A DNA stretch of 64,000 nt from Armatimonas rosea (GTDB lineage: Bacteria; Armatimonadota; Armatimonadia; Armatimonadales; Armatimonadaceae). The DNA lies in the NCBI RefSeq assembly GCF_014202505.1, contig NZ_JACHGW010000001.1, forward strand, positions 186,001-250,000, in the 5' to 3' direction. The position numbers were made by a program, and so were the translations under genes. Below, one piece after another: positions 1 to 64,000 of the stretch. The notes below the pieces were generated by a model. It made no database searches. It was not told the DNA's origin and saw only the letters and a program-made list of their open reading frames with translations. How positions within the stretch are numbered: the stretch's first letter is position 1; each line of letters opens with the position of its first letter.

Positions 1-9
1 GCCTGGGTT

Positions 10-1062
10 GTGGAGCACGCAAAGAGCGCCGCCGCGAGTGGCTGGCTGATCCGGGGCAAAGAGGGCACGATCCAAGGAACCCACACGTTTACCTACTCCG
101 AGAGCGCGATTCGGACACAGAAGATAGGCCTAGGGGCATTTCTGGGGGTTTTCTCGGCCCTCGCGATAGGCATTATCACTCTCGCCGCTCTAGAGAAGCG
201 CCCCGACCAGATTGGCGCGGCGCGTGCCGCCATGGGCCTTATTGTCAGCATGGTGGCCTTTGGGAGCTTTCAGCTCATCCGAGATACACGTCGCACGATC
301 CACGATATTCGAGAGCGATGGGAACACCAGGAGCGCTTCGAGGCAGATGAGCAGGGATTTACCTTCTGGCGCGATGGTGAGCCGCAGCATATCGCCTGGA
401 GCGAGCTAGAGACCACAAGCACGAAAACACTTCAGGCAAACGGGGCGATTCTCTACCGCGGGACGCTGCAAACCACCAAGGGAGCGATCACGTTTAACAC
501 CGCCCTCACCGACCAGAGCGTGTTTCTGAGCATGATCGCGCTCTATGCTCCGCAAGGGGTGAGACAGCTTCACCGCCCTCGGCCCCATGACGCGCTGGCC
601 TCAACGGAGTGGGATGGGGGGCGCAGGACATTTCACTACCGCACGCGGAGCAACCGGAGCGGGCTGGGAATGCTCTGGACCATTCCCTTGTTTTGTGTGC
701 TAGCGCTGGGAGGAGTTGTGGCCACGTGGGTGCGCTACGGCCTTGATCTTCGCGAGCTGCCTCTCGATGGCCTTGGGATCATTGTTGGGCTGGCACTTGC
801 GGGCGTGGTGGCCTGGGCGTTTCTGCTCTGGCGCTACAAGGCGGCGCGGCTGGTGCTGGATCGGGAGAGCCTGACTTCCTACGGGCTTTGGGGGAAGAAG
901 CAGGTCTTTTTCGAGGAGCTGACCGCTCTCGGGCGCGATGACCTGAGCCTCTATGTGGAGACCCACGACGGCAAGCGACCCATCCGCTGGGGGGCGAACC
1001 TGGCTGGCAACACGGAGCTACTGGAGGAGCTGGAGCGTCGGGCGGGGGTGACCCTGCCCTGA
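10..1062 (+). CDS. Hypothetical membrane protein with two TM pairs
   Basis: Function not recognised. The protein has two hydrophobic pairs, at about residues 39-62 and 72-92 and again at about 218-240 and 250-275. Each pair is followed by a soluble beta-rich stretch, so the protein looks like two copies of a TM-pair plus PH-like domain; that fold is a guess. The GTG at position 10 is the first possible start inside the window, but the frame is open to the edge, so the gene may begin upstream and be partial here. It converges on the AraC gene with only 22 bases between stops and no visible terminator. Confidence 0.6.
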   Translation: MEHAKSAAASGWLIRGKEGTIQGTHTFTYSESAIRTQKIGLGAFLGVFSALAIGIITLAALEKRPDQIGAARAAMGLIVSMVAFGSFQLIRDTRRTIHDIRERWEHQERFEADEQGFTFWRDGEPQHIAWSELETTSTKTLQANGAILYRGTLQTTKGAITFNTALTDQSVFLSMIALYAPQGVRQLHRPRPHDALASTEWDGGRRTFHYRTRSNRSGLGMLWTIPLFCVLALGGVVATWVRYGLDLRELPLDGLGIIVGLALAGVVAWAFLLWRYKAARLVLDRESLTSYGLWGKKQVFFEELTALGRDDLSLYVETHDGKRPIRWGANLAGNTELLEELERRAGVTLP

Positions 1063-1084
1063 CCTAAACGGGCTCCAAGCATGG

Positions 1085-1921
1085 CTAGAGGTTGCGGGGG
1101 AGGCACGACGAGGGCGGCATGCCCATGACACGCTTAAAGGCCGTGGAGAAGGCCAGTGTGTTGTCGTAGCCGACCCGTAGCGAGACTTGTGTCACGCTGT
1201 AGCGCCCTGAGGCCAGGAGAGCGGTGGCGTGCTGCATCCGAAGCCGGGTGACATAGGCCATCGGGCTCATTCCGGTGGAGTCCTGGCAGAGCTTGCGGAG
1301 GCGCTCGCCGCTGAGGCCAAGACGCCCCGCGAGCTCGTCGCGTGTCCACGGGTGCGCCAGATTTGCCTGAACCTCGGCCCAGAGCGGGGATAGGCGGCTG
1401 GTGTTGCGCGCGGTTCCACAGACCAGGCGGCGTACCTCGCAGGCCGTGAGGCGAATCCAGTCGGCAAGCGGCTCGGGCTCGGCGTAGCCCAGGGCCTCGT
1501 GGAGGAGCCCCCCGATGCTATACTGGAGCCCCTGTGCCTCCTGCTCGACCATAGTGGCTACGGGGGAGGGAAAGCGCAGGGCTCCCGCATTGATGTGCAC
1601 CCAGAGCAGGGTCCAGTCCCTCTCTGCAAGCACATGGTAGGCCGAGGGGGTCTCTGCGGGCATGAGGTAGGCCATCCCCGGCTTGAGCTCTCGCCAGGCC
1701 TCTCCCACCCGCACGATCCCACAGCCGGAGAGGGTGACCAGTACCTGGGCAAAGCGAGGACGCAGGCGCACGAACCGGAATCCTTCCCTGGCCTCAGAGC
1801 GGCCTACCATCCCCAATCCGTACTCCGTCAAGAGGGGAAGCTGCTGGGACGTGACCAGAAACTCATTTGTCTGATCGCCGATTTGTTGCGTTTCACGAAG
1901 GGGGAGTTGGGTTTCGCTCAT
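1085..1921 (-). CDS. AraC-family transcriptional regulator
   Basis: Probable ligand-responsive DNA-binding regulator. The N-terminal half reads as an AraC-type cupin sensor. The C-terminal ~90 residues hold two helix-turn-helix units: the first spans WTRDELAGRLGLSGERLRKL, and the second includes SVTQVSLRVGYDNTLAFSTA followed by the family signature FKRVMGMPP. I start at the ATG at 1921 (MSETQLPLRE, 278 aa) rather than a longer frame reaching 1957, because the extra N-terminus lies over an AT-rich, promoter-like stretch. It is divergent from the prepilin at 2077. The target is unknown; sugar-use genes downstream are candidates by family habit only. Confidence 0.88.
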   Translation of the reverse strand: MSETQLPLRETQQIGDQTNEFLVTSQQLPLLTEYGLGMVGRSEAREGFRFVRLRPRFAQVLVTLSGCGIVRVGEAWRELKPGMAYLMPAETPSAYHVLAERDWTLLWVHINAGALRFPSPVATMVEQEAQGLQYSIGGLLHEALGYAEPEPLADWIRLTACEVRRLVCGTARNTSRLSPLWAEVQANLAHPWTRDELAGRLGLSGERLRKLCQDSTGMSPMAYVTRLRMQHATALLASGRYSVTQVSLRVGYDNTLAFSTAFKRVMGMPPSSCLPRNL

Positions 1922-2076
1922 GGCTAAAAAAAAGCTCGGTGTGTATAATTCTACCATTGCACCCGAAGGCAGGGATGTGGTAGATTAAATAAACTAGTTT
2001 TTAAAAAGGGCTGTGAATGCCTTAAGCTGGTTCTTATGCACTGTCATTGTTGAATTTTACAGGGGGGTTTTTCTAA

Positions 2077-3018
2077 ATGAAGATGACTTTGAAGTCAAGC
2101 CGGAAGGCCGGTTTTACGCTTATCGAACTACTCGTGGTGATCGCGATCATCGCGATCTTGGCAGCAATTCTTTTCCCGGTGTTTGCCCAGGCCCGTGAGA
2201 AGGCTCGCTCCATTGCTTGTCTGAGTAACACCAAGCAGCTAGGTCTTGGCCTTCTGATGTACGCGCAGGACTACGACGAAGAGACCCTGCCTGCCCACAT
2301 GAGCTATGCGGACAGTGAGCTTGGCTACGGCACATCGGGTGTCTACAACGGAAACGGCCCTGGTCGAGGCTCTGTGGCGGACTGGAAGCGCTTCTGGCAC
2401 TACATCATCCAGCCCTACCTGAAGAACTACAATATCCTGGTCTGTCCTAGCCTCTCCGCTCCTCAGGGGCCGGACTGGGCCGACGATGCAGAGAACGTCC
2501 GCGGTGGTAAGGGTATCGGCTACGGTATCAACGACCCGATGACCCGCTGGGATGGCTCGGGTTCTAGCTTTGCAGCCTACACCCGCCCTGCCAACACGGT
2601 GATGTTCGCCGATGCAGGTGCGCTGGTGCCCACCGGTCAGCCCGATAGCGCGATGTGGTCTGCCAATGCACAAGCACGTACCAACTTCCGCGCCAACCCG
2701 GACAACTACAAGGGCCCGAACGGCTACGGTGCAGCACCCTGCGCTCGCTTTGAGACCCCCCTGCGCTCCAGCTGGGACGGTGGCGGTGATCCCTTCATGG
2801 CGCCCGTGGCTCGCCACAGTGGGTTCTGTAACGTGGTCTTCTTCGATGGCCATGCCAAGGCGATCAAGCTCAGCCAGTACTGGATCATCCCTGGCAAGAC
2901 CCGTATTGGTGTCAACAAAGCCACTGCGGTCGATACCAAGAACGACTTTGGTGGTCCCAACGATATCTTCGCCGATGACAGTGTCCGCGGTAACGATAAC
3001 CGAGGCTCTGCCTGGTAG
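2077..3018 (+). CDS. DUF1559-type prepilin-like protein
   Basis: A 313-aa pseudopilin-like surface or secretion protein. The N-terminus has the type IV prepilin cleavage signal (basic leader, then [20 protein letters not shown]), which prepilin peptidase would cut before Phe. The hydrophobic helix is followed by [19 protein letters not shown] and MYAQDYDEE, the usual Armatimonadota/Planctomycetes form. Near residues 245-265 there is a His followed by [11 protein letters not shown], the H-x-DG hallmark of DUF1559. A G-rich ribosome binding site (aggggggt) precedes the ATG. The gene stands alone and ends at a strong hairpin terminator. Its role (pilus, secretion or envelope decoration) cannot be read from sequence. 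Confidence 0.9.
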
Positions 3019-3035
3019 GTTCGCCTGAGAGATTG

Positions 3036-3066
3036 CAACGCCGGGAGAGTCCTTCTCCCGGCGTTG
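3036..3066 (+). terminator. Rho-independent terminator after the prepilin
   Basis: A perfect 13-bp GC-rich stem (3036-3048 with 3054-3066) with a 5-nt loop, 18 bases after the prepilin stop. It is followed by a weak T-rich stretch (TTGGCTCTTT). It separates the prepilin from the TPR gene that starts 17 bases later. Confidence 0.8.
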
Positions 3067-3082
3067 TTGGCTCTTTAAGCTA

Positions 3083-5029
3083 ATGGATATCGTCTCGTCC
3101 GGTTCTAGCACGACACCCCCGAAACGTCGTAACGCACTCCTTCCTCTCCTCTGTCTCTTTTTGGGACTTGCACTCGGCGCGCTTGCTCTTACCCGCTGGA
3201 TGGCGCGCAAGCCCCCCGTTCCTCCTAGCTCTGCCAGTGTGGATGTTAAGCAGCGCTACTGGCAAGACCGCATCAAGAAAGATGTCTCCGATAAAGAGGC
3301 CTACCTACAGCTGGGCATTCTTGAGGAACGGACAGGGTTCTACTTCTCCGCACGGCGGCACCTGAATGCGGCGCGCTCCCTGGGCGTGCCCGATACGCTT
3401 GTTTGTGGTCCGCTGGGGCGCGCCCTCATGCACCTGGCTGAGTCCGAGCGTGCGCTCGTCGAGCTAGAGAAGGCCGTGGCGCTCCTGCCCGGAAAGTGGG
3501 AGCCGGTCGCCAACCTGGCAGGCTACCACATCAATAACAACCACTCCAAGAAGGCCAACGAGGTCCTGCTGCGCTTCTGGGAGGGGGTCGATAAAAAATC
3601 TCTCACTCCACAAGAGCTGGAGCGCTTAAGCCTGGCGTTCTCGGAGTCTGGCAACAATAAGTCCGCGTTCGAGGTCGCCAAGCTGCTAGTCGAGAGTGCT
3701 CCCGACCGAACCGGGGGCCAGATCCTGGCGGCGCGTAGTGCGCTCAGTGCGGGAGAGATCCCACTGGCAAAGGGCTATGCGGAGGCAGCGCTCAAGGCAA
3801 CCCCCGACGAGTCCGCTGCGCTGTACTTCTATGGCCTGATCCTGAGCAAGCTCAAGGACTACGACGGTGCCCTGAAGGTCTGGCAGAAGGCAAACCAGCT
3901 CAACCCCAGCGCCCCCGATATCTACGAGCAGATCGGCCTTGAGTATGGCCGTCGTGGCGACTTCAAGCGGGCGGTTGTAGCACTGGAGCAGCTCGCCCTC
4001 GCCAACCCGGACACCAACCGGGCCATTCAGGTCATGCAGGCCTACCAGAAGCTCAAAGATACCGACAATGCAAACTACTGGGAAGCAGTCGCCGCCGGCC
4101 TGATGCACGACTATACCCACGCTCTGGCGACTGCCCAGAAGGTCGTGGCCTCTTCCGATCCTGTTAAGAAGCGCCGGGGACAGACCGCCCTCGCGGAGGC
4201 CTACCTGGGGCTAGGGAAGAAACAAGAGTACTTCAACACGATCTTTGAGGCCACCAAGCAGGAGACAGTCGATGACCTCGTGCTGCGTGCCCGTGCCTAC
4301 GAGGTGATGGACAAGTACCCGGAGCGCCTGGCCTGCCTCGATAAGATCATCAAGCTCGATCCCAAGCAAGAGGCCAATGTCCGCTACCAGCGCTCCCTGA
4401 TCCTGGAGAAGATTGGGAGCCGCGATGAGGCCGAGGCCGAGCTGGAGAAGGCGCTTAAGGTCGAGCCGGAGAACCCCACCTACGCCAAGGACCTGGCCAG
4501 CCTCTACTTCGCCCGCAGTAGTGTGGGGGGACGCTTAGAGAAAGCGACAGCGCTCTACGAGCAGGCAGTTGCCAAGCTTCCCGACCAAGAGGATATCTGG
4601 CTCGCGCTCGGCCAGTGCTACGCCGCTAAGAACCTGCTCGGGAAGGCGGCCCGCTGCATCGAGCACGCTATCGACCTGGAGTCTGGCAATGGTCCCGCCT
4701 ATCTTCAGCTTGGGCAGGTCTACGCGCGTGCGGGGAATGCCTCAGGGAGCCAGGAGATGCTCAAGCTCTACCAGAAGTATGTCGCCTTTGAGCAAAAGCG
4801 CCAGACCCTCCAGACCCGTGCCCGCCGCGCCGATGCCACCGCCGCTCAGATCACGGAGTACGCGGACTTGCTCCTCAACATGGGAGCCACCAGCGATGCC
4901 TTGACCCAGTATGAGAAGGCCTACGGGCTCAACGTGAAGGACGCTCAGCTCCGGAATATCCTCCGCCTTCTCTACCGTCGCCTAGGGATGACACAGAAGC
5001 TGGAGAGCCTTGAGGGGCTGGCCCCATGA
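3083..5029 (+). CDS. Membrane-anchored TPR protein
   Basis: A 648-aa protein with an N-terminal membrane segment (about residues 19-40, LLPLLCLFLGLALGALAL) followed by tetratricopeptide-like helical repeats to the end. Typical repeat cores are ALYFYGLILSKLKDYDGALK, DIYEQIGLEYGRRGDFKRAV and IWLALGQCYAAKNLLGKAAR. It is probably an anchored protein-interaction scaffold facing the periplasm. Its stop overlaps the start of the FG-GAP lipoprotein gene by ATGA. TPR proteins paired with CRTAC1-like FG-GAP proteins are also common in Planctomycetes and Acidobacteria. Their shared job is not established. Confidence 0.85.
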   Translation: MDIVSSGSSTTPPKRRNALLPLLCLFLGLALGALALTRWMARKPPVPPSSASVDVKQRYWQDRIKKDVSDKEAYLQLGILEERTGFYFSARRHLNAARSLGVPDTLVCGPLGRALMHLAESERALVELEKAVALLPGKWEPVANLAGYHINNNHSKKANEVLLRFWEGVDKKSLTPQELERLSLAFSESGNNKSAFEVAKLLVESAPDRTGGQILAARSALSAGEIPLAKGYAEAALKATPDESAALYFYGLILSKLKDYDGALKVWQKANQLNPSAPDIYEQIGLEYGRRGDFKRAVVALEQLALANPDTNRAIQVMQAYQKLKDTDNANYWEAVAAGLMHDYTHALATAQKVVASSDPVKKRRGQTALAEAYLGLGKKQEYFNTIFEATKQETVDDLVLRARAYEVMDKYPERLACLDKIIKLDPKQEANVRYQRSLILEKIGSRDEAEAELEKALKVEPENPTYAKDLASLYFARSSVGGRLEKATALYEQAVAKLPDQEDIWLALGQCYAAKNLLGKAARCIEHAIDLESGNGPAYLQLGQVYARAGNASGSQEMLKLYQKYVAFEQKRQTLQTRARRADATAAQITEYADLLLNMGATSDALTQYEKAYGLNVKDAQLRNILRLLYRRLGMTQKLESLEGLAP

Positions 5030-6735
5030 GACAGGTCCTCCTGCTCTCTCTTCTCGCCCTCTCTCTCCTTGGCTGCCAGGCGGGCAAGAAGAGTGCCTCG
5101 CCCGAACCCAAAGCCCTCAGGCCGATTACCTTCACCGATATCGCCAAGGATGCGGGAGTGGACTTTCAGCATGTTAACGGGGGGCGCGGGCGCAAGCTCA
5201 TGCCCGAGACGGTCGGCTCCGGGCTGGCGTTTTTTGACTACGACAACGACGGTAAGCTGGACCTGCTGGTCATGAACAGCACGACCTGGCCCGGCGACCC
5301 TAACCCCATCAAGACCACCCCGAAGCTCTACCATAACCTCGGTGGGGGCAAGTTTGAGGATGTCACGGAGAAGCTGGGGCTGGCCATAACGATGTACGGC
5401 ATGGGAGTGGGGGTCGGCGACTACGACAACGATGGTTTTGAGGATCTCTACCTCACTGCGGTCGGGCCCAACCATCTCTTTCACAACGAGGGGGGTAAGG
5501 GCTTTCGCGATGTCACCGCGGAGAGCGGGACGGTCGGGGTGCCGCTGCCTGGGACCAAGCTGGAGCACAAGTGGAGCAGCAGTAGCGCCTGGCTGGACTA
5601 CGACAACGATGGCAAGCTGGACTTGTTTGTCTGTCAGTACGTGAAGTGGTCCCCCGAGGTCGACCCCTACTGTGGCAAGAACGGCATCCGCGGCTACTGT
5701 CCTCCGGGGAACTTCGAAGGAGCGCGCTGCACCCTCTTCCACAACGAGGGCAGTGGCAAGTTCCGCGATGTCAGTAAAGAGACCGGGATCTTGGATGGTG
5801 CGCTTGGGAAGTCCTTTGGGATCGCCGTGGCCGACTACAACGGCGATGGCTGGCTGGATATCGCGGTCGCCAACGATACCTGGGCGAACTTTCTCTTCAT
5901 GAGCGAGGGAGGCAAGCACTTCACCGACAAGGGAGTCGAGAGCGGGATCGCCTTCTCCATGAGCGGAAAAGCCAAGGCGGGCATGGGGATCGATGTCGCA
6001 GACTTTCGCAACAATGGCAAGCTCGGGCTGGTGATCGGTAACTTCGCGGAGGAGGGCCTCTCGCTCTTTGAGCCCATGGAAGGCACCAACAGTATGTTTG
6101 AGGAGAAGGGCCAGAGCCGGGGAGTTGTGGCTGCCAGCCTCTCAAATGTCACCTTTGCCACTTTCTTCTTTGACTACAACCTCGACGGCTGGCAAGATAT
6201 CTTTGCGACAAATGGGCATGTAGACGACATTGTCAATACCTACAAGACAAACCTAACCTTTAAGCAAGAGCCCTTGCTCTTTGAAAATAAAGGCGGCGAA
6301 AAATTTGTGGATGAAACCCACAATGTAGGAATTAACTATAAGATAGTGGGACGTGGTGCTGCCTACGGGGATATCGACAACGATGGCGACCTCGATATTG
6401 GGGTAGTCGATAACAATGGGAAGTTTCTTCTCTTGCGTAACGAGGGGGGAAACCAGAACCACTGGGTTCGGCTCAAGCTGGTCGGGACAAAGTCAAACCG
6501 TGATGCGATTGGGGCACTGGTGACCGTGACGACAGGGAACTTGAAGCAGCGACGCTATGTGCGCAGTGGGGGGAGCTTTCTCTCCGAGAGCGAGCGTGCC
6601 CCAACATTTGGGTTGGGAGCCGCCACGACTGTCGACTCCGTCGAGATCCGCTGGCCCTCCGGGGCTGTGGAGAAGCTGGGGGGCGTGGCAGTGGATACCG
6701 TAACAACAGTGACAGAAGGAAAAGGGATTGGATAG
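5026..6735 (+). CDS. CRTAC1-like FG-GAP/VCBS repeat lipoprotein
   Basis: A 569-aa exported beta-propeller lipoprotein. The signal peptide ends in a lipobox, LSLLGC with Cys17. At least six calcium-loop repeats follow, of the form D-x-D-N-D-G-x-x-D: FFDYDNDGKLDLLVMN, VGDYDNDGFEDLYLT, WLDYDNDGKLDLFVC, VADYNGDGWLDIAVA, FFDYNLDGWQDIFAT and YGDIDNDGDLDIGVV. The C-terminal ~80 residues are an ASPIC/UnbV domain (GALVTVTTG, RSGGSFLSES). It is translationally coupled to the TPR gene. The family is thought to bind calcium and to act in surface or protein interactions; no enzymatic site is evident. Confidence 0.92.
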   Translation: MRQVLLLSLLALSLLGCQAGKKSASPEPKALRPITFTDIAKDAGVDFQHVNGGRGRKLMPETVGSGLAFFDYDNDGKLDLLVMNSTTWPGDPNPIKTTPKLYHNLGGGKFEDVTEKLGLAITMYGMGVGVGDYDNDGFEDLYLTAVGPNHLFHNEGGKGFRDVTAESGTVGVPLPGTKLEHKWSSSSAWLDYDNDGKLDLFVCQYVKWSPEVDPYCGKNGIRGYCPPGNFEGARCTLFHNEGSGKFRDVSKETGILDGALGKSFGIAVADYNGDGWLDIAVANDTWANFLFMSEGGKHFTDKGVESGIAFSMSGKAKAGMGIDVADFRNNGKLGLVIGNFAEEGLSLFEPMEGTNSMFEEKGQSRGVVAASLSNVTFATFFFDYNLDGWQDIFATNGHVDDIVNTYKTNLTFKQEPLLFENKGGEKFVDETHNVGINYKIVGRGAAYGDIDNDGDLDIGVVDNNGKFLLLRNEGGNQNHWVRLKLVGTKSNRDAIGALVTVTTGNLKQRRYVRSGGSFLSESERAPTFGLGAATTVDSVEIRWPSGAVEKLGGVAVDTVTTVTEGKGIG

Positions 6736-6738
6736 ACT

Positions 6739-7044
6739 ATGAAGCAATCAATACCAGTGGGTGTAATTATCGGAGCAGTCGTCGCAGTGCTGCTTCTTAT
6801 CGGGTTTTTCGTCTATAAGATGGTTGCCGGCGACGATGGCCATGGGACGATCGATCCTAAGATCTCGCAGCAGTATATGCAGCGGAGTGCCGCGGGCTAT
6901 GGCCAGGCACCCGCAGGGACGCAGCGCCCCACAGGGCCTGGACCAGGACAGCCCGGCTACGGCGGGGGGCGTCCCATGGGCTACGGTGGTGGTCAGCAAG
7001 GCTACGGCGGGGGACAGCAGCAGGGTGGCTACGGCCGACGCTAA
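6739..7044 (+). CDS. Small membrane protein with Gly/Tyr/Gln-rich tail
   Basis: A 101-aa protein. Residues 6-27 form one hydrophobic helix (PVGVIIGAVVAVLLLIGFFV). The rest is low-complexity, rich in Gly, Pro, Gln and Tyr, with repeats such as GYGGGQQ. Such tails are usually disordered and adhesive or phase-separating. The gene begins 4 bases after the FG-GAP lipoprotein stop and precedes the sugar-binding protein gene by 9 bases, so it probably belongs to the same transcript. I do not recognise a family. Confidence 0.72.
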   Translation: MKQSIPVGVIIGAVVAVLLLIGFFVYKMVAGDDGHGTIDPKISQQYMQRSAAGYGQAPAGTQRPTGPGPGQPGYGGGRPMGYGGGQQGYGGGQQQGGYGRR

Positions 7045-7053
7045 GCGTACTAC

Positions 7054-8292
7054 ATGCTAACACGACGGCATTTTCTCGGTGCGCTCGGGCTTGCCTCGCT
7101 CACGGGCTGTGGGCGGGGCAGCACACGCACCACCGTGCGCTTCTGGAACGGCTTTACCGGCCCCGACGGACGCACGATGCTTCGGCTTGTCCGGCGCTTT
7201 AACGAGGAGAACCCGGATATCACGGTCCTCATGCAGCGGATGGACTGGGGCACCTACTACAACAAGCTCTTCGTCGGGGGGCTGGGGGGGCGCGCACCGG
7301 AGGTCTTTGTCCTCCATACCCGCGCTCTGCTCCGCTTCGCCCGCGCAGGCTTTGCCGAGCCCCTCGATCCGCTCCTGGGCGACTTTCCCGCCGCAACAAA
7401 CGACCTCGATCCCAATGTCTGGGAGGCGGCGAAGGTCCAGGGAAACCACTACGGCCTCCCGCTCGATGTGCATGCGATGGGCATGTACTACAACAAAAAA
7501 CTCTTCTCCGAGGCGGGCCTCGATCCCACCAAGCCGCCCACAAACCGCGCCGAGTTTATCGAGGCGATGCGCCGCATCAAGAAGCCCGGCAAGAACGGCG
7601 AGCCCGACCAGTGGGGCTATGTCTTCACCAACTTTGAGACCTGTACCTATACTTTTCTGAAACAGTTTGGCGGCTCCCCGTTTACCCCGGACTACTCCCG
7701 CTGCACCCTGGCGAGCCCGGAGAATATCGCAGCGCTGACGTTCTGCCGCAGCCTCATCAAAGACGGCCTCGTGCCCTCGCCGGAGAATATCGACTCGTGG
7801 ATCGGGTTTCGGCAGGGACGGATCGGGATGGTCTTTGAGGGAATCTACATGCTCGCCGACCTCCAGAAGCAAAAAGACCTGGACTTTGCCGGTGCGCCCG
7901 TGCCGCAGGTGACCGACCACAAAGCGGTCTGGGCCGACTCCCACAACCTCTGCCTCAAGGCGGGGCTCCCCGCCGACAAGCAGCGCGCGGCCTGGAAGTT
8001 CATGCGCTTTCTCTCGGACAATAGTGTCGACTGGGCCGACGGGGGCCAGATCCCGACCCGCCCGAGCCTGCGTGCCACGGCGCGCTTCAAGGCCATGTCC
8101 GTGCAGAGTGCCTTCGCCGAGCAGGTGCCCTATGTCCAGTACCAGCCGCGCCTGCCCTTTATCTTTGAGTACCAGACCGAGTACAACCTCGCGGTGGAGA
8201 AGATCCTGCGCGGCAAGGCCAGCCCTGAGGAGGCCCTCACCGCCGCAGAGAAACGGGTCAATGAGATCATCAAACGGGAGGCCACCCCATGA
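7054..8292 (+). CDS. Sugar ABC transporter substrate-binding lipoprotein
   Basis: A 412-aa family 1 extracellular solute-binding protein for a carbohydrate importer. The N-terminus combines a twin-arginine-like RRHFLG with a lipobox ending LTGC (Cys19). The mature domain has the typical VRFWNGFTG opening, EVFVLHTRALLRFA and GLPLDVHAMGMYYNKKLFSEAGLDP. The stop overlaps the first permease start by ATGA. With the GH43 arabinanase at the end of the cluster, the ligand may be an arabino-oligosaccharide; that is inference. No ATPase gene is present, so a shared MsmK/MalK-type subunit encoded elsewhere is likely. Confidence 0.92.
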   Translation: MLTRRHFLGALGLASLTGCGRGSTRTTVRFWNGFTGPDGRTMLRLVRRFNEENPDITVLMQRMDWGTYYNKLFVGGLGGRAPEVFVLHTRALLRFARAGFAEPLDPLLGDFPAATNDLDPNVWEAAKVQGNHYGLPLDVHAMGMYYNKKLFSEAGLDPTKPPTNRAEFIEAMRRIKKPGKNGEPDQWGYVFTNFETCTYTFLKQFGGSPFTPDYSRCTLASPENIAALTFCRSLIKDGLVPSPENIDSWIGFRQGRIGMVFEGIYMLADLQKQKDLDFAGAPVPQVTDHKAVWADSHNLCLKAGLPADKQRAAWKFMRFLSDNSVDWADGGQIPTRPSLRATARFKAMSVQSAFAEQVPYVQYQPRLPFIFEYQTEYNLAVEKILRGKASPEEALTAAEKRVNEIIKREATP

Positions 8293-9182
8293 TCGATAAA
8301 TCCCCCCGCCGGGTGGGGACTAGGGGGGCAGCGTCCGGCTGGCTCTTTGCCGCGCCACACCTGGCTCTCTTTGCCGCCTTTGTTCTGGGGCCACTGCTCT
8401 TTGGTCTGGGGCTGAGCCTCTTTCGCTGGGATATCCTCACCACACGTCCCGCGCAGTTTGTCGGGGCGGCCAACTACCAGGAGGCGCTCAAGGACGAGTA
8501 TGTTACCAAGGCGCTCTGGGCGACCGTGCGCTTTGTGCTGATGGCAGTGCCCTCCACGATCTTTCTGGCGCTCTTGCTGGCCGTGGGGCTCTCCCAGGTC
8601 TCGGAGCGGCGGCGGGCGTTCTGGCGGGCGCTGTGCTACCTGCCGCACCTGCTGACCGTCAGCGTGGTCGGGCTCCTCTGGCGCTGGTTCTACAACACGG
8701 AGTTTGGCCTCTTTAACGCCTACCTGGTGCCGCTGGGGCTCCCCAAGATCGCCTGGCTCTCCGATGTCAACTGGGCCATGCCCGCGATCGTGATCATGAC
8801 CCTGTGGTGGACCCTGGGCGGCCCGATGCTGGTCTTCCTCGCGGCGATCCAGAACATCCCCACCTCCTACAACGAGGCCGCCGCGATAGATGGTGCCACC
8901 GAGCCGCAGATCTTCTGGCGCGTGACCCTCCCGCTGCTGCGGCCCGTGCTGCTCTTCTCCATGGTGATGAATGTCGTGGGCTCGTTCCAGGTCTTTGGGC
9001 AGGTCTTTATGATCACCCGCGGTGGCCCGGAGCTCTCGACCCGCACCCTGGTGCAGTATATCTACGACACGGCCTTCAATAACTACCGCATGGGCTACGC
9101 CGCCGCGATCTCCTGGCTACTCTTCTTGGTGATCGCCGTGTTCTCCATCCTTCAGTTCCGGCTGATGCGGGAGAAGAAGTAG
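8289..9182 (+). CDS. Sugar ABC transporter permease, MalF/UgpA-like
   Basis: A 297-aa inner-membrane subunit with about six transmembrane helices. The EAA loop that docks the ATPase is EAAAIDGATEPQIFWRVTLP, near residues 197-216. It overlaps the binding-protein gene by 4 bases and abuts the GNAT gene. The N-terminal cytoplasmic stretch (residues 5-16) is encoded by a C/G-run palindrome (8301-8330) that resembles the insertion in the signal peptide of the gene at 63278. That stretch may be a repeat inserted in frame rather than native permease sequence. Confidence 0.93.
   Translation: MIDKSPRRVGTRGAASGWLFAAPHLALFAAFVLGPLLFGLGLSLFRWDILTTRPAQFVGAANYQEALKDEYVTKALWATVRFVLMAVPSTIFLALLLAVGLSQVSERRRAFWRALCYLPHLLTVSVVGLLWRWFYNTEFGLFNAYLVPLGLPKIAWLSDVNWAMPAIVIMTLWWTLGGPMLVFLAAIQNIPTSYNEAAAIDGATEPQIFWRVTLPLLRPVLLFSMVMNVVGSFQVFGQVFMITRGGPELSTRTLVQYIYDTAFNNYRMGYAAAISWLLFLVIAVFSILQFRLMREKK
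8301..8330. repeat. Candidate in-frame palindromic element in a permease gene
   Basis: A C-run/G-run sequence (CCCCCCGCC...CTAGGGGGG) closely resembling the right half of the element at 63341-63366. It encodes residues 5-14 of the MalF-like permease. Confidence 0.5.
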
Positions 9183-9722
9183 ATGGAGAGACTCACCGGC
9201 GACCGTGTCTGCCTGCGCGGTGTCGCCCTCACCGATACCGATGCGGTCTTTGCGATCTGGTCCGACCCGGAGGCGATGCGCTACTGGTCGCATCCCCCCT
9301 ACACGGAGCGGGCGCAGGCCGAGGCGAAGCTCACCGGCGATCTTGCATCCAGCGCCGCGGGCTCCGCACTCCCTTGGGCGATCACGCTCGTGGGGGATGA
9401 CCAGCTGATTGGAATGTGCACGCTACACCAGATTGATCTCAGCAATGGTCGCGCTGAGGTGGGCTACCTGCTCGGGCGGTCGTACTGGGGACAGGGGCTC
9501 GCGACCGAGGCCGCGTCGCTGGTGATCGACTATGCCTTCACGACACTTGGGCTGCGCCGCCTGGAGGCCGATATCGACCCGCGTAATACAGGCTCCCAGC
9601 GCCTCCTAGAGCGCCTAGGCTTTGAGCGCGATGGCTACCTGCGTGAGCGCTGGTGTGTGGCGGGAGAGGTCTCCGATAGCGCCCTCTATGGCCTGCTGGC
9701 GCGGGAGTGGAGCATAAAATGA
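9183..9722 (+). CDS. GNAT N-acetyltransferase, RimJ/RimL type
   Basis: A 179-aa acetyl-CoA-dependent N-acetyltransferase. It starts RLTGDRVCLRGVALTDTDAV. The acetyl-CoA loop lies in GYLLGRSYWGQGLATEAA, and the family ending is NTGSQRLLERLGFERDGYLR. The substrate is unknown. The gene starts directly after the stop of one sugar permease gene, and its stop overlaps the ATG of the other (ATGA at 9719-9722). It is therefore co-expressed with the importer, which is an unusual position for this family. Confidence 0.9.
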   Translation: MERLTGDRVCLRGVALTDTDAVFAIWSDPEAMRYWSHPPYTERAQAEAKLTGDLASSAAGSALPWAITLVGDDQLIGMCTLHQIDLSNGRAEVGYLLGRSYWGQGLATEAASLVIDYAFTTLGLRRLEADIDPRNTGSQRLLERLGFERDGYLRERWCVAGEVSDSALYGLLAREWSIK

Positions 9723-10543
9723 AGCGACGGAAACTCTCTCTGGCAGAGCTCCTGATCGCCCTGGCGGCGCTGGTCTTTGTCTTTCCGGTGGCGATGATCT
9801 TTATCATGGCCTTTAAGCCCGATGGCGAGGTCATTAAGTTCGAGAGCATCCTGCCGCGTGTCCCGACCCTGGGCAACTTCCAGGAGGTGCTGGGAACCCC
9901 CGAGGAGATCCCGCTCTTGCGCTGGTTCCTCAACTCGCTCGGGATCGCCACGGCCACCTCGGTGCTGGTGCTGACCGTCTCGTCGCTCTCGGCCTATGCC
10001 TTTGCACGGCTGGACCTGCCGGGGAAAAAATGGGTTTTTCCGGTGGTGATCGGGACCCTCATGGTGCCAGGGCAGATCCTGCTGGTGCCGGTCTACCTGG
10101 AGCTCAACGCCCTTCACTGGCTCGATACCCCGCTCTCGCTGATCGTCCCCGTGGGCGGCGGTGCCTTTGGCTTCTTCATGCTCCATAGCTTCTTCACGGG
10201 CATCCCCCGTGAGCTGGAAGAGGCCGCCGAGCTCGATGGCTGCTCGCGCTTTGGGATCTTCTGGAACGTCGTGATCCCCCTGGCGCGTGCGCCTCTGGCC
10301 GCCCTGGCGATCTTCACGTTTGTGGGTTCCTGGAACGACTTTTTAGGCCCGCTGGTCTATCTCGACTCCGTGGACCACTACACGCTCCCGGTCGGGGTGG
10401 CGCTGTTCCAGAGCAGCTACGCCAGCGAGTACGGCCTGACTCTCGCCGCAGGAACACTCTGCACCCTCCCGACCATCCTGGCGTTTCTAATCTTCCAGCG
10501 GCATATCCTGGCAGGCATGGCGGCGTCGGGGCTGAAGGAATAA
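9719..10543 (+). CDS. Sugar ABC transporter permease, MalG/UgpE-like
   Basis: A 274-aa second permease subunit with six predicted helices. The EAA loop is EEAAELDGCSRFGIFWNVVI. I chose the ATG at 9719, which forms an ATGA overlap with the GNAT stop, instead of one four codons upstream. It would pair with the MalF-like subunit encoded at 8289 to form the channel. The gene is followed after 10 bases by the GH43 gene. Confidence 0.93.
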   Translation: MKRRKLSLAELLIALAALVFVFPVAMIFIMAFKPDGEVIKFESILPRVPTLGNFQEVLGTPEEIPLLRWFLNSLGIATATSVLVLTVSSLSAYAFARLDLPGKKWVFPVVIGTLMVPGQILLVPVYLELNALHWLDTPLSLIVPVGGGAFGFFMLHSFFTGIPRELEEAAELDGCSRFGIFWNVVIPLARAPLAALAIFTFVGSWNDFLGPLVYLDSVDHYTLPVGVALFQSSYASEYGLTLAAGTLCTLPTILAFLIFQRHILAGMAASGLKE

Positions 10544-10553
10544 CGAGCATACA

Positions 10554-11696
10554 ATGAGAGAGCTGGCGGGCGATATTCAGCATGTCCACGATCCTGTACT
10601 GGCAATAAGTGGTGGAAAGTGGCATGTGTTCTCAACAGGTAATGGGATTCCGTACCGGGTCTCCGACGATGGCATTCACTGGAGGTATGTCAAAGAGATC
10701 TTTTCTACCCTTCCTGCCTGGCATAAAGAGGTGATTCCAGGGACGCGTAATCCCTGGGCACCCGATATCTCGTTCTGGGGCGGGCGCTGGCGGCTGCTCT
10801 ACTCGGTCTCGACCTTTGGGAGCCAGCACTCGGCGATTGGGATGGCGAGCTGCGAGAAGCTCGGCGGCGATGGCTGGCGCGACGATGGCCCGGTCTTTGT
10901 CTCCAAGCGTGGCGATCCCTACAACGCGATCGACCCCAATGTCTTTGTGGAGAGAGACGGGACACCGTGGCTGACCTTTGGCTCGTTCTGGCAGGGGATC
11001 TTCTTGCTCAAGCTCGACCCCAAGACCGGTAAGCCCGTTTCAAACGCGGAGCCCAAGTGTATCGCGGCTCGGCCCGGCTCGACCGCGATCGAGGCCCCGT
11101 TTATCCTCAAGCGCGCGGGCTGGTACTATCTTTTTGTGAGCCATGACTTCTGCTGCCGGGGAGTCAATAGCACCTACAAGAGTGTGGTAGGGCGCTCCAG
11201 GACACTCGAAGGGCCGTACGTAGACCGCGCTGGGAAGGCGCTGCTCGCGGGCGGGGGGACCACGGTCTCGCAGAGCCAGGGACGCTGGCGGGGGCCGGGG
11301 CACTGCGCCGTGGTGGGCGATACGTTCCTGTGCCACTCCTACGATGCCCAGCACGAGGGAATCCCAACCCTGTTTATGTCGTCGCTGCGCTGGGACGGCG
11401 GCTGGCCGGCGCTCAAAGACACCGAAAAAAAAACAAAGTGGGCTGATGTGATCGGAGACTGGGAGCACCAGCCCGATGGTGGCGCGGCGACCATGCTCCA
11501 GCTCAAGGCCGATGGCTCCACCAGTGCGCCGGGGGGAACCTGGACACGGGAAGGACAGACCGTCACCCTGCGCTGGCCCGCGGAGCAGGCCCCGGGGGGC
11601 GCGTGGATCGACAAGCTCACCCTGGCGGGCGATCTCTCCCGCTACGAGGGCAAGAACCAGCAGGGCCAGGCGATCCACGGAACCCGTGTCGCCTGA
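10554..11696 (+). CDS. GH43 arabinanase-like glycosidase
   Basis: A 380-aa five-bladed propeller glycoside hydrolase, most like endo-1,5-alpha-L-arabinanases. The expected acidic residues are visible: the general base Asp in QHVHDPVLA, the pKa-modulating Asp in NAIDPNVFVERDG and the general acid Glu in STAIEAPFILKRAGWYYLF. The last ~95 residues (WEHQPDGGAATMLQLKADG onward) form a beta-rich C-terminal domain of the kind seen in GH43 arabinanases. There is no signal peptide, so it should act in the cytoplasm on imported oligosaccharides, consistent with its place at the end of the ABC importer cluster. Exact linkage specificity is not readable. Confidence 0.88.
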   Translation: MRELAGDIQHVHDPVLAISGGKWHVFSTGNGIPYRVSDDGIHWRYVKEIFSTLPAWHKEVIPGTRNPWAPDISFWGGRWRLLYSVSTFGSQHSAIGMASCEKLGGDGWRDDGPVFVSKRGDPYNAIDPNVFVERDGTPWLTFGSFWQGIFLLKLDPKTGKPVSNAEPKCIAARPGSTAIEAPFILKRAGWYYLFVSHDFCCRGVNSTYKSVVGRSRTLEGPYVDRAGKALLAGGGTTVSQSQGRWRGPGHCAVVGDTFLCHSYDAQHEGIPTLFMSSLRWDGGWPALKDTEKKTKWADVIGDWEHQPDGGAATMLQLKADGSTSAPGGTWTREGQTVTLRWPAEQAPGGAWIDKLTLAGDLSRYEGKNQQGQAIHGTRVA

Positions 11697-11714
11697 CCCT
11701 GCTGTCGGTGTTTT

Positions 11715-12377
11715 CTAGCGCATCGCGAGGGCGCTGTAGACCGGCTTGGCGAGGTAGTTCATCACCAGCGGCGACGACGGCTTCATCTGGGCGAAGAGGT
11801 GCTTGCTCTGTGCGCTGTGCCGGTCGTCGTCCACCAGGAACTTCCACTCTTTCCCGCCGCCGCTCCACTGGATGGAGAGCGTGTGCTCCTTGGTCATGTC
11901 GAAGCCATCGGGTAGGGGCGAGGGGTGCCAGTCGTAGTTTGTCCCCCCGACACGGCCGCGGGTGGTGAGAACCTTGGCCTGCGGGTCGATCCAGACATCG
12001 AGCTCATCGCCCTCTGCACTGCCTTTAACACGCAAGCCGTACTTGGGGTACGTGGCATTGGGAGCGAGCTCCGTACAGGCCACCTTGACCTGCACCTCGC
12101 CCGTCTCCGCCGTGAGCGCGACTTCGGGGAAGAGGCACTCGCCATTGTTGGTATCGGCTTTGGTGAGGGACTTGCCATCTGCACTGAGTTGCCAGCCTGG
12201 CGCGGGTTGCTTCGGGAAGGCCAACGGCTGGAGCGGTGCGCCACTCAACGAGGCCGTCAGATCGCCGGTTGATCCACCTCCCGCGTTTGCTCCTGACCGA
12301 CGAAACGCCATAAAGGCCAGTGCGCCTAGCGCAGCAAGGACAATAATTGCCCCTGCGGGTTTGAGAATGATCTTCAC
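11715..12377 (-). CDS. Hypothetical membrane-anchored protein
   Basis: A 220-aa protein of unknown function. I start at the GTG at 12377 (KIILKPAGAIIVLAALGAL) because an ideal GGAGGT ribosome binding site lies just upstream; the longer frame begins with a TTG next to that site. One N-terminal transmembrane helix is followed by a Gly-rich linker and a soluble beta-rich domain, with motifs such as GLRVKGSAEGDELDVWIDP and YDWHPSPLPDGFD. This resembles a lectin- or glucanase-like sandwich, but I cannot assign a family. It is divergent from the pirin gene. Confidence 0.68.
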   Translation of the reverse strand: MKIILKPAGAIIVLAALGALAFMAFRRSGANAGGGSTGDLTASLSGAPLQPLAFPKQPAPGWQLSADGKSLTKADTNNGECLFPEVALTAETGEVQVKVACTELAPNATYPKYGLRVKGSAEGDELDVWIDPQAKVLTTRGRVGGTNYDWHPSPLPDGFDMTKEHTLSIQWSGGGKEWKFLVDDDRHSAQSKHLFAQMKPSSPLVMNYLAKPVYSALAMR

Positions 12378-12438
12378 CGATACCTCCAAAATCCTTATTA
12401 AAGAACCTATCGGTATTTTTTGCCGTAAACTGTAGGAA

Positions 12439-13311
12439 ATGTCTATACGAACACTCGCACTGATCGCGGAGCCGACACGAGCTGCGGAGGCGGAGGGGGT
12501 GACGATCCTACGCGCCTTGGGAAGTGAGCGCCTCGTTCTCCTCGATCCCTTTCTCTTGCTGGACCATCTGACGGTTGCCCCGTCAGCCGAGCCCTACCTC
12601 GGATTTCCTCGCCATCCCCACCGGGGAATCGAGACCCTGACCTTTGTGGTGGAGGGCTGGGTGAAGCACCGGGATTCTCTGGGGAGCGATAGCCAGGTCG
12701 AGGCCGGCGGGGTCCAGTGGATGCGCGCAGGGAGTGGCATCTTCCACGAGGAGTATCTCCAGGCAGGGAGCGCGGGCAGCGAGGCACTTCAGGTCTGGTT
12801 CAACCTCCCCGCGGCGCTGAAAATGACCCCGCCCGAGTATCAGGCGGTCGAAGCAAGCGCGCTCCCCGAGCTCACGCTCCCCGGCGGCGCGCGAGTCGTG
12901 GTCGTGGCGGGGGAGCGGGACGGGGTCCAAGGGCCGGTGAGCCGCACGGGGATTCACGTGACCTACCTGGCAGTGACCCTGCCGGCGGGAGTGAGTGTCA
13001 CCCTGTCCGCACCCCGCTCCCAGACTGCCTTTGCCTATGTCTACCGAGGCAGTGTGCACTTTGGCGAGCGCACAGTTACTGCAGGGCACCTGGCGATCTT
13101 CGCCGATGAGCCCATCCCCGAGCCGGAGGCAGATGTCGTGGCCGCGACTGCCCCTCAAGACACCGAGGCGCGCTTTATCTTCCTGTGTGCCACCCCGCTG
13201 CGTGAGCCCATCTTCCAGTACCGGTCGTCGGTGATGAACACGGTCAGCGAGCTGGGGCAGGTGGTCGATGACCTGGCAAATGGCACTTTTACCACGCCTC
13301 GGGGCACGTAG
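12439..13311 (+). CDS. Pirin family protein
   Basis: A 290-aa bicupin. The N-terminal cupin carries the metal ligands in PRHPHRGIETLTFVVEG and GSGIFHEEYLQ, the pirin pattern of three His and one Glu. The C-terminal cupin includes RSQTAFAYVYRGSVHFGE. Pirins bind iron, and some have quercetin 2,3-dioxygenase activity or act as regulators; which applies here is unknown. No ribosome binding site is visible. A TAAACT box ends 7 bases before the ATG, so the mRNA may be leaderless. It is followed by the sialidase-like gene after 3 bases. Confidence 0.93.
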   Translation: MSIRTLALIAEPTRAAEAEGVTILRALGSERLVLLDPFLLLDHLTVAPSAEPYLGFPRHPHRGIETLTFVVEGWVKHRDSLGSDSQVEAGGVQWMRAGSGIFHEEYLQAGSAGSEALQVWFNLPAALKMTPPEYQAVEASALPELTLPGGARVVVVAGERDGVQGPVSRTGIHVTYLAVTLPAGVSVTLSAPRSQTAFAYVYRGSVHFGERTVTAGHLAIFADEPIPEPEADVVAATAPQDTEARFIFLCATPLREPIFQYRSSVMNTVSELGQVVDDLANGTFTTPRGT

Positions 13312-13314
13312 ACA

Positions 13315-14337
13315 ATGATCCCACCCACCAAGATTCCGGTCACCCGGGGCGCGATCCGGCGGCCCAGTGGTGCGCTCCTCGGGGCGCGCACCGAGCACGA
13401 AAAAGACGGCGCGGTCGTCTTGGCGGCGCAGAGCCAGGACATGGGCAAGACCTGGAGCGCGCCGGTGGCCATTGTTCGCGACCCCGATCGCACGACCGAC
13501 CTGGGGGATGGGGCGTTCTTGGAGAGTAGACGCCACGGTCTGCTCTATGTCTGCCGGCACAACCACCACGCTGCAAGATCCTACGCCATCGAGGTCTACC
13601 AGAGCACCGACAGCGGCAAGAGCTGGAAGGCGCACTCGAGCGTCACGGCCCACACGGTCACCGAGCCAGGAGGCCCGAGTCGTGGGCTCTGGGCACCGTT
13701 CTTGTTCGAGACCCCCGGCGGACGCCTACTCTGCATCTACGACGATGAAAACACGCCGTTTCTGCGGGGATTTGTGGGGCACCAGTGGCTCATGGGGCGC
13801 TTCTGGGACACAAAAACCAAGGCTTGGGGCGAGCCGGTGGTGGTCTGTCGCGCGGAGGGGCGGGAGCTCTCTCGCGACGGCATGGGGACGCTCGTGAGTG
13901 TCGGGAAGCGCTTGGTCTGCGCCCTAGAGAGTGTGGCCACCGAGCTCCCACACCCCGGCGTGATCCGCGTGGTCACCAGCGACGACGACGGCCAGACGTG
14001 GCAGCCGCGCCGCCTGCTCTTCCAAGCGCCGCAGCGCCCGCACATGGCCCTCTCACCGTTTCTGGTCAAGCGCACCGATGGCACGCTGGCCTGCATCTTC
14101 GGCACCGATGAAGCCCAGGAGAAGCCTGACAAGCCCGGCACGCCGGCCCCCAAGCTTCACCTGGACATCAAGCTCTCCCTCAGCCACGACGGTGGCGCGA
14201 CTTGGAGCACCCCCGAGACTCTCTTCTCGGGTGGGCACCGCAACTACCTACCGGGCCTGATCGCGCTCCCTAAGAACAAGCTCTTTGCCCACTGGCTCAA
14301 CTTCGCCGAAGACGCGCTTCAAGGACAGCTACTCTAG
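13315..14337 (+). CDS. Sialidase/neuraminidase-like BNR-repeat protein
   Basis: A 340-aa six-bladed propeller of the exo-alpha-sialidase superfamily. Four Asp boxes (S-x-D-x-G-x-T-W) are visible: SQDMGKTW, STDSGKSW, SDDDGQTW and SHDGGATW. The opening RRPSGALLGARTEHE may hold the first arginine of the active site. No signal peptide is seen. Many such proteins in this phylum are predicted glycosidases of unproven specificity. It is in the same direction as and 3 bases after pirin, and converges on the membrane-protein gene that ends at 14347. Confidence 0.82.
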   Translation: MIPPTKIPVTRGAIRRPSGALLGARTEHEKDGAVVLAAQSQDMGKTWSAPVAIVRDPDRTTDLGDGAFLESRRHGLLYVCRHNHHAARSYAIEVYQSTDSGKSWKAHSSVTAHTVTEPGGPSRGLWAPFLFETPGGRLLCIYDDENTPFLRGFVGHQWLMGRFWDTKTKAWGEPVVVCRAEGRELSRDGMGTLVSVGKRLVCALESVATELPHPGVIRVVTSDDDGQTWQPRRLLFQAPQRPHMALSPFLVKRTDGTLACIFGTDEAQEKPDKPGTPAPKLHLDIKLSLSHDGGATWSTPETLFSGGHRNYLPGLIALPKNKLFAHWLNFAEDALQGQLL

Positions 14338-14346
14338 CGATCTCCT

Positions 14347-14862
14347 TCAGTCACGCCGCTCCAGAAGAGCAAGGTAGGCGCGTCGCATGCTCAAGCAAGC
14401 TCCGCCGAACCAGAAAACGACGAGTAGTGCTCCCCATGCCTGAAGGGAGATGGCCAAGGGGGCGATAAAAGGAATAACCCCGATCAAGAGCCCCACCGCC
14501 ATAAGCAGACGCGAAGGAAGCGGGGCTCGCCCGTGTGCACGCGTGCGCCAGAGAAAGTCGGCGAAGCGTCCACGCTCTGCCGCAGTGCGCTCGGGATGGA
14601 GCAAGAGAATGCCCCAGCAGCGGTAGAAGTAGACCATGAAACAGGCAGCAGGCATCGTCACGAACCCGTATGTCAGTAAGTAATCTGACGAGAGCTGAGC
14701 TCCCCGGACCACAAAGATAACACTAAAGACAAGGCCGAAGCTCAGCTCTGCCCAGAAGGCCCGATTCGGCACACGTCGACAGGCACCTCGGATAAGCCAG
14801 CGCTCCCACCCGGACTGTGCCAGTGCATCCACCTGAGCCCGCTCGACTTTTTGTTGGATCAT
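14347..14862 (-). CDS. Hypothetical four-TM membrane protein
   Basis: A 171-aa protein with four hydrophobic segments, in pairs at about residues 36-53 and 64-84, then 118-135 and 138-158, joined by a basic cytoplasmic-type loop (RTRAHGRAPLPSRLL). No family is recognised. Its ATG overlaps the stop of the CsgG-like gene (ATGA at 14859-14862), so it is the last gene of that three-gene unit. Confidence 0.7.
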   Translation of the reverse strand: MIQQKVERAQVDALAQSGWERWLIRGACRRVPNRAFWAELSFGLVFSVIFVVRGAQLSSDYLLTYGFVTMPAACFMVYFYRCWGILLLHPERTAAERGRFADFLWRTRAHGRAPLPSRLLMAVGLLIGVIPFIAPLAISLQAWGALLVVFWFGGACLSMRRAYLALLERRD

Positions 14863-15929
14863 GGGAGGACCTTTTGGGGAGCCAGAAAGCGCACCTGGTC
14901 GCCCACCTCAGGCAGAGTGCCTTCGGTAACCTTGGCGGTGCTGAGGTTCTTATCCAAGATGCGTGTGATGCGGCACTTCCCGACGACTTTCCCCTCGATC
15001 TGCCCCAGCACGAGCTTGGTATCGGGGTCGATAATGGTCTCTCCTGGCCGGTAGAGCTCTAGGATATCCCCCTCCTTCAGCCCGGCTTCTCGGCCAGCAC
15101 TCAGGTAGAGGATCGCGGAATCTCCTTCTCCCACAACCCTGGCAACCTTGCCCTGCCAGGGAATCTTCTCCATGCGCTCACAGATCAGGCGAACCCCCTC
15201 GATAATCGCCTTGCGCGCCGCCTGACCCAGTGGGCTGGAGTTGAGACTGTCTCTGCCCATCTTGAAGTCTCCCAGGCTGAGCCGTAGCGACTTGACCTTG
15301 GTCTCCACATGCCCCTCGGCGCGGATACTATCCAGAATCTGGCCGGTGCCAATATCCACAAGCTTCAGGTCAATGGCGGCCATCGCATCGGACTTGTCCT
15401 CCACGCCCTCCGCGAGCTTTCCCAGCGCTCCCCCGAGGGTATTGGACGATTTCTTAAAGGCCAGCTCGGTGACCGCTCCTCGGATCATGACCTGGGCTCC
15501 TAGGAGCTTGCTGGCCACGACACTGCTTGTCTCGACCATCTCCGGCGTGGCTCCAGGAGCCTGCCCGAGATTGCGCTCCTTGATAATGTCTTCCAGGTTC
15601 AGCCGATCGAGGAGCACAAAGCGATCTGCGCTCACGAGCGCGGTCGCCAGCATGTCGCTCAGGCCGGTTCCAAGCTCGGATGCCTGAATCTGAACGACCG
15701 CGTTGGTGAGCTGGCCGGGCTGCGAGATCGAGGGGACACTCACTTGGACGGTCTGGACCTTGACCTCCAGCGGCCCCACCGCGAGGCGCTTCTTCGGCCC
15801 CTGCACGGGCGGGAGAGGGGGAAGGGAGGGCGCAGGCGGAGCGACCGGCTCTTTCTTGGACTTTTGTGCCAGGCAGGGCAGGGCTAGGAGGGCTAGTGCC
15901 AAAGGAAGAAGGGCTGTCTTGTTCATCAT
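14859..15929 (-). CDS. CsgG-like secreted/outer-membrane protein
   Basis: A 356-aa protein with a signal peptide (LPLALALLALPCLAQ), a Pro-rich linker (residues 30-45) and a CsgG/LpoB-like domain. Typical CsgG elements are LSDMLATALVSADRFVLLDR, DIIKERNLG, the GAQVMIRGAVTEL strand and IDLKLVDIGTGQILDSI. The C-terminal ~120 residues (from about 255) form a beta-rich extension not present in canonical CsgG. CsgG forms a curli secretion pore. Without a lipobox or other curli genes nearby, a pore role is only a possibility. It lies 9 bases after the TPR/barrel gene and overlaps the membrane-protein gene. Confidence 0.8.
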   Translation of the reverse strand: MMNKTALLPLALALLALPCLAQKSKKEPVAPPAPSLPPLPPVQGPKKRLAVGPLEVKVQTVQVSVPSISQPGQLTNAVVQIQASELGTGLSDMLATALVSADRFVLLDRLNLEDIIKERNLGQAPGATPEMVETSSVVASKLLGAQVMIRGAVTELAFKKSSNTLGGALGKLAEGVEDKSDAMAAIDLKLVDIGTGQILDSIRAEGHVETKVKSLRLSLGDFKMGRDSLNSSPLGQAARKAIIEGVRLICERMEKIPWQGKVARVVGEGDSAILYLSAGREAGLKEGDILELYRPGETIIDPDTKLVLGQIEGKVVGKCRITRILDKNLSTAKVTEGTLPEVGDQVRFLAPQKVLP

Positions 15930-15938
15930 GACTTTCTC

Positions 15939-18053
15939 TTAGAGCGGGGCGGAGAGCCCGACGATCACCGTGGTCTGGGTGCTAAAGTTGGGGTAGAGCT
16001 GTGCGCCACCCAGGTTGTAGACCGAGAGGGAGGCGCTCGCGCCCCCGGCGAGTGCTCGCCGTAGGTGAAGGTTGGTCCCGGCGGTTGCCTCCGCGACACC
16101 TCGTTGGGTAACGAGGTCGTTCATAAGCCCTCCCGGTTGGTCTATCTGTCGTGCCGTGGTGATCGCTGTGGGGCGCTTGCCTAGGTAGAACGCATCTGCC
16201 GTGACACTCCAGCCCTTGCTGAGCCAGTCTAGGGTCAAGGCTCCCTGCCACTTGGGGACATTGGGAAGCGTGGTCTCCTGGTAGCGCGCTCCCAGCCAGG
16301 CACTGGCGCTCTTTCCAAGCTCCGTGCGCACGCCTTGGTCAAGGCCCGTGGTGCGTGCCCTGGCAACTGGGGTGAGGACAAGGGCCTTGGTGGGGCCGAC
16401 TGCACGGCTCAGCCCGATCAGCGACCCAAGGCGCGGGTCGACAGACTGAGCAAAGAGCCCGCTCAGCTCCCGCCGAAAAAATGTCCCCGAGAAGCGAAAG
16501 CCGCGCTTTAAGAGGGTCGGGAGCACAGCCTCGTGGTTGAGGACTTTCCCGCCCGCGCCCAGCAGAAACGGATCGCGGTTAAAGCCGCTGGCCTGCTCAC
16601 GGTCCTGGTCAATCGGATTGGCCTGAACCGGCGCGACCACGGCGAAGGGAAAGAGATCGCTGGCCGCTGTGACAAGCTGCGGGCGGGTTCGCAGGTGCAC
16701 GGCCTGCTTCTGGGTGATCTTGACGGCCAGATCTGCGAGCGGCTGAACAACCTGGGTCTTGCCATTTCCTGCTAGCACAGGCCCAATGGCAAGGGTTGCA
16801 AGCTCGCTGAGTGGCTGGCGGTAGAGGGCATAGACAAGGCTCTGGCGGGTGGCACCGCCGGGAGTGACCTGCTCCAGCGGCTCCACAGGTGTTGCCAGTG
16901 CCAGCAAGGGGGCCGCTCCATCCACCTTCCTACCAATCCGTGAGAGCGCCGCTCCTGCCGTGAGCTTGGGCGCGTCCCAGCGCACCTCACCCACCACTTG
17001 GTCATCGGCAACCGCTGTGTGCGACGGAGCACTCACCGGCTTGAGAGTCACCCTGCTCCTGCGGTAGGCCACTTGCCCCGTGAGCTTCCCTGAGTGCAGA
17101 GCCTGCGTGCGCTGCGCCACCAGCGAGAGGCGGTCAAAGTGGTACTTCTGGCCGGGGGTGTTGGGCACGGAGAAGACCGCGCTATCGCTGCCAGGCCTGC
17201 CTCCCTCTTCACGCAGTGCGCTGGCGATCAGAAAGCCGGCACGCGGGCTTCCTAGGGTGATCTCGGCGTGGCTGCGGCTCTGAAACGCTTGGGCATTGTT
17301 CTCCACGCGCTGCCGAATCAGAGCTGCCCCGACGCGCAGAGTGCTACTTGTGCTTCGTACCCGGAACAGCCCTTCGCCCAGTATCCCCCCTGCGCTCTCG
17401 GTGCGACGCCAGGGAGCCGCGCCGTAGAGATCGCTGGTCACGGTCGTGGCCTGGCTCAGCGCTTGCAGATAGGTCCGCTCGCTCTCCACCACCCGCGACT
17501 GGCGGCTCAGGAGCTTTGCCCGAACGCTCAAGAGATAGGGCAGGCTCGGGTCGCGCTGCTCAGCGAGCGCGAGGTCTTCTCGTGCCTTCGCAAGCTGCCC
17601 TGCCTCCACCTCCGCCTCCGCGAGCACCGCATAGGCCTGCGCCGAGTCCTCCCCCAGCCGAAGCGCGGTCTTGGCGAGCGTGAGGGCATTGGCCGCGTTG
17701 CCCTTAAGCAGCCACGCTAGCGCCCCATTGAGATAGGGCAGCCCCCAGTCGGGTGCATTGGCCGCCGCCTGATCTAAATCTGCCAGTGCACCGTCGGCAT
17801 TGCGCCGCAGCACCCGCACCGCCGCCCGGTTGCAGTACGCCGCTGCGGGCGTGTTGCCATCGCTAAAAGCCGTTCGGTAGCGCCGGAGGGAAGCAAAAAT
17901 CGCCGCATCCGTCACCACATTTCTGGGAGCCTTCGTCTCTATCACCTTTGAAAACGCTGCCTCTGCCGCCTCCAACTCACTCTTGGCCGCAAGTGAAATC
18001 CCATCGTCGGCTATAGTAGCGGTAAGGGCAAGGGAATAAAAAATCGGAATCAC
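15939..18053 (-). CDS. TPR protein with C-terminal beta-barrel-like domain
   Basis: A 704-aa exported protein. A short signal peptide (IPIFYSLALTATIA) precedes about 200 residues of TPR-like helices (AAYCNRAAVRVLRRNADGAL, YAVLAEAEVEAGQLAKARED). The remaining ~480 residues alternate in the way of an outer-membrane barrel and end in a TonB-receptor-like strand (YPNFSTQTTVIVGLSAPL). No TonB box or plug is seen. Together with the CsgG-like gene 9 bases downstream this suggests an envelope assembly or export function. That is inference; no orthologue is recognised. Confidence 0.72.
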   Translation of the reverse strand: MIPIFYSLALTATIADDGISLAAKSELEAAEAAFSKVIETKAPRNVVTDAAIFASLRRYRTAFSDGNTPAAAYCNRAAVRVLRRNADGALADLDQAAANAPDWGLPYLNGALAWLLKGNAANALTLAKTALRLGEDSAQAYAVLAEAEVEAGQLAKAREDLALAEQRDPSLPYLLSVRAKLLSRQSRVVESERTYLQALSQATTVTSDLYGAAPWRRTESAGGILGEGLFRVRSTSSTLRVGAALIRQRVENNAQAFQSRSHAEITLGSPRAGFLIASALREEGGRPGSDSAVFSVPNTPGQKYHFDRLSLVAQRTQALHSGKLTGQVAYRRSRVTLKPVSAPSHTAVADDQVVGEVRWDAPKLTAGAALSRIGRKVDGAAPLLALATPVEPLEQVTPGGATRQSLVYALYRQPLSELATLAIGPVLAGNGKTQVVQPLADLAVKITQKQAVHLRTRPQLVTAASDLFPFAVVAPVQANPIDQDREQASGFNRDPFLLGAGGKVLNHEAVLPTLLKRGFRFSGTFFRRELSGLFAQSVDPRLGSLIGLSRAVGPTKALVLTPVARARTTGLDQGVRTELGKSASAWLGARYQETTLPNVPKWQGALTLDWLSKGWSVTADAFYLGKRPTAITTARQIDQPGGLMNDLVTQRGVAEATAGTNLHLRRALAGGASASLSVYNLGGAQLYPNFSTQTTVIVGLSAPL

Positions 18054-18079
18054 GAGTGTACTCCTCCTGAAAAATCACC

Positions 18080-18137
18080 AAAATTCGTTGCCCCCGTTTG
18101 AGCGACTAGAGTTACTCAAACGGAGGCAACGAATTTT
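18080..18137 (-). terminator. Long hairpin terminator after the Cys-rich peptide gene
   Basis: Two 23-base arms (18080-18102 and 18115-18137) pair with a single mismatch around a 12-base loop. The hairpin begins 2 bases after the stop of the minus-strand Cys-rich gene and lies just upstream of the next minus-strand gene. The arms end in AAAATT/AATTTT, giving T-rich flanks on both strands. Confidence 0.8.
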
Positions 18138-18139
18138 AT

Positions 18140-18586
18140 CTACCACTTACAGACACGGATACAAAAGCGCTTACCACAGACCCAAACACACCATTTAGGG
18201 CCGCTGGTAACGCTACAGCAGGATGGGCCTTGTTCGGCACTTCCTTCAGTTGCTTGTTCCACTTTGATGGTGAACTCGTTGGACATCCGTGCATTAGGGT
18301 TTGCTTTTGAAATCGCTTTGGTAATCACATCCGGGGACTTCGCTGCTCTACTTGCCCAATCAGGATCACTATTAACTTTTTTAACAACAGCGGCAACTTC
18401 TGGGCTCGCTGCAAAAGCTGAGGCAGAAGTCATATCCCTGCGCCACTCTTCCAGCTCCCGTGACGTTGCTGGAATTAGATCTGATTTTGAGGGTTGTGGA
18501 GCAACTCCCTGCCGAGCAAATACCATAGGAAGCGTAGATAGAATGCTGATTGCTGCTATCCCGCAAATAACAAGTTTTCGGTTCAT
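18140..18586 (-). CDS. Secreted small protein with Cys-rich C-terminus
   Basis: A 148-aa protein of unknown family. A Sec signal peptide (LVICGIAAISILSTLPMVFA) is followed by a ~95-residue helical region with a KSDLIPATSRELEEWRRDM segment. The last ~27 residues are dense in Cys and Trp: SCCSVTSGPKWCVW, then VCGKRFCIRVCKW, seven Cys in all. The pattern suggests a disulphide-bonded extracellular knob or a mature peptide released from a longer precursor. No processing enzyme is adjacent. It stands alone between a long terminator and an AT-rich spacer. Confidence 0.72.
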   Translation of the reverse strand: MNRKLVICGIAAISILSTLPMVFARQGVAPQPSKSDLIPATSRELEEWRRDMTSASAFAASPEVAAVVKKVNSDPDWASRAAKSPDVITKAISKANPNARMSNEFTIKVEQATEGSAEQGPSCCSVTSGPKWCVWVCGKRFCIRVCKW

Positions 18587-18912
18587 CTTTATCTTTCTTT
18601 AATTTCCCCAATGGGGAGCGAAACCAGTGAGCCACTATTGACTCGGGTTATGTAGAGGGATTGATTCCCAATACACTTGGTGTTATGCAGGTAATCTGCA
18701 AAAAAAGTGTCCAGAACAGAAACCAGAGGGATCTCCCATGTGGTAGTCCGAGAAAAAAGCAGTAGGATTAACAAGTACTGAACAGAGAGGTGTACAATAA
18801 TGACTATAGACAGTAGTAGTACCTATTAGGTGCTATTTATTTCAGACATGTAGATTAATGAAGCGATTTTAACATTGTTAATTGGATTGTGACAGCCCTA
18901 AATAGGTGCAAT
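18587..18912. other. AT-rich spacer without a recognised gene
   Basis: 326 bases of clearly lower GC than the surroundings, between the Cys-rich peptide gene and the lone HTH gene. Its right part probably contains the end of the HTH transcript. Its left part should hold the promoter of the Cys-rich gene (AATTAAAGAA-type sequence just upstream). No ORF with coding character and no RNA fold could be supported. Confidence 0.5.
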
Positions 18913-19170
18913 CTAGTGTTGGTCAGATTTTATGTCGATCCATTTTTCAGAAATGGCTTTCATTATTGCCTCTGAGCGGCTTTTTGTTCCGAGTGCGAGA
19001 TTGATGCGATAAAAGAGGCTCTTGATGGTTTCCTCAGGGCAACCGCGATGACTTGCCAGAAGTTTATTGTTCGTGGTGCCAAGAGCCACGGCATCTTGGA
19101 GTAGCCGCAACATGGCGGGGGAGAGTGGGCAAGCGGAAGGGGCTTGTTTGAGGGCTTCTGGCTCGATCAC
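18913..19170 (-). CDS. Stand-alone LuxR-type HTH protein
   Basis: An 85-aa protein that is essentially only a LuxR C-terminal DNA-binding domain. LSPAMLRLLQDAVALGTTNN, then HRGCPEETIKSLFYRINLAL and GTKSRSEAIMKA match the usual LSPRE / VSEETVKSHLSRI / LGVRSRTEAV layout. The recognition helix is recognisable, but the typical LTxRExEVL start is degenerate. No sensor or receiver domain is attached, as in GerE. A perfect TATAAT lies 6 bases before the GTG start, so the transcript could be leaderless. Confidence 0.75.
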   Translation of the reverse strand: MIEPEALKQAPSACPLSPAMLRLLQDAVALGTTNNKLLASHRGCPEETIKSLFYRINLALGTKSRSEAIMKAISEKWIDIKSDQH

Positions 19171-19176
19171 CTCTCC

Positions 19177-19182
19177 ATTATA
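19177..19182 (-). promoter_or_regulatory. TATAAT -10 box for the lone HTH gene
   Basis: A consensus -10 hexamer on the minus strand lies 6 bases before the GTG start at 19170, so transcription would begin at or next to the start codon. No good -35 is seen. The intervening GGAGAG could instead act as a ribosome binding site if the true start lies further downstream. Confidence 0.4.
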
Positions 19183-19275
19183 GTGAGGGGATCGGAAGAG
19201 GGATAGACACGAAGGGGGGCATTTAAAGAGAGTGTGCCTGAGCGACCTTGCTCGGGGACACCGTGCTCCGTAGCG

Positions 19276-19758
19276 CTAGCTTTTTGCTTGCTGGCTCAGC
19301 TTTGCCCAGGAGGCGCTGCTTGGGGTGGTCTGGGGGAGCTCTGACAGTTGGCAGGTCTCGGTGGGGAAGGTGTAGACACTCCCGTGGTGCAGGCGGGTGT
19401 GCCACCACTGCGCCGCGGCAGGATTGTGCGCCGCCAGGAGCCTGACTGCCTCGGGGCCGTCGATGCGGTACCCCTCTTGTGCCGACCCACTCTGGTGCTT
19501 TCTCAGGGGGAGCTCTAACCCCACCCACGCTTGCCGAAGCGCCTCAGGTTCCTCGCCGGGGGGCGGAGCGACCACGCGAAAGGTCCCCACGGTACGTGTC
19601 TCTGAGCCTAGGAGCACAAGCCCCGCCGCAACTGCGGTGAGAAAGCCGAGGCTGGCGCAGAGAATCGACGAAGAGCTGCCGTAGGTAACTGCCTCCCCAC
19701 TTTGAGCAAGGCAAGGGAGGGAGAGAGAGGTAAGGGCGAGGGTGAAAAATAATCGCAT
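19276..19758 (-). CDS. Hypothetical exported/membrane protein
   Basis: A 160-aa protein with a signal peptide (LFFTLALTSLSLPCLAQ) and a second hydrophobic stretch at about residues 32-50 (ILCASLGFLTAVAAGLVLLG), then a soluble ~105-residue domain with no recognised motif. The signal-peptide end (LPCLAQ) is the same as in the CsgG-like protein 4 kb away. It is divergent from the GH43 gene at 19884. Confidence 0.55.
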   Translation of the reverse strand: MRLFFTLALTSLSLPCLAQSGEAVTYGSSSSILCASLGFLTAVAAGLVLLGSETRTVGTFRVVAPPPGEEPEALRQAWVGLELPLRKHQSGSAQEGYRIDGPEAVRLLAAHNPAAAQWWHTRLHHGSVYTFPTETCQLSELPQTTPSSASWAKLSQQAKS

Positions 19759-19883
19759 AGTTGAGGTCCGAGCTTGATCTTCGTTCAGGAGGGAATTTAT
19801 CCGTAGAGACGGAGCCTCACTTTGGAGGAAAACCTAGTGAATTTTGTAGGTTATTTTTGTAGATCGGGTACTCTGGAGCTACA

Positions 19884-20771
19884 ATGACTGTCTCAAATCC
19901 TCTCTGCCCAGGGGCCGATCCTTGGGTGATCCACCACGATGGCCAGTTTATTCTGTGCCAGAGCCACCACCACGGGGTGGCAATTCGGCGGGCGGGAACA
20001 CTGATGGGGCTCGCAAAGGCGACCCCCGAGCCGCTCTGGAAGGCACCGGAGACGGGGCCATTCTCGAAAGAGATCTGGGCACCCGAGCTCCACTACCACG
20101 AGGGGCGCTGGTATATCTATGTCGCGGCCGACGACGGAGACAATGCCAACCACCGGATGATTGTCCTGCGCTCCGAGAGCCTACGGGGGCCGTATGCGCT
20201 GGTGGGGAAGCTGGCACTGACCCCGGACCGCTGGGCGATCGACGGGACCCTCTTCGTGCACCCCAAGACCAAGCGCCTCTACTTTCTCTGGTCGGGGTGG
20301 GAGGGGACGGAGAATGTGGCGCAGCACCTCTACATCTGCCCCATGGCCGATCCCGTCACCCCCAGCGGCGAGCGCGTGCGGATCTCATCGCCGGAGCTGG
20401 AGTGGGAGAAGCGTGGCAGCGGCGGGCCGGGCAAGCTCCCGGCGATCAACGAGGGGCCGCAGGTGCTGACACGCAACGGGACGGTCCATGTGATCTACTC
20501 GGCGGCGGGCTCGTGGTGCGATGACTACTGCCTGGGGCGCCTGACGCTGGCCCCTGGCGGCGATCCGCTGGAGGCGAGCGCCTGGAAGAAGCACCCGGAG
20601 CCCGTTTTTGCCAAGACCGAGGCGATCTTTGGCCCGGGCCACTGCTCGTTTGTGGGGGAGACCCTTGTCTACCACTCCGCGCGCCACTCCGGCTCGGGCT
20701 GGGACCGGGTGATCCGCGCCCAGCCCTTCACGTGGAAGGGCGATATCCCCGAGTTTGGCAAGCCGCTCTAG
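19884..20771 (+). CDS. GH43-family glycosidase
   Basis: A 295-aa five-bladed propeller glycosidase, distinct from the one at 10554. Catalytic candidates are Asp in PGADPWVIHHDGQF, Asp in DRWAIDGTLFVHP and Glu in PAINEGPQVLTRNG, with family features such as EIWAPELHYHEGRWYIYVAA. No signal peptide is seen. It is probably an exo-acting arabinofuranosidase- or xylosidase-type enzyme; the exact subfamily is not assigned. A CTGGAG ribosome-binding-like sequence precedes the ATG. The PPC-domain gene follows after 34 bases with its own strong ribosome binding site. Confidence 0.87.
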   Translation: MTVSNPLCPGADPWVIHHDGQFILCQSHHHGVAIRRAGTLMGLAKATPEPLWKAPETGPFSKEIWAPELHYHEGRWYIYVAADDGDNANHRMIVLRSESLRGPYALVGKLALTPDRWAIDGTLFVHPKTKRLYFLWSGWEGTENVAQHLYICPMADPVTPSGERVRISSPELEWEKRGSGGPGKLPAINEGPQVLTRNGTVHVIYSAAGSWCDDYCLGRLTLAPGGDPLEASAWKKHPEPVFAKTEAIFGPGHCSFVGETLVYHSARHSGSGWDRVIRAQPFTWKGDIPEFGKPL

Positions 20772-20805
20772 TGCGTCCAGATCAAAGCTTACGGAGGAAG
20801 TTTTC

Positions 20806-22428
20806 ATGCGTACTTTTCTAGTTGCTCTTGTCGCACTGTGGGGAGCAGCGTTGCCCAGCTTTGCGCAAGGGGGAATGATGGGAGGTGGCTTTGGCGGCGT
20901 CAGTGGGCGCCCCCTAGATACGGATCTGACCACCGCCACCAGCATTCTCACACCGGGCCAGCAGAGCGAGTGGGCGTTCACGATGAAAGAGGGGGAGACG
21001 ATTATCGCAGCGGCGACCACCACCAACTTCGACCCGGCGATCCAGATCGTGGACAAAGAGGGCAAGGTGCTGGGCGAAAACGACGATGTCCGGCTGGGCG
21101 TACAAGATGCGCTCTTGGTCTACCGGTTTGCCAAAGCGGGCTCGTATAAGCTGCTCGTGAAGGCCTTTAAGGGCGCGGGCGGTGGGCAGTTTAAGCTCAC
21201 TCTTCGTCGGTTTGTCGCGACAGACATTAAAGTCGGGGCGCGGACGACGAGTCCGCCGGGGGGCAAATCGGTGCAGTTCTACCGGTTCTCCGCCGAAGCG
21301 GGGCAGACACTTCTGATCCGCAATGCCCCGGAGCTCTCCGTGTTCTCCCCGACCGGCGAGAGCGTTGCCCTCGGTAGCTCTCTGCAGGAGCAAGTCGCAC
21401 GCACCCTTGCCTCGTTTCGCACCCCAGCCAAGGGCGACTACTACCTGCGCGCGGTCTCGACACGGCCCTATGCCTTTACGGTCGCCGCCGCACGGGTCGC
21501 GCCCCTCACGCTAGGGCAGGCCCCCGTGGCGCGTAAGCTGGGAGCAGGTGGGGTTGATATCTGGACCTTTCAAGGGACGGAGGGCGACTTTATCCGACTC
21601 CATGCCAAGGCAGAGGGCACCATGATCTATGCCCAGCTCGCGGCCATTCCGACACCCGACAGTGACGACACAGATACGCGGGAGGCGATTGCGCTTTTTG
21701 AGGTGGGCGAAAAGACCGAGGGCGAGCTCGTGGCACTCCTGCGTAAGACGGGCACCTATGAGCTGACTCTGGCACAGCCGCTCGGGCTGGAGACGGACTA
21801 CACACTCACCACCACTAAGACCGTGCGTGGCTGGGAGCAAAAAGCGCCGCTAAAAGAGACACTTGCTCTCGGGGGAACGGACTACTACGCCATCGACGGC
21901 AAGGCGGGCGAGCTCTTGCGGCTGGAGGGGCTCTCGGAGCAGTTTGATATCGAGCTGGAGCTCTATAACCTGCGTGGAGAGAAGCTCACGAGCAACGACG
22001 ACGGCGGCAAGGGACGCAATGCTCTCCTGACAGCCTTACTCAGCCAGACAGGCAAGTATCTGCTCCGGGTGAACTGTGTTGGGAATGGGGGCAGTGGGGC
22101 CTACCAGCTCCAGCGTGCCCCCGATCCCGTGCGCCCGCTCAAGCTTGGAGAGCGCGGCATCGGTACACTCAGTGCGGAAGGAACGGAGATCTGGTCGTTC
22201 ACCGGAAAACCAAGTCAGGCTCTCATACTAAGTGTCCGCTTGCCTGACTTCGATACCTCCGTGCGCATCTTCGGCCCCGATGGAATTGAGCTGGCCGCTC
22301 GGGATCAGGGCGACTCGACCAGCACGCTCTTTGGGCTCACCTTCCCGCTGGAGGGCACCTACACCATCTGGGTGTCGAGCAAGTCTGGGGCGGGCAAGTA
22401 CACCCTGCGCTTGATCGAGGCAGACTGA
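20806..22428 (+). CDS. Secreted protein with PPC-like repeats
   Basis: A 540-aa exported protein. The start is set at the ATG at 20806 because ACGGAGGAAG sits just upstream and the product begins with a signal peptide (RTFLVALVALWGAALPSFA). After a Gly/Met-rich linker come several bacterial pre-peptidase C-terminal (PPC)-like beta sandwiches. Their cores are QSEWAFTMKEGETIIAAATT, TDYYAIDGKAGELLRLEGLS and TEIWSFTGKPSQALILSVRL, with the DPAIQIVDKEGKVLGENDD loop characteristic of PPC. There is no protease domain. It is probably a cell-surface or matrix-binding protein. It converges on the M48-like gene with 3 bases between. Confidence 0.8.
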   Translation: MRTFLVALVALWGAALPSFAQGGMMGGGFGGVSGRPLDTDLTTATSILTPGQQSEWAFTMKEGETIIAAATTTNFDPAIQIVDKEGKVLGENDDVRLGVQDALLVYRFAKAGSYKLLVKAFKGAGGGQFKLTLRRFVATDIKVGARTTSPPGGKSVQFYRFSAEAGQTLLIRNAPELSVFSPTGESVALGSSLQEQVARTLASFRTPAKGDYYLRAVSTRPYAFTVAAARVAPLTLGQAPVARKLGAGGVDIWTFQGTEGDFIRLHAKAEGTMIYAQLAAIPTPDSDDTDTREAIALFEVGEKTEGELVALLRKTGTYELTLAQPLGLETDYTLTTTKTVRGWEQKAPLKETLALGGTDYYAIDGKAGELLRLEGLSEQFDIELELYNLRGEKLTSNDDGGKGRNALLTALLSQTGKYLLRVNCVGNGGSGAYQLQRAPDPVRPLKLGERGIGTLSAEGTEIWSFTGKPSQALILSVRLPDFDTSVRIFGPDGIELAARDQGDSTSTLFGLTFPLEGTYTIWVSSKSGAGKYTLRLIEAD

Positions 22429-22431
22429 GGT

Positions 22432-23520
22432 TTAGTCGCTCGGCAGGAAGACCCAGACATCGGGTCGGCCAGCGTTGCAGTGCACGGCGCGGGAGAGCAG
22501 GCCAAGGCCGGCCCAGGAAAAGTAGAGCGCCATGCGGGCTCCGTGCCACGCTCCGTACCCGGTGCTGGGGCTGTCCAGGTGCTGGAGCCGTCGTCGCACG
22601 GAGGGGAGCGGGTGAAAAATCCGCTCCACTCGCTCGCTACGCGCCGGCTCGTCATCTTGAAGCGTGTCTAGCTGGCGGATCACGCTCTCTAAGACCTCCC
22701 GGCTCGCGCCGTTTTTAAGGGCGTACTGATCAGCCTCAATGACCCCGCGCTGCGACGGCGCGGGGAGCAGGAGCACTCCCAGAAACGACCAGAGCGTAGA
22801 CCCGAGGCTCACGGTCACGAGCTGGCTCACCGCGCCCAGCCCACCTGCAAGCGCCAGCGCGAGGCTAAAGCCCGCCAGGTTCCACCCGAAGGCGAGGAGT
22901 AGGCCGCGGGTCCGTGCGCCGGTCTGCACGGCACCGCGTCGGCGCAGGAGAACCACCTGGAGCTGCTCGGGCGTGAGGGTCTCCTCCCAGTGCTGCGGGA
23001 TCAGAACGCGCTCGCGCCCTGGAAGACCCGTGATTCCCCCGGTGAAGTAGTGCCCCCCGCCCGAGGCCGAAGCTGCCCCGTGGGAGCGCAGCCCCCCGAT
23101 CCCCTGTGCCAGAAGGGGCTGGAGCAGCAGCAAGGCAAGCTGGAGCCCGCAGAACGCCCCGAGCGCCAGGAGAGTGCCGCCCACACGGGCAGCATGAAGG
23201 AGCAAAAGCCCAAAGCCAAGCAAGAGCCCGCTGTGTAGTACGACACCCCGTAGCCAGCGCGGAAAGAACCGTGCAAAGCTCTCTTGGCTCCGTCCAAACT
23301 CATGGGGCAGGACATAGCCCCCGAAGAAGTCGAAGGGAGCACTGAGCGCGACGTAGCCGACAAAGACAAAAAAGAGCTGCTGCAGCTCCGTGAAAAACGC
23401 GGCGGGCTCCGTGAGGAGAAACCGCTGGGGGAACTGGAACAGAAGCAGCAAGGCCGCGAGGGTCACCAGGGTTCCCACCCCCGTGATTCCCAGCCAGAGG
23501 CGTGCGCGAGCATAGCTCAT
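22432..23520 (-). CDS. M48-like membrane protein lacking the zinc motif
   Basis: A 362-aa protein with several N-terminal transmembrane segments and a C-terminal region laid out like an M48 (HtpX/CAAX-type) peptidase. The segment LTPEQLQVVLLRRRGAVQTG (residues 182-201) aligns with the usual L-x-P-E-E-L-x-x-V-L-A-H-E-L-G-H region, but the HExxH positions read R-R-R-G-A. The third-ligand motif survives as VIEADQYAL (Glu262), as does the HPLPSVRRRL end. It is therefore probably a non-proteolytic pseudoenzyme. Its ATG overlaps the stop of the photolyase gene (ATGA), so it is the last gene of a four-gene unit. Confidence 0.7.
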   Translation of the reverse strand: MSYARARLWLGITGVGTLVTLAALLLLFQFPQRFLLTEPAAFFTELQQLFFVFVGYVALSAPFDFFGGYVLPHEFGRSQESFARFFPRWLRGVVLHSGLLLGFGLLLLHAARVGGTLLALGAFCGLQLALLLLQPLLAQGIGGLRSHGAASASGGGHYFTGGITGLPGRERVLIPQHWEETLTPEQLQVVLLRRRGAVQTGARTRGLLLAFGWNLAGFSLALALAGGLGAVSQLVTVSLGSTLWSFLGVLLLPAPSQRGVIEADQYALKNGASREVLESVIRQLDTLQDDEPARSERVERIFHPLPSVRRRLQHLDSPSTGYGAWHGARMALYFSWAGLGLLSRAVHCNAGRPDVWVFLPSD

Positions 23521-24977
23521 AGCAGTTTGTGTAGTCCTTTCTTACGCTCCAGGATCGCCGCGCGCTCCTGGGCAGATTTCCCGCGCAGGCCGAAGTAGTT
23601 CTGTGCCATGCGCCCCGAGAGCGGTGCCTCCGCCTCCCGCTCGATGAGAAAAGCCCAGTAGAGCGTCGTGAAGGGACAGGCACGCTCGCTGGTGGCGTCT
23701 TTCGGGTCGAAGGCGCAGCCCTTGCAGTAGTTGCTCATCCGGGCGATATAGGCACCGCTGGCGATGTAGGGCTTGGTCGCCACCCAGCCGCCATCGGCGA
23801 ACTGGCTCATCCCGATCACATTGGGGGTGACAACCCAGTCGTAGGCATCGAGATAGCAGCACCAGAACCACTCATTGAGCGCGCGTGGGCTCACGCCTGC
23901 AAGGAGCGCAAAGTTGCCCAGCACCATCAGGCGCTCGATATGGTGGCTGTAGCCGCTCTCTAGCACCTGCTTGATCACGTGGCTCAGGCACTGCATCGGA
24001 GTGTCGCCGCTCCAGTAAAACTCCGGCAGGGGCTGGTGGTGCCCGAGGGCATTGGCCGCGTGGTAGTCGCCCGGGAAGGCTTCGTAGAGGTGGTAGAGAA
24101 ACTCGCGCCAGCCGAGAATCTGCCGCACAAACCCCTCCACGGAGGCAAGGGGCGCGGCGTTCTGGGCAAGAGCCTCCTGTGCGGCTTGGAGGCACTCCTG
24201 CGGCGAGAGGAGCGAGAGATTGAGCGGGAGCGAGAGCAGCGAGTGGTAGCCGTAGGGGTCCTGTGCGCTCATCGCGTCTTCGTAGGGGCCAAAGAGGGCG
24301 AGCCGCCGCGCGATAAAGTCCGCCAGGAGCGCTTGTGCGTCGGTGCGGGTGACGGGCATATCAAAGCCCTCGACCGAGCCGGTGAGGCCCGGGAGAGCAG
24401 CCACCTCCGCCATGACCTCCTGGGTGAGGGCATCGGGGGGGACCGTGAAGTGCGCGATAGGCTGGTGGGTCTTGGGGAAGGGCTTGCGGTTCTCTTTGTC
24501 GTAGTTCCATGCGCCACCGATTGGCTTCCCTCCCTCCATGAGAATCCCCGTGGTGCGCCGCCGCCAGCGGTAGAAGTCCTCGAGCTTGGGGTGGGGGTGC
24601 GCCGCGAGCAAGGCGGAAAACGCATCGGGGCTCACCCCCCAGTACGGGTCGGGGACCGTGCGAACGCGGTGTGCCTGGAGCAGGCTACGGATCCCTTTCT
24701 CACGGGGCTGGATGCAGACACACGCACCGTCGAGCGGTGCCAAGCACTCCGCCAGCGAGCCGCCGCGTCGGTAGTCCACGGCCCACCCGGCGGCGCGGCA
24801 CTCCTGGGCAAAGTGGCGCATCGCGGACCAGACCAAGACGAGCTTCTTGCGGTGGTAGGGCCGCCGCGCGACTAGAGCGGGGTCTTCCACCATCAGGAGA
24901 GTGTCTTGTCCGGGGATGCCTCCTAGCGCGGCAAGATAATCGGTCGAGAGCTGGTCGCCTAGGATCAAGAGGGTCAC
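23517..24977 (-). CDS. Cryptochrome/photolyase, iron-sulphur (PhrB-like) type
   Basis: A 486-aa flavoprotein of the prokaryotic (6-4) photolyase / FeS-BCP group, expected to repair UV photoproducts in DNA using light. The opening TLLILGDQLSTDYLAALGG is the family N-terminus. Candidate cluster ligands are in LNEWFWCCYLDAYDWV and in YCKGCAFDPKDATSERACPF, the C-x2-C-x12-C pattern. The GTG at 24977 forms a GTGA overlap with the upstream gene and gives the family-like N-terminus, so I prefer it to the longer frame. Enzymatic repair versus a signalling role cannot be told from sequence. Confidence 0.9.
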   Translation of the reverse strand: MTLLILGDQLSTDYLAALGGIPGQDTLLMVEDPALVARRPYHRKKLVLVWSAMRHFAQECRAAGWAVDYRRGGSLAECLAPLDGACVCIQPREKGIRSLLQAHRVRTVPDPYWGVSPDAFSALLAAHPHPKLEDFYRWRRRTTGILMEGGKPIGGAWNYDKENRKPFPKTHQPIAHFTVPPDALTQEVMAEVAALPGLTGSVEGFDMPVTRTDAQALLADFIARRLALFGPYEDAMSAQDPYGYHSLLSLPLNLSLLSPQECLQAAQEALAQNAAPLASVEGFVRQILGWREFLYHLYEAFPGDYHAANALGHHQPLPEFYWSGDTPMQCLSHVIKQVLESGYSHHIERLMVLGNFALLAGVSPRALNEWFWCCYLDAYDWVVTPNVIGMSQFADGGWVATKPYIASGAYIARMSNYCKGCAFDPKDATSERACPFTTLYWAFLIEREAEAPLSGRMAQNYFGLRGKSAQERAAILERKKGLHKLL

Positions 24978-25411
24978 GGGGCGCTCTCCAAGGCCTGCTT
25001 CTCGACCTCGCGCCACCAGGCAGAGAAACGGCTCGGAACCCGGCTCGCATCGTAGGCGACCAGGTAGGGGACGGCCAAGACAGTGACACTCAGCCCCTTG
25101 GCCTCTAGCGCCGCGACCTGCTCGGCAAAGCGTGCGCCGGGGGCGAAGGTGGTCACGATCGAGCGGGTCTGGTAGAGCGCCGCGAGCGCTGCGAGCTCAT
25201 CGGGGACGGCCCCGAGGCGCAGGTGGGTCGGCCCTGAGCGCGTGGCAAAGACCTCGGCGACACACTCATAAACAAAGAAGAGGCGCGTGAAGGCGAGGGG
25301 CTCCTGCAAGAGCGCCGGCTGGTCAAAGACAAAGGCCGCGGGGGCTTGGGGATGGGCTTGGAGCGCGGGGTTTTCCTCCGAGAGGTGCTCCGCGTGTAGC
25401 CAGACAATCAT
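24974..25411 (-). CDS. Photolyase N-terminal alpha/beta (antenna) domain protein
   Basis: A 145-aa protein resembling only the N-terminal Rossmann-like domain of a photolyase: VWLHAEHLSEENPAL, AAFVFDQPALLQ, AFTRLFFVYECVAEV and RSIVTTFAPGARFAEQVAAL. It lacks the FAD-binding helical domain, which is encoded by the gene just upstream (stop and start overlap by ATGA at 25408-25411). The two proteins probably assemble into one photolyase-like enzyme with an exchanged gene order. The product could instead be a separate nucleotide-binding protein. Confidence 0.72.
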   Translation of the reverse strand: MIVWLHAEHLSEENPALQAHPQAPAAFVFDQPALLQEPLAFTRLFFVYECVAEVFATRSGPTHLRLGAVPDELAALAALYQTRSIVTTFAPGARFAEQVAALEAKGLSVTVLAVPYLVAYDASRVPSRFSAWWREVEKQALESAP

Positions 25412-26244
25412 CGCCGCCTCCGCTCCCGTGGTTGCGTGCTTCCGAAGAGCCGTCGCTCCAGGGCCTCGTACGATCCCTCAAAGGGGCAGCTCTTTGCCTG
25501 TGCGGCGGGGCAGCCCGTGCACAGGGTCTCGCCCGAGTCCCGCTCCCGGCTGAACCTCTCGACGTTCTCGCGGTTGAAGATATACGGCTTGCTAGAGAAA
25601 GTCGAGGCGATCCACTGCCAGGAGAGGGTATTGGACGCCGGGTCTCCGTCGAGCAAGAACGTGTGAAAGAGCCGCGCCCCGACCCGCCAGTCGAGCTTGC
25701 GGTGGTGGATCAGGTACGAGGCGACCCACATCCGGGCGTGGTTGTGCAGGTACCCGGTGGTGTAGAGCTGCTCCAGGGGCAGGTCCATGCAGCGCAGCCC
25801 GGTCTGTGCCGCGGCGATATCGTCGGGGAGGGCGCTCTGGCACCCCAGAGGCACCTTCGGCTCCTCGTAGTTGTCGTAGATCTTCTCGCCGTCGCGGGTG
25901 TAGAGCAGCTGCCAGAACTGCCTCCAGGCGAGCTCCTGAATCCACTTCACCGAGTGCGCCACCCCGAGCTGCGAGACCACGTGCGCCTTGGCCTCGGGGA
26001 GCGTGAGGCAGCCGTGGCGGATGTAGGGGGAGAGCTGGGAGACACCGGAGTGCTCGCCCACCTCGTTGCGTGTGGCCGCGTAGCTCTGGGCATTGAAGAC
26101 TCGCAGCTTCTGGAGGCCCGTCCGCCGCCCTCCGACAATCGGCGACGGGATCGGAGGGCCCACAAAGCAGCCCGCGAGTGCCTGAGCGAGTGCTGGCGCG
26201 GCTTTCTCACGGTTTGTTAGGTCTGAGGGTAGGTCTAGCTCCAC
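25408..26244 (-). CDS. Photolyase FAD-binding domain protein
   Basis: A 278-aa protein matching the C-terminal FAD-binding domain of photolyases, without the N-terminal alpha/beta domain. Motifs are VSQLSPYIRHGCLTL, WIQELAWRQFWQLLY, YLHNHARMWVASYLIHHRKL and LDGDPASNTLSWQWIASTFS. The C-terminus adds a CTGCPAAQAKSCPF triple-Cys segment. I start at the GTG at 26244 (ELDLPSDLTN). The longer frame from 26325 would overlap the prepilin gene by 38 bases and adds a non-family N-terminus. It is the first gene of the four-gene overlapping unit. Confidence 0.82.
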   Translation of the reverse strand: MELDLPSDLTNREKAAPALAQALAGCFVGPPIPSPIVGGRRTGLQKLRVFNAQSYAATRNEVGEHSGVSQLSPYIRHGCLTLPEAKAHVVSQLGVAHSVKWIQELAWRQFWQLLYTRDGEKIYDNYEEPKVPLGCQSALPDDIAAAQTGLRCMDLPLEQLYTTGYLHNHARMWVASYLIHHRKLDWRVGARLFHTFLLDGDPASNTLSWQWIASTFSSKPYIFNRENVERFSRERDSGETLCTGCPAAQAKSCPFEGSYEALERRLFGSTQPRERRRR

Positions 26245-26287
26245 GCCAAACCCAACGACCCAGCCGCACTGCCCGTTCCCGATAAAG

Positions 26288-27049
26288 CTACTTTTTCCGC
26301 CAGAACAGCCGAAAGTCGTTGGCACGGACCTGCTGCCAGTCGAGCGCTTTCACGTGGCCGTCGGTGAAGACATAGACGCCTTTGTTATGGTGGCCTCGTG
26401 TGGGAGCATCGCTGAAGTCGCAGCCTGTGAGCCGGTCTGTGCCCTTGGGTCTGCCTGCCAGCTTCCAGAAATCGCAGCCCGTGAGGAGTGAGCCGCTGAT
26501 TCCTCCCAGTGTGCTGTCGTTGCGGAGCCACCCTACATTCGCCGCCCAAGACTCGGTGAGCATTATGGTCTCCGTTGGCATCTCCAGCTCTGCCAGTGCT
26601 GCCTCCACAATGCCCGTGTTCTCATCGGTCTCTTTCTTCTGCCGCGCACTGTTTTCTGTAACCAGATTGGCAGCAATGCTATACGAGCGCGGCTTGGGGT
26701 TGCGGGCGTAGTTGCCGTCCCAGACGCTCACCGAGGCGCGGTAGAGCCCATCGCTGGGGCACTGGAAGACCGCATCGTTCTTGACATAGGCAATAATCTG
26801 CCTATCGTAGGGGATGATCAGCTCTGTCCCCCCGTTGATCGGAGGTGTCGTGATAAAGCCGGGAAAGCGCTCGTCGTAGTCCTGCGCGTACATCAGTGTG
26901 GCGACTCCGAGCTGCTTCATATTGGAGAGGCAGGTGGTCTGCCGCGCCTTTTCGCGTGCTTGGTTGAAGACAGGAAAAAGGATCGTTGCCAGAATCGCAA
27001 TAATGGCAATCACAACGAGAAGCTCAATCAGTGTAAAGGTTCGTTTCAT
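26288..27049 (-). CDS. DUF1559-type prepilin-like protein
   Basis: A 253-aa pseudopilin. The start at 27049 gives the compact leader [19 protein letters not shown]. The helix is followed by [19 protein letters not shown] and [12 protein letters not shown], and near the C-terminus by [18 protein letters not shown]. It lies just upstream of the photolyase unit on the same strand and 42 bases downstream of the sigma-factor gene. The longer frame starting at 27085 is less typical. Confidence 0.88.
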
Positions 27050-27091
27050 GTTATAGAGTGTCTTGACGCTCACCAGATCGCACAAAAGTAG

Positions 27092-28360
27092 TTATTTTTT
27101 CCGCGTGAGAGTCCAGTAGTTCATCCGCTCAAACGAGCGATCCGGGTTGCGTCTCTCCCAAAGACACTCCAGCGTATTGCCCTGAAGTGTAAACGTGTAG
27201 CGCATCTCCTGGGTCGGGTGGGTGACGAGCAAGATAAACGTGCCACTGCTTTTTTTCGTGAACTCTACTAGCTGCGACACTTCTTGTGCGGGCTGGGCGA
27301 GCCCCCCGTTGGTCAGCGAGACACCCCCCCCGTAATCGAGATAGAGCGTCTGACCCGGCTGCGCGATGGGAAGATCCTCCCTCGTTTTATTCTGCCACTG
27401 AAGCACATTGGCTCCTACAGAGATCGCGGCGCGAACGGGAATGCGACTGCGCTCACGGCTCCCATTACGGGTGTACTCCAGCGTCCCATCCCAGGTGCCC
27501 GCCAGCGGGGCAAAGACTGCGTTTCCCTGGGCGGCAAGCGCGAGCTGAAGCCGGGAGTCTGTAGGGGACTGGGTCACGAGATGCCCCCCGAGAGCGCAGA
27601 CTCCGACTAGGAGCAACCCTGCCGTGAGTGCGCGTCCTCGGTGTCGCTGGCTTGCAACTTGGAGCTGATGGTCTATTCGTTGTGTGAGCAAGACCGCCTT
27701 GCCGGTTCCTGCGATCATTCCCTCCGCGCCGATCTGCGCGGTGAAGGCTACTAGTGTCTCCGGGGCGGTGTGAGCGGCGCTCTCTCGCTCCAGAGCGAGG
27801 CTGAGTGCTGCAACGGAGACCGTCACTCCAAGCTTACCCAGCCGCTGCTGGAGCTTCTGCAAGGCGCGATTCACCCGCATCCGCGCCGTGTTCTCACTTA
27901 CTCCCAGTGCCTCGCCCACCTCCGTCAGGCTCTTTTGCTCCATAAAGCGCAGCAGGATCGCGGTTTGCTCGGCGGGCCTCAGCTGAGTCAGTGCGGTATT
28001 TAGCTCGGGGAGCACCTCGCCGACGTCCACAGCAGGCGTCACCACGGCGGCTTCTTTGGCAAAAGCCTCCTCGTAGCCCGCGCGGCGGCGCTCAGCCTTC
28101 ATGAGGTTCTTGCTGGTGAGTACGGCAACGGAGAAGAGCCAGCTCGGGAGCTTCTTCGGGTCGCGGAGGGTGTGGGCTTTCTGAGAGAGTAGCAAAAACA
28201 CTGCCTGCGCGGCGTCCTCGGCGAGCGTGCGGTCGTGCGTCTCGCGCAGGCAGGCCGAGAATACCAGGTTGGCATAGCGCCTCCCCAGCTCCCCAAACGC
28301 CTCGGCGGAGCGCTGGCGCACGTAGCGCCGCAGTAGTTCTTGGTCGGTCAAAGTTCGCAT
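27092..28360 (-). CDS. ECF-type sigma factor with membrane and extracytoplasmic tail
   Basis: A 422-aa fusion. The N-terminal ~175 residues are an RNA polymerase sigma-70-like factor. Region 2 runs from ELLRRYVRQRSAEAFGELG, and region 4 contains LTEVGEALGVSENTARMRVN. After a linker there is one transmembrane helix (about residues 245-263, GRALTAGLLLVGVCALGGHL). A ~150-residue beta-rich domain follows, with LAGTWDGTLEYTRNGS and TFILLVTHPTQEMRYTFTLQ, presumably outside the membrane. The ATG at 28360 is chosen over an upstream extension. The architecture suggests a sigma factor tethered to an envelope sensor, with no separate anti-sigma gene adjacent. Confidence 0.82.
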   Translation of the reverse strand: MRTLTDQELLRRYVRQRSAEAFGELGRRYANLVFSACLRETHDRTLAEDAAQAVFLLLSQKAHTLRDPKKLPSWLFSVAVLTSKNLMKAERRRAGYEEAFAKEAAVVTPAVDVGEVLPELNTALTQLRPAEQTAILLRFMEQKSLTEVGEALGVSENTARMRVNRALQKLQQRLGKLGVTVSVAALSLALERESAAHTAPETLVAFTAQIGAEGMIAGTGKAVLLTQRIDHQLQVASQRHRGRALTAGLLLVGVCALGGHLVTQSPTDSRLQLALAAQGNAVFAPLAGTWDGTLEYTRNGSRERSRIPVRAAISVGANVLQWQNKTREDLPIAQPGQTLYLDYGGGVSLTNGGLAQPAQEVSQLVEFTKKSSGTFILLVTHPTQEMRYTFTLQGNTLECLWERRNPDRSFERMNYWTLTRKK

Positions 28361-28459
28361 AGAGCATTCCGTCGAGGCGGTGTCCACTCGCCACACAAAC
28401 CGCACAAAAAAGATCCCACGTGTGAGGGATTTGTTTCAAGTCGTGCGGTGGCAGTTGCT

Positions 28460-30103
28460 CTAGCGGAACTTGCCGTGCCCCTCTGCGACCTCGACTTTAT
28501 CTCTCCCCAAGTGCTTGGCCTGGTAGAGCGCACGGTCGGCTGCCTCGAGAAGCAGGCTCGGCTCGGGCGGGAGCGGCGGCGTCGCGGCCACTCCCACACT
28601 GATGGTCACCGGGTGCGCCAGCCGCGGACAGGTGGCCACGGTGCCACGCAGGCGCTCCGCGACCTGGTAGGCAAGGGCAAGGCTCTTTCCGGGCAGGATC
28701 ACAGCAAACTCCTCGCCCCCGTAGCGGGCAAGGATATCATCGGTGCGCAGCTGCTCGGTCAGAAGCGCGGCCAGCTCTTTGAGAAGCGTGTCTCCTGCGG
28801 GGTGGCCGTAGGTATCGTTGTAGCTCTTGAAGTGATCGACATCGAGCAGAACCAAGCTGAGCATCCCTGTCTGGCACGCTTCACGGAGGAGCTTTTGAAA
28901 GGTCGCGTGGTTGTAGAGCCCTGTCATTCCATCGCGTGCGGCCTCTTGCTCCAGCTGCTGGCTTCGGGCTCGCTCCTGCTCCGCCTCTCGCCGCGCTTTC
29001 TCCAGCTGTAGCTCGACGGAGAAGAGAATACGCTGGTTCTCACTGCGGGAGGCGAGCCGCGCGCGCTCTGAGGCATGGAGCTTTTTATGGTAGTCGAGTG
29101 CCTCTTTGTAGCGCCCGCGCTTCTCCGCAACCCGCGCCGCGATCTCGAGGAGGGAGCTGTTGTTTGTCTCTAGCCGAAGCCGCTCACTGTTCCTTAGAAT
29201 CTCTCGGAGCAGTCGTGCGGACTCTCTAAGCTCCCCGAGCCCCTCCAGTGCCTGCGCTTTCTCACTAAGAAGAAAGAACCGCTCCTCTCCCGGATTGTTG
29301 GCGACAAAACCAAGGCCGGTGTCCGCCGCTTCTAGCGCCTTATCAAACGCCTGACAGCTTTGGAAAACCCGTGCCCGCTGCCAGTGAACCAGCGCAGAGA
29401 TCATCGGGAGTGGCTGAGGAAGCCCCAGGAGCTCGTCGCTGCGCCAGAGTGCCTCCGCATGGCGTCCCAGCCCGAGAAGTGCGCTGATAACCTGCGCTCG
29501 AACCATGACCTTGGCATAGCTGTCGTTGCTCTCTTCGAGGATAGCCAGGCTCTCCAGGCTTGTGTCTAGTGCGGCAGGGTAGTCCGCGTTGGCGTTGTGG
29601 AGTATACAGATATTGAGAAGGGAGCCGCCCTCCATCAGGCGATTTCCGCAGGCTTGGCTCCGGGTGCGGTTCTCGATATAGAGTGCCAGGGCTTTGTCGG
29701 GTGAGCCGAGGGAGGTATAGATAGAAGCCAGGTTGTTGCGTGCCCAGAGCTCCCCCTCGGTCTCGCCGTAGTGGCTGAGGGCATCGAGTGCCTCGCGGGT
29801 GAGAGTGAGAGCCTGAGCGTAGTCACTCTTGAGGTAGCACACCCAGCCTAGCCCGCTCTTGCAGCGTGCTTGAACCGCGGGGGAGCAGGAAGGCAAGAGC
29901 GCCTCTAGCTCGGCTTGGAGCTGCTCCGACTCGGTGGCACGCCCCAGCTCAAAGCTTACCTGTGTGAGGAGGCGTAGCACCTGGGCGTGCTGGTCGGCAG
30001 TCTCACAGAGGGGGCGTGCCCGGTAGGCGAGCGCGAGGGACTCCTCGGGAGCGCTCCGAGCGAGGCTGCGGGCTTGCTGAAGCAGTGTGTCTAACGTGTC
30101 CAC
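28460..30103 (-). CDS. Diguanylate cyclase with N-terminal TPR sensor region
   Basis: A 547-aa cytoplasmic protein. Residues 1-330 are TPR-like helices (DALSHYGETEGELWARNNLA, SPDKALALYIENRTRSQACG). A coiled coil follows (EKARREAEQERARSQQLEQE), then a GGDEF domain (DGMTGLYNHATFQKLLREA, LVLLDVDHFKSYNDTYGHPA) with an intact GGEEF active site (ILARYGGEEFAVILP). It should make cyclic di-GMP from two GTP. The GTG at 30103 is preferred, since the longer frame would run 115 bases over the divergent gene at 30169. Confidence 0.88.
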   Translation of the reverse strand: MDTLDTLLQQARSLARSAPEESLALAYRARPLCETADQHAQVLRLLTQVSFELGRATESEQLQAELEALLPSCSPAVQARCKSGLGWVCYLKSDYAQALTLTREALDALSHYGETEGELWARNNLASIYTSLGSPDKALALYIENRTRSQACGNRLMEGGSLLNICILHNANADYPAALDTSLESLAILEESNDSYAKVMVRAQVISALLGLGRHAEALWRSDELLGLPQPLPMISALVHWQRARVFQSCQAFDKALEAADTGLGFVANNPGEERFFLLSEKAQALEGLGELRESARLLREILRNSERLRLETNNSSLLEIAARVAEKRGRYKEALDYHKKLHASERARLASRSENQRILFSVELQLEKARREAEQERARSQQLEQEAARDGMTGLYNHATFQKLLREACQTGMLSLVLLDVDHFKSYNDTYGHPAGDTLLKELAALLTEQLRTDDILARYGGEEFAVILPGKSLALAYQVAERLRGTVATCPRLAHPVTISVGVAATPPLPPEPSLLLEAADRALYQAKHLGRDKVEVAEGHGKFR

Positions 30104-30157
30104 TTCGATACCACTATTATTGGAGAGGCTAGCAAAAAAGCAAAGAGGTACCCGTGT

Positions 30158-30163
30158 TACAAT
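30158..30163 (+). promoter_or_regulatory. Extended -10 promoter for the 30169 gene
   Basis: TGT-TACAAT at 30155-30163 fits an extended -10 element. The hexamer ends 5 bases before the ATG at 30169, so the transcript would start at the start codon (leaderless). No -35 match is seen. Confidence 0.42.
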
Positions 30164-30168
30164 GACCC

Positions 30169-31302
30169 ATGAGTGAGAAGCCACTGCAGCGCCGCATCGC
30201 CGACCGGGGGTTTCCGTCGGTGTTTCAGGCCTGGAACCCCGCCGATGAGCCTGCGGGTGTCGGGGCGGACGCGATGCTGGCACGCCATGACTTGATCTTC
30301 CATAGCCCGGAGTTCTTTGGCCTGCGCTGGAGCAAGCAGCCCACCGGGCTGGCGGAGGGCTTCACGCCCGAGAGTGTTTTAGCCGCGCAGAAGCGCCGCG
30401 CCGCGCTACTGTTTCGCAACCCCAACACCGTGCTGATCGCCGAGATTCGCTACCGGGATGCCCACACGAGCTACCTCCCCGAGGACCATCCGTGGTGGAA
30501 GCGCGGCAAGGACGGCAAGCGGGTGCCAGGCTGGGAAGAGGGCGGCTACTTTCTGCTGGACTTCGCGAGTCCCGCGTTCCGTCAGCAAGTGGCGACCCAA
30601 GCGAAGGCGGCGGTCGCGAGCGGCGCTGTCGATGGCGTGATGCTCGACTGGTGGGACGACGACGACGACCATTTGGCGCTGGCACGAGCGGTACGTGAGG
30701 CGATTGGGCCGGGGGCGCTGATCCTTGCCAATGCCAACGACCGGCAGACCCCGCGCACCGCGCCGCTGGTCAATGGCTTTTTCATGGAGTGCTACCGTAG
30801 CCAGACCCCGGCGGACTGGCGGCGGATCGCCACGACCCTGGAGTGGGCCCAGAAAAACCTGCGCCAGCCGCGCATCAACTGTGTGGAGAGCTGGTGGCAC
30901 AAGAGCCGCGACGATCGCCAGCTCATGCGGCTGGTCTCGACCCTGACTCTCTGCCTCTCGGATGGCTACTGCCTCTTCTCCGACCCCAACAGCCTGCCCA
31001 AGCCCGACCACCTGCACCGCTGGTACGACTTCTGGAACAAGTCCCTGGGCAAGCCCCTAGAGCGCGGCACACCGCTCGGAATGGCGGAGCGTGGCCACCC
31101 CCTCGGCTGGTACCGGGACTTTGACAGAGGCCGCGTGGTCTGTGTCCTCCCCGATGCCAAGCCATTTGAGATCCAGCTCGATGTCCCGCACAAGAGCGCC
31201 GCCACGGGAAAAGTCAGCAAGACCCACACCGTCCCCCCCGGCGACGGCGACTTGTTGCTTGTAGAAGGTAGAATTAACCCGTCAAGTGGAGCGATTACCT
31301 AG
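30169..31302 (+). CDS. Putative glycoside hydrolase (TIM-barrel type)
   Basis: A 377-aa protein resembling the hypothetical glycoside hydrolase families (GHL10/GHL15-like) common in Armatimonadota and Planctomycetes. Signs are LIAEIRYRDAHTSYLPEDHP, the acidic cluster in VDGVMLDWWDDDDDHLALA, LILANANDRQTPRTAPLVNG with FFMECYRS, and a final beta domain of about 80 residues. The Asp of MLDWW and the Glu of FFMEC are plausible catalytic carboxylates. No signal peptide is seen. Substrate is unknown. Confidence 0.68.
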   Translation: MSEKPLQRRIADRGFPSVFQAWNPADEPAGVGADAMLARHDLIFHSPEFFGLRWSKQPTGLAEGFTPESVLAAQKRRAALLFRNPNTVLIAEIRYRDAHTSYLPEDHPWWKRGKDGKRVPGWEEGGYFLLDFASPAFRQQVATQAKAAVASGAVDGVMLDWWDDDDDHLALARAVREAIGPGALILANANDRQTPRTAPLVNGFFMECYRSQTPADWRRIATTLEWAQKNLRQPRINCVESWWHKSRDDRQLMRLVSTLTLCLSDGYCLFSDPNSLPKPDHLHRWYDFWNKSLGKPLERGTPLGMAERGHPLGWYRDFDRGRVVCVLPDAKPFEIQLDVPHKSAATGKVSKTHTVPPGDGDLLLVEGRINPSSGAIT

Positions 31303-31414
31303 GATAAATATCATGTTGTCATTCATTAGTTATAAGTATTGCAAATGCTATGAATTGTTAATTATTGAGATTTATAGGTATTTTTTAGATGTTAATACTG
31401 GGGATGGGAAATAA

Positions 31415-32407
31415 ATGAATAAATATGATCTTAAGCGAGTGAGGAATGTATTTAATAATTATAATGACATAAAAGCAGAATTGTTTATGAGGATGGGTAA
31501 AGATAGTTCCATTGTTTCTGATTTTACATGGAATATAGATAATGATGATGCTTCTCATACACATATCTTCTTTCCTGAGATGAAAACGATGCAGGAATCT
31601 ATGCCTTGGGTTCAGCATATGTTTTGGTCTATGAAAAAGATTTTTAAGACAACACACGATGCAGGTTTAAATATTATGAATAGAGATGCTTGTGTTGTAA
31701 TTAGGATTGAATACATGGAAAAATCCTATTTTGTAACATTTGATTTCTCTGATTATATGGAAAATATTAATAATGAAGCCCTGGATTGTTCAATATGTTA
31801 TTTTAAAATGCAGTTTAATCGGGATGGTTACTTAGATAAAAGAATAGTGCCGGGTGGTTATACGAATAATTCCCCGCATGTGTATAAATATATTCCTTTT
31901 TTGCGTTCTAATATTGATAGTATGAACGATAAGCGAGATGTTTATGGTCGATTCGGCATGCGTTATGCTAGTGATATTCGGAAGAAAGCTATTGATATAC
32001 TTAATGTGCAACAGAAATTTTCTTACGAGGTAAGTGCTACGTTAATACGACATAGCGCCTCTTTAATAGAGGCCTCGAACTCTAAGATATGCATTGATTT
32101 ACCCGGTAATGGTGATTTTTGTTTTCGATTAGTCGACTATTTGTCGATAGGAGCTTGTGTCGTTAGTTATCCTCATCGTACAAAAATGCATGAGCCACTG
32201 ATACATGGTAAAAACATTATTTATTGTGAACCTGATTTCTCAAACCTTGTTGATATTTGTCATTATTATTTGAATAATGATTTAGAGCGAAAAAAAATAC
32301 AAAATAATGCCCGTGAATATTTTGATCGTTACCTTCATCGCGATCAAATTTCCCGTTACTATATTAGTAGTGTTTTAGATATAGTCAAAAATAAAGGTGT
32401 TTTGTGA
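31415..32407 (+). CDS. AT-rich glycosyltransferase-like gene
   Basis: A 330-aa protein. The C-terminal third looks like the donor-binding half of a GT-B fold glycosyltransferase: KICIDLPGNGDFCFRLVDYL, then SIGACVVSYPHRTKM, IHGKNIIYCEPDFSNLVDIC and NNAREYFDRYLHRDQISRYY. The N-terminal part is not recognised. A purine-rich ribosome binding site (ggggatggg) precedes the ATG. Codon and base use are strikingly AT-rich compared with every neighbour, and the spacer before it (31303-31414) is AT-rich too. Horizontal acquisition from a low-GC donor is the simplest reading. A surface-polysaccharide role is plausible. Confidence 0.78.
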   Translation: MNKYDLKRVRNVFNNYNDIKAELFMRMGKDSSIVSDFTWNIDNDDASHTHIFFPEMKTMQESMPWVQHMFWSMKKIFKTTHDAGLNIMNRDACVVIRIEYMEKSYFVTFDFSDYMENINNEALDCSICYFKMQFNRDGYLDKRIVPGGYTNNSPHVYKYIPFLRSNIDSMNDKRDVYGRFGMRYASDIRKKAIDILNVQQKFSYEVSATLIRHSASLIEASNSKICIDLPGNGDFCFRLVDYLSIGACVVSYPHRTKMHEPLIHGKNIIYCEPDFSNLVDICHYYLNNDLERKKIQNNAREYFDRYLHRDQISRYYISSVLDIVKNKGVL

Positions 32408-32462
32408 TTTTATTTTGAATGTGTAATTGGTATCCTGGGGGGAAGTCGCAAGGTCTTTAATT

Positions 32463-32990
32463 ATGAAAACCCGCACCAAGCTCGTCCTTGCCGCCCTGGG
32501 GTTTGTTGCTCTTGTTACTGCTCTTGCGCTCTGGCAGGCGATGCCGCGCGATATTGACCAAGTGGCGCGTCGCATTTCTTTCACGGATGCAGACCGGTCA
32601 GGGATACTGCGCTACGGTGTGTCTGACTATCCCTATAAAGCGAGAGTGCCTGTGGTGCCGGGGCGTGCTGGGGCGAAGGTCGAGGCTTGGAGATCGCACT
32701 CCTACGGCGTAGGGTGGCGCACCTTCGTGGTCTTGCGAGTCAAGAACTATGACCTGCCCGATCCCGATACCTGGTCGGCTCTCTTAGGGGATGCCTGGAA
32801 AAAAGAGCACCGTGAGTTTTGGTTGCTCTCTACCACGGGTGAGAAACCACGCTGTGTGGCGACCGCCCCTGCCTCCAAGGACCCCGCCTGGTCGATTCTC
32901 TCTTGGTCCCCTGAGAGAGACTGGGTTTATCTTCTTAAGTCTGCCTCGTATCACTCCCACGAAGTCTACGCCTTGCCGCTCGGGAAATAA
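32463..32990 (+). CDS. Hypothetical membrane-anchored protein
   Basis: A 175-aa protein with an N-terminal hydrophobic helix (TKLVLAALGFVALVTALALW), then a soluble domain ending in propeller-like text (REFWLLSTTGEKPRCVATAP, LSWSPERDWVYLLKSASYHS). The start is the ATG at 32463, which gives the signal-like N-terminus. The last segments resemble single blades of TolB-like proteins encoded just downstream. GC content returns to the normal level here after the AT-rich glycosyltransferase gene. Confidence 0.62.
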   Translation: MKTRTKLVLAALGFVALVTALALWQAMPRDIDQVARRISFTDADRSGILRYGVSDYPYKARVPVVPGRAGAKVEAWRSHSYGVGWRTFVVLRVKNYDLPDPDTWSALLGDAWKKEHREFWLLSTTGEKPRCVATAPASKDPAWSILSWSPERDWVYLLKSASYHSHEVYALPLGK

Positions 32991-33044
32991 ACGGGTTGCT
33001 GAAATTGGCCGCTTGTCTGCGATACAATCCCTAAGTAAATCTCA
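32987..33044 (+). repeat. 58-bp direct repeat, copy 1, with promoter
   Basis: It matches 36542-36599 at 54 of 58 positions with no gaps. It contains CTGAAA (32999-33004), an 18-base spacer and TACAAT (33023-33028), a plausible sigma-70 promoter. It begins within the stop codon of the preceding gene. Confidence 0.85.
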
Positions 33045-33062
33045 GAGGCCCATTCATGGGTC

Positions 33063-33341
33063 TTGCCACAACGGCGGGCCGCTGCTTATCGCGATACATC
33101 AACTCCTTCGCAAAATGGAAAGTGGCTGCTCTACGAAGAGAGAATTGTCAACGGCGAAGGACGTCATCCTACTAGATGGCTCCTCGTTCGTGGCGATAGC
33201 AGTGAGAAACTCCACTTCCTAAAATCACCTGAGGATGTCACGCTATGCTATCATGTCGCGTCTACAAACCAACGAATCGACGTTGCTAAGTATATTACTG
33301 GCAACAAAGAACGCTATAAAGTACGAATTGAGGAAGTTCTG
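33063..33341 (+). pseudogene. Possible coding remnant ahead of the first TolB-like gene
   Basis: An open frame continuous with the TolB-like gene but lacking a good start. It encodes text such as SQNGKWLLYEERIVNGEG and TRWLLVRGDSSEKLHFLK, which resembles the C-terminal blade of the protein ending at 32990. It may be the decayed end of a former paralogue or the real N-terminus of a longer protein. A signal peptide begins downstream at 33357, which argues for a remnant. Confidence 0.3.
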
Positions 33342-34358
33342 TTGAAAACAAAAAGAATGATATCTCTTGCGGCCACCTGTATTTTGGGTGGAGGACTACT
33401 GGTTCCTGCCATGGCGCAAGTGCCTCCCCCTAGCGATCCTGTCCGAGATATAGGAAGAATGCTCAATGAGTGGAGCATCGCTTTTCTAGGACCCGACCCA
33501 CGCGGCGGATCTCGCAACTACGTTATTCGCTCGATGAGATCCGACGGTACCGCTGCCGTAGATCTTTTTGGAACACGAATTTCCCTAACCAATGAGGGCT
33601 ATACTGGCATAGACTATGCACTCACTCCCGATGGCAATACCGTGGTTTATTCTGCCTTTGATGGCACCTATGTGCAGACGGCTGGTCGTGCACGTACCAG
33701 GATTATGCCCACGCTCATTAGCAACATAAATGTTTCCCCAGATGGACGCAAGCTGGTCTATACACGCACAGCAGCTTCATTCGACATGGATATTTATGTA
33801 TGTAACATTGATGGAACGGGCGAGCGGCAACTAACAAGTGGTGGAACACTATCAGAGACTAAACCTTGCTGGTCTCCCGATGGGCGCAAGATTCTCTATT
33901 CACAGTCAAACCTTTCTTCCGTTTTTACAAAGCTCATGATTATGGAGGCCGACGGGAGCGGGAAACATGCGATTACGGAGGATAGTTTTACCGTACATGA
34001 TCGGATCAATTTCTCCAGTGGGAAATGGTCTCCAGATGGCTCTAAGATTGTCGCCATTGGCTACACAACAATTGGTACCATGGCCAGTTACCAAATCTAT
34101 ACCCTGAACGCTGACGGAACATCGCCTCGACAGCTAACCACTGAGGCACTCCTTCACGCGAACCCATGCTGGTCCCCCGATGGGAGAAAGATCCTGTATG
34201 TGAAACAAATGGGAGGCGCTAGTACAGCGAAAACCGATATCTTTCTCATGGATGCGGACGGAACCCACCAGATCAATCTGACCAACACCCCCAGCATCTC
34301 CGAAGAATCCCCTAAGTGGAAAGCACCGATTGTTCCGCTAGGACGACTGGTACGGTAG
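33342..34358 (+). CDS. TolB-like propeller protein, paralogue 1
   Basis: A 338-aa exported beta-propeller. The start is TTG at 33342, with GAGGAAG upstream; an ATG five codons later is an alternative. The signal peptide ends GGGLLVPAMAQ. The WD40/PD40-type blades carry the repeated S-P-D-G-R-K core: VSPDGRKLVYTRT, WSPDGRKILYSQS, WSPDGSKIVAIGY and WSPDGRKILYVKQ. Each is paired with NADGTxxRQLT-like loops. TolB-like propellers bind partner proteins or peptides at the envelope; no partner is encoded nearby. It is the first of three tandem paralogues. Confidence 0.85.
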   Translation: MKTKRMISLAATCILGGGLLVPAMAQVPPPSDPVRDIGRMLNEWSIAFLGPDPRGGSRNYVIRSMRSDGTAAVDLFGTRISLTNEGYTGIDYALTPDGNTVVYSAFDGTYVQTAGRARTRIMPTLISNINVSPDGRKLVYTRTAASFDMDIYVCNIDGTGERQLTSGGTLSETKPCWSPDGRKILYSQSNLSSVFTKLMIMEADGSGKHAITEDSFTVHDRINFSSGKWSPDGSKIVAIGYTTIGTMASYQIYTLNADGTSPRQLTTEALLHANPCWSPDGRKILYVKQMGGASTAKTDIFLMDADGTHQINLTNTPSISEESPKWKAPIVPLGRLVR

Positions 34359-34383
34359 GAAAACCGTTCGAGAGGAAATACAA

Positions 34384-35367
34384 ATGAAACGTTTTGCAGT
34401 CAATATAACTCTAGCCTTCTCCCTACTCGCAGGGGGCTTGCTTCTTCAGGCCAAGGCACATCAGAAAGGCATTGTTAGGCGTGACCCTCTTCCCTATTCG
34501 GAAGATTGGCGACTAGCCTTTCGAACCCCCGATCCGCGTGGAGGGCCGCCGTTTAATCATACACTGCGCAGTGTAAAACCAGATGGAACGGAAAATGATT
34601 TTCTTTGGGGGATGCGTGCCCCACTCAGTACAAGCAATACCATCAGCTTCACCTTCACCCCGAATGGGCAGACATTTATTTACTCGATCAGCGAGGGAAC
34701 TTATACACAGGAGCGTGGAAGAGAACCCCGTAGGATCATGGGCACGGTGGATCGCCTCAGTGTCTCGCCCGATGGCCGAAAGCTTCTCTACACGAAAGAT
34801 GTTGGTAGAGCGGGTGGGATCGATATCTTCACGTCTGACTTGGATGGGACAGGGGAGGTGCGTGTTACCAATGATCCCAAAAATGATGTCAATCCTTCCT
34901 GGTCCCCCGATGGGAAAAAGATTATCTTTACCAGTGATCCCCTTGGCTGGCATGGTCTAGTCGTTATTAATGCAGATGGGAGTGGGCGACGTAGGTTGAC
35001 GGAAGATGTTGCCGTGCCCCGGATGCGCTACGACGGCGCGGTATGGTCCCCTGATGGAAGACGAATTGCATTTGTGGGAACGGCACTGGATCTTCCCCCC
35101 GAGGCTCGCCCCCATGCGGAACAAATCTATGTCATGAATGTGGATGGAACAGGGCAGATCAAGCTGACAAGTGGGGATTTTCTATACAACTCTCTCCGCT
35201 GGTCGCCCAATGGGGCACAGCTCTCTTTTTGCCGTCGTAACTACACACCTTCCACGTCGTATGATGATATCTTTGTGATGGAATCCGATGGGAGACGTCT
35301 GACGAACCTGACGAATACCTCGGATATCTCCGAAACAAGGGCTTGTTGGTTTCTTACGAGACGGTAG
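34384..35367 (+). CDS. TolB-like propeller protein, paralogue 2
   Basis: A 327-aa paralogue of the preceding gene. The signal peptide is ITLAFSLLAGGLLLQAKA. The same DPRGG and IRSxxxDGT-type opening is followed by blades VSPDGRKLLYTKD, WSPDGKKIIFTSD and WSPDGRRIAFVGT. The C-terminus ends SDISETRACWFLTRR, equivalent to SISEESPKWK in paralogue 1. It begins 25 bases after the first paralogue with a GAGAGGAAA ribosome binding site. Confidence 0.85.
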   Translation: MKRFAVNITLAFSLLAGGLLLQAKAHQKGIVRRDPLPYSEDWRLAFRTPDPRGGPPFNHTLRSVKPDGTENDFLWGMRAPLSTSNTISFTFTPNGQTFIYSISEGTYTQERGREPRRIMGTVDRLSVSPDGRKLLYTKDVGRAGGIDIFTSDLDGTGEVRVTNDPKNDVNPSWSPDGKKIIFTSDPLGWHGLVVINADGSGRRRLTEDVAVPRMRYDGAVWSPDGRRIAFVGTALDLPPEARPHAEQIYVMNVDGTGQIKLTSGDFLYNSLRWSPNGAQLSFCRRNYTPSTSYDDIFVMESDGRRLTNLTNTSDISETRACWFLTRR

Positions 35368-35556
35368 CATTGGGGATTGTGCTTGCGACTCCCGGCAACG
35401 CCAATCGTGTTGTGCGGGAAGACAGTTCCAGCACGCTCTACAGCCCCGATCTGTTTGGTGGAAAGCTCCCCCCACAGACACGGTCGGGGCAGACGAGAAA
35501 GGGAGCCCGCACATTTCTGGTTCTTGGTGCCACTGTCAGGGCTACATCTTTAAGCG

Positions 35557-36507
35557 ATGAAAAAACACTATCTATTTACTGTCATCACCCTCCTTGGAGG
35601 AGCCTTGCTTTTCCAAGCCAAGGCCCGAACACCGCAAATCGGACTACCGATCTCCGAGGCACCCCGTATCGCTTATGTGATGAGAGTGAGCTCGGGCATA
35701 AACTCGATTCGCTCGATCAAACAGGACGGTACCGACGATCAGGATCTATGGGGAACCCCTACACCCATTGGAACTTTCCGAAGTCTGGCTTTTACTCCTG
35801 ATGGACAGACGATGATCTACTCAAACACGGAAGGGATCTATTCTCAGGAGCGTGGACGCCCCGCCAAAAGAATCCTAACGACCCCCGCAGGGAGTTTGCA
35901 TGTCTCCCCCGACGATCGGAAACTTGTCTATACTATTGTCGCAACAACACCTAGACCCCACAGTGAGATATTCACATCTAGCTTGGATGGGAGAGTTGTC
36001 CAGCGTCTAACCACTGATGACGAGGAGAATGTAGCCTCGCCTAGCTGGTCGCCGAGAAGTGACAAGATCATTTACTCCAGTGGTGGTGGGCTTCAGCTTA
36101 AGGTGATGAATGCAGATGGCAGTGGAAAGTCCGTTTTGCCGATAGTACCACGCTCGCCTAGTGAAGCAATCCCCGGACTGTCCGTTCCTCAGTGGTCGCC
36201 CAACGGAAAAGCGATTGTTGCAATAGGGAATCACGAGAACTCGGTGACTCACCTTTACATCATGAATGCGGATGGGACAGGGTTTCACCCCATCACGGTG
36301 GAGCCACTCCGTCGTGGGTTTGTCCGCTGGTCACCCGACGGTACTAAGCTTCTCTTTGCAGGACGCAGGGCCACTCTCGACGAGGTACCGTGGGACATCT
36401 TTACGATAAATTCCAATGGAACAGGGCCTGTCAACGTAACCCACACAACCACTGCCTCGGAAATACACCCCCAGTGGTTGGTGCCACGGCCACCGAAAAC
36501 ACCCTAA
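35557..36507 (+). CDS. TolB-like propeller protein, paralogue 3
   Basis: A 316-aa paralogue with signal peptide FTVITLLGGALLFQAKA and blades VSPDDRKLVYTIV, WSPRSDKIIYSSG, WSPNGKAIVAIGN and WSPDGTKLLFAGR. It ends with the shared ASEIHPQW motif. It is separated from paralogue 2 by 189 bases of unassigned sequence, which may hold a remnant. Moderate GC in this trio contrasts with the GC-rich genes on both sides. Confidence 0.85.
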   Translation: MKKHYLFTVITLLGGALLFQAKARTPQIGLPISEAPRIAYVMRVSSGINSIRSIKQDGTDDQDLWGTPTPIGTFRSLAFTPDGQTMIYSNTEGIYSQERGRPAKRILTTPAGSLHVSPDDRKLVYTIVATTPRPHSEIFTSSLDGRVVQRLTTDDEENVASPSWSPRSDKIIYSSGGGLQLKVMNADGSGKSVLPIVPRSPSEAIPGLSVPQWSPNGKAIVAIGNHENSVTHLYIMNADGTGFHPITVEPLRRGFVRWSPDGTKLLFAGRRATLDEVPWDIFTINSNGTGPVNVTHTTTASEIHPQWLVPRPPKTP

Positions 36508-36541
36508 AAGCACAGGAGGAGGAATCTTCCTCTGAGTTTAT

Positions 36542-36599
36542 ATAAACCGGTTGCTGAAATTGGCCGCTTGTCTGCGATACAATCCTTGCGTAAATCTCA
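36542..36599 (+). repeat. 58-bp direct repeat, copy 2, with promoter
   Basis: Second copy of the repeat at 32987-33044, offset by 3555 bases, with its TACAAT at 36578-36583. It presumably drives the Gfo/Idh-family gene that starts 40 bases downstream behind a GGAAAGGG ribosome binding site. Confidence 0.85.
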
Positions 36600-36638
36600 C
36601 GACGCCTCGGTACGGGGCGGACACGGAAAGGGTTTTGT

Positions 36639-37784
36639 ATGCAGATCGGGGTAATCATGAACGGCGTCACCGGGCGCATGGGGACAAATCAGCACCTCTT
36701 GCGCTCCATCGTGGCGATCCGCGACCAGGGCGGTGTCAAGATCGGCGATGGCGAGAGCATTGTCCCCGATCCCATCCTCGTGGGCCGCAACGAAAAGAAG
36801 CTCGCGGAGCTGGCGGCGCGCGCGGGCGGCGTGAAGTACACCACCGATCTTGAGGGCGTCCTCGCGGATCCCGCCTACCCGATCTACTTCGATGCCCAGC
36901 TCACCCAGCTACGCGCTCCCGCCGTCCTCAAGGCGATCGCCGCGGGCAAGCACATCTACTGCGAGAAGCCGTCGGGGACTACCACCGAGGAGGCCTATGC
37001 GCTCTACGAGGCGGCCAAGAAGGCGGGGGTCAAGCAGGGAGTCGTGCAGGACAAGCTCTTTCTGCCAGGGCTGGTGAAGCTGAAGAACCTTATCGACTCG
37101 GGCTTCTTTGGCGAGATTCTCTCCGTACGCGGCGAGTTTGGCTACTGGGTCTACACCGGCCACGATGCCATTCCGGTCCAGCGCCCCAGCTGGAACTACC
37201 GTAAAGAGGACGGCGGCGGGATTATCGTGGACATGCTCTGCCACTGGCGCTATGTCCTGGACAACCTCTTTGGCGAGGTGAAGGGAGTCTCGTGCCTGGG
37301 CGCGACCCATGTGAAGGAGCGCATCGACGAGAGCGGGAAGCCCTATGTCTGCACCGCCGACGACTCCGCCTACGCCACGTTTGAGCTGGAGAACGGTGTG
37401 GTCGCGCAGTTCAACTCTAGCTGGACCGTGCGGGTGCGCCGCGACGATCTCCTGACACTCCAGGTAGACGGCACCAAGGGCAGCGCGGTGGCGGGGCTCC
37501 GTGGCTGCACGATCCAGCCCTACGGCGCGACCCCGCGTCCGGTCTGGAACCCCGATATCGACTCCCCGATTGATTTCTACGAGAACTGGATGACCGTTCC
37601 GACCAACCAGATCCTGGACAATGGGTTCAAGGTGCAGTGGGAGATGTTCTTGAAGCATGTCGTGCTAGACACCCCCTGGCAGTACGACCTGCGTGAGGGT
37701 GCCAAGGGAGTCCAGCTCGCCGAGGCGGGCCTAAAGTCTTGGGAAGAGCGCCGCTGGGTGGCGCTGGACCCGCTCGCCCCGTGA
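36639..37784 (+). CDS. Gfo/Idh/MocA-family oxidoreductase
   Basis: A 381-aa NAD(P)-dependent sugar or cyclitol dehydrogenase. The Rossmann domain starts QIGVIMNGVTGRMGTN. The family Lys motif is in GKHIYCEKPSGTTTEEAY. The C-terminal sheet domain carries GGGIIVDMLCHWRYVLDNLF. It overlaps the 2-hydroxyacid dehydrogenase start (GTGA). With the GH95 gene that follows, it suggests catabolism of a released sugar, possibly fucose- or galactose-related. The substrate is not readable. Confidence 0.92.
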   Translation: MQIGVIMNGVTGRMGTNQHLLRSIVAIRDQGGVKIGDGESIVPDPILVGRNEKKLAELAARAGGVKYTTDLEGVLADPAYPIYFDAQLTQLRAPAVLKAIAAGKHIYCEKPSGTTTEEAYALYEAAKKAGVKQGVVQDKLFLPGLVKLKNLIDSGFFGEILSVRGEFGYWVYTGHDAIPVQRPSWNYRKEDGGGIIVDMLCHWRYVLDNLFGEVKGVSCLGATHVKERIDESGKPYVCTADDSAYATFELENGVVAQFNSSWTVRVRRDDLLTLQVDGTKGSAVAGLRGCTIQPYGATPRPVWNPDIDSPIDFYENWMTVPTNQILDNGFKVQWEMFLKHVVLDTPWQYDLREGAKGVQLAEAGLKSWEERRWVALDPLAP

Positions 37785-38770
37785 CCTCAGCCGCCTTTCT
37801 CGCCCCCCCCGAAACGATCCGCCGCCTCTTCGATGCCCCGCGTGTCGAGAGGCTGGCGCAGCTTGTGGCCCTCCGCCCCGAGATTATCGCCCCCACGCAG
37901 CTCGACTCGGCTCTCCCTGAGCTGGGCGAGCTGGAGGTGATTGTCTCCACCTGGGGCATGCCTCGCCTCACCGACGCCCAGCTCGATGCACTCCCGCGGC
38001 TCGCGGCGGTGTTCTATGCCGCGGGCTCGGTGCAGGGCTTTGCACGGCCCCTCCTAGAGCGGGGGATCACGGTGGTGAGCGCCTGGCAGGCAAACGCGGT
38101 GCCCGTGGCGGAGTTCACCCTGGCGCAGGTCTTACTGGGCACCAAGGGGTACTTTCGCAATAGCCTGGAGCTCCATGCCACCAGAAGCGCCGCCAGCGCC
38201 TTTCGTGGGCCGGGGAGCTACGGCGAGGAGGTGGCACTCCTCGGGGCGGGGGCGATTGGGCGGCGCGTGATCGCGCTCCTGAAGCCGTTTTCGGTGAAGG
38301 TCTTGGTTTTTGATCCGTTTTTAAGCAAGGAAGAGGCAGTGGCATTGGGTGTGGAAAAAGTGGGGCTCGACGAGGCATTTGCACGGGGTTTTGTGGTCTC
38401 GAACCACCTGGCAAACAACGCGCAGACCGTCGGGATGCTGACCGGAGCGCACTTTGCGCAGCTCCGCCCCGGAGCGGTCTTTATCAACACAGGGCGCGGG
38501 CTGACGGTGAAAGAGGACGAGCTCGCGGAGGTCTTTCGCGCTCGGCCGGACCTCACGGCGCTCCTGGACGTGGTCTACCCTGAGCCCTGTCCGCCGACAT
38601 CGCCGCTCTGGGAGCTGCCCAATGTGCGGCTTAGTAGCCATATCGCGGGCTCCATCCACGACGAGACCCGGCGGATGGCGGACTGGTGCCTCGACGAGCT
38701 AGAGCGCTGGCAGGCGGGCGTGCCCCTGCGCTTTGCCGTGAGCCTGGAGATGCTGGAGACAATGGCGTGA
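37781..38770 (+). CDS. D-isomer-specific 2-hydroxyacid dehydrogenase family
   Basis: A 329-aa NAD-dependent dehydrogenase. The nucleotide-binding GxGxxG is in VALLGAGAIGRRVIALLKPF. The expected catalytic Arg (FINTGRGLTVKEDEL), Glu (DVVYPEPCPPTSPLW) and His (LSSHIAGSIHDETRR) are all present. The start is GTG at 37781, which forms GTGA with the upstream stop. Its own stop overlaps the GH95 gene by GTGA. It probably reduces or oxidises an acidic sugar product in the same pathway. Confidence 0.9.
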   Translation: MTSAAFLAPPETIRRLFDAPRVERLAQLVALRPEIIAPTQLDSALPELGELEVIVSTWGMPRLTDAQLDALPRLAAVFYAAGSVQGFARPLLERGITVVSAWQANAVPVAEFTLAQVLLGTKGYFRNSLELHATRSAASAFRGPGSYGEEVALLGAGAIGRRVIALLKPFSVKVLVFDPFLSKEEAVALGVEKVGLDEAFARGFVVSNHLANNAQTVGMLTGAHFAQLRPGAVFINTGRGLTVKEDELAEVFRARPDLTALLDVVYPEPCPPTSPLWELPNVRLSSHIAGSIHDETRRMADWCLDELERWQAGVPLRFAVSLEMLETMA

Positions 38771-40974
38771 GACTCTGGTACGACAAGCCCGCACAAGAGT
38801 GGCTCGAAGCGCTTCCGATTGGCAATGGGACGATCGGGGCGATGGTCTTTGGCGGGGTCAATAGCGAGCGCTTGGCCCTCAACCACGGGGATCTCTGGGG
38901 CGGGGGGCCGCACAACGATGCCAACCCCGATGCGCTGGAGGCCCTCCCCGAGATTCGCCAGCTGGTCTTTTCCGGCGAGTACGCGGCGGCGCAGGCACTG
39001 GTCAATGCCCGCTTCATGGGCCAGCCGCTCCGTCAGCGCCCCTACCAGGCCTTGGGCAACCTGCTGCTGACTGTTGTGCCACCGGCCCAGGGCAGCGAGA
39101 TCGAGAGCTACGAGCGGGAGCTGGACCTCGACGATGCCATCGTCCGGGTGCGCTACCGCCAGGGAGGCGTGGACTACACGCGGGAGGTGCTCGCCAGCCA
39201 GCCCGATGGTGTGATCGCCTTCCGCCTCACCGCCAGCGCCCCGATGCACCTGCGCCTCTCGATGAGCTGCCCGCACCTGGCCCACGAGACCCGCGCGTCG
39301 GGCAGGACCCTGCTACTGGCGGGGATGAGCGATACGGTCACGTTTGAGGCCCGGGCACAGGTGCAGCTCGAGGGCAATGGAGTCATCACCGCGGAAGACG
39401 GCCAGCTGATTGTCCGGGGGCGCTCCGTGGTGATCTTGCTCTCCATGGCGACCAGCTATGTCAACTGGCACGATACCTCCGACGATCCCGCGACCTGGAA
39501 CGCCAAGGCTCTCTCTCGGGCGATGAAGAAGTCCTGGGAGCGGCTGCGGCTGGCGCACCTGGCGGTCTACCAGAAGCTCTACTCGCGCGTCTCCTTAGAG
39601 CTGGGACCGGAGCCGGCGCTCCCCACCAGTGTGCGTGTCCAGAGCTTCGCGCAGGGCAACGACCCGGCGCTGGCGGCGCTACACTTCCAGTACGGGCGCT
39701 ACCTGCTCATCTCCTGCTCCTACCCCGGCGGCCCACCCGCGACCCTGCAAGGGCTCTGGAACGAGTCGCTGACACCGCCGTGGGACAGCAAGTACACGGT
39801 CAATATCAACACGGAGATGAACTACTGGCCCGCCGCGCCCGCCAACCTGCTGGAGTGCTACGACCCGCTCTTTCGGATGATCGAGGAGGTGGCGGAGTCC
39901 GGGCGACGGACGGCGCGCACCCAGTACGGGGCGGGGGGCTGGGTCTGTCACCACAACACCGATGGCTGGCGGGGGACCGCGCCCGTGGACGGGGCGTTCT
40001 GGGGGATGTGGCCCTGCGGGGGCGCGTGGCTGTGCAAGAGCTTCTGGGACCACTACGAGTTCACCCGCGATAAGAAGACCCTGGCTGTCCACTACCCGAC
40101 CATGCGTGGCGCGGCAGAGTTCTTCCTGGATGCGCTGGTGACTGATCCCAAGACCGGTTGGCTGGTCACCTGCCCCAGTGTCTCCCCCGAGAACGCCCAC
40201 CACCCCGGCGTGAGTGTCTGTGCGGGGCCGGCGATGGACAGCCAGATTATCGGGGACCTCTTTGAGAGCGTGGCCCGTGCTGCGGAGACTCTCAAGCGGG
40301 ATCCGGAGTTTGTGGTGAAAGTGCGGACAGCACGCGCCAAGCTCCCTCCTCTCCAGATCGGGAAGGCGGGACAGCTGCAGGAGTGGCTCGACGACTGGGA
40401 CCTGGAGGCACCGGAGCAGGACCACCGGCATGTCTCGCACCTCTACGCCCTCTTTCCGAGCAACCAGATCACCCGTGAGAGCGCCCTGCTCATGGGGGCG
40501 GCCCGCAAGTCGCTGGAGCGGCGCGGGGACATGGCGACCGGCTGGAGCCTGGCCTGGAAGCTCAACCTCTGGGCGCGGCTGGGCGAGGGCGAGCGGGCAC
40601 ACGCGCTCTTGGCAGGCCTGCTCACCCCCGAGCGCACCGCCCCCAATCTCTTCGACCTGCACCCGCCGTTCCAGATCGACGGCAACTTCGGGGCGGTGAG
40701 CGGGATCTGCGAGATGCTCCTCCAGAGCCACGCGGGCGAGCTGCACTTGCTTCCCGCACTACCGCCCCAGTGGCCCGAGGGCAGGGTCTCGGGGCTCCGT
40801 GCCCGCGGCGGCTACCTCGTGAGCCTGGCGTGGAGCGGCGGCGTCCTCACCGACGTTGCGATTGTCTCGCAGAACGCAGGCGAGTGCCGCATTCGCGTCG
40901 GCGAGCAGGTGAGCGTCCTCAAGACACGCAAGGGCGGGGTCATCACCCTCGTGGATCTCCAGCCCGAAGAATAG
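38767..40974 (+). CDS. GH95-family glycoside hydrolase (alpha-L-fucosidase type)
   Basis: A 735-aa enzyme. It opens RLWYDKPAQEWLEALPIGNG, the hallmark of GH95 N-terminal domains, and includes NINTEMNYWPAAPANLLE and the late QIDGNFGAVSGICEMLLQSH. GH95 acts on alpha-1,2-fucosides or alpha-L-galactosides by inversion. The GTG at 38767 (GTGA overlap) is chosen over a longer frame whose N-terminus is the dehydrogenase read in another frame. No signal peptide is seen, so it is cytoplasmic. Confidence 0.92.
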   Translation: MRLWYDKPAQEWLEALPIGNGTIGAMVFGGVNSERLALNHGDLWGGGPHNDANPDALEALPEIRQLVFSGEYAAAQALVNARFMGQPLRQRPYQALGNLLLTVVPPAQGSEIESYERELDLDDAIVRVRYRQGGVDYTREVLASQPDGVIAFRLTASAPMHLRLSMSCPHLAHETRASGRTLLLAGMSDTVTFEARAQVQLEGNGVITAEDGQLIVRGRSVVILLSMATSYVNWHDTSDDPATWNAKALSRAMKKSWERLRLAHLAVYQKLYSRVSLELGPEPALPTSVRVQSFAQGNDPALAALHFQYGRYLLISCSYPGGPPATLQGLWNESLTPPWDSKYTVNINTEMNYWPAAPANLLECYDPLFRMIEEVAESGRRTARTQYGAGGWVCHHNTDGWRGTAPVDGAFWGMWPCGGAWLCKSFWDHYEFTRDKKTLAVHYPTMRGAAEFFLDALVTDPKTGWLVTCPSVSPENAHHPGVSVCAGPAMDSQIIGDLFESVARAAETLKRDPEFVVKVRTARAKLPPLQIGKAGQLQEWLDDWDLEAPEQDHRHVSHLYALFPSNQITRESALLMGAARKSLERRGDMATGWSLAWKLNLWARLGEGERAHALLAGLLTPERTAPNLFDLHPPFQIDGNFGAVSGICEMLLQSHAGELHLLPALPPQWPEGRVSGLRARGGYLVSLAWSGGVLTDVAIVSQNAGECRIRVGEQVSVLKTRKGGVITLVDLQPEE

Positions 40975-40976
40975 GG

Positions 40977-41660
40977 CTACTGGCGGGGATCGAAGCTGCC
41001 TTTCTCGATCCCCCGCGCCCCATCCTGCCACCAGACCTGCTCCCAGCGCACCCACTTCGCGTGGCCGTCGAGGTAGCCCACCGTAAAGCCCCCTGCGTGC
41101 TGGTTCGTGATTACATCGTCGGGGAGGTTGGTGGCCGCGATCCAGTGCCGCGTGGGCCAGACATGGGCATGGAAGTAGTTCTCCCGAAAGTTGGTCGCGC
41201 TCTCGGCGAGGGCGATCACGCTGGCGGGCTTGTCGATACTGGCCAGGCTCGTGAAGGCATTGGTGGTGATCTCTGGGGAGAGAAAGCCATTGAGGGCGTA
41301 GCTGGTCACCCGAAAGGCCGTCGTGTAGGTCGTGGGGTCTGCCGGATTAAAAACGGCGGCGTTTGGTGCCCAGTTTGTGCTAGGGTCCGACGCGCAGCGT
41401 AGCACGGCGTAGCTCTTGAGGTAGGGCTGCGCCATGTAGACCCAGCTCCGCTCGCGGCGGATCAGCGCCAACTGCTCGTCGTAGTCCTGCGCGTACATCA
41501 GCAAGCCCAGCGTGAGCTGTTTCTGGTTGGAGAGGCAGCTGGTCTGCCGCGCTTTTTCCCGTGCCTGTGCAAAGACCGGAAAGAGGATCGCGGCTAGGAT
41601 GGCAATAATGGCAATTACCACAAGAAGCTCGATAAGCGTGAAAGCGGTACGACGGCGCAT
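40977..41660 (-). CDS. DUF1559-type prepilin-like protein
   Basis: A 227-aa pseudopilin with the ATG at 41660 giving [20 protein letters not shown]. It continues [20 protein letters not shown] and MYAQDYDEQ, and ends with a [14 protein letters not shown] motif. It converges on the GH95 gene, with 2 bases between the stops. It shares its N-terminal half closely with the prepilins at 2077 and 26288. Confidence 0.88.
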
Positions 41661-41765
41661 GGGGTGGGGAGTCCTTTTCTGTTTTTTTGGCGATAGATTA
41701 AATCGCCGACTTATTTTGTCGCCAATAAGGTACCGCGGATCGTCCTGCCCTGTCAAGGGGATTTT

Positions 41766-43370
41766 TTAGAGCCCGCCCGCTTGGCCATCGCAGCGGGGAT
41801 CGGAGCCGACCGCGTAGGCACCGCTGGGGAGCACCTTGAGGAGCTGCGCCGCCGAGCCGTGGGCCCAGCCGCCGATGGGGCGGACATCGTGGCCGCGCTC
41901 GACCAGCTCGCCAAAGAGGGCGGGGGCGGCGCGGTCCTCGAGCTCCAGGATGCCCAGCCCCTCCTCGCTCTGGCCCGTGTTTCCGCCGTCCGACGAGTGC
42001 TGCCAGCGGGGGCGCTCGACCGCTTCTTGCGGATCGAGATCCAGATCGAGCGTGTTCACCAGTAGCTGCAGGTTGGTCTGCACCTGGATATTGGCGCCCG
42101 GGGTCCCGCCGACTAGCGCGAGCGTGCCGTCGGGGTTGGTGGCGAGCCAGGCGTTGAGCGTGTGCGCGGGGCGCTTGCCGGGCGCCAGGACATTGGGCGA
42201 TTTAGGGTCGAGCGAGAAGCCGGTGAGGCGGTTGTTGAAGAGAATCCCTGTGCCCTCGGGAATCCAGGCGCTCCCAAAGTTATGGAAGATGCTCTGGATA
42301 AAGCTCACCGCATTGCCGTTTTTGTCCGCCACCAGAAAATAGGTCGTGTCCTGGCCTTCGTCTGCCCCCTGGCCCCCACGTGTGGGGGAGGGCATGACGG
42401 TGGCACTCTCCCCGATCTCGGCGCGGCGCTTGGCCAGATACGGCTCGCTCAGGAGCCTCTCCAGCGGAATCTCATGCCACTCCGGGTCGGCGAGGTGGGC
42501 GAAGCGGTCCGCGAAGGCGCGTTTTTTACACTCGACTAGAAGATGCGTCCGCTCGTCCTCATCCAGCTCTCCGAGCGCAAATCCCTCCGCCAGGGCCAGC
42601 TCTTGCGCCAGGATCATCCCCTGCGACGGCGGCGGCTGGCAGTGAACCGTGAGGCCGCGGTAGCCCACGGAGAGCGGTGCCAGAATCCGCGTTTTATGGG
42701 CAGCGAGATCGTCGAGCGTGAAGTGCCCCTTCGACGCCGCGACAATCTTCTGGGCAATCGCTCCCGAGTAAAACGCCTCGCGGCCGTGTTGGGCGAGCTC
42801 TTCCAAGCTCCATGCCAAGTCCGGCTGTCGCACGAGCTCGCCCAGCGTCGGGGTCTTCGTGCCGAGTGCCTCTAAACCCGAGAGATGCGCAAACTCGGCG
42901 AACTTCTTCACGGCGCGGGGGCCGGCCGGGTAGCCGTCGCGGGCGTAGCCAATCGCCGCGCTGAGCAGGTCGGAGAAGGGGAGGGAGCCGTGGCGCTGGT
43001 GGAGCGCAAACCAGGCATCGACCAGGCCGGGGACAGTCGCGGCGCGGGCTCCGTGGATCGGGAGGGGAGCGCGGTAGCTGGCGAGGCTCGCGGATTTGGG
43101 TGCCGCCCCCGAGGCATTGTAGGCCAGGGTCTTGCGCGTTTGGGCATCGTGGACAATCAGAAAGGCATCGCCGCCCAGGTGGGAGTTCCAGGGCTCGATC
43201 ACGCACAGCACCGCCGATGCCGCGATCGCCGCATCCGCAAAGGTCCCGCCCCGCCCCAAGATCGCCAGAGCCGCCGCCGTCGCCAGGGGCTGGCTGGTCG
43301 CCGCCACCCCGTTTTTCGCTACCACCAAACCTCGTGTTGCCAATGGACTGCCTCCGGGGCTATGTTTCAC
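41766..43370 (-). CDS. Gamma-glutamyltransferase family protein
   Basis: A 534-aa N-terminal nucleophile hydrolase that would self-cleave before the Thr in GQDTTYFLVADKNGNAVSFI. Supporting motifs are GGTFADAAIAASAVLCVIEP, SHLGGDAFLIVHDA and the small-subunit end LVGGTPGANIQVQTN. No signal peptide is seen, unlike the periplasmic E. coli enzyme. The linker just before the nucleophile (MPSPTRGGQGADE) is encoded by a palindrome rich in C and G runs (42364-42393), like the in-frame insertions elsewhere in this window. It probably hydrolyses glutathione or gamma-glutamyl peptides, or a related amide. Confidence 0.88.
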   Translation of the reverse strand: MKHSPGGSPLATRGLVVAKNGVAATSQPLATAAALAILGRGGTFADAAIAASAVLCVIEPWNSHLGGDAFLIVHDAQTRKTLAYNASGAAPKSASLASYRAPLPIHGARAATVPGLVDAWFALHQRHGSLPFSDLLSAAIGYARDGYPAGPRAVKKFAEFAHLSGLEALGTKTPTLGELVRQPDLAWSLEELAQHGREAFYSGAIAQKIVAASKGHFTLDDLAAHKTRILAPLSVGYRGLTVHCQPPPSQGMILAQELALAEGFALGELDEDERTHLLVECKKRAFADRFAHLADPEWHEIPLERLLSEPYLAKRRAEIGESATVMPSPTRGGQGADEGQDTTYFLVADKNGNAVSFIQSIFHNFGSAWIPEGTGILFNNRLTGFSLDPKSPNVLAPGKRPAHTLNAWLATNPDGTLALVGGTPGANIQVQTNLQLLVNTLDLDLDPQEAVERPRWQHSSDGGNTGQSEEGLGILELEDRAAPALFGELVERGHDVRPIGGWAHGSAAQLLKVLPSGAYAVGSDPRCDGQAGGL

Positions 43371-43400
43371 CCCGAAGGCAGCGCTCTCCTCCGAGACTCT

Positions 43401-43694
43401 CTAGTCGAGCTTCTGGAGGGAGACCGTCATGATCTCGCGGGAGATCGGGTGGCGGTCTACTTGTGCGAGCTTAGTGAGGTAGTCGGTGCCGTCGTAGCCG
43501 ATGGTCATCTGCACCTCTTCGCCGAACTTGCCCAAGAGGGCGCTCTCAAGGTCAGCCGTTGCGATATAGAGGGAGATCGGGACCATGCCTTTTCCGGAGA
43601 GGGACACAGCGGTCTGGCCGGACTGGCGCATGCGGGTGAGGGCACCGTGAGTATGCTTCGCACGGAGCGTCGCAGGGATGGGTTGGTTCTCCAT
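43401..43694 (-). CDS. Stand-alone bL25 N-domain-like protein
   Basis: A 97-aa protein resembling the 5S-rRNA-binding N-terminal domain of ribosomal protein bL25: IPATLRAKHTHGALTRMRQS, then GKGMVPISLYIATADLE, and KLAQVDRHPISREIMTVSLQ in place of the usual QRDPVKGEILHVDF. The C-terminal TL5/CTC domain is absent. An AAGGCGG ribosome binding site precedes the ATG at 43694, which favours this start over a longer frame. Sequence divergence is high, so a ribosomal role is a probable but not certain assignment. Confidence 0.6.
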   Translation of the reverse strand: MENQPIPATLRAKHTHGALTRMRQSGQTAVSLSGKGMVPISLYIATADLESALLGKFGEEVQMTIGYDGTDYLTKLAQVDRHPISREIMTVSLQKLD

Positions 43695-44004
43695 GGGGAG
43701 TACCGCCTTTTCTTGCCCCTTTTGGAAAACGGGGGCAAGTCCTTGGAGACCACAAACCGGCAAAGAGTTCCCGATTTGTTTTTTCCCGACCCGTTGGCCA
43801 GAACGGTAAACGTCCGCACCCAAAGGGTACCCGGGGGCGTCGTTCCTCCGCCGCGCCTTCAGCGAAATTCTACCGACGAGGAACGAGGAGGCGGCCGAAG
43901 GCCCGGGTACCCTCTGGGTGAGCCCGACGATGTCCGTCGAGGCGTCGTCGTCGAAGGCAATGGTTTTCGCAGGAAACCCGGCGCGCTCTGTCGAACGGCC
44001 TAGC
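43695..44004. repeat. Intergenic repeat region with inverted copies
   Basis: 310 bases between the bL25-like and esterase genes. CACCCAAAGGGTACCCG (43818-43834) is repeated inverted with one mismatch at 43904-43920, and the 17-base sequence at 43904-43920 recurs exactly at 60289-60305. GTCGTTCCTCC (43840-43850) recurs inverted at 60352-60362. The promoters of both divergent genes should lie here, but none is clear. Confidence 0.6.
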
Positions 44005-45159
44005 ATGAACACTCTACTTCTTACGCTTCCTCTGGTGGCCTCGGTTTCGATGGTGCAACAGCCGCCGCTCACCCACGCACAGCTCCGCGACGGCGCGGCG
44101 ACCCCCGAGGCGGTGCGCCGCTGGTTTGGGGCGGCGAATCTCGCCAAGGGCGGTGTCAAGACCGACGACTGCACGGTCGCGTTTGCGATCGAGCTGGCCG
44201 AGGGCGAGAAAGACCCCAAGGTGGTGAGCGAGACCAGTGGCTTCACGCTCCCGCTCAAGCGTGTCGGGGCGAGCAATGTCTGGGCTGCTGTGGCGACCCT
44301 CCCCGAGGGCACGGGCTTCTTGTGGCACATCGAGGTGGGGAGCGAGAAGCGCGGCGGTGGGCAGCTGGAGGTCTACACCACCCCCGCCGATGCCAAGTAC
44401 CACGATGGTGTCCCCAAGGGCACGGTCACGGACATGGGAGTCTTCAAGAGCCAGGTCTTTGCCGGGACCAGCCGCCCGTGGTGGATCTATGTCCCCGCCC
44501 AGTACGATCCCAGCAAGCCCGCCGCGGTGATGGTCTTCCAGGACGGTAGCGGGCCGAAGAACTACATCCCGCCGGTCTTTGACAACCTGATCGCCAAGGG
44601 GGAGATGCCGGTTACGATTGGAATCTTCATCCAGCCCGGAGTCTTCGACGGGGGCCGCTCCAACCGCTCGGTGGAGTACGATACCCTCTCGCCCAAGTAC
44701 TCCGAGATGCTCCTCACCGAGATCCTGCCGGAGGTGGCCAAGAAGTACAACCTCTCCACCAACCCCGCCGACCGGGCGATTGCGGGCAGCTCCAGCGGGG
44801 GAATCTGCGCGTTTACCGTGGCTTGGGAGCGCCCCGACCAGTTCTCCAAGGTGCTCTCGTGGGTGGGGAGCTTTGTGAACCTGCAAGGCGGTGCCAATCG
44901 GATCAGCGGCGGCCACAACTACCCGGTCCTGGTGCGCCAGAGCAAGGACAAGCCCAAGCCGATCCGGGTCTTTCTGCAAGACGGCGCCAACGACCTGGAC
45001 AACCCCTTTGGCAACTGGCCGCTCGCCAACCAGGGCATGGCAAAGGCCCTCGCCTACGCCGGCTACGACTTTAAATTTGTCTTTGGGCAAGGCTTCCACT
45101 CCGGCAAGCACGGCCAAGCCCTCCTCCCCGACTCCCTGCGCTGGCTCTGGCGAAAATAA
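44005..45159 (+). CDS. Secreted esterase (alpha/beta hydrolase, Fes/esterase-D-like)
   Basis: A 384-aa exported hydrolase. The start at 44005 gives a signal peptide (TLLLTLPLVASVSMVQQ). An N-terminal E-set-like beta domain (residues ~30-130) precedes an esterase domain with RPWWIYVPAQYDPSKPAAVM. The nucleophile elbow is in RAIAGSSSGGICAFTVAW, and the C-terminal His is in GQGFHSGKHGQALLP. It resembles enterochelin- and feruloyl-esterase-like enzymes. The natural ester is unknown. Confidence 0.88.
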   Translation: MNTLLLTLPLVASVSMVQQPPLTHAQLRDGAATPEAVRRWFGAANLAKGGVKTDDCTVAFAIELAEGEKDPKVVSETSGFTLPLKRVGASNVWAAVATLPEGTGFLWHIEVGSEKRGGGQLEVYTTPADAKYHDGVPKGTVTDMGVFKSQVFAGTSRPWWIYVPAQYDPSKPAAVMVFQDGSGPKNYIPPVFDNLIAKGEMPVTIGIFIQPGVFDGGRSNRSVEYDTLSPKYSEMLLTEILPEVAKKYNLSTNPADRAIAGSSSGGICAFTVAWERPDQFSKVLSWVGSFVNLQGGANRISGGHNYPVLVRQSKDKPKPIRVFLQDGANDLDNPFGNWPLANQGMAKALAYAGYDFKFVFGQGFHSGKHGQALLPDSLRWLWRK

Positions 45160-45172
45160 CCCACGTTCGCAG

Positions 45173-45359
45173 CGCCGGTTGGAAAACCGGCGTCTGCAGT
45201 GGCCTCGTCCCTCGGCCGCAAAGCCCGTGCCGGGCTACAAAATGACGCCCCCCTTCGCGAAGCCGGAGGGGGTGGCCGAGTTCCACGAGGCCGGGGGAGG
45301 TAAGCCCGGCACGGGCTTTGCGGCGGGACGCCACTGTTGACGCCCAATTCTATTGGGCG
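45173..45359. repeat. Hairpin cluster between esterase and nusA
   Basis: Three inverted repeats follow one another. The first is an 8-bp stem at 45173-45192 (CGCCGGTT-GGAA-AACCGGCG). The second has arms of 24-25 bases at 45215-45238 and 45300-45324, nearly perfect, 61 bases apart. The third is an 8-bp stem at 45341-45359. The first unit is almost the same as the hairpin at 57791-57819. No ORF is supported. It is probably a dispersed REP/MITE-like sequence. Confidence 0.65.
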
Positions 45360-45392
45360 CTACGAAACGATGCCTGTTGAATCTACGAGTTA

Positions 45393-45422
45393 TTGCGGGT
45401 GACAGGGAAGATATGGTAGACT
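45393..45422 (+). promoter_or_regulatory. Candidate nusA promoter
   Basis: TTGCGG at 45393-45398 and TAGACT at 45417-45422 with an 18-base spacer would give a leader of about 120 bases before the nusA ATG. The match is moderate. Confidence 0.4.
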
Positions 45423-45478
45423 TACTCTGCAATCGTGGAGCAGTAACGCACTCCACAACTGACATCAGGCGCAATAAC

Positions 45479-45505
45479 AAGCGAGCCGACCGGCGCGCTT
45501 TTTTT
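45479..45505 (+). terminator. Intrinsic terminator/attenuator in the nusA leader
   Basis: A nine-position stem (45479-45487 with 45492-45500, one A-G mismatch) with a short loop is followed at once by a run of seven T. It lies 45 bases upstream of the nusA ATG. A second hairpin (GTGGAG...CTCCAC, 45435-45456) lies just before it. If transcription starts upstream, this would attenuate nusA unless read through. Confidence 0.6.
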
Positions 45506-45549
45506 ATTCTGTGCCTCAAACAAACTTTGTAGGGGGAGAAGACCGAACC

Positions 45550-46728
45550 ATGAACGCGGAATTTATAGAGGCACTGCGCCAGATCGAGCGCGAGAAGGAT
45601 ATCCCCTTCGACACGCTCTGGCAGGCACTTGAGGCGGCGATGTCCACTGCCTACAAGAAAACCCTGGGGGTAGATCAAGATGTCACCCTGCGGATCGAGC
45701 ACACGTCGGGTAAGCAGCCGATCTACTTCCGCCGCCGTGCTGTCGTGGAGAATGTCACCAGCCCCCACACCGAGATCAGCCTGACCGAGGCACGTGCCAA
45801 CCACAACGCCAAGGCCCAGCTCGGGGATTTGATCGAGGAGCGCCTCAGCGACCGCGACATGGAGCGCATGAGCCGAATCGCCGCCCAGACCGCCAAGCAG
45901 GTGGTGGTGCAGCGTATCCGTGAGGCCGAGCGCGACAAGGTCTTCGATGAGTTCGACCAGCGCAAGGGCGAGCTGATGACCGGCACGGTCTACCGCCGCG
46001 AGGGCCGCAATGTCATCATCAACCTGGGCAAGATCGAGGCGATTCTCCCCGAAAAAGAGCAGGTTGAGAGCGAGAACTACCGCCACAACGAGCGCTTCCG
46101 CTTCCTGGTGCTCGATGTCCGCCGCGGTGCCAAGGGCCCCCAGGTGATCGTCAGCCGCTCCCACCCGAGCCTGATCCGCCGTCTCTTTGAGATGGAGGTC
46201 CCCGAGATCGCCGATGGGACCGTCTCGATCAAGTCCGTGGCGCGCGAGGCCGGCCAGCGCAGCAAGATCGCCGTTGCCTCCAAAGAGGAGCGGGTCGATC
46301 CCGTGGGCTCGTGCGTGGGCCACCGGGGACAGCGTGTCCAGGCCGTGGTCGATGAGCTCCGTGGCGAGAAGATGGATATTGTCCGCTGGGGACCCGACAT
46401 GCGCCAGTTCATCACCGAGTCGCTCTCGCCCGCCAAGGTGGGATCGGTGAAGATCGACGATGAGCAAAAGTCGGCGTTTGTGGTAGTCCCGGACAACCAG
46501 CTCTCGCTCGCTATTGGCAAGGCTGGGCAGAACGTGCGCCTCGCGGCGCGCCTGACCGGCTGGCGGATCGATATCCGCTCCGAGACCCAGGTCGCCCGGG
46601 AGCGCCAGGCCGGTGTGGCCGCGCCCGCAACGTCTGCTGAGCCTGTGGTCGTGGCCGACGAAGAGAGCGACGAGGGGGCGGACTTGCCGCCGCTGACCCT
46701 GGCCGATTTCGACGACGACGAGGAGTAG
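45550..46728 (+). CDS. nusA: Transcription termination/antitermination factor NusA
   Basis: A 392-aa RNA polymerase-binding factor that modulates pausing, termination and antitermination. The N-terminal domain is EFIEALRQIEREKDIPFDTL, followed by an S1 domain (GTVYRREGRNVIINLGKIEA) and two KH domains (VDPVGSCVGHRGQRVQAVVD, and QLSLAIGKAGQNVRLAARLT). A short acidic tail (ADFDDDEE) ends the protein, with no AR repeats. The ATG at 45550 has a GGGGGAG ribosome binding site. The order nusA-ylxR-infB is conserved, but rimP, which usually precedes nusA, is absent. Confidence 0.97.
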   Translation: MNAEFIEALRQIEREKDIPFDTLWQALEAAMSTAYKKTLGVDQDVTLRIEHTSGKQPIYFRRRAVVENVTSPHTEISLTEARANHNAKAQLGDLIEERLSDRDMERMSRIAAQTAKQVVVQRIREAERDKVFDEFDQRKGELMTGTVYRREGRNVIINLGKIEAILPEKEQVESENYRHNERFRFLVLDVRRGAKGPQVIVSRSHPSLIRRLFEMEVPEIADGTVSIKSVAREAGQRSKIAVASKEERVDPVGSCVGHRGQRVQAVVDELRGEKMDIVRWGPDMRQFITESLSPAKVGSVKIDDEQKSAFVVVPDNQLSLAIGKAGQNVRLAARLTGWRIDIRSETQVARERQAGVAAPATSAEPVVVADEESDEGADLPPLTLADFDDDEE

Positions 46729-46737
46729 GCGCTTAGA

Positions 46738-47022
46738 ATGCTCCCCCCCGCACGGCGCGTGCCGGTTCGTACCTGTGTCGCCTGCCGCACGGCGGGGGGG
46801 AAGCGTGGCCTCCTGAGGATCGTCCGCCTCCCCGAGGGCGCGGGAGTCGCGGTCGATCCCACCGGAAAACAGAGCGGGCGCGGGGCCTATGTCTGCCCCA
46901 CCTCTGCCTGTATCGAGCTCGCTCTCAAGCGCAAGGCCCTGGAGCGCTCTCTTAAAATCACCCTCCCCGAAGGCTTTGCCGAGACCCTGCGCAGTACCAT
47001 TCCTCCTGAAAGTGCGATATAG
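46738..47022 (+). CDS. ylxR: YlxR (RnpM-like) RNA-binding protein
   Basis: A 94-aa DUF448 protein, a small RNA-binding partner encoded between nusA and infB in many bacteria; in Bacillus it binds RNase P (RnpM). The conserved core is RTCVACRTAGGKRGLLRIVR, with GRGAYVCPTSACIELALKRK. It begins 9 bases after the nusA stop. Confidence 0.93.
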   Translation: MLPPARRVPVRTCVACRTAGGKRGLLRIVRLPEGAGVAVDPTGKQSGRGAYVCPTSACIELALKRKALERSLKITLPEGFAETLRSTIPPESAI

Positions 47023-47044
47023 TAACTGGTTGGAACCAATACGA

Positions 47045-47065
47045 GGGGGCCTTGGCCCCCTTTTT
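47045..47065 (+). terminator. Intrinsic terminator between ylxR and infB
   Basis: GGGGGCC (47045-47051), a TT loop and GGCCCCC (47054-47060) are followed by TTTTTG. It begins 22 bases after the ylxR stop and 119 bases before the infB ATG, so infB probably has its own promoter or is expressed by read-through. Confidence 0.82.
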
Positions 47066-47169
47066 GTTGTCTTCCTCCCCCAAAAAATCTTATGTATCGA
47101 GGAGCGTCCCAATGAACGACTAAGGACGTGACTGCGCTCTTGAGGAGCGTTATCGGAAAGAGGTGTGCG

Positions 47170-49212
47170 ATGCCGGTGAAAGTTTTCGAACTGGCCAAAG
47201 AGTTAGGAATCTCCAATCAAGAGATCGTCAGTCGTCTGGACAAGGCGGGTGTGGGTAAGTTTGCCCCCTCGCAAGAGCTCGACGACACCCTGGCAGCGAA
47301 GGCGCGTGCGGTGCTCAGCACCCCCGTCCAGCCCGAAGCCGCTGCGGGGGGAGCCACCATTGCCATCCCGGTCAATGTGACGGTTAAAGAGCTGGGAGAG
47401 AAGCTCGGGGTAGGCCCGAGTGAGGTGCAGAAGGTTCTGATGGGCCTCGGCGTGCTCGCCGGGCTGAACCAGCGCCTCGCCCCCGATGCGGTTCAGCGAA
47501 TCGCCAAGAAGCTGGGCAAGGTCGTGGTGGTTGGTGAGGCGACTCCCGCCCCCGAGGCCGCTCCCACCGCTCCCAAGACCGCGCCCGCGGAGAAGCCCTT
47601 TGCTGTAGCGGCAGGGGCGGGAACCGCCGCCCCCAAGGGAGCCCCGCGCACTGCTGTCGGTAAGGGCAAGCCCACCGACTCCGTTCCACGTCCCCCCGTT
47701 GTCACCATCATGGGACACGTCGACCACGGCAAAACCAGCCTCCTGGACTACCTGCGCAAGGCCCACGTGGTCGATGGCGAGGCCGGTGGTATCACCCAGC
47801 ACATTGGGGCCTACCAGGTCGAGATCGATGGCAAGCGCATCACGTTCTTAGACACCCCGGGCCACGCCGCGTTCTCCGCGATGCGCAAGCGCGGGACATC
47901 GGTGACCGATATCGTCATTATCGTGGTCGCCGCCAACGACTCGGTGATGCCCCAGACCGAAGAGGCCATCCAGGTGGCGCTCAAGGCCAAGGTGCCGATC
48001 ATTGTCGCGGTGAACAAGTGCGACCTGCCCGAGGCGAACCCCGACAAGGTCCTCACCGACCTGACCCGCTACGAGCTGGTCCCCGAGGCCTACGGAGGCA
48101 CGGTTCCCACGGTCAATATCTCCGCCAAGACCGGTGACGGCATCGACGACCTCCTCGAGGCGATCTTGCTGGTCTCCGAGATCGAGGTGGACCCCAAGGC
48201 CGACCCGCACGCCAAGATGCAGGGAACCATTATCGAGGCCAAGGTAGACAAGGGCCGCGGGACGGTCGCGACCGTGCTGGTCCAGCAGGGAACCCTGCGC
48301 CAGGGCGACAATGTCGTGGCGGGCGGGGTCTTTGGCAAGGTGCGCGGCATGACCGATGAGCGCGGCACCAAGCTGGTCAAGGCCGGGCCTTCGTCGCCGG
48401 TGGAGATCATCGGCCTCAACGGTGTCCCCGATGCGGGCGACCGGATCGAGGTGGCCAAGGACGAGAAAGAGGCGCGGGCACTGGCCGAGCGCCGTGAGCA
48501 GCGCAAGCGCGAGGATCGCCTCACAGGCGGTGGCAAGCTCACCCTGGAGCAGCTCTATGCCCAGCTCCACTCCGGCCCCATCAAGGAGCTCAACCTGGTG
48601 ATCAAGGCCGACGTGCAGGGCAGTGTCCAGGCAATCCGGGATAGTGTCGAGCCGCTGGGCAACGACGAAGTCCGGGTGCGGGTGCTCTCCACGGGCGTCG
48701 GGCCGATCTCGGACAGCGATGTACTGATCGCCTCCGCGGACCACCAGGCCGACGAGAAGAACTGTCTGATCGTGGGCTTCAATGTCGGGACGGCAGGCAA
48801 TGTCACCAAGAACGCTGAGAAAGAGCACGTCCAGATCAAGATCTTCTCGATCATCTACGAGCTTATCGATGCGGTCAAAGAGGGCATGCTGGCGCTGCTT
48901 CCCCCGATCTTCGAGGAGGCCGCACTGGGCAAGGTCGAGATTCGGCAGCTCTTCCGGCTCCCGGGTGGGCGCTCGATCGCGGGCTCGTATGTCCTGGATG
49001 GGGTGGTCAAGCGCAACTCCAGTGTCCGTGTTCACCGCGGCAAGGAGCTGCTCCACGACGGTCCAATCGATACGCTCAAGCGCTTCAAGGACGACCAGCG
49101 GGAGGTGGCGGCGGGCTACGAGTGTGGTATCACCATCCGTGGCTTCAACGACCTGCAGGTCGGCGATATCCTCGAGTGCTACGAGATGCGCCAGATCCAG
49201 CGCGAGCTCTAG
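47170..49212 (+). CDS. infB: Translation initiation factor IF-2
   Basis: A 680-aa GTPase that brings initiator tRNA to the ribosome. An IF2_N helix bundle starts [20 protein letters not shown], and a second ([20 protein letters not shown]) follows. After an Ala/Pro linker the G domain shows [12 protein letters not shown] (G1), DTPGHAAF (G3) and NKCD (G4). The C-terminal domains are complete to the conserved end. The N-terminal region is shorter than in E. coli. The ATG at 47170 has an AAGAGGTG ribosome binding site. Confidence 0.97.
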
Positions 49213-49221
49213 TCAAGGCAA

Positions 49222-49256
49222 AAAAATCCCCGGAGCAACTTGCTCCGGGGATTTTT
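49222..49256. terminator. Bidirectional terminator between infB and a pilin gene
   Basis: A near-continuous 17-bp hairpin (49222-49238 with 49240-49256) with A-rich and T-rich ends works for both convergent genes. The hairpin at 52169-52195, next to another pilin, is closely related. Confidence 0.88.
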
Positions 49257-49277
49257 GTTTTACAGGCCGATACTAGG

Positions 49278-49643
49278 CTACGGCAGGACGTGCGCAACGG
49301 CGGCAGCTGTGCCGATGGAGCAGGTGGGGTCAGTGCCCAGGTTGCCGACGGTGTAGGTTCCGCTCGATGCACAGGTGGGAGTACCGCCCTTGATGTAGGT
49401 GGTGGTACCCGCGCCACAGAGCACGGACAGAGCGGGCAAGGTTCCGCCCTGTGCCAGCTTGTAGTCCATGGCGTACTGCTCCTTGGCGGAGTCGATCGTA
49501 CGTAGGTTCTTAACACAAGCACGAGCGCGAGCGGACTCACGAGCACGGACAAAGTTAGGAACCGCGATCGCGACCAGGATACCGATGATCAGGACGACGA
49601 TCATAATTTCTACAAGCGTAAACGCACGGCGAAGAGATTTCAT
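49278..49643 (-). CDS. Short type IV pilin-like protein, copy A
   Basis: A 121-aa pilin. The leader KSLRRA is followed by FTLVEIMIVVLIIGILVAIA, and the first helix continues VPNFVRARESARARACVKN. The mature C-terminal part is short, with Cys in VLCGAGTTTY, TCASSGTY and DPTCSIG that could form disulphides. ATG 49643 has an AAGGTCAC ribosome binding site. It is close to copy C at 52656, including the leader upstream. It lies downstream of the two-component system on the same strand. The size fits a major pilin or a type II secretion pseudopilin. Confidence 0.88.
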   Translation of the reverse strand: MKSLRRAFTLVEIMIVVLIIGILVAIAVPNFVRARESARARACVKNLRTIDSAKEQYAMDYKLAQGGTLPALSVLCGAGTTTYIKGGTPTCASSGTYTVGNLGTDPTCSIGTAAAVAHVLP

Positions 49644-49749
49644 TTTTAGCAAGTGACCTTTTTTTATTTGAGAGTTTGTTGCAACTCTCTGGCTATGTCT
49701 TAATTGTGGTCACTTGAAGTTTGTATGTATAGGCTTCTTAAGTGAATCT

Positions 49750-50451
49750 TTAGGATGATATTAGCTGGCTTCTTAGTCGGTAACCCATACCTGGTATTGT
49801 TACGAGATACCTGGGTCCACTAACATCGGGCTCAATTTTTTTACGAAGATGTGATAAGTGTACATGAAGAGATCTGATATCGTCATATCCTTCACCCCAT
49901 ACTTGCTTGAGTAAGTTTTTATAGCTGATGGCTTCGTCTATGTTCTTTACAAGTGCTTGTAGTATATCGAATTCTGTCTTTGTGAGGTTGATATATACAT
50001 CCTCTCTGAAAACTTCGCGTTTGTTGAGGTCGATTCTTAGTGGCCCAATCTCGATTACTGCATTTGGAGATACTTTTTGCCCCTTCTGTGTTCTTCGTAG
50101 TACCGCACGCATCCGGGCCAGGAGCTCCCCCAGATAAAAGGGCTTGGTCAGGTAGTCATCGGCACCGAGCTCAAGAGCCGTGATCTTCATCTGGGGGGTA
50201 TCGGCGGCGGTGACGAGGATGATAGGAACAGTGCTCTGCTGCCGAAGCGCCTGGCAGACCTGGAGCCCGTTCATGTCTCCCAGCCCAATATCGAGTAAGA
50301 CAATATCCGGCGACACCTTGGCGAAGGAGTCCAGACCGCCTTGGCCCGTTGCGCTTGTGGAGACGGTCCAGTCTTGCTGCCGGAGCTGATCGGCCAGAAC
50401 CTGCTGGAGATGGGGATCGTCTTCAATAACCAGTACGACTCCTGCACTCAT
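49750..50451 (-). CDS. OmpR-family response regulator
   Basis: A 233-aa response regulator. The receiver domain holds the acidic pocket (VIEDD), the phospho-acceptor Asp54 (IVLLDIGLGD), IILVTAADT and the conserved Lys (YLTKPF). The winged-helix domain is VYINLTKTEFDILQALVKNI, with SLHVHLSHLRKKIEP and a MGYRL end. It overlaps the histidine kinase gene by ATGA, so the two are a cognate pair. The DNA-binding half (49750 to ~50100) is about 37-40% GC while the receiver half is over 60%. Confidence 0.95.
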   Translation of the reverse strand: MSAGVVLVIEDDPHLQQVLADQLRQQDWTVSTSATGQGGLDSFAKVSPDIVLLDIGLGDMNGLQVCQALRQQSTVPIILVTAADTPQMKITALELGADDYLTKPFYLGELLARMRAVLRRTQKGQKVSPNAVIEIGPLRIDLNKREVFREDVYINLTKTEFDILQALVKNIDEAISYKNLLKQVWGEGYDDIRSLHVHLSHLRKKIEPDVSGPRYLVTIPGMGYRLRSQLISS

Positions 50452-52112
50452 TCGGGGGGCTCCATTTCGTAGCGGGGTAGGGTAACCGTAAACGCCGCAC
50501 CGCCTTCGGGAGGCGAGCTGACCGTGATCGTCCCGCCTTGCGCCTCGATAATGCTCTTGCAGATCGCCAGTCCCAGTCCCGTTCCGTGGAGCTGCTGGCC
50601 GGGAACCCGGTAGAACTTCTCAAACAGAAACGGGTGAAACTCCTCCGGGATACCCGGCCCCGAGTCGCGGAGGGTGAAGCAGAGGGTCTGGTCGGTCGTG
50701 CTTGCGGAGAGAAAGAGCGGACTCCCCGGAGGCGTGTAGCGGATCGCGTTCTCCAAGAGGTTTATCACCACTGTCACGAGCCGCTCCGGGTCGCACTCGG
50801 TAAAGAGTGGCTCGGCAGGGAAGTCAATGCGGAGTGCATGCTCCGCAAGGAGGGGGCGCATCCTCTCCAGAGCATCCCCCACGACCTCGCTGAGCTCCAG
50901 GAGGGGCGCTCCAGAGTCGGGGGGGATGTGCTCCAAGCGGGACATGTCCAGCAGGTTGCGCACCTTGCTGGAGAGCCGCCCTAGCTCCTGCTCCAGCAGG
51001 AGGGCATAGGCTTGGAGGCGCTCGGGCTGGTGTGCAAGCTCAGGGTCATGCAGGCTCCCCAGGGAGAGCTGTAGGCTGGCGATCGGGGTCTTCAGGTCGT
51101 GGGAGACATTGGCCAGGAGGTCGGACTTAGCCTGTGCAAAGACATGGAGGCGCTCATTATGAAACGAGAGCTCCTGCGCTTTACGGAGCTGCTTATGGTA
51201 GCGATTGAGGGTCATCCAGGCAGCAAAGGGCAGGAAAAGTAGCAGCGGCGCGGTTGTCCGGGTGAGATTGATAACAGGAAAGTCTTCCTCGTTGTAGGCA
51301 TCAACCTCGTTCTGCACGACCAGAAGGCACCACTGGGTCTCAGGGATAGGCGCGAAGCCCACCAGAGCGCGCCGTGCCATAAAGGGATGCTGGTCGATCG
51401 TGGCATCGGAGAGGCCTTTTCGTGCCCGATGGAGCGGCTCGTAGTTTAGGGGGACCTGCTTCCAGCGCTCCTCCGTGTTAGTCGAGACAATCACTTGGCC
51501 GTCGCGCTGGATAATAAAGACCTGAGTCCCTGTGATGGCAAAGTCGGCCAGCCAGAGAGAGAACCCTTCGGGGCGGAAAGAGGTCACCAAGTAGCCTTGG
51601 GGATTGCGCCGTGGAACCGGGCTAAAGAAGGTCGGGATGTTCTCCAGGCTCTCGATCAAGGGAAGATGAGGGTTTTGTGGAAAGCCCGCTCGGTGCAACG
51701 AGTCGACGAGAAAGTGAGCGAAGCGTGGGTCTGTGGAGTAGAGACACTCGCCCTCGGCGGAGAGCACCGTTGCCTGGTAGAGCCGGGGAGAGATCTCGCT
51801 GTACTGTGCGAGGGCATCTTGTTCTTTCTTCGTGAGCTGGATCTTTTTCTCGAAGAAACGATCCTCAAAAGAGTGAATCAGGCTTAGGGAGTCGCGGACA
51901 TCGCTGGAGACAATCTTGGAGTAGATGACAGCAAGTGTGGCGTTTCTGCGGAGGGCATTCTGTTCGCGAAGAGAGCGCGCACTCATGAGGGCGCTGACGA
52001 TATAGAAGCCCATCCCGATAAAAGCACTCAGGAGCAGTATCGAGACCAGGAGTGGCTCGCGCTGGCTGCGGTTTAGGGGGCGGTGTGTAAGCTCACGGAA
52101 AAAATTTAGCAT
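50448..52112 (-). CDS. Membrane sensor histidine kinase
   Basis: A 554-aa kinase. The first transmembrane helix is at about residues 23-45 and the second at about 288-307, enclosing a periplasmic sensor of ~240 residues with Cache-like text (GTQVFIIQRDGQVIVSTNTE). The cytoplasmic part has the phospho-acceptor His in LANVSHDLKTPIASLQLSLG, the N box in VVINLLENAIRYTPPG, LRDSGPGIPEEF and GTGLGLAICKSIIEAQGG. It is coupled to the response regulator downstream. Its position among pilin genes suggests pilin or envelope control, but the signal is unknown. Confidence 0.94.
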   Translation of the reverse strand: MLNFFRELTHRPLNRSQREPLLVSILLLSAFIGMGFYIVSALMSARSLREQNALRRNATLAVIYSKIVSSDVRDSLSLIHSFEDRFFEKKIQLTKKEQDALAQYSEISPRLYQATVLSAEGECLYSTDPRFAHFLVDSLHRAGFPQNPHLPLIESLENIPTFFSPVPRRNPQGYLVTSFRPEGFSLWLADFAITGTQVFIIQRDGQVIVSTNTEERWKQVPLNYEPLHRARKGLSDATIDQHPFMARRALVGFAPIPETQWCLLVVQNEVDAYNEEDFPVINLTRTTAPLLLFLPFAAWMTLNRYHKQLRKAQELSFHNERLHVFAQAKSDLLANVSHDLKTPIASLQLSLGSLHDPELAHQPERLQAYALLLEQELGRLSSKVRNLLDMSRLEHIPPDSGAPLLELSEVVGDALERMRPLLAEHALRIDFPAEPLFTECDPERLVTVVINLLENAIRYTPPGSPLFLSASTTDQTLCFTLRDSGPGIPEEFHPFLFEKFYRVPGQQLHGTGLGLAICKSIIEAQGGTITVSSPPEGGAAFTVTLPRYEMEPPE

Positions 52113-52168
52113 CTCCTTTAAGACATGTTGGTAGATTTGCTAGGAAAGATAAGTCCTAAATGTAAAAA

Positions 52169-52195
52169 ATCCCCGAAGCAGCTTGCTCCGGGGAT
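52169..52195 (-). terminator. Terminator after pilin copy B
   Basis: A 12-bp stem with one mismatch (52169-52180 and 52184-52195), 13 bases after the stop of the minus-strand pilin, followed on that strand by six T. It closely resembles the hairpin at 49222-49256. Confidence 0.82.
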
Positions 52196-52208
52196 CTTTT
52201 GTCTCTCG

Positions 52209-52574
52209 CTAGGGAAGAACATGGGCGACCGCTGCCCCCGTACCGACCGAACAAGTGGGGTCGGTTCCCAGAACGTTGACGGTGTAGGTTCCGTTCGAGG
52301 GACAGACAGGCGCGTTTCCCTTGATATACGTGCCGGTTCCCGTGCCACAGAGTACAGAGAGCGCAGGCAGGGTTGCGCCTTGAGCCAACCGGAAGTCCAT
52401 GGCGTACTGCTCCTTGGCCGAGTCGATCTGGCGGAGATTACCCACACAGGCACGAGCGCGAGCGGACTCACGGGCACGGACAAAGTTGGGAACGGCGATC
52501 GAGACGAGGATGCCGATAATCAAGACAACAATCATGATCTCGACAAGCGTAAACGCACGACGAAGCGACCTCAT
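52209..52574 (-). CDS. Short type IV pilin-like protein, copy B
   Basis: A 121-aa pilin with leader RSLRRA followed by FTLVEIMIVVLIIGILVSIA. The N-terminal half is nearly the same as copies A and C; the C-terminal half differs (GTGTGTYIKGNAPVCPSNGT, then VNVLGTDPTCSVGTG). Conserved N-terminus with drifting C-terminus is the usual pattern for pilin paralogues. It lies 81 bases downstream of copy C, with a terminator between. Confidence 0.88.
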   Translation of the reverse strand: MRSLRRAFTLVEIMIVVLIIGILVSIAVPNFVRARESARARACVGNLRQIDSAKEQYAMDFRLAQGATLPALSVLCGTGTGTYIKGNAPVCPSNGTYTVNVLGTDPTCSVGTGAAVAHVLP

Positions 52575-52612
52575 AGTTTTGGTTTCTTAGGCAGATAGGC
52601 ACAGATTAAAAC

Positions 52613-52637
52613 GAGGGGGTACCGTGGGCACCCCCTC
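52613..52637 (-). terminator. Terminator after pilin copy C
   Basis: An 11-bp stem (52613-52623 with 52627-52637, one wobble-type mismatch) with a 3-base loop, followed on the minus strand by GTTTTAAT. It separates pilin copies C and B, so each may be an individual transcript. Confidence 0.68.
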
Positions 52638-52655
52638 TGAAAAAACGATGCTAGC

Positions 52656-53021
52656 CTACGGCAGGACGTGGGCAACGGCCGCGCCGGTACCGATGGAGCA
52701 GACCGGGTCGGTACCCAGGTTGCCGACGGTGTAGGTTCCGCTCGATGCACAGGTGGGAGTACCGCCCTTGATGTAGGTGGTGGTACCCGCGCCACAGAGC
52801 ACGGACAGAGCGGGCATGGTGGAGCCCTGTGCCAGCTTGTAGTCCATGGCGTACTGCTCCTTGGCGGAGTCGATCTGCTTCAGGTTGGCAACACAAGCAC
52901 GAGCGCGAGCGGACTCACGAGCACGGACAAAGTTGGGGACAGCGATCGCGACCAGGATACCGATAATCAGGACGACGATCATAATTTCAACAAGCGTAAA
53001 CGCACGGCGAAGAGACTTCAT
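52656..53021 (-). CDS. Short type IV pilin-like protein, copy C
   Basis: A 121-aa pilin with leader KSLRRA and FTLVEIMIVVLIIGILVAIA. The C-terminal half (VLCGAGTTTYIKGGTPTCAS) is essentially that of copy A. The bases upstream of the ATG (tttttag..agtgacctt) are shared with copy A as well, so these two are the most recent duplicates. It is separated from the FecR gene by 108 bases. Confidence 0.88.
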   Translation of the reverse strand: MKSLRRAFTLVEIMIVVLIIGILVAIAVPNFVRARESARARACVANLKQIDSAKEQYAMDYKLAQGSTMPALSVLCGAGTTTYIKGGTPTCASSGTYTVGNLGTDPVCSIGTGAAVAHVLP

Positions 53022-53129
53022 TTTTAGTTAGTGACCTTTCATGTTCGAGCCCAAGGGGTGATCCCGCTTCTCTCTTACAAAGAGAATTATGGCCCTTCGC
53101 CGGATTAACTTCAGGTCGATTTTGAGCAC

Positions 53130-53885
53130 TTAGCCGCGCCAGATACCAGGTTTTGGGCCGCCGGGGCGGTTTTTTTGCCTTAGGGGCGGAGCGGGCCTTG
53201 CTCCGGGGCGCTTGGCGGGGAGGCTCTTTAGGTGCAAGTACCGCCAGAGCTCCGACTCGCGGCCTCGGGTGAGCTTGAGAGGGCCTTGACCACGCTGCTG
53301 CGCCCAGGCCCCTTCACGGTTGAGCAGGCTCCACATGACCTGGTGCTCTCGGAGCTGACGGCTCGCGATGAGCTTGGCGCGCTGGCGGGCGGCTCGAACC
53401 ATCATGCCCTCACGGACAGCCACCGGCTGGCCCAGAGGCACCCCTGCATCGTCGTAGGACTGCACCTCGACACTGCCCTCCTCCGTGCTGACAATCATCT
53501 CCTGGGTCTCTTGGTCTAGGCCCACGGCAAAGAAGGTCCCCGTAACCCCCGCGACCCCACTGGAGGTCTCCACAGTGAACTTGGAGGGGTGGTTGGCCTT
53601 CTTGACCAAGGCCCAGACCTGGCCGCTGAGCACCTTGAGGGCAAACTGCTTATCCTGCCCCAGCTGGTTGAGTACCACAGTGCTACTGGCCCCGACCCGC
53701 ACGACATGCTTGTCGGGGAGCTCGATCAGAAGGGCGGCATCGCTTGCGGTGCGCAGGACAGTGGCCGCAGGGACACGATCCCCGATGGAGAGGGGACGAA
53801 ACGTGGTGCTACCGGGGAGCTTTTTCTCCACACTACCAAAGGCATCGGCGATGCGGGCAAAGGGGGGAGACTGCATGGTTGTCAC
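53130..53885 (-). CDS. FecR-domain protein
   Basis: A 251-aa protein with a FecR-type sensor domain: GDRVPAATVLRTASDAALLI, then VVRVGASSTVVLNQLG, SGQVWALVKKANHPSKFTVE and VAGVTGTFFAVGLD. No transmembrane segment or signal peptide is clear. The C-terminus is basic and Pro-rich. The GTG at 53885 overlaps the cyclase stop (GTGA). FecR domains often occur with CHASE2-cyclase proteins, so it probably works in the same signalling unit. Confidence 0.85.
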   Translation of the reverse strand: MTTMQSPPFARIADAFGSVEKKLPGSTTFRPLSIGDRVPAATVLRTASDAALLIELPDKHVVRVGASSTVVLNQLGQDKQFALKVLSGQVWALVKKANHPSKFTVETSSGVAGVTGTFFAVGLDQETQEMIVSTEEGSVEVQSYDDAGVPLGQPVAVREGMMVRAARQRAKLIASRQLREHQVMWSLLNREGAWAQQRGQGPLKLTRGRESELWRYLHLKSLPAKRPGARPAPPLRQKNRPGGPKPGIWRG

Positions 53886-55666
53886 TCCTTGACCGGGGCA
53901 GGCCGGAAGACCCGCACGGGCTGTTGTTTACCTCTGACGGTGATCTCTCCCAGGGGTTCAGCGGTGAGGCTCTCCAGCTGCGAAAAACTTCCCTCGCTGA
54001 GGAGAATGGGGGTCTTGAGGGTCTTGGTGGCCTCTTGAAGCCGCGAGGCCAGGTTGACCACGTCCCCGATCACCGTGCGCTGCATCCGCCCCGGGGTGCC
54101 GATAAAGCCCTCGCGCGCCAGCCCCGAGGCGATCCCAATCCCGACCTGAATGCCGATGGTCTCCGCCGCACGCTGCATCTCCCAGGCCCACCGGATCGCG
54201 CGCACCGCACCCGGCTCCTGCTTGGGAAGCTCGAAGAAGTAGAGCAAGATCGCATCGCCCATGAACTTATCCAGCTCCGAGCCAAAGCGCCGCGCCGCGC
54301 TATCGCCCGCCTCAAAGTACGAGCGCAGCATCGCCTCGACCGCATCGGCGCTGTGGGTCTCGCAGAAGCTGGTGAAGCCGCGGATATCGCAGAAGACCAC
54401 CGTGACATAGACCTCTTGGGTCCCCAGCTGCATTCCCCTGCCCGAGAGGGCGCTATGGGCCGCCGCTGCCGAGACCTGGGTCTTGAAGGCGCGGTGCGCC
54501 CGGACGATCTCGTAGGGGGTGGTTATCGCAACCGAGAGGCCCAGCAGCAGGAGGGGCGTGGCGCTCTCCCACCAGACCCCCGTCCGAAGAAAGGTCGCGT
54601 GGGTCAGCAAGGTCCAGGCACTGCCCAGCAGGCCCGCGCCGAGCAGAGCGGGGAGAAGGGTGAAGCGCCAGACCAGGATCAGAAAGGCCACACTCAGCCC
54701 CAGCCCAATCCACAGGCTCCAGGCCTCCGTGGTCCGTAGGCTGTTGCGGGTGGCGGTCATGTAGGCGATGTTGGCCAGGATCTCGGTGCCGGTCATCTCG
54801 CCGAGGGGGGTCATGTGCCGGTCTTCGAGCGTGCTGTAGCGCCCGACAAACACGAGCTTGCCCTTGAGCTCTGCGGGGGGCGAGTCGCTCAGTAGGATAT
54901 CCTCGTAGCGCACCCGTGGAAAGGTATTCTCTGGCCCCAAGTAGCGAATGAGCGCTGTATTGGAGCCAAAGCTGGCCGCGATTGGCAGCCGTAGCGTCCC
55001 CCAGAGGAAGTAGCCCCCGGTCACCTGTGCCGCCTGCTCCAGCACGCCCTCCCCCGCGGCTACCAGCGCAATCCCGAGATGCGGGACATGCCGGTCGAGG
55101 CGGGTGCTGCCTTGGTCCTGCACAAGCGAGGGAATAAAGCGCACGCTGCGGCCTGCGGAGCGAGGAACCTCCACGGAGGCGGGGGTAAGGCCCTCCTCTA
55201 GGGTCGAGGCGAGGGGGACGAAGGTCTCTTCCCCGGTCTCTGTCTGGAGCGGACGGGTGGCTGCAAGGGTCCCTTGGCGCGTCTTAAGGGCGCTGAGGAA
55301 GCTCTCGTCGTGCTCGCTTTTTTCGGTAAAGACCAGGTCAAAGGCGATCCCCCGCACCCCCGCCCGCTCTAGCTGGCGCAGGAGATCCCCATGGCACGAG
55401 CGGGGGAGGGGATAGAACGGGTCTTCAAGAACCTCGGAGAAGGCCAGCTTGATGGGCGTCTCATCGTCCATGGCGACGATCACCACGGGCGACTCGGCGA
55501 TAGTCAGGGGCTTCTTGCGTGCGCTAGCCTGCAGGTGCCAGTCGTAGAAAGGCCACTCTAGATCGCCCACCGCAGGAAGCAGGGGGCTCGGCCGCCAGAC
55601 GAGCACCGCGACCAGGGCAAAGGCAAGCACCCCAATAAACGCTAGCGCCTGTCCACGTCGGTTCAT
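53882..55666 (-). CDS. CHASE2-domain adenylate/guanylate cyclase
   Basis: A 594-aa signalling protein. One N-terminal helix (QALAFIGVLAFALVAVLVW) is followed by an extracytoplasmic CHASE2 domain (FYDWHLQASARKKPLTIA, RVRYEDILLSDSP, FVGRYSTLEDRHMTPLG). Three more transmembrane helices (about 325-395) lead to a class III cyclase catalytic domain (YVTVVFCDIRGFTSFCETHS, KFMGDAILLYFF and TVIGDVVNLASRLQEAT). Both metal-binding Asp are present. The ATG at 55666 is chosen; the longer frame starts with TTG. Whether it makes cAMP or cGMP is not readable. Confidence 0.9.
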   Translation of the reverse strand: MNRRGQALAFIGVLAFALVAVLVWRPSPLLPAVGDLEWPFYDWHLQASARKKPLTIAESPVVIVAMDDETPIKLAFSEVLEDPFYPLPRSCHGDLLRQLERAGVRGIAFDLVFTEKSEHDESFLSALKTRQGTLAATRPLQTETGEETFVPLASTLEEGLTPASVEVPRSAGRSVRFIPSLVQDQGSTRLDRHVPHLGIALVAAGEGVLEQAAQVTGGYFLWGTLRLPIAASFGSNTALIRYLGPENTFPRVRYEDILLSDSPPAELKGKLVFVGRYSTLEDRHMTPLGEMTGTEILANIAYMTATRNSLRTTEAWSLWIGLGLSVAFLILVWRFTLLPALLGAGLLGSAWTLLTHATFLRTGVWWESATPLLLLGLSVAITTPYEIVRAHRAFKTQVSAAAAHSALSGRGMQLGTQEVYVTVVFCDIRGFTSFCETHSADAVEAMLRSYFEAGDSAARRFGSELDKFMGDAILLYFFELPKQEPGAVRAIRWAWEMQRAAETIGIQVGIGIASGLAREGFIGTPGRMQRTVIGDVVNLASRLQEATKTLKTPILLSEGSFSQLESLTAEPLGEITVRGKQQPVRVFRPAPVKE

Positions 55667-55763
55667 TCTGGTGACGATGATACCAGCAAAAGATGAAAAC
55701 AAAATGGTGCTCCGGTATACGCTTGTTTGCTGAAAAACGAAACTTCAGTGATACTGTCCCGAT

Positions 55764-57794
55764 ATGTTTTCACGCGCAGCACTGTTGCTTACCTCTTTGT
55801 GTCTCCTCGTGCCGCTTCTGCATGCCCGGGAGCCGGAGCGTAGCAGCCGTCCGCTCCAGGCACACCGTCGCACGGCCCCAGCCCCGAGTCTCGATGGCGA
55901 GCTCACGGATGCTCTCTGGAAAGACGTCCCCACCGCCAGCGAGTTCACCGATCCCCAGACCGGAAGGCTCGCCGCCGACCCGACCGTGGCGAGGCTCACC
56001 TACGATAATGAGAGTATCTATGTCGCCATTGAGTGCCGCGACAGCCAGCCCGAGGGGATCGTGGGGCGGGAGCTGGAGCGCGATAGCCTCTACCGGGGCG
56101 ACCGCAACAGCGAGGACTGGATCGAGGTCGCCTTCGATCCCTTTCTCTCCTTTAAAGAAAACGACCAGGCGCGCTTTGCGGTCAATGCGCTGGGAACCCG
56201 CTCGGCGCGCTTTGGGGGCGGTCGTGCCAACAAGGCGGAGTGGAGCGGGGCTTGGGACGCCGCGGTCAAGCGCACCCCGACCGGCTGGAGCGCGGAGCTA
56301 CGGATTCCCTGGAAGGTGCTGAACTACCCTGCGGGGCAGGCGGGACAGAAGCGCGACTTCGGGCTCAACTTCACCCGCTTCCAGTACCGGACACGCATCC
56401 GCTCGCAGTGGAGCAACACGGGCCTGCAGGGCTTCTCGAACCTCATTGGGCGCTGGAAAGATGTCGAGGTGCCGCGAAGCGCCTTCCACCCGACTCTCTC
56501 CACCCTGCCCTACACGCTCACGTTTGGCGGCGATGGTCCTGCTGTGGAGCGGATGGGGATCGATGCCCGCTACCAAGCGACCCCCGATCTCACGGCGGTG
56601 GTGAGCGCCAACCCAGACTTTGCGACTGTCGAGAACGCGGTGCAGAGCATCGGCTTCTCCCGCTCAGAGCGCTTTGTGGAGGAGCGTCGGCCCTTCTTTC
56701 TCGAAGGCGGCGACTACTTCCGCACGGGGCAGTTCTTCTCTCTGGGGCCGCTGTTCTACTCCAACCGGATCGAGAAGTTCGATGTGGGGGCGAAGGTCTT
56801 TGGCAAGCTCAGCCCACAGGACACGATCGGGGTCTTGCTCACCGAGGACTTTGGCAACCGTAGCGACCTAGTGGCGCGCTACCGCCGCGATCTCTCCCCA
56901 ACAGCCCAGGCGGGGGTCTTTATGAGCCAGAAAGATGCGCTGGCCGGGGACCACAACAGCGTGGGCGGTGCCTTTGCCAACAACCGCTGGGGGAAGGTCG
57001 GCTTCGATAGCCAGCACTTCTTCTCGGGCGGGCGGGTCGAGGGCGAGAAGGCCGACGGTTATGCATCGTCCAATAACTTCCAGTACTTCGATGGCAACCA
57101 CTTCACGAGTGTCCAGTATCTGACAGCTAGCAAGGACTTCCGCGATGCCAATGGGCTGGTCTTCTTCAACGACTTCAAGGGCTTCTCGGGCTACCACAAC
57201 TGGAGTCGTGAGTGGCGCAAGGGGGCCTGGCGCTCGTTCAATGTGGACTTTGGGCCGCAGTACTGGTGGCACCAAGACGGCCGTCCCTTCCAGCGCGGCG
57301 CGTCTCTGGGGGTGAACTTCCAGACCCGCTCGGACTGGAGCCTGGGGGTGAATGTCAACCACAGCCGCTTCGACGAGCAGACCGACCGGACGATTGGGTT
57401 TCGGCTGACCTCGGGGGTGAGCAATCGCTTCAAGAGCTACGGGCTAAACTTTACGACCGGAACCCAAGGCGGGGCCCCGACGCGCTTTTTCGGCCCGCAG
57501 GTCTCGGTGCGGATGCTCAAACGGCTCGATGTGATCTACCAAGGGGGGATTCAGGAGCAGAACGGCTGGAACCGGCAGCATATCGCGACCTTCAACTACC
57601 AGTTCTCGGGCACCCGGACGCTGGGAGGGCGTGTCGTCAGCCAGACCGAGCCGGGCAAGGCCCCCAATACGAACTGGTATGTCTCGTACCGCAATGCGGG
57701 CGGCGCGGGGACGGAGCTCTACTTCCTCTTTGGGGACCCCAATGCCGTAAAGTTCACGCCCCGCGCCGCGGTCAAGCTGGTCTTTGCGCGCTAG
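55764..57794 (+). CDS. DUF5916 protein: CBM9-like domain plus outer-membrane barrel
   Basis: A 676-aa protein with a signal peptide (RAALLLTSLCLLVPLLHA) and a CBM9-like sandwich (TAPAPSLDGELTDALWKDVP, NESIYVAIECRDSQP, EDWIEVAFDPFLSFKENDQA). The DUF5916 barrel follows, marked by RFVEERRPFFLEGGDYF, and ends in a terminal aromatic strand (FTPRAAVKLVFAR). It is probably outer-membrane; a ligand or transport substrate is not known. Its stop lies within the hairpin at 57791-57819. Confidence 0.9.
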   Translation: MFSRAALLLTSLCLLVPLLHAREPERSSRPLQAHRRTAPAPSLDGELTDALWKDVPTASEFTDPQTGRLAADPTVARLTYDNESIYVAIECRDSQPEGIVGRELERDSLYRGDRNSEDWIEVAFDPFLSFKENDQARFAVNALGTRSARFGGGRANKAEWSGAWDAAVKRTPTGWSAELRIPWKVLNYPAGQAGQKRDFGLNFTRFQYRTRIRSQWSNTGLQGFSNLIGRWKDVEVPRSAFHPTLSTLPYTLTFGGDGPAVERMGIDARYQATPDLTAVVSANPDFATVENAVQSIGFSRSERFVEERRPFFLEGGDYFRTGQFFSLGPLFYSNRIEKFDVGAKVFGKLSPQDTIGVLLTEDFGNRSDLVARYRRDLSPTAQAGVFMSQKDALAGDHNSVGGAFANNRWGKVGFDSQHFFSGGRVEGEKADGYASSNNFQYFDGNHFTSVQYLTASKDFRDANGLVFFNDFKGFSGYHNWSREWRKGAWRSFNVDFGPQYWWHQDGRPFQRGASLGVNFQTRSDWSLGVNVNHSRFDEQTDRTIGFRLTSGVSNRFKSYGLNFTTGTQGGAPTRFFGPQVSVRMLKRLDVIYQGGIQEQNGWNRQHIATFNYQFSGTRTLGGRVVSQTEPGKAPNTNWYVSYRNAGGAGTELYFLFGDPNAVKFTPRAAVKLVFAR

Positions 57795-57819
57795 CCGCCG
57801 GTTGGAAACCGGCGGCTAG
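57791..57819. terminator. Perfect hairpin containing both convergent stop codons
   Basis: A perfect 13-bp stem (57791-57803 with 57807-57819) with a GGA loop. The TAG of the plus-strand gene (57792-57794) and the TAG of the minus-strand gene (57816-57818) both sit inside the stem. There is no T run, so it may act as an mRNA 3' end stabiliser or as a repeat. The core sequence is shared with 45173-45192. Confidence 0.7.
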
Positions 57820-58718
57820 GAAGAGGCCTGGACGCTGGTATTGACGACGGGCTGGGCGGACTGCTCGGAGCAGAGGACGGTCATGAGGTTGGCGACCATG
57901 GCGGCCTTCTGGTCCTCGCTCATCTGCACCATCTTTTTCTCCTCGATCCGCTGGAGCGCCATCTCGACCATTCCGACCGCGCCCTCGACAATGCGCTGGC
58001 GGGCGGAGATCACGGCGGCGGCCTGCTGGCGGCGGAGCATCGCGCCGGCGATCTCGGGGGAGTAGGCCAGGTGTGAGAGGCTGGCATCGGTGACCGTCAC
58101 CCCGGCGGGGGCGAGGCGGGCCTGGATCTCTTTGACCAAATCATCACAGACCTCGCTGGCGTTGCGCCGCAGCGAGATCGCCCTGTCGTCGTCGGAGTCG
58201 TAGGGGTGCGTGGCGGCGATATGGCGGATCGCGGTCTCGGACTGCATCGCCACAAACGACTCGTAGTTCTGCACCTCAAAGGTCGAGCGGTAGGTATCGG
58301 TGACTTTCCAGACAATCACGCAGGCGATCTCAATTGGGTTGCCCATGGAGTCGTTGACCTTGAGCTGCTGGCCGTTGAGCGTCCGGGTGCGCAGGCTGAT
58401 GCGCTGCTTGCCCACCCAGGGCAGGGTCCAGAAGATCCCGTTTTTCTTGACCGTCCCGACATACTTGCCAAACATCATCAAGACAAAGCTCTCTCCTGGT
58501 GCCACGGTGAAGTAGCCGCCTAGCGTGAAGAAAACCAAGAGCATGAGGCCAACGCCAAGGGGGATGTTCTGGGTCGCGAAGCCAAAAATCGCGATCCCGA
58601 CCAGGATTAAGTGGATGGCAATGGCGAGCCCACCGGGGAGCCCGACCGCATCTTTCTCGCGTGACCACCCCGAGGAGGTCTCCTCTTGGGGGTGCATCTG
58701 TTGTTGGTTCTGAAACAT
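57816..58718 (-). CDS. SPFH/prohibitin-family membrane protein
   Basis: A 300-aa protein with two N-terminal transmembrane helices (LAIAIHLILVGIAIFGFATQ and GVGLMLLVFFTLGGYFTV) and an SPFH domain (VLMMFGKYVGTVKKNGIFWT, then IACVIVWKVTDTYRSTFEVQ). A helical coiled coil follows, with RRQQAAAVISARQRIVEGAV. The ATG at 58718 with GGAGGAC upstream is preferred to a longer frame. The family scaffolds membrane microdomains and regulates membrane proteases. It is divergent from the DUF1501 gene. Confidence 0.9.
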   Translation of the reverse strand: MFQNQQQMHPQEETSSGWSREKDAVGLPGGLAIAIHLILVGIAIFGFATQNIPLGVGLMLLVFFTLGGYFTVAPGESFVLMMFGKYVGTVKKNGIFWTLPWVGKQRISLRTRTLNGQQLKVNDSMGNPIEIACVIVWKVTDTYRSTFEVQNYESFVAMQSETAIRHIAATHPYDSDDDRAISLRRNASEVCDDLVKEIQARLAPAGVTVTDASLSHLAYSPEIAGAMLRRQQAAAVISARQRIVEGAVGMVEMALQRIEEKKMVQMSEDQKAAMVANLMTVLCSEQSAQPVVNTSVQASS

Positions 58719-58874
58719 TGTCTGTCCTCCGCACGCTCTGACCCGTAGATCGGGAAACTGGTTGCCATTGTACCGGAGGGATCGCCGATATTTACCAGTG
58801 ATTTTCATTCAAGGCCATTGCCGACCCTTGTGTGACGGCTTAAAATCAACCAGTACGGCGAGTGAGGTGAGGAT

Positions 58875-60242
58875 TTGGGACGACGCAGTTTTCTAGGGAT
58901 CGGGGGCATGGCGCTGGGGCAGGCGCGGCCGGGAGCGCGGGCGAAGCAAGTGCTGGTGATCTTCGAGCAGGGGGGAGTCTCCCATATCGACACCTGGGAC
59001 CCCAAGCCCGATGCACCCACGGAGCACCGGAGCCCGTTTAAGACCATCAAGACCAAGGCCGACGGAGTCTATGTCACCGAGCTTCTGGCGCAGACCGCCC
59101 AGCACATGGACAAGCTTGCCATTGTCCGCTGCATGACCCAGCCGACTCCAGGCATTGGCAACTCGCACCCCAAGGGCTCGCAGTATGTCTACTCGGGCGA
59201 GGCACCCGGCGGCCCGGTGGAGATGCCCGATATCGGCTCGATTGTCGCCCAGCGCCTCGGGACCAAGGCACCGTACCTACCCGCCCATATCCTCCTGCCC
59301 GGCACCGATGAGCAGGCCGATAGCTCGCGCATTGGCTTCATGCCCCCCGGCTACACCGCATTTAAGACCGGAGGGAGCCCCGCCGATCCCAAGTGGCAGG
59401 TGCCCAATCTCGGGCTGTTGACGGGGATCGATGAGCGGCGCTTCAAGGACCGACAGAGCCTGCTCTCCGCGCTGGATGTGGGCTTTGTGCACGGGAGCGC
59501 GCCCAAGGATGTCGAGGCGATGCAGTCGCTGATGCACCAGGCCACGGACATGCTCACCAACCCGCTGACCCGCAAGGCCTTTGACCTGGGCACGGAGTCC
59601 GATAAAGTGCGCGAGCGCTACGGCACGGGCCACCGTGGCCAGTGCTACCTGCTGGGCCGCAAGCTGATCGAGTCGGGCGTGCGCTACGTCACCGTGGATG
59701 TCCGCGAGCCGATGAACTCGTATGTCAATGGCAAGCAAGTCCGCTACGACGGTGGCAACAACATGAACTGGGACCACCACGATGGGATCTACTCCAAGAC
59801 CCACACCAACAACATTCCCGGTGGCGGCGCGGGCGCGGGGCGCTGGGGCATCCAGACCTGGCCGATGATGGGCTCGACCGACCAGGCGTTCTCCGCCCTG
59901 ATCGAGGACATGGCCCAGCGCGGTTTACTGCAAGAGACCCTGGTCTGCTTTGTGACGGAGTTCGGTCGCACGCCACGCATCAACGAGCGCCAGGGCCGTG
60001 ACCACTGGACCCATGCCTTTAGCTTCGCCTTCGCCGGCGCGGGTGTCCCTGGCGGCACGGTGATCGGCTCGACCGACCGCGACGGTGGCTTTATCACTAG
60101 CCCGATGGCCTACACGCTAGAGGACTACGCCGCGACAATCTACGAGAAGCTGGGCATCGACCGCCGCCAGCCGCTCCACACCCCACAAGGTCGCCCCGTG
60201 CCTATCGCGGGCAAGGGCAAGCCCATCCCGGAGCTGTTTTAG
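58875..60242 (+). CDS. DUF1501 (sulfatase-like fold) secreted protein
   Basis: A 455-aa protein starting with TTG (GAGGTGAGGA upstream). The N-terminus RRSFLGIGGMALGQARPGA is a twin-arginine signal. DUF1501 features are VLVIFEQGGVSHIDTWDPKP, NSHPKGSQYVYSGEA, YGTGHRGQCYLLGRKLIESG, CFVTEFGRTPRINERQGRDH and FAFAGAGVPGGTVIGSTD. DUF1501 is nearly always paired with DUF1549/DUF1553 proteins, as here, and is thought to act in degradation of complex or sulfated substrates, though its activity is unproven. Confidence 0.93.
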   Translation: MGRRSFLGIGGMALGQARPGARAKQVLVIFEQGGVSHIDTWDPKPDAPTEHRSPFKTIKTKADGVYVTELLAQTAQHMDKLAIVRCMTQPTPGIGNSHPKGSQYVYSGEAPGGPVEMPDIGSIVAQRLGTKAPYLPAHILLPGTDEQADSSRIGFMPPGYTAFKTGGSPADPKWQVPNLGLLTGIDERRFKDRQSLLSALDVGFVHGSAPKDVEAMQSLMHQATDMLTNPLTRKAFDLGTESDKVRERYGTGHRGQCYLLGRKLIESGVRYVTVDVREPMNSYVNGKQVRYDGGNNMNWDHHDGIYSKTHTNNIPGGGAGAGRWGIQTWPMMGSTDQAFSALIEDMAQRGLLQETLVCFVTEFGRTPRINERQGRDHWTHAFSFAFAGAGVPGGTVIGSTDRDGGFITSPMAYTLEDYAATIYEKLGIDRRQPLHTPQGRPVPIAGKGKPIPELF

Positions 60243-63200
60243 ATGAAGATTTTTTTAACCTCTCCCCAACCCTCTCCCGGGCGCTCGTCGGGTACCCTCT
60301 GGGTGGCTGTGAAAGGGCGTAATCTGTCCTCTGGCTCCCTCCCTTTCCCAAGGAGGAACGACTGCCCGGGAGAGGGAGGGCTGGGGTGGGAGAGGTCTCT
60401 TCCCGCCCTCGCACTAATTCTCCTCCCTACCCTAGCCCACGCTCAGGAGCGTGTCGTGGTCACGCCGCCGTCGGTGACGCTGACGAGTGCGCGGGATGCG
60501 CGGCAGGTGGTGGTGACGGGCTTCTTTGGCGGGATGCCACGCGATCTGACAGAGAAGGCTGTGTTGGTGAGCGACAACCCTAAGGTCGCCAAGCTGGTCG
60601 GGAGCCGGGTGGCGGTGGCGGGGGATGGTAAGACCCGTGTCACCGTGAAGGTGGCGGGGAAGGTCTTTACGGTTCCTGTGAGCGTCAGTGGTGCCACCAA
60701 GCCCGACCCCGTGCGCTTTGCCTTTGAGACCGTCCCGATCCTCACCAAGCAGGGCTGCGCGGGCGGCTCGTGTCATGGCTCGCCACACGGCAAGGGCGGC
60801 TTCTCGCTCTCGCTCTTTGGCTACGAGCCCAAGATCGACCGGATCGCGCTGACCCGCGATGGGTTTAGCCGCCGTGTCAATACGCTAGAGCCCGCCGAGA
60901 GCCTGATCCTTAAGAAGCCGACCCTGGCGATTCCCCATGTCGGGGGCAAGCGCCTGCGGGTGGGCGATGCGCGCTACGCCACCCTCAACCGGTGGATCGC
61001 TGAGGGCGCGGAGGTAGGCGTTCCGAGTGTGGGGGTTGCCAAGATCGAGGTGACACCCAGCGGACGCCGCGTGCTCGAAGCGCCGTATAAAAACCAGCAG
61101 ATCAGCGTCATCGCGGAGCTCACCGATGGCACCAAGCGCGATGTGACCGCCCTGGCGACCTATGAATCGTCGCACCCAAGTGTCGCCAGTGTCGATCCCG
61201 ATGGCAAGATCACGGGCAAGAGCCGGGGCTTTGCCGCGGTCTCGGTGCGCTACTTGGACAAAGTCCAGGCGCTGGATCTCACGGTGGTCGAGCCGCGACC
61301 GGGCTTTGTCTGGAAGCCGCAGCCGGAGAAAAACGCCATTGACGGGCTGGTCAATGCGCGCCTCAAGCAGCTCCAGTGCCTCCCCGCCCCGACCTGCTCG
61401 GACAGTGAGTTCCTGCGCCGGGTCTCCCTGGACCTGACCGGAATGCTCCCCGGTGCGGCGGCCAGCAAGGCGTTTCTCGCCGATAAGTCGCCCGACAAGC
61501 GTGAGAGGCTGATCGACAGCCTGCTGACCTCCGAGGAGTTTGCGCGCTTCTGGGCGCTGAAAAAAGCCGACCTGATGCGTGTCTCGCCGCGCCATCTCAC
61601 CCCCGAGCAGGCGGGGCGCTTCTCGCGCTGGCTGGTCGAGGCGACCCGTCAAAACATGCCCTACGACAAGCTCGCCGATGCGATCTTGACCGCGACGGGA
61701 GGCACCGAGCAGTCCCCTGCGGCCAGTTATTTTTTAGCGATCAAGACCCCCGAGGAGCGCACGGAGCTAACGGCGCAGGTCTTTTTGGGCTCACGGATCG
61801 AGTGCGCCAAGTGCCACAACCACCCGTTTGAGAACTGGACCATGCGAGACTACTACAAGATCGCCGCGGTCTTTGCCCGCACGGAGGCAAAGAAAGGAAA
61901 AGTGACACTGGCGGCGACCGGTGAGGTGCAGCACCCGACCACGGGCGAGAGCATGGAGCCCTGGTCCAAGCCGGGCTCCCCCACCGAAGACCGACGCACC
62001 GCCTTTGCCCGCTGGCTGACCACGCCGCAGAACCCGTTCTTTGCCCGCGTGGAGGCCAACCGCATCTGGGCCGAGCTGACCGGGCGCGGGATTGTCGAGC
62101 CGGTCGATGACTTCCGCGCCTCCAACCCGCCTAGCAACCCCGCGCTGCTGGACTGGCTGACCCAGGAGTTTGTCAAGTCCGGCTTCGACCGCAAGAAGCT
62201 CATCAAGCTCATCTGCCAGAGCCAGACCTACCAGCGTGTCTCCGTGGCCCCGAGCGCCGCCGATGAGGCCCTCTTCTCCCACGCCAAAGTGCGGCTCTTG
62301 ACCGCTGAGCAGCTCCAAGATGCGATTGGAGTCACAGCCGGCACGCTCGTCCCCACCGCTACTCTTCCTACGCAGCTCGCCGCGCTGGAGAGCAAGCTCC
62401 AGCAGCGCGACAGTGCGCTGGAGGCGGAGTTCACCCGCTGGTTCACCGCGCAGACTCGCCTGGCTAAAGGGCTCTCTCTCTGGCAGAGTACCTGGAGCGA
62501 CTCGGGCACGCCTCTCACACAGATTCAGGAGGGGAAGGAGTTCCGCTTTGAGGAGACCGAGCGTCAGACACGGACACTCACGCGGACGATTCACTCCCAT
62601 AGCGAGCGCACCGTGACTGTCATGCTACGGTTCAGCGATCAAGCGACCCTCAAGCTCAATGGTGTGGCAGTTATGGGCAACCTCAGGCGCCCCCTTTCTC
62701 TTGCCCTCAAGCCGGGTGAGAACACGATCGAGCTGCGCATGACCGGCGACAACCTCACCTTTACGTGGACGCTGGAGGACGATACCAGCGGCCTCTCCAG
62801 CCCGCTGATCGAGGCGCTGCGTGCCGAGAAAACCGCGCCCGCTCATGATTTCTATCTCGCCAACGATCCCGAGCGCACCGAGCTCCTGCGCCAAAAAGCG
62901 ACTTTGGAAGACCGGGTGGCCTACGCGACCCAGCGCCCGTGGCCGGAGCAGACCGCCTTCACCAAGACCTTTGGCCAGCCCGCACGGGAGACCGCCTGTA
63001 CCTGCGAGCGCCGCCAGACCCCGACACTCTTGCAGGCGCTGGAGCTGCTCAACGGACGGACCTCGTACGAGACGGTCGCTGCCGGGGCCGCACGCTATGC
63101 CGCCCTGCCGGACACGCAGCTCCTCGACGAGCTCTACCTCACGGCCCTAAGCCGTCTCCCCACGGTGAAAGAGCGCACGGTCGCGACCGCATTTCTGAAA

Positions 63201-63281
63201 AACGCCCCCGAGCGCACCGCCGCTGTCACCGACCTGCTCTGGACCGTGGTCAATACCCAGGAGTTTCTCTTCCAAAAATGA
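60243..63281 (+). CDS. DUF1549/DUF1553 cytochrome-like protein with Ig-like domain
   Basis: A 1012-aa exported protein. Recognisable parts include KQGCAGGSCHGSPHGKGGFS (PSCyt-like), a Big2-type Ig segment (DPDGKITGKSRGFAAVSVRY), DUF1549 (CLPAPTCSDSEFLRRVSLDL, RIECAKCHNHPFENWTMRDY) and DUF1553 (FFARVEANRIWAELTGRGIV). Residues 6-51 come from a 138-base palindromic element inserted in frame into the signal peptide: MKIFL before it and SLPALALILLPTLAHAQ after it join to a normal export signal. The gene follows the DUF1501 stop directly and overlaps the next gene by ATGA. Confidence 0.88.
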   Translation: MKIFLTSPQPSPGRSSGTLWVAVKGRNLSSGSLPFPRRNDCPGEGGLGWERSLPALALILLPTLAHAQERVVVTPPSVTLTSARDARQVVVTGFFGGMPRDLTEKAVLVSDNPKVAKLVGSRVAVAGDGKTRVTVKVAGKVFTVPVSVSGATKPDPVRFAFETVPILTKQGCAGGSCHGSPHGKGGFSLSLFGYEPKIDRIALTRDGFSRRVNTLEPAESLILKKPTLAIPHVGGKRLRVGDARYATLNRWIAEGAEVGVPSVGVAKIEVTPSGRRVLEAPYKNQQISVIAELTDGTKRDVTALATYESSHPSVASVDPDGKITGKSRGFAAVSVRYLDKVQALDLTVVEPRPGFVWKPQPEKNAIDGLVNARLKQLQCLPAPTCSDSEFLRRVSLDLTGMLPGAAASKAFLADKSPDKRERLIDSLLTSEEFARFWALKKADLMRVSPRHLTPEQAGRFSRWLVEATRQNMPYDKLADAILTATGGTEQSPAASYFLAIKTPEERTELTAQVFLGSRIECAKCHNHPFENWTMRDYYKIAAVFARTEAKKGKVTLAATGEVQHPTTGESMEPWSKPGSPTEDRRTAFARWLTTPQNPFFARVEANRIWAELTGRGIVEPVDDFRASNPPSNPALLDWLTQEFVKSGFDRKKLIKLICQSQTYQRVSVAPSAADEALFSHAKVRLLTAEQLQDAIGVTAGTLVPTATLPTQLAALESKLQQRDSALEAEFTRWFTAQTRLAKGLSLWQSTWSDSGTPLTQIQEGKEFRFEETERQTRTLTRTIHSHSERTVTVMLRFSDQATLKLNGVAVMGNLRRPLSLALKPGENTIELRMTGDNLTFTWTLEDDTSGLSSPLIEALRAEKTAPAHDFYLANDPERTELLRQKATLEDRVAYATQRPWPEQTAFTKTFGQPARETACTCERRQTPTLLQALELLNGRTSYETVAAGAARYAALPDTQLLDELYLTALSRLPTVKERTVATAFLKNAPERTAAVTDLLWTVVNTQEFLFQK
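60257..60396. repeat. In-frame palindromic element in a signal peptide (1)
   Basis: About 140 bases with imperfect terminal inverted repeats (60257-60282 and 60364-60396; both are CTCTCCC/GGGAGAG-rich). It sits within the signal-peptide codons of the DUF1549/DUF1553 gene and keeps the frame. It contains the 17-base word also found at 43904-43920 and an inverted GTCGTTCCTCC. Confidence 0.75.
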
Positions 63282-64000
63282 AAAAGACTGGCCCCCTAAC
63301 CCCCGCTCCGCGGGGGGACAAACTCGAAATTCCTTATATTCCCCCCGCCCGGCGGGGGTTAGGGGGGTGGATTCTGCTCCTCACATTACCTGCCCTCCCA
63401 GCCCACGCCCAGTCGGTGAGCTTCTCGAAAGAGATCGCCCCGATCATCCAGCGGCGCTGTGCGGGCTGTCATGGCGAGCGCACCAACCTGGGAGACTGGC
63501 GGGCGCATACCTTTGCGGCCCTCATGAAGCCTGGCGCATCGGGGGCGGCGATGGTGGTCCCTGGCAAGCCCGAGGCGTCCGAGCTCTACAAGCGCATCAC
63601 CCACAAAGACCCCGAGCTACGGATGCCCAAGTCCGACGATGCCCTGGATGCGCGGCAGCTCACGCTGGTAAAGCGCTGGATTGCGGAGGGCGCGAAGTTC
63701 GACGGCTCAAGCAAGACGGCGCTACTGAAGACACTCCTAGGGCCACGCGTGCATCCTGCGGCACCGGCGAGCTACCGCGCGACGGTCCCGGTGCTGGCGC
63801 TGGCCTTTGTGCCGGGGGCGAAGCAGGTCGCGGTCGGGGGCTACAACGAGGTGACGCTCTGGGACACGCAGACCGGCAAGCTGGTGCGGCGTCTCGGGGG
63901 GCTGCCACAGCGCATCCAGAGCCTCCAGGTGAGCAAGGACGGCAAGACACTCCTCGTGGGGGGCGGGATTCCGGGCGAGTACGGTGAGGTCGCGCTGGTG
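63278..64000 (+). CDS. Cytochrome c (PSCyt1-like) plus WD40 protein, partial
   Basis: The frame runs past the window end, so only 241 codons are seen. The ATG overlaps the previous stop (ATGA). After a signal peptide (WILLLTLPALPAHAQ) comes a PSCyt1-like domain with the heme motif CAGCH in IQRRCAGCHGERTNLGDW, and RMPKSDDALDARQLTLVKRW. A WD40 blade (LAFVPGAKQVAVGGYNEVTL) opens a propeller. Such cytochrome-WD40 proteins accompany DUF1501 and DUF1549 genes in Planctomycetes. Residues 5-30 are encoded by a palindromic element in frame. Confidence 0.85.
   Translation, partial: MKKTGPLTPAPRGDKLEIPYIPPARRGLGGWILLLTLPALPAHAQSVSFSKEIAPIIQRRCAGCHGERTNLGDWRAHTFAALMKPGASGAAMVVPGKPEASELYKRITHKDPELRMPKSDDALDARQLTLVKRWIAEGAKFDGSSKTALLKTLLGPRVHPAAPASYRATVPVLALAFVPGAKQVAVGGYNEVTLWDTQTGKLVRRLGGLPQRIQSLQVSKDGKTLLVGGGIPGEYGEVALV
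63292..63367. repeat. In-frame palindromic element in a signal peptide (2)
   Basis: CCCCCTAACCCCCGC at the left (63292-63306) mirrors GCGGGGGTTAGGGGG at the right (63353-63367), with a second G/C-run pair inside. Together with flanking bases it adds 26 residues (78 bases) between MKKT and WILLLTLPALPAHAQ in the cytochrome-WD40 gene. Confidence 0.78.

Follow-up and report, generated by a model that had tools for sequence, protein, structure and literature searches.

A duplicated promoter region with a putative LacI-type operator on either side of TolB-like genes in Armatimonas rosea

In the genome of Armatimonas rosea two nearly identical 58-bp sequences enclose three TolB-like genes, and the locus raises the question of whether these sequences are the ends of a mobile cassette or two copies of a control region. 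The window (the whole analysed stretch of 64,000 nucleotides, positions 186,001 to 250,000 of contig NZ_JACHGW010000001.1 in GCF_014202505.1) was compared with other genomes, among them one further genome of the same genus (G001, the only one in the comparison; G000 is the window's own genome). A sequence-only reading had described the copies as promoter-bearing repeats, 54 of 58 bases identical and 3555 bases apart, around the three genes, and both the coordinates and the identity were confirmed. The features of the locus are as follows.

32463..32990, + strand: 175-aa gene, related to a 340-aa paralogue in the same genome (G000:C2:167057-168079) but shortened internally
32987..33044, + strand: copy 1 of the repeat, promoter region with altered putative operator TAAACGGGTTGC at 32988-32999; CTGAAA at 32999-33004, TACAAT at 33023-33028
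33046..33083, + strand: copy of a dispersed element with two hairpins, the second of which has decayed here
33237..33356, + strand: leader, homologous to the leader of a paralogous cluster (G000:C1:414k); left edge of the detectable cassette homology
33357..34358, + strand: TolB-like (PD40) gene 1, 333 aa; shares 61% identity with propeller gene 1 of the paralogous cluster (L090 6044-7036)
34384..35367, + strand: TolB-like (PD40) gene 2, 327 aa
35397..35531, + strand: piece of a weakly DUF4352-like gene whose counterpart in the paralogous cluster has 387 aa
35557..36507, + strand: TolB-like (PD40) gene 3, 316 aa; shares 40% identity with propeller gene 2 of the paralogous cluster (L090 8209-9147)
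36515..36533, + strand: terminator-like hairpin 3' of TolB-like gene 3
36542..36599, + strand: copy 2 of the repeat, putative Gfo/Idh promoter with intact operator core TAAACCGGTTGC at 36543-36554; CTGAAA at 36554-36559, TACAAT at 36578-36583
36639..37784, + strand: Gfo/Idh/MocA family dehydrogenase, with a 97% identical same-genus orthologue
37739..38770 (limits of the reading frame, true start probably later), + strand: D-isomer specific 2-hydroxyacid dehydrogenase, next to Gfo/Idh in the relative too

The two copies (32987-33044 and 36542-36599, their starts 3555 bases apart) differ at repeat positions 7, 45, 47 and 48, and their longest identical run is 37 bases; the stop codon of the 32463 gene overlaps the start of copy 1. 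A 111-base query found only these two places in the whole genome (6,325,924 bases, 19 contigs). The 18-base core of the repeat, allowing up to three mismatches, found both copies and two further three-mismatch matches in the same genome (reversed control, two matches), and the exact 36-base core had no match in a contig collection that may omit the window's own genome. Both copies carry the sigma-70-like arrangement CTGAAA-18-TACAAT, a weak promoter match (9/12). A chance likeness, or one common to housekeeping promoters in general, would fit with the finding that sigma-70-like sites as a class are not enriched across the repeat region (4 found, 3.9 expected), but when 32300-37800 was dinucleotide-shuffled 40 times, ungapped 58-mer matches reached 37/58 at most, and no third copy exists genome-wide. 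The length and uniqueness of the match already refute such an explanation, which is vanishingly improbable. The repeat is genuine and unique, and it looks like an operator-promoter that was duplicated, which is nothing unusual in kind.

Comparison with the same-genus relative points to the gene to which this region belongs. The Gfo/Idh orthologue in G001 is 97% identical at the protein level and is followed by the same 2-hydroxyacid dehydrogenase gene, with DNA synteny spanning 36612-38778 of the window, and upstream of it the 58-bp region occurs once, in a diverged form that aligns to either copy better than all 1000 shuffles. The 58-bp repeat is thus most likely the region from which the Gfo/Idh dehydrogenase gene is controlled, and the earlier description of a promoter-bearing, duplicated repeat is supported as a duplicated control region. 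Copy 2 resembles the version in G001 in the operator and in the Gfo/Idh leader, including CGGACACGGAAAGG before Gfo/Idh, and copy 1 resembles that version downstream of TACAAT and at the start of the adjoining hairpin element, including the AGGCCCATTYATG stretch that follows. Each copy is much more like its twin than like the G001 version, and for this reason the duplication is read as having taken place after the two species split.

The repeat contains a TAAACCGGTTGA-like palindrome that recurs in both genomes, in each of them ahead of rhamnogalacturonan lyase, prepilin-like and Gfo/Idh genes. The pattern ATAAACCGGTTG has exactly four sites in G000 and four in G001 (reversed control, none in either). 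In G000 the genes downstream of these sites are Gfo/Idh (behind copy 2), two DUF1559 genes (C2:170437, prepilin-like, and C3:15159) and one for a family 11 rhamnogalacturonan lyase (C2:641735). The G001 sites lie ahead of Gfo/Idh and of a lyase gene of that type and include a pair at C194 (the G001 lyase gene was named by sequence likeness, the Pfam search having been run on the G000 gene). A second pattern, TMAACCGGTTKA, occurs at three places in each genome (reversed control, one in G000 and none in G001) and adds a place before glucuronate isomerase, in G000 only. At a distance of some 4 kb from the sites on C3 and C194, a LacI-family gene (L136 13065-14126, minus strand) lies beside a pectate lyase gene; it is 86% identical between the two genomes, has TAAACCGGTTTT just upstream in both, and in G000 encodes a helix-turn-helix domain (PF00356) and a ligand domain (PF13377). 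Between divergent genes in both genomes (L136 10114-10169 and L138 1861-1916) there is a double operator whose sites lie 44 bases apart and enclose a -10-like sequence. A relaxed operator scan of the window also gave partial matches at 21119 (two mismatches) and 60985 (one mismatch).

The form and position of the palindrome are those of a LacI-type operator. In copy 2 and at the recurrent sites it is an even palindrome with a central CG (core AACCGGTT; the last operator position in copy 2 is C, not A), and the copy 2 site lies about 90 bp before the Gfo/Idh ATG. According to PMC4052901, LacI-family palindromes were even for 1251 of 1303 regulators, with a consensus central CG for 1173 regulators that is called characteristic of even palindromes; more than 75% of the sites sit 30-140 bp before the start codon, and 72% of the regulators studied are autoregulated. 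Because a central CG is typical of LacI palindromes, autoregulation is common and a site precedes the LacI-family gene itself, we take the palindrome to be its operator, and it is probable that this putative operator is bound by the protein encoded beside pectate lyase. LacI-family matches are many in the two species (10 and 11), so the assignment of the regulator rests on its neighbourhood and on the site before its gene. The same even palindrome with central CG is found in the LacI-family sugar and uronate regulons of the ExuR, KdgR, UxaR and UxuR groups (named in PMC4052901), in which sites likewise precede catabolic genes and the regulator's own gene and the regulator adjoins a target enzyme gene. 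Unlike these named regulons, the present one belongs to an Armatimonadota genus, its sites and regulator were deduced from sequence alone, and it includes a duplicated site with an altered centre. Among titles retrieved for Armatimonas with pectin or Armatimonadetes with LacI, none described such a regulon, although titles alone do not prove that none has been reported.

Of the 11 other genomes in the family, 4 have close orthologues of Gfo/Idh (77-97% identical); with A. rosea itself included, the figure is 5 of 12. At the more distant Gfo/Idh loci of G003, G004 and G006, AACCGGTT, AAACCGGT and CCGGTTGA were absent from both strands over approximately 4.1 kb each. Without the AACCGGTT core at these loci, the site is conserved at the genus level only. 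Recurrence as an ordinary promoter element, which the sequence-only reading had named as evidence against a link to the cassette, applies to the operator palindrome only, the 58-bp sequence itself being confined to its two places in the genome.

The two copies differ at the centre of this palindrome. One of their four differences turns the central operator CG of copy 2 into GG in copy 1 (AACGGGTT), so that copy 1 lacks the AACCGGTT core; this is one mutation and may be of chance origin. The best explanation, which we judge to be probably correct, is a sigma-70-type promoter with the LacI-type operator of a pectin/uronate regulon that has been duplicated, with copy 2 driving Gfo/Idh and copy 1 altered. 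The 58-bp sequence would control an operon of Gfo/Idh and 2-hydroxyacid dehydrogenase, with the operator abutting the -35 region, as part of a small regulon for the breakdown of pectin/rhamnogalacturonan and uronate that is probably run by the LacI-family protein encoded next to pectate lyase. As long as no inducer is present, the regulator is predicted to occupy the palindrome and so keep the promoter shut. The control region would have been duplicated in the window's lineage, with the TolB-like genes now between the copies; Gfo/Idh would still be driven from copy 2, where the operator core is intact, and copy 1, which precedes TolB-like gene 1 by about 310 bases, appears to have lost the central CG of its operator. 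With this loss, the cassette is probably read from copy 1 free of the usual control by pectin, or else this copy is in decay. Protein binding, the direction of regulation and a transcription start at the repeat are all predictions from the DNA. The earlier proposal of a promoter duplicated to serve both units holds as to the duplication, and the changed operator centre makes service by copy 1 doubtful.

The alternative that the 58-bp copies are recombination sites, with the cassette excised between them so that the 32463 gene is joined to Gfo/Idh, draws on several properties of the locus. Direct repeats with 37 consecutive identical bases flank lineage-specific genes of lower GC content (0.51-0.53 compared to 0.61 for the window), and the relative has a single copy. 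Its locus is, however, not what excision would leave. The left neighbour of Gfo/Idh in G001 is an amino-acid-permease-like gene (by reading its sequence) and neither the 32463 gene nor a cassette gene, the two genomes differ greatly in the order of their genes, and the best TolB-like match in G001 has an E-value of only 1.9e-14, which indicates no close relative of the cassette there. With its left flank unrelated, G001 provides a single diverged copy without a close relative of the cassette but no clean empty site.

The structure of the cassette also speaks against excision at the repeats. When TolB-like gene 2 was searched against 21 genomes (A. rosea itself, the same-genus relative and others of the family, order and phylum), the nearest relatives lay in the same genome at C1:414083-417141, in a cluster ordered TolB-like, weakly DUF4352-like, TolB-like. 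The DUF4352-like gene is reduced in the window to 35397-35531 (58% over 45 residues compared to the copy in the cluster), a gene remnant within the cassette. DNA similarity to the cluster extends left to approximately 33237, about 190 bases inward of copy 1, so the detectable cassette does not begin at that copy; between them lie the dispersed hairpin element and approximately 150 bases without assignment. A derivation of 33085-33236 from a 32463-like gene was considered on a weak match (E 0.009 against two sequences; 0.057) and is not claimed. A Pfam scan of six genes in the neighbourhood of the repeat found no recombinase or transposase, the repeat has only its two copies genome-wide, and no bounding inverted repeats were found, the only inverted pair detected being inside Gfo/Idh. 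These results, namely the lack of a recombinase in the six genes and of bounding inverted repeats, the homology edge near 33237, the hairpin element after copy 1, the fragmentary gene and the permease-like neighbour, do not support a modular, excisable insertion, and we regard excision between recombination sites as very unlikely. Deletion by homologous recombination over the 37-58 bp shared by the copies is possible.

Islands bounded by att sites and integron cassettes are integrated elements flanked by direct repeats. The locus resembles them in having direct repeats on both sides of accessory genes, and differs in that no integrase was found, the repeat is the native control region of an operon, and the homology does not end at the repeats. 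To the left of the cassette, the ends of the 32463-32990 protein match residues 1-41 and 239-321 of its 340-aa paralogue. Further left, at 31415-32407, is a 330-aa gene of 32% GC (61% for the window) with a weak likeness to a glycosyl transferase, for which a search for phage relatives gave no match.

The resemblances of copy 1 to the relative may point to a different order of events. In it the control region and the adjoining hairpin element would be the original state, a segment would have entered behind copy 1, and another promoter copy would have come to lie before Gfo/Idh; both copies would still be working, regulated promoters, and the cassette would belong to the same regulon. The second promoter would have been kept by selection because the insertion and the terminator-like hairpin (36515-36533) cut the operon off from its old promoter. 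This history accounts for AGGCCCATTYATG and further bases after TACAAT being common to copy 1 and G001, and CGGACACGGAAAGG before Gfo/Idh to copy 2 and G001. The operator centre of copy 1 is changed, however, and the dispersed element could have inserted independently at the same spot, with one relative only for comparison; we consider this history unlikely.

The hairpin element itself is approximately 49 nt long with two hairpins (33046-33094 in the window; loci L064-L089), with 16 matches in G000 and 10 in G001. In an alignment of 24 distinct sequences of the 26 listed (two identical to a third were omitted), 5 of 15 pairs were changed on both sides and none of 500 shuffles reached the covariation score; L083 (24/38 identical) was excluded from the scan. 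Five loci holding the element gave no Rfam match to it (a sub-threshold miRNA match elsewhere in L066 was discarded), and an exact scan of the contig collection returned five stretches, all from one Armatimonadetes MAG. REP/BIME-like intergenic palindromic repeats are short and dispersed, with two hairpins and compensatory changes. The element resembles them in these respects and has no Rfam match. At L072 ~990-1560 (G000:C5:236779-237307) a small AT-rich gene is bracketed by two copies of the element in inverted orientation. Another dispersed repeat, approximately 125 bases long (window 45173-45359, L033 13709-13835), occurs at many places in the same genome in both orientations.

Under the preferred explanation, a duplicated LacI-controlled promoter, an Armatimonadota genus is proposed to control pectin breakdown through a LacI-type operator for which both the regulator and the target genes are suggested, and what had appeared to be a mobile cassette becomes a readable piece of regulation. 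The copies form a natural operator pair that differs in a central base and is directly testable. A more specific history, in which a LacI-controlled pectin promoter was copied around TolB-like beta-propeller genes and a single change of the central CG freed the new copy from repression, with the old gene keeping its intact operator, is tentative and rather unlikely; if true, it would represent a natural regulon gaining and then re-tuning genes via promoter copying.
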